DNA from: Actinomycetota bacterium | Lineage (GTDB): Bacteria; Actinomycetota; Thermoleophilia; Gaiellales; Gaiellaceae | Length of the DNA: 6,565 nucleotides | Reading direction: 5' to 3' | Assembly: GCA_016870235.1 (NCBI GenBank) | Contig: VGCB01000160.1 | Span: forward strand, 1-6,565 | Part shown: piece by piece, positions 1 to 6,565 of the stretch | How the letters are laid out: the number at the start of each line of letters is the position of its first letter | Position numbering within the stretch: position 1 is the first letter of the stretch | Notes under the pieces: generated by a model | Databases searched by the model: none | Told to the model about the DNA's origin: nothing | What the model saw: only the letters and a program-made list of their open reading frames with translations | Program-made: the position numbers and the translations under genes

Positions 1-174
1 CGGCCCCGCCGGCGGCATCGACCACGCATGGAGGTTCGTGGCGCAGATCCCGCAGCCGGCGACGCGGAGGAGCACGTCCCGCGGCCCGAGCTCCGGCAGC
101 TCCGTCTCGCCGACGACGAGCCGGCCCGGGGCCTCGAGCCTCGCCGCCCGCACGCGCCGAGGCCCGTCGCTCAC
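1..174 (-). CDS. Zinc-dependent medium-chain alcohol dehydrogenase, N-terminal part (cut by window edge)
   Basis: The first 58 residues of a medium-chain dehydrogenase/reductase are visible; the rest lies beyond position 1. Such enzymes oxidise alcohols or reduce aldehydes/ketones with NAD(P) in the cytoplasm. The sequence shows the typical N-terminal GroES-like strand pattern (PGRLVVGETELPELGPRDVL) followed by GCGICATNLH. C44 fits the catalytic zinc ligand, T46 and H49 the proton-relay positions. The usual GxCGTD is here CATN, so Gly and Asp are replaced by Ala and Asn, a mild deviation. The start is a GTG whose last bases overlap the TGA of the upstream SDR gene (GTGA), implying translational coupling and one transcript. 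Substrate and cofactor cannot be judged because the Rossmann domain is missing. Family assignment is fairly safe; function beyond that is not. Confidence 0.8.
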   Translation of the reverse strand, partial: MSDGPRRVRAARLEAPGRLVVGETELPELGPRDVLLRVAGCGICATNLHAWSMPPAGP

Positions 175-935
175 AGGTTCTGGCCGTAGACGAGCCAGCC
201 GCCGTCGACCGGGAGCGTGACGCCGTTGACGAACTCGGCCTCGTCGGAGACGAGGTAGGCGACGGCGCGCGCCACCTCGACCGGCCGGCCGAGGCGGCCG
301 GACGGGCTCCGCGCCTCGAGCGCTGCGCGGTCGACGGCGCCGCGCTCGATCAGGTCGGCGACGAGGTCGGTCTCGAAGTAGCCGGGCGCCACGGCGTTGA
401 CTCGGATCGCCGGCGCCCACTCGGCGGCAAGCACCTTCGTCATCGCGATCAACCCGGCTTTCGCTGCGACGTACGAGACGCGGCGCGGCGGCGTCGTGAT
501 CGCGGCCACCGACGCGATGTTGACGATCGCGCCCCGGCCCTCCGCGAGCATCGACCTCGCTGCGTGCTGGCAGAGGAGGAAGGGCCCCGTCAGGTTGAGG
601 TCGACGATCCGTTGCCAGTCGGCGAGCGCGAGCTCCTCGGCGGGGCCGGCGACGCTCGCGCCGGCGTTGTTGACGAGAACGTCGATCCGGCCGTGACGCT
701 CGAGCGTCCCCTCGATCAGGCGCGCGCAGCCCTCGGGCGTCGCCACGTCGGCCGCGATGCCGACGGCGCCGTGGCCGATCCCTGCGGCCGCGTTCGAGAC
801 CGCCTCCTCCGCCCGGGCGTTGACGACGACCCGGGCTCCCTCGGCCGCCAGGAGCTCGGCGATCGCGCGGCCGATCCCCCGGGTCGACCCGGTGACGACC
901 GCGACGCGGTCCTGCAGCCGGCCCACGTGTGGCAT
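171..935 (-). CDS. Short-chain dehydrogenase/reductase (FabG-like SDR)
   Basis: A complete classical SDR of 254 residues, the usual family length. It should catalyse NAD(P)-dependent alcohol/ketone interconversion in the cytoplasm. Visible motifs are the cofactor glycine motif TGSTRGIG (15-22), D63 of the adenine pocket, NNAG (89-92) and the catalytic tetrad N114, S142, Y155, K159 (YVAAK). The loop after beta-2 reads VNAR; R41 hints at NADP(H), a weak inference. The C-terminus (VNGVTLPVDGGW) is typical of FabG-like members, but a stand-alone catabolic dehydrogenase is more likely here than a fatty-acid FabG, because the partners are an alcohol dehydrogenase and a TetR gene rather than fab genes. 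The ATG at 935 is preceded by TAGAAGAG, which can serve as a weak ribosome site or, as TAGAAG six bases before the ATG, a -10 element. It overlaps the next gene by 4 bases. Substrate unknown. Confidence 0.93.
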   Translation of the reverse strand: MPHVGRLQDRVAVVTGSTRGIGRAIAELLAAEGARVVVNARAEEAVSNAAAGIGHGAVGIAADVATPEGCARLIEGTLERHGRIDVLVNNAGASVAGPAEELALADWQRIVDLNLTGPFLLCQHAARSMLAEGRGAIVNIASVAAITTPPRRVSYVAAKAGLIAMTKVLAAEWAPAIRVNAVAPGYFETDLVADLIERGAVDRAALEARSPSGRLGRPVEVARAVAYLVSDEAEFVNGVTLPVDGGWLVYGQNL

Positions 936-969
936 CGCGCTCTTCTACCAGAGCCGGCACGCCTTCTCC

Positions 970-994
970 GCCCGAGGCGTGCGTCGCCTCGGGC
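970..994. promoter_or_regulatory. Perfect 10+10 bp inverted repeat, candidate TetR operator
   Basis: The arms GCCCGAGGCG (970-979) and CGCCTCGGGC (985-994) are exact reverse complements separated by five bases. The element sits in the 71-base gap between the divergent SDR and TetR starts, 12 bases before the TetR ATG. Position and symmetry suit a dimeric repressor controlling its own gene and possibly the SDR/ADH pair. In RNA it would form a strong hairpin in the TetR leader, so attenuation or blocked translation is an alternative. Binding by this regulator is inferred from position alone. Confidence 0.55.
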
Positions 995-1006
995 AGACTC
1001 CGACGG

Positions 1007-1648
1007 ATGCAGCAGGAACGTGAGCAGCGGGCCGGCGCGCCGCGCGGACGGCGGCGCCGGCGGGACGAGGTCCTGCAGGTGGCCGCCGAGCTCTTCGCCG
1101 AGAAGGGCTTCGAGGGCACCTCGACGACCGACATCGCGGACGCGCTCGGGATCAAGGGCGGCAGCATCTACTACTACATCGAGTCGAAGGAGGCGCTTCT
1201 CTTCGAGCTGATGGAGGACATCTACGGCCTCCTCCTGGGGGCGCTACGGGAGATCCTCGAGAGCGACGCCGAGACGCTCGACAAGCTCGCGCGGCTCATC
1301 GACCTCCACGTGGTCGGGATGGCCGAGCACCGCCATCGCGGTGCCCTGATCCTCAACGAGACGCGCTCGCTGAGCGCCGAGCACCGCGCCGTCGTCGACC
1401 GGTACGCGACCGCGTACGAAGACGGCCTCGCCGGGGTGATCGCGCAGGGGCAGCGCGAAGGCGTGATCGACCCGGAGCTCGACGCGAAGCTCGTGACGAA
1501 GGCGCTGCTCGGCGCGGGCAACTGGATCAACCGCTGGTACCGCGAGGGCGGAACGTGGTCGCCCGGCGACCTCGCGAGCCAGTACGCCCGCATCTTCCTC
1601 GCAGGCCTGGCGCCCACCGAGCTTGACCGCCTCCGCCCGATCCGCTAA
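1007..1648 (+). CDS. TetR/AcrR-family transcriptional regulator (KstR2-like)
   Basis: A 213-residue DNA-binding repressor, normal for TetR proteins. The N-terminal arm is basic (RGRRRRRDE, 14-22). Residues about 22-66 form the TetR helix-turn-helix, with VAAELFAEKGFEGTSTTDIA and ALGIKGGSIYYYIESKEALL as the recognisable core. The C-terminal ligand domain contains GAGNWINRWYREGGTWSP (169-186), which resembles the NWxxRWY segment of KstR2-like regulators. KstR2 responds to an acyl-CoA thioester, so a CoA-thioester ligand is a reasonable guess here, not shown. I chose the ATG at 1007 because the upstream in-frame extension to 929 is low-complexity and would run through the SDR promoter and the inverted repeat. 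The Shine-Dalgarno is weak. It is divergent from the SDR/ADH pair and followed after 71 bases by the molybdoenzyme gene, so both are candidate targets along with itself. Confidence 0.92.
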   Translation: MQQEREQRAGAPRGRRRRRDEVLQVAAELFAEKGFEGTSTTDIADALGIKGGSIYYYIESKEALLFELMEDIYGLLLGALREILESDAETLDKLARLIDLHVVGMAEHRHRGALILNETRSLSAEHRAVVDRYATAYEDGLAGVIAQGQREGVIDPELDAKLVTKALLGAGNWINRWYREGGTWSPGDLASQYARIFLAGLAPTELDRLRPIR

Positions 1649-1651
1649 ATT
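1623..1651 (+). promoter_or_regulatory. Candidate sigma70-like promoter for the molybdoenzyme gene
   Basis: TTGACC (1623-1628, five of six to TTGACA) is followed by exactly 17 bases and TAAATT (1646-1651, four of six to TATAAT). The -35 lies within the last codons of the TetR gene and the -10 spans its stop. Transcription would start near 1658, about 62 bases before the ATG at 1720. A second -10-like hexamer, TAGAAT at 1663-1668, is also present. The spacing and the AT-rich break in very GC-rich DNA are the main support. Confidence 0.5.
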
Positions 1652-1669
1652 CTAAAGGTCGTTAGAATT
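1648..1669. promoter_or_regulatory. Perfect 8+8 bp AT-rich inverted repeat, candidate operator
   Basis: AATTCTAA (1648-1655) and TTAGAATT (1662-1669) are exact reverse complements around a six-base spacer. The element begins at the last base of the TetR stop codon and covers the predicted -10 and start site of the downstream molybdoenzyme gene, the classic place for steric repression. Its length and symmetry suit a TetR dimer. Its sequence is unrelated to the GC-rich repeat at 970-994, so the two may be read by different proteins. No T-tract follows, so a terminator is less likely. Confidence 0.6.
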
Positions 1670-1708
1670 CGGAGTCGCGGCGTGCACCGCGGCCGTGGCC
1701 GGCAGAGC

Positions 1709-1714
1709 GAGGAG
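1709..1714 (+). promoter_or_regulatory. Ribosome binding site GAGGAG
   Basis: GAGGAG lies five bases before the ATG at 1720 and fixes that start. It is the clearest Shine-Dalgarno sequence in the window; most other genes here have weak or no such signal. Confidence 0.7.
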
Positions 1715-1719
1715 CAACG

Positions 1720-3933
1720 ATGAAGCTGATCTTCGGCGGGAACGTGAAGCGGACGTTCTGCACGCTGTGTCCCCAGCACTGCGGGATGCTGATCCAGGTC
1801 GAGGACGGCCGTCCGGTCCGCTTCGACGGCGACCGCGAGAACCCCGTCGCGAAGGGCAAGCTCTGCATCAAGGGCACCGCGTGCATCGAGCTGCACGAGC
1901 ACCCGGACCGCGTCAACCACCCGCTCAAGCGCGTCGGCCCGCGCGGGTCGAACCAGTGGGAGCGCATCTCGTGGGAGCAGGCGCTCGACGAGATCGCCGC
2001 CAGCCTCGCCTCGATTCGCGACCGCGAGGGCCCGGAGGCACTCGCTACCCTCGGCGGCACGCACAAGAGCCCGGGCGACTGGTCGAGCTGGCGCTTCGCG
2101 TGCCAGTTCGGGTCGCCGAACTTCGTCAGCCAGGGCCGCAACTGCGGCGTCGGCGAGTTCGTCACCGAGACGTCGGTCTACGGCTGGGACACGATCTACC
2201 AGGCGCCGCATCCCGGCGTCACCAACTGCGTCGTCATCTGGGGGTCGAACCCGGCCGAGTCCTCGCCGCCCTCGTGGGAGCGGCTGAAGGAGTGCCAGAA
2301 GCAAGGCGCGAAGCTGATCGTGATCGACCCGCGCGTGACGAAGACCGCGGCGCGCGCCGACCTGCACCTCCCCGTCCGGCCGAGGACCGACGGCGCGCTC
2401 GCCCTCGGCCTCGTCCACGTGCTGATCGCGGAGGAGCTCTACGACAAGGAGTTCGTCGAGAGGTGGTGCCTCGGCTTCGACCAGGTGCGGGAGATCGCGG
2501 CGGAGTGGACGCCCGAGCGCACCTGCGAGGTGACCGGCGTCGACGCCGAGCTGATCGTCGCCGCAGCGCGCATGTACGCGGAGAACCGCCCGGGGCGGAT
2601 CGCGTTCGGCGTCGCCCCGACGCAGCTCGGCGAGGGCGCGGCGCGCTCGGCGCTCCTCGGCCGGGCGATCTTGCGCGCGATCAGCGGCAACCTGGACGTG
2701 CCCGGCGGCGAGCCGCTCGGCAACCCGTACGACGAGTCGCAGTACGCCTGGTACGAGAACATCGGCTTCGACCGGCTCGTCGACCATCCGCTCCGCACGC
2801 GCGAGAGCGTCAACGCCGCCGACACGCCGCTCGTCTCGATCTCCGGCTACAAGGCGTTCCGCGAGGCGGCGGCGCCGATCTACCCGAAGGGCCATCCGGG
2901 CTCCGCCTACCTCCTGTTCGCGAGCCAGCCGGCGATCTACCGCGCCGTCGTCGAGCAGGATCCGTACCCGATCCGCGCGATCATCGTCCAGGGCGGCGAG
3001 CCGCTGCTGACGATGGGCGGCGCCAAGATGGCGCACAGGGCATTCACGAGCGACAACCTCGAGACGCTCGTCGTCATGGACTACTGGCTGACGCCGACGG
3101 CGCAGCTCGCCGACTACGTCCTCCCGGCCGCCGACTTCCTCGAGCGCGCTGACATCAGCTCCCACTGGGGGATCGGCAACTTCTTCGTCGTCGGGCAGAA
3201 GTCCGTCGAGCCGCTGCACGAGCGGCGGAACGACTACGAGCTGTGGGCGGGCCTCGGCCGTCGCCTGCTCGACCCCGCCGAGTGGCCGGAGACCCTCGAG
3301 GAGATGCTCGACCGCTTCCTCGCGCCCTCCGGGAAGACGTTCGAGGAGTGGGCCGACGGCCCGAAGAACCACCACTTCCCGCGGCCGCGCTGGAAGAAGT
3401 ACGAGGAGCAGGGCTTCGCGACGCCCTCGGGCAAGGTCGAGCTCGTGCCGAGCATGTTCGAGCGCTTCGGCGAGAACCCGTCGCCCGTCTACACCGGGCC
3501 TCCGTACTCGGCGCCCGACGCCGACGTCGACGAGTACCCGCTGCAGATGATCCCGGGCAGCCGCTTCCGCGAGCTCACCGCCTCGAACCTGCGGCAGAGC
3601 GCGCGCCTGAAGAAGATCCACCCAGAGCCGATCATGGACATCCACCCGGAGACGGCGGGACGGCTCGGGATCGGCGACGGCGACTGGGTCCTGATCGAGC
3701 GGCCCGAGGGCGCGATCCGCCAGAAGGCACGGCTCTTCGAGGGGATCCGCGTCGACACCGTGCACCCCGACGGGTACTGGTGGGAGCCGGGCACCCAGGC
3801 GGGCGAGCCGAGCCTGTCCGGTGTCTGGACGAGCAACGCGAACGCGATCACGCCGTCCGAGCCGGCCTTCTCGAGCTTCGCGGGCGATCAACCCCTGCGC
3901 GGCTCGCGCTGCCGGGTGCGGCTCGCTAGTTGA
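1720..3933 (+). CDS. Acetylene hydratase-like [4Fe-4S] molybdopterin (Mo/W) enzyme
   Basis: A 737-residue member of the DMSO-reductase superfamily (bis-MGD). C14, C17, C21 and C49 form the N-terminal [4Fe-4S] site (Cx2Cx3Cx27C), and K51 is the conserved Lys between cluster and pterin. Family blocks include RISWEQALDEIA (82-93), KLIVIDPR (198-205), LTPTAQLADYVLP (457-469), ATPSGKVEL (567-575) and a C-terminal dinucleotide-binding domain from about 605. Length and these blocks recall acetylene hydratase (about 730 residues). C142 in GRNCGVG matches its tungsten-ligand Cys141. The residue after the second cluster Cys, the essential Asp13 there, is Pro18 here, so acetylene hydration itself is doubtful. 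There is no Tat signal, and no ferredoxin-like or membrane subunit gene is adjacent, suggesting a soluble cytoplasmic enzyme, possibly non-redox. It may be controlled by the upstream TetR through the 1648-1669 repeat. Mo versus W and substrate are unknown. Confidence 0.93.
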   Translation: MKLIFGGNVKRTFCTLCPQHCGMLIQVEDGRPVRFDGDRENPVAKGKLCIKGTACIELHEHPDRVNHPLKRVGPRGSNQWERISWEQALDEIAASLASIRDREGPEALATLGGTHKSPGDWSSWRFACQFGSPNFVSQGRNCGVGEFVTETSVYGWDTIYQAPHPGVTNCVVIWGSNPAESSPPSWERLKECQKQGAKLIVIDPRVTKTAARADLHLPVRPRTDGALALGLVHVLIAEELYDKEFVERWCLGFDQVREIAAEWTPERTCEVTGVDAELIVAAARMYAENRPGRIAFGVAPTQLGEGAARSALLGRAILRAISGNLDVPGGEPLGNPYDESQYAWYENIGFDRLVDHPLRTRESVNAADTPLVSISGYKAFREAAAPIYPKGHPGSAYLLFASQPAIYRAVVEQDPYPIRAIIVQGGEPLLTMGGAKMAHRAFTSDNLETLVVMDYWLTPTAQLADYVLPAADFLERADISSHWGIGNFFVVGQKSVEPLHERRNDYELWAGLGRRLLDPAEWPETLEEMLDRFLAPSGKTFEEWADGPKNHHFPRPRWKKYEEQGFATPSGKVELVPSMFERFGENPSPVYTGPPYSAPDADVDEYPLQMIPGSRFRELTASNLRQSARLKKIHPEPIMDIHPETAGRLGIGDGDWVLIERPEGAIRQKARLFEGIRVDTVHPDGYWWEPGTQAGEPSLSGVWTSNANAITPSEPAFSSFAGDQPLRGSRCRVRLAS

Positions 3934-3980
3934 CGGCCCCGCTTGGGTAGGGCTGGGGCGCGGTTCGATCGATTCGTTTC

Positions 3981-4014
3981 CTGAAGCCGGAGGAACTCCG
4001 TTCCCCTAGGGAAC
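3981..4014 (+). other. Overlapping small inverted repeats after the molybdoenzyme gene
   Basis: GGAAC (3992-3996) can pair with GTTCC (4000-4004), while GTTCCC (4000-4005) can instead pair with GGGAAC (4009-4014); the two hairpins are mutually exclusive. The segment 3981-3991 is also complementary to 4052-4062 (11 pairs, one of them G-U), competing with the stem at 4048-4071. It may be part of the transcription end of the molybdoenzyme gene or the remnant of a dispersed repeat. No T-tract is present. Confidence 0.4.
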
Positions 4015-4037
4015 CCCTCCTGCTCTCGGGTCGTGTA
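4010..4037 (+). promoter_or_regulatory. ECF-sigma-like promoter motif without a downstream gene
   Basis: GGAACC (4010-4015) followed by 16 bases and CGTGTA (4032-4037) resembles promoters read by ECF sigma factors (GGAAC, 16-17 bases, CGT). It points rightwards into the 3' end of matB, which is on the opposite strand, so any transcript would be a short RNA or matB antisense. I see no convincing ORF behind it. A chance match is possible because the -35 part belongs to a small palindrome. Confidence 0.3.
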
Positions 4038-4047
4038 TCTGCTTTTC

Positions 4048-4071
4048 CGCGTCTGGCTTCAGCCAGACGCG
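4048..4071. terminator. Perfect 10-bp stem with 4-base loop in the convergent gap
   Basis: CGCGTCTGGC (4048-4057) and GCCAGACGCG (4062-4071) are exact reverse complements around the loop TTCA. It sits between two convergent genes, so it could end transcription from either side. It is not a textbook intrinsic terminator, because no run of T follows on either strand (TTTT precedes it on the plus strand). The compact GTCTGGCTTCAGCCAGAC core also looks like a dispersed hairpin repeat of the REP type; genome copies would have to be counted. Confidence 0.5.
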
Positions 4072-4093
4072 AACCGTCCCTGAGCGCGCCGGG

Positions 4094-4122
4094 GCCCGGA
4101 CGAAGCCCGCCGCCGTCCGGGC
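4094..4122 (-). terminator. GC-rich stem directly after matB, probable terminator
   Basis: Read on the minus strand, GCCCGGAC (4122-4115) pairs with GTCCGGGC (4101-4094), eight GC-rich pairs around a 13-base loop, starting two bases after the matB stop codon. No T-tract follows, which is common for terminator hairpins in high-GC actinobacteria. It would end the matB transcript before it runs into the molybdoenzyme gene. Confidence 0.5.
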
Positions 4123-4124
4123 GG

Positions 4125-5555
4125 TCAGCCCAGCTTGCGCTTCTGCACCTTGCCCATCTCGTTCCGGGGCAGCTCGGTCAGGAAGTGGACGACGCGCGGT
4201 CGCTTGTGCGGGGTCAGCAGGCGGGCCACGTGATCGGCGAGCTCGCCCGCCTCGACCTCGACACCCTCGGCCGGCACGACCCACGCGACGATCCGCTCGC
4301 CGAGGTCGTCGTCCGGCTCCGCCGTCACCGCCGCCTCGGCCACCGCCGGATGCTCGAGCAGCGCGCCCTCGACCTCGCCGGCGCCGACCTTGTAGCCGCC
4401 GGTCTTGATCAGGTCGGTCGCCTTCCGGCCGACGATGCGGATGAACCCGTCCTCGGACCGCGTGGCGAGGTCGCCCGTGCGGAACCAGCCGTCTCGCATC
4501 GCCTCGGCCGTCGCGTCGGCCCGGTTCAGGTAGCCGAGGAAGACGTTCGGCCCGCGCACCTCGACCTCGCCGATCGTGGCGTCGTCCCGGGCGTCGAGCT
4601 CGATCCCGTCGTCGTCGACGAGCCGCAGCTCGACCCCCGTCAGCGGCGGCCCGACCGTGCCGGGGCGCGGGTCGCCGTCGACCCGGATCGAGCAGTTCAT
4701 CAGGGTCTCCGAGAGTCCGTAGCGCTCGACCACGCGCCGCCCGGTCGCCTGCGCCATGCGCTCGTGCTCGCGCGCCGGAAGCGCCGCCGACCCCGAGACG
4801 AGGAGCCGCGCACCGTGCAGGGCCGCGGCGACGGCCGGGTCTGTCTCCGCCGCCGTCGCGAGCCGGTTCACCATCGTCGGCACCGAGAAGAGCATCGTGC
4901 CGCCGTCCTCGAGCGCCGCCGCGATCGACTCCGGCGAGAAACGGCCGACGTGGTGGACGGCGCCTCCGCGCCGCAGCGGGCCGAGCGTCCCCAGCACCAG
5001 CCCGTGCGCGTGGAAGAGCGGCAGCGCGTGGACGACGACGTCGGCGTCGGTCCAGGCCCACGCGTCCGCGAGCGCGTCGAGGTTGCTCGCGATCGCGCGG
5101 ACCGGGAGCACCGCGCCCTTCGGCGGCCCGGTCGTGCCCGAGGTGTAGAGGACGATCGCCGGCGCCCCCTCGCCGGGTGCCGCCGGCAGGTCCGCAGTCG
5201 CGGTGACGCCGCCCGTGGCAACGTCGACGCGCGGCACCCGGTCGAGCGCGGGTGCCAGCGCCGCGCCCGGCCGCGCGAGCAGGGCACCGGGAGCGCTGTC
5301 CGAGACGACGTGCCCGAGCTCGAGCTCCCCGGCCTTCGGGTTGACCGGGACGACGGGGACGCCGGCGAGGAGCGCGCCGACGACCGCGACCGCGGTCTCC
5401 AGCTCCGGCTCCGCCCAGACGGCGACCCGCTCGAGACCCGCGACGGCAGCAGCGACAGCGAGCGCGGCCGCGCGCAGCTCGGCGTAGTCGAGCTCGCGTC
5501 CGTCGACCCGCACGGCCACCTTCGCGGGTGGATCGGCGAGCGCCGGGAAGAGCAT
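4125..5555 (-). CDS. matB: Malonyl-CoA synthetase (MatB), acyl-CoA synthetase family
   Basis: This 476-residue ANL-superfamily ligase should activate malonate (or methylmalonate) with ATP and CoA to the CoA thioester in the cytoplasm. Core motifs are the P-loop YTSGTTGPPKGA (137-148), LFHAHGL (180-186), RYGLSET (278-284), RTGDL (359-363), the hinge region GRKATDLIKTGGYKVG (376-391) and the C-terminal catalytic Lys K469 in NEMGKVQK. The short N-terminus, VNPKAGE, HAHGLVLG and the RVDGDPRPGTVG segment (291-302) match what I recall of the Streptomyces coelicolor MatB, and total length is close to that enzyme's (about 485). No malonate transporter or malonyl-CoA decarboxylase gene is visible. The ATG at 5555 has no Shine-Dalgarno; TAGGCT six bases upstream suggests a leaderless mRNA. 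It is divergent from the crotonase gene across 39 bases. A related short dicarboxylate as substrate cannot be excluded. Confidence 0.9.
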   Translation of the reverse strand: MLFPALADPPAKVAVRVDGRELDYAELRAAALAVAAAVAGLERVAVWAEPELETAVAVVGALLAGVPVVPVNPKAGELELGHVVSDSAPGALLARPGAALAPALDRVPRVDVATGGVTATADLPAAPGEGAPAIVLYTSGTTGPPKGAVLPVRAIASNLDALADAWAWTDADVVVHALPLFHAHGLVLGTLGPLRRGGAVHHVGRFSPESIAAALEDGGTMLFSVPTMVNRLATAAETDPAVAAALHGARLLVSGSAALPAREHERMAQATGRRVVERYGLSETLMNCSIRVDGDPRPGTVGPPLTGVELRLVDDDGIELDARDDATIGEVEVRGPNVFLGYLNRADATAEAMRDGWFRTGDLATRSEDGFIRIVGRKATDLIKTGGYKVGAGEVEGALLEHPAVAEAAVTAEPDDDLGERIVAWVVPAEGVEVEAGELADHVARLLTPHKRPRVVHFLTELPRNEMGKVQKRKLG

Positions 5556-5561
5556 GGGGCG

Positions 5562-5567
5562 AGCCTA
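5562..5567 (-). promoter_or_regulatory. -10-like TAGGCT for leaderless matB
   Basis: On the minus strand TAGGCT is followed by six bases and the matB ATG, so transcription would start at or next to the A of the start codon. No Shine-Dalgarno is visible, which agrees with a leaderless mRNA. No good -35 is seen, and the hexamer matches TATAAT only at T, A and the last T. Confidence 0.4.
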
Positions 5568-5582
5568 TCGCGGGCGGCGCGC

Positions 5583-5588
5583 TATGGT
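5583..5588 (+). promoter_or_regulatory. -10-like TATGGT for leaderless crotonase gene
   Basis: TATGGT (four of six to TATAAT) is followed by six bases and the ATG at 5595, mirroring the arrangement on the other strand for matB. There is no Shine-Dalgarno between it and the start, so initiation on a leaderless mRNA is the simplest reading. A -35 hexamer is not recognisable. Confidence 0.45.
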
Positions 5589-5594
5589 CGCGCG

Positions 5595-6395
5595 ATGACC
5601 TCGGGACGCGACGACCGCATCCTCCTCGACGTCGCCGACGGGCTCGCCACCGTCACGCTGAACCGACCCGAGCGGCTGAACGCGATCGACGACGCGTGCT
5701 TCCGGATCCTCGCCGATCTCGCCGACGAGCTCGCGGCGCGCGACGACGTCCGGGCCGTCGTCCTCACCGGCGCGGGTCGGGCGTTCTGCGCGGGGGCCGA
5801 CCTCTCCGCGTTCGCGGCCGAGGTCGACTTCGACGACGCGCACATGGTGCGCGATCGGCTCCGCCGGGTTGGCGCCGTGGTCGAGAAGTGGGTCAACCTC
5901 GACAAGCCGACGCTCGCCGCCGTCAACGGGCTCGCCCTCGGCGGCGGCTGCAATCTCGCGCTCACGTGCGACCTGGTGCTGATGCGCGAGGACGCCACGA
6001 TCGGCCAGACCTACGTGCAGCGCGGACTCGTCATGGACATGGGCGGCACGTACTTCCTCCCGCGGCTCGTCGGCCGGGCGCTCGCGAACGAGATCGCCCT
6101 CTTCGGCGAGCCGCTGACGGCGGAGCACGCCGCCCGGATCGGGCTCGTCAACCGGAGCGTCCCGGTCGAGGACTGGGAGGCGACCGTCGGTGACTGGGGC
6201 CGGCGCCTCGCCCGAGGGGCGGGTCGGGCGCAGCGGCTGATCAAGACGGGCCTGCTCGCGTCGCCCCACGCCGACCTCCACACGATGCTCGAGTGGGAGG
6301 CGAACGCGATCGCGCTGATCTTCCAGACAGCGGACCTGCGCGAGGCGTTCGCCGCGTTCGCGGAGAAGCGCGACCCGGTGTTCCGCGGGCGCTGA
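5595..6395 (+). CDS. Crotonase-family enzyme (enoyl-CoA hydratase/isomerase), PaaG-like active site
   Basis: A 266-residue crotonase-fold protein of normal length acting on an acyl-CoA in the cytoplasm. Fold markers are VTLNRPERLNAID (20-32), the oxyanion-hole segments AFCAGADLSAF (63-73) and NGLALGGGCNLALTCD (111-126), and the C-terminal helix AFAAFAEKRDPVF (251-263). The two Glu residues that enoyl-CoA hydratases use (Glu144 and Glu164 of the rat enzyme) align with N120 and Y140, so ordinary hydration is unlikely. D148 in GLVMDMGGTYFLPRLVGR aligns with the Asp of GLxPDxGG in PaaG-type isomerases, making double-bond isomerisation or ring-opening chemistry more plausible. The open frame extends upstream to 4185 only as antisense of matB; the ATG at 5595 begins the recognisable domain. 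It is divergent from matB, and a shared acyl-CoA pathway is possible but not shown. Confidence 0.92.
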   Translation: MTSGRDDRILLDVADGLATVTLNRPERLNAIDDACFRILADLADELAARDDVRAVVLTGAGRAFCAGADLSAFAAEVDFDDAHMVRDRLRRVGAVVEKWVNLDKPTLAAVNGLALGGGCNLALTCDLVLMREDATIGQTYVQRGLVMDMGGTYFLPRLVGRALANEIALFGEPLTAEHAARIGLVNRSVPVEDWEATVGDWGRRLARGAGRAQRLIKTGLLASPHADLHTMLEWEANAIALIFQTADLREAFAAFAEKRDPVFRGR

Positions 6396-6422
6396 CCGGC
6401 GCGCCGACCAGAATGGGCCGGG

Positions 6423-6565
6423 ATGCTCGAGGCCGTCGCGCGCTCGTTCACGCTCAAGCTCGTCGGCCTCGCCCTCTTCCTCGTGCTCGCGTTCACGGCG
6501 GTCGGCCTCGCCGTCTACTGGCCGCGCGACCCGGTGGCGCCGGCGGCGTCGCTCCGTGCGACGCA
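6423..6565 (+). CDS. Membrane-anchored protein of unknown function, N-terminal part (cut by window edge)
   Basis: Forty-seven codons are visible from the ATG at 6423, 27 bases after the crotonase stop. Residues about 11-32 (LKLVGLALFLVLAFTAVGLAVY) form one hydrophobic segment after a short N-terminus with R7 and K12, followed by a Pro/Ala-rich stretch (WPRDPVAPAAS). This fits a signal anchor or uncleaved signal peptide with the remainder outside the membrane; no lipobox cysteine is seen. Codon use agrees with the neighbours, which favours a real gene over chance. The ribosome site is only a G-rich GGGCCGGG. It may be cotranscribed with the crotonase gene. I do not recognise the family from this fragment. 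Confidence 0.55.
   Translation, partial: MLEAVARSFTLKLVGLALFLVLAFTAVGLAVYWPRDPVAPAASLRAT

Follow-up and report, generated by a model that had tools for sequence, protein, structure and literature searches.

The 6,565-nucleotide stretch of DNA analysed here (the window) encodes a 737-aa enzyme of the MopB/DMSO reductase family that, judged by its sequence, belongs to an uncharacterised clade close to the acetylene hydratase (AH) subfamily but not part of it. We infer that the protein is not an acetylene hydratase. Because the AH residue Asp13 is absent from its family and its pocket is different, it probably carries out a different, as yet unassigned reaction on organic compounds. AH is the only known Mo or W enzyme without redox catalysis according to a 2025 review, the available text of which also describes little consensus on the AH mechanism and similar proteins that are uncharacterised (PMC12096430). 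A lineage near AH with the same fold and ligand and no Asp13 is a natural comparison for that question. Other clades of the DMSO reductase family are uncharacterised as well, which limits the surprise. The window has a GC content of 69-76% and contains the following features, in the order SDR, TetR gene, Mo enzyme gene, acyl-CoA synthetase and enoyl-CoA hydratase family gene.

171 to 935, minus strand: short-chain dehydrogenase (SDR), from the domain/family scan
929 to 1648, plus strand: TetR-family regulator (TetR_N and PF17932); the likely start, read from the sequence, is the ATG at 1007
1648 to 1669, no strand: perfect palindrome AATTCTAA-N6-TTAGAATT, starting at the TetR stop codon and reaching into the gap between the TetR and Mo genes; likely operator
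1720 to 3933, plus strand: bis-MGD (MopB/DMSO reductase family) enzyme, ATG start, 737 aa (the Mo gene), of the uncharacterised clade near AH
1759 to 1782, plus strand: C14-T-L-C17-P18-Q-H-C21, [4Fe-4S] motif with P18 at the AH Asp13 position, from alignment with AH
1864 to 1872, plus strand: C49-I50-K51, fourth cluster Cys and the Lys matching AH Lys48, from alignment with AH
2062 to 2067, plus strand: H115-K116, where AH has X-Asn114, from alignment A1; candidate acid/base
2134 to 2151, plus strand: G139-R-N-C142-G-V144, clade signature with the metal-ligand Cys, from alignment with AH
4125 to 5555, minus strand: acyl-CoA synthetase (NF005858/PRK07787, over cut-off), from the family scan
5595 to 6395, plus strand: enoyl-CoA hydratase/isomerase family protein, from the domain/family scan

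Identity of the enzyme

The open reading frame of the Mo gene has GC contents of 0.66/0.49/0.97 at the three codon positions and an AGGAG 5 nt before its ATG. The Molybdop_Fe4S4, Molybdopterin and Molydop_binding domains all score over their Pfam cut-offs. A homologue search gave E<=0.001 for 5859 of 7998 scored candidates, with one identical copy on another contig at the top and further matches from 89% downward. By sequence and by fold, the best solved relative is AH, as the preliminary description of this DNA had proposed, and the second best is the polysulfide/thiosulfate reductase PsrA/PhsA. The three domains, the number of matches and AH as best solved relative together argue that the residue pattern is not due to chance. 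The residues named in that description (C14, C17, P18, C21, C49, K51 and C142 in GRNCGVG) were all located as given, in the translation and in the alignment.

None of the 25 NCBIfam families listed, of 27, reached its cut-off; the curated cut-offs missed include those for formate dehydrogenase, PhsA, NapA, DmsA and TorA. The best scores were 272 bits for Fdh-alpha, where 666 are needed, and 267 for PhsA, where 694 are needed. No Tat-like motif was found in the protein, which is probably a cytosolic, single-polypeptide Mo- or W-bis-MGD/[4Fe-4S] enzyme, with cofactor, ligand and cluster assigned by homology. PsrA/PhsA likewise have Cys at the ligand column, but they are set apart from the window protein by this lack of a Tat-like motif, by a PhsA score far below cut-off, and by neighbouring genes, among which no PsrB- or PsrC-like gene was found.

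Relatives and distribution

The close relatives include proteins of Streptomyces carpinensis (76% identity), Saccharomonospora and Prauserella (71-73%), Novosphingobium and Haliea (61-62%), a Chloroflexota MAG (61%) and Geobacter metallireducens (60%). The last four groups make the label "aerobic-actinobacterial branch", given to the lineage at first, too narrow. Close members occur seldom; in a family taken as Pseudonocardiaceae, 4 of 390 genomes contained one at E<=1e-200. With the window protein as query, the Actinomycetota genome search gave matches in 4 of 396 genomes at E<=1e-120 (best listed identity, 41%), and the order taken as Mycobacteriales gave 2 of 397 at E<=1e-100. With the homologue P0062 as query, matches were obtained in 4 of 297 genomes of the phylum of G002 at E<=1e-150 (identity up to 42%) and in 6 of 141 genomes of the order of G422 (up to 40%). 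A scan of genome contigs with patterns taken from the window protein alone returned 32 loci at 26-41% identity, mostly from Eggerthellaceae and kin. The best plasmid match, from Rhodococcus opacus, is 35% identical, and two viral-contig scans yielded relatives at no more than 37% and 23%; the one placed in the tree (L095) lies outside the clade. No characterised member of the clade was found in the literature searched, which included few subscription papers.

Four close homologues (P0051, P0060, P0062 and P0073), those from G. metallireducens and the Chloroflexota MAG among them, are 885-903 aa long, being extended at the C terminus; P0051 and P0060 have annotated DinB-like domains. In P0077, an 800-aa protein of a Georgfuchsia MAG, a CoA-transferase family III domain follows residue ~540, which is either a real fusion or an assembly chimera.

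Phylogenetic placement

The tree was built by a quick search from 76 hand-chosen rows, with SH-aLRT support, and 53 of the rows were reused for topology and character tests. Named catechol dehydroxylases, metallopterin-dependent ergothioneine synthase (MES) and the CC-1065 enzyme were left out of the 76 rows, and the tree carries a long-branch warning, above all for EcPhsA with L041. The window protein and its close and mid relatives form a clade of 29 rows (SH-aLRT 100), excluded from the AH clade of 14 rows (SH-aLRT 100); both fall within a group of 52 rows (SH-aLRT 100). A single clade of AH and the window protein's lineage is allowed but not demanded by the 53-row data (AU p 0.557). FdhF, FdnG, NapA, DmsA, TorA and PhsA, several of them on long branches, all lie outside the clade, so the protein stands apart from the redox references placed in the tree, as first supposed. 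The clade is also separate from nine Eggerthellaceae/Coriobacteriaceae rows, presumed relatives of catechol dehydroxylases that were identified by taxon.

Cluster, ligand and the Asp13 position

Of 120 listed homologues of the window protein, 96 passed a length and motif filter, and 57 of these entered alignment A1 together with 19 of 120 listed AH homologues. A1 thus has 77 rows: the window protein, 35 close and 22 mid relatives (58 rows on its side) and 19 AH rows. The window protein pairs with AH of Pelobacter/Syntrophotalea acetylenica (PDB 2E7Z) at P18/Asp13, K51/Lys48, C142/Cys141, G143/Ile142 and R615/Arg606. The ligand Cys and the four cluster Cys are invariant at the aligned positions in all 77 rows, and the two proteins share family and fold.

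They differ at the Asp13 position. Asp follows the second cluster Cys in 115 of 115 motif-bearing matches among the 120 listed for AH (the best 120 of 6400) and in none of the 99 among the 120 listed for the window protein (the best 120 of 5859); the CxxCxxxC motif was unreadable in the first 80 residues of the other 5 and 21 matches, respectively. The 99 have mainly Pro (63), Gly (15) or Trp (6) there, with other residues fewer. In A1, an acid at position 18 or 19 occurs in 19 of 19 AH rows and in 0 of 58 rows on the other side, which speaks against a neighbouring acid standing in for Asp13; a more distant acid may still fold into that place. The preliminary description was thus right that Pro18 leaves this position without an acid. 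It had also read the Asp as a catalytic residue missing from this protein, a loss that the tree makes the less simple account. Among the 76 tree rows, Asp occupies the column only in the 14 AH-clade rows, and on the 53-row tree one change is enough to explain it. As a single change that marks the AH clade, the Asp is most simply a gain in AH, and the lineage of the window protein would then never have had it. For the same reason a missing Asp13 is no sign of a degenerate AH. Available text on AH describes Asp13 as specific to its subfamily, with D13E tolerated and D13A inactive, and puts forward that Asp13 may itself undergo reduction and re-oxidation (PMC12096430).

The column elsewhere holds Ala in FdhF, Gly in NapA, Ser in PhsA and Leu, Ile or Val in the nine Eggerthellaceae/Coriobacteriaceae rows. 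In other nearby uncharacterised clades, 12 of 13 rows (L001-L006, L063, L067, L076, L090, L094 and L095) have His at the Asp13 column and Arg at the Asn114 column, possibly another acid/base pair, to go by the alignment.

Pocket residues

An altered pocket had been suggested, and A1 agrees: the window protein has Q19, K116, S182, F296 and G143 where AH has Ile14, Asn114, Trp179, Trp293 and Ile142. Trp179, Trp293 and Asn114 are invariant in the 19 AH rows, and all three are absent from the window protein. Some mid relatives are AH-like, with Trp at 293 in 8 of 22 rows and at 179 in 2 of 22. Two AH residues are kept: Lys48 as K51 (Lys in 35 of 35 close and 13 of 22 mid rows) and Arg606 as R615.

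The earlier contrast of Gly with Ile after the ligand Cys holds for the pair, since G143 aligns on Ile142, but Ile142 is itself variable among the 19 AH rows (A 9, M 7, I 2, L 1). Gly after the ligand Cys in 56 of 58 rows is the firmer observation, and Asn before it is found in all 58 rows versus 0 of 19 AH rows. A basic residue (His, Lys or Arg) occupies 115 or 116 in 57 of the 58 rows versus 1 of the 19. Three acids rare in AH rows are conserved on the window protein's side, D505 (58 rows), D38 (55) and E150 (53), and by this conservation any of them could serve as acid/base instead of 115/116.

Gene neighbourhood and electron partners

Gene context is known from five loci, the window and four others, the latter all of one family taken as Pseudonocardiaceae. 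In all four of these loci the Mo gene is accompanied by the same ten genes: SDR, DctP, DctM, DctQ, alpha/beta-hydrolase, MoaA, VOC, SnoaL, TetR and one for a protein of 146 aa. The end of the Mo gene and the beginning of the SDR gene share 1-4 bp there. MoaA of locus L109 exceeds its equivalog cut-off, which fits a Mo/W cofactor. The window compares with the four loci at 71-72% for the Mo gene, 35% for the TetR (same C-terminal family) and 31% for the SDR. This conserved cluster, which includes a transporter, a regulator and MoaA, is a starting point for finding the substrate genetically. The sole relative of the window's acyl-CoA synthetase listed with an organism (Solirubrobacteraceae) is 69% identical.

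Near two Mo genes at 37-38% identity to the window's (L081 and L082) lie genes for an acyl-CoA ligase, old-yellow-enzyme family proteins, an acyl-CoA dehydrogenase, an enoyl-CoA hydratase, an amidohydrolase and a Fer4-type protein; one of the two clusters also has a UroD-like gene.

Electron partners were sought with two patterns, Fer4-type and plant-ferredoxin-like. The window, L080, L108 and L109 gave no Fer4-type match. In L079 one falls within a 964-aa frame, ~2 kb away from the Mo gene, and among the more distant relatives two have a neighbour of Fer4 type. Plant-ferredoxin-like matches in L108 and L109, within frames 92 and 150 aa long, are taken as chance. No gene for an Fe-S or membrane partner was identified next to the window's Mo gene or conserved in the four loci, where some upstream neighbours are unassigned; a partner may lie further away. 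AH differs: in the available text of PMC7858054, every putative or reference AH gene covered except one has Fe-S genes almost next to it, whereas the window protein's relatives have the SDR/TRAP/MoaA cluster and no Fe-S gene is seen beside its own gene.

Palindromes

The palindrome at 1648 to 1669 is the most A+T-rich 22-mer of the window (16/22), tied only with its own overlaps. Its pattern, chosen after sighting, had no match in 200 shuffles. It is a likely TetR operator, through which the TetR protein would regulate the Mo gene. The six top-ranked palindromes listed for the stretches before each of the four relatives' Mo genes do not include it; L108 and L109 share another upstream palindrome. 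A GC-rich perfect palindrome (970 to 994, 10-bp arms, 5-bp loop) lies between the divergent SDR and TetR genes of the window.

Proposed reaction and alternatives

The best overall explanation, to which we give an even chance, is an enzyme other than AH with water- or hydroxyl-type chemistry, a base at 115/116, coupling to an SDR and regulation by TetR. The substrate would be a larger and more polar organic compound than acetylene. A metal-bound water, hydroxide or oxo group would be added to it or taken from it, with the basic residue at 115/116, rather than Asp, acting as acid/base, and the product would pass to the neighbouring SDR. Two things incline us to a redox-neutral water or hydroxyl step: no electron partner is conserved next to the gene, and an SDR is coupled to it. 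Several points weigh against that reading. Redox catalysis is, to our knowledge, what almost every characterised member of the DMSO reductase family performs, and the invariant cluster Cys fit electron transfer. The context comes from just five loci, four of them of one family, and the window's SDR is only 31% like theirs. A redox-neutral overall step, which we place just under even, is slightly favoured over a ferredoxin-fed redox step, which we place somewhat lower. Extended to the whole Asn-Cys-Gly clade, as an unrecognised subfamily for redox-neutral hydration, dehydration or hydroxyl transfer on catabolic substrates in aerobes and anaerobes, with His/Lys at 115/116 doing the job of Asp13, the proposal becomes doubtful. 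If true, it would mean a second, separately built hydratase-like chemistry in the DMSO reductase family.

The strongest alternative, a real possibility with the balance somewhat against it, is a redox enzyme acting on an aromatic or otherwise cyclic compound, either by reductive dehydroxylation or by oxidative hydroxylation, and fed by a general ferredoxin in the manner of catechol dehydroxylases. The latter (Dadh, Cldh and others) are also bis-MGD enzymes. In the available text of PMC7028382 they rank as the nearest relatives of AH, and homologues are given for Streptomyces, Geobacter and others; they thus show that enzymes called closest to AH can be reductases. Their nine presumed relatives in the tree have the Cys ligand and, like the window protein, no acid at position 13, and the invariance of the cluster Cys also speaks for a redox reaction. 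On the tree, however, the window protein's clade splits from these nine rows, which have Tyr or Leu after the ligand rather than Gly. Moreover, the catechol dehydroxylases reported in the available text of PMC7028382 and PMC12771579 come with genes for 4Fe-4S and/or membrane partners, and the five loci show no such gene conserved next to the Mo gene.

We consider unlikely a hydroxyl-transferring or ring-hydroxylating enzyme that acts on a polyphenol before ring reduction by the SDR. The model is the pyrogallol transhydroxylase pathway, in which hydroxyl transfer on a polyphenol precedes ring reduction. It would be in keeping with the SDR gene that immediately follows the Mo gene in four loci and with the VOC, SnoaL and alpha/beta-hydrolase genes of the cluster. 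Against it, no gene for a small Fe-S subunit lies beside the Mo gene, and transhydroxylase and resorcinol hydroxylase have a Ser ligand in the available description (PMC10100899), whereas the clade has Cys. A further candidate, PadB, was set aside, as no genes for its subunits lie beside the window's Mo gene.

An acetylene hydratase of aerobic actinobacteria, with another residue replacing Asp13, is very unlikely. AH is the nearest solved structure, and R. opacus, an aerobic actinobacterium and acetylenotroph, is cited with a Mo-dependent, uncharacterised AH (excerpts of PMC7858054). The window protein, however, lacks Asp13, Trp179, Trp293 and Asn114, and D13A inactivates AH. The R. opacus DSM 44186 plasmid protein (L087:11995-14355; NZ_CP082159.1 636946-639306), at the base of the AH clade (SH-aLRT 100), keeps the Asp (CKSCDIEC), Trp179 and Trp293. 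The aerobic actinobacterial AH candidate thus has the AH signature, and the window protein is without it.

Least probable of all is a sulfur-inserting enzyme like MES, whose N-terminal module is AH-related with a Cys ligand but which, as described in part in PMC9516567, has a fused C-terminal cysteine desulfurase, none being present in the window protein or the scanned window genes; MES is set apart here by this description of domains, not by sequence.

The R. opacus homologue

The L087 protein is, on its sequence, a candidate for the Mo-dependent AH of aerobic R. opacus. Strain DSM 44186 is presumably one of the 1997 acetylene isolates. Downstream of the gene lie a ferritin-like gene, then the ferredoxin gene FdxA (two genes downstream) and, further on, MoeZ.
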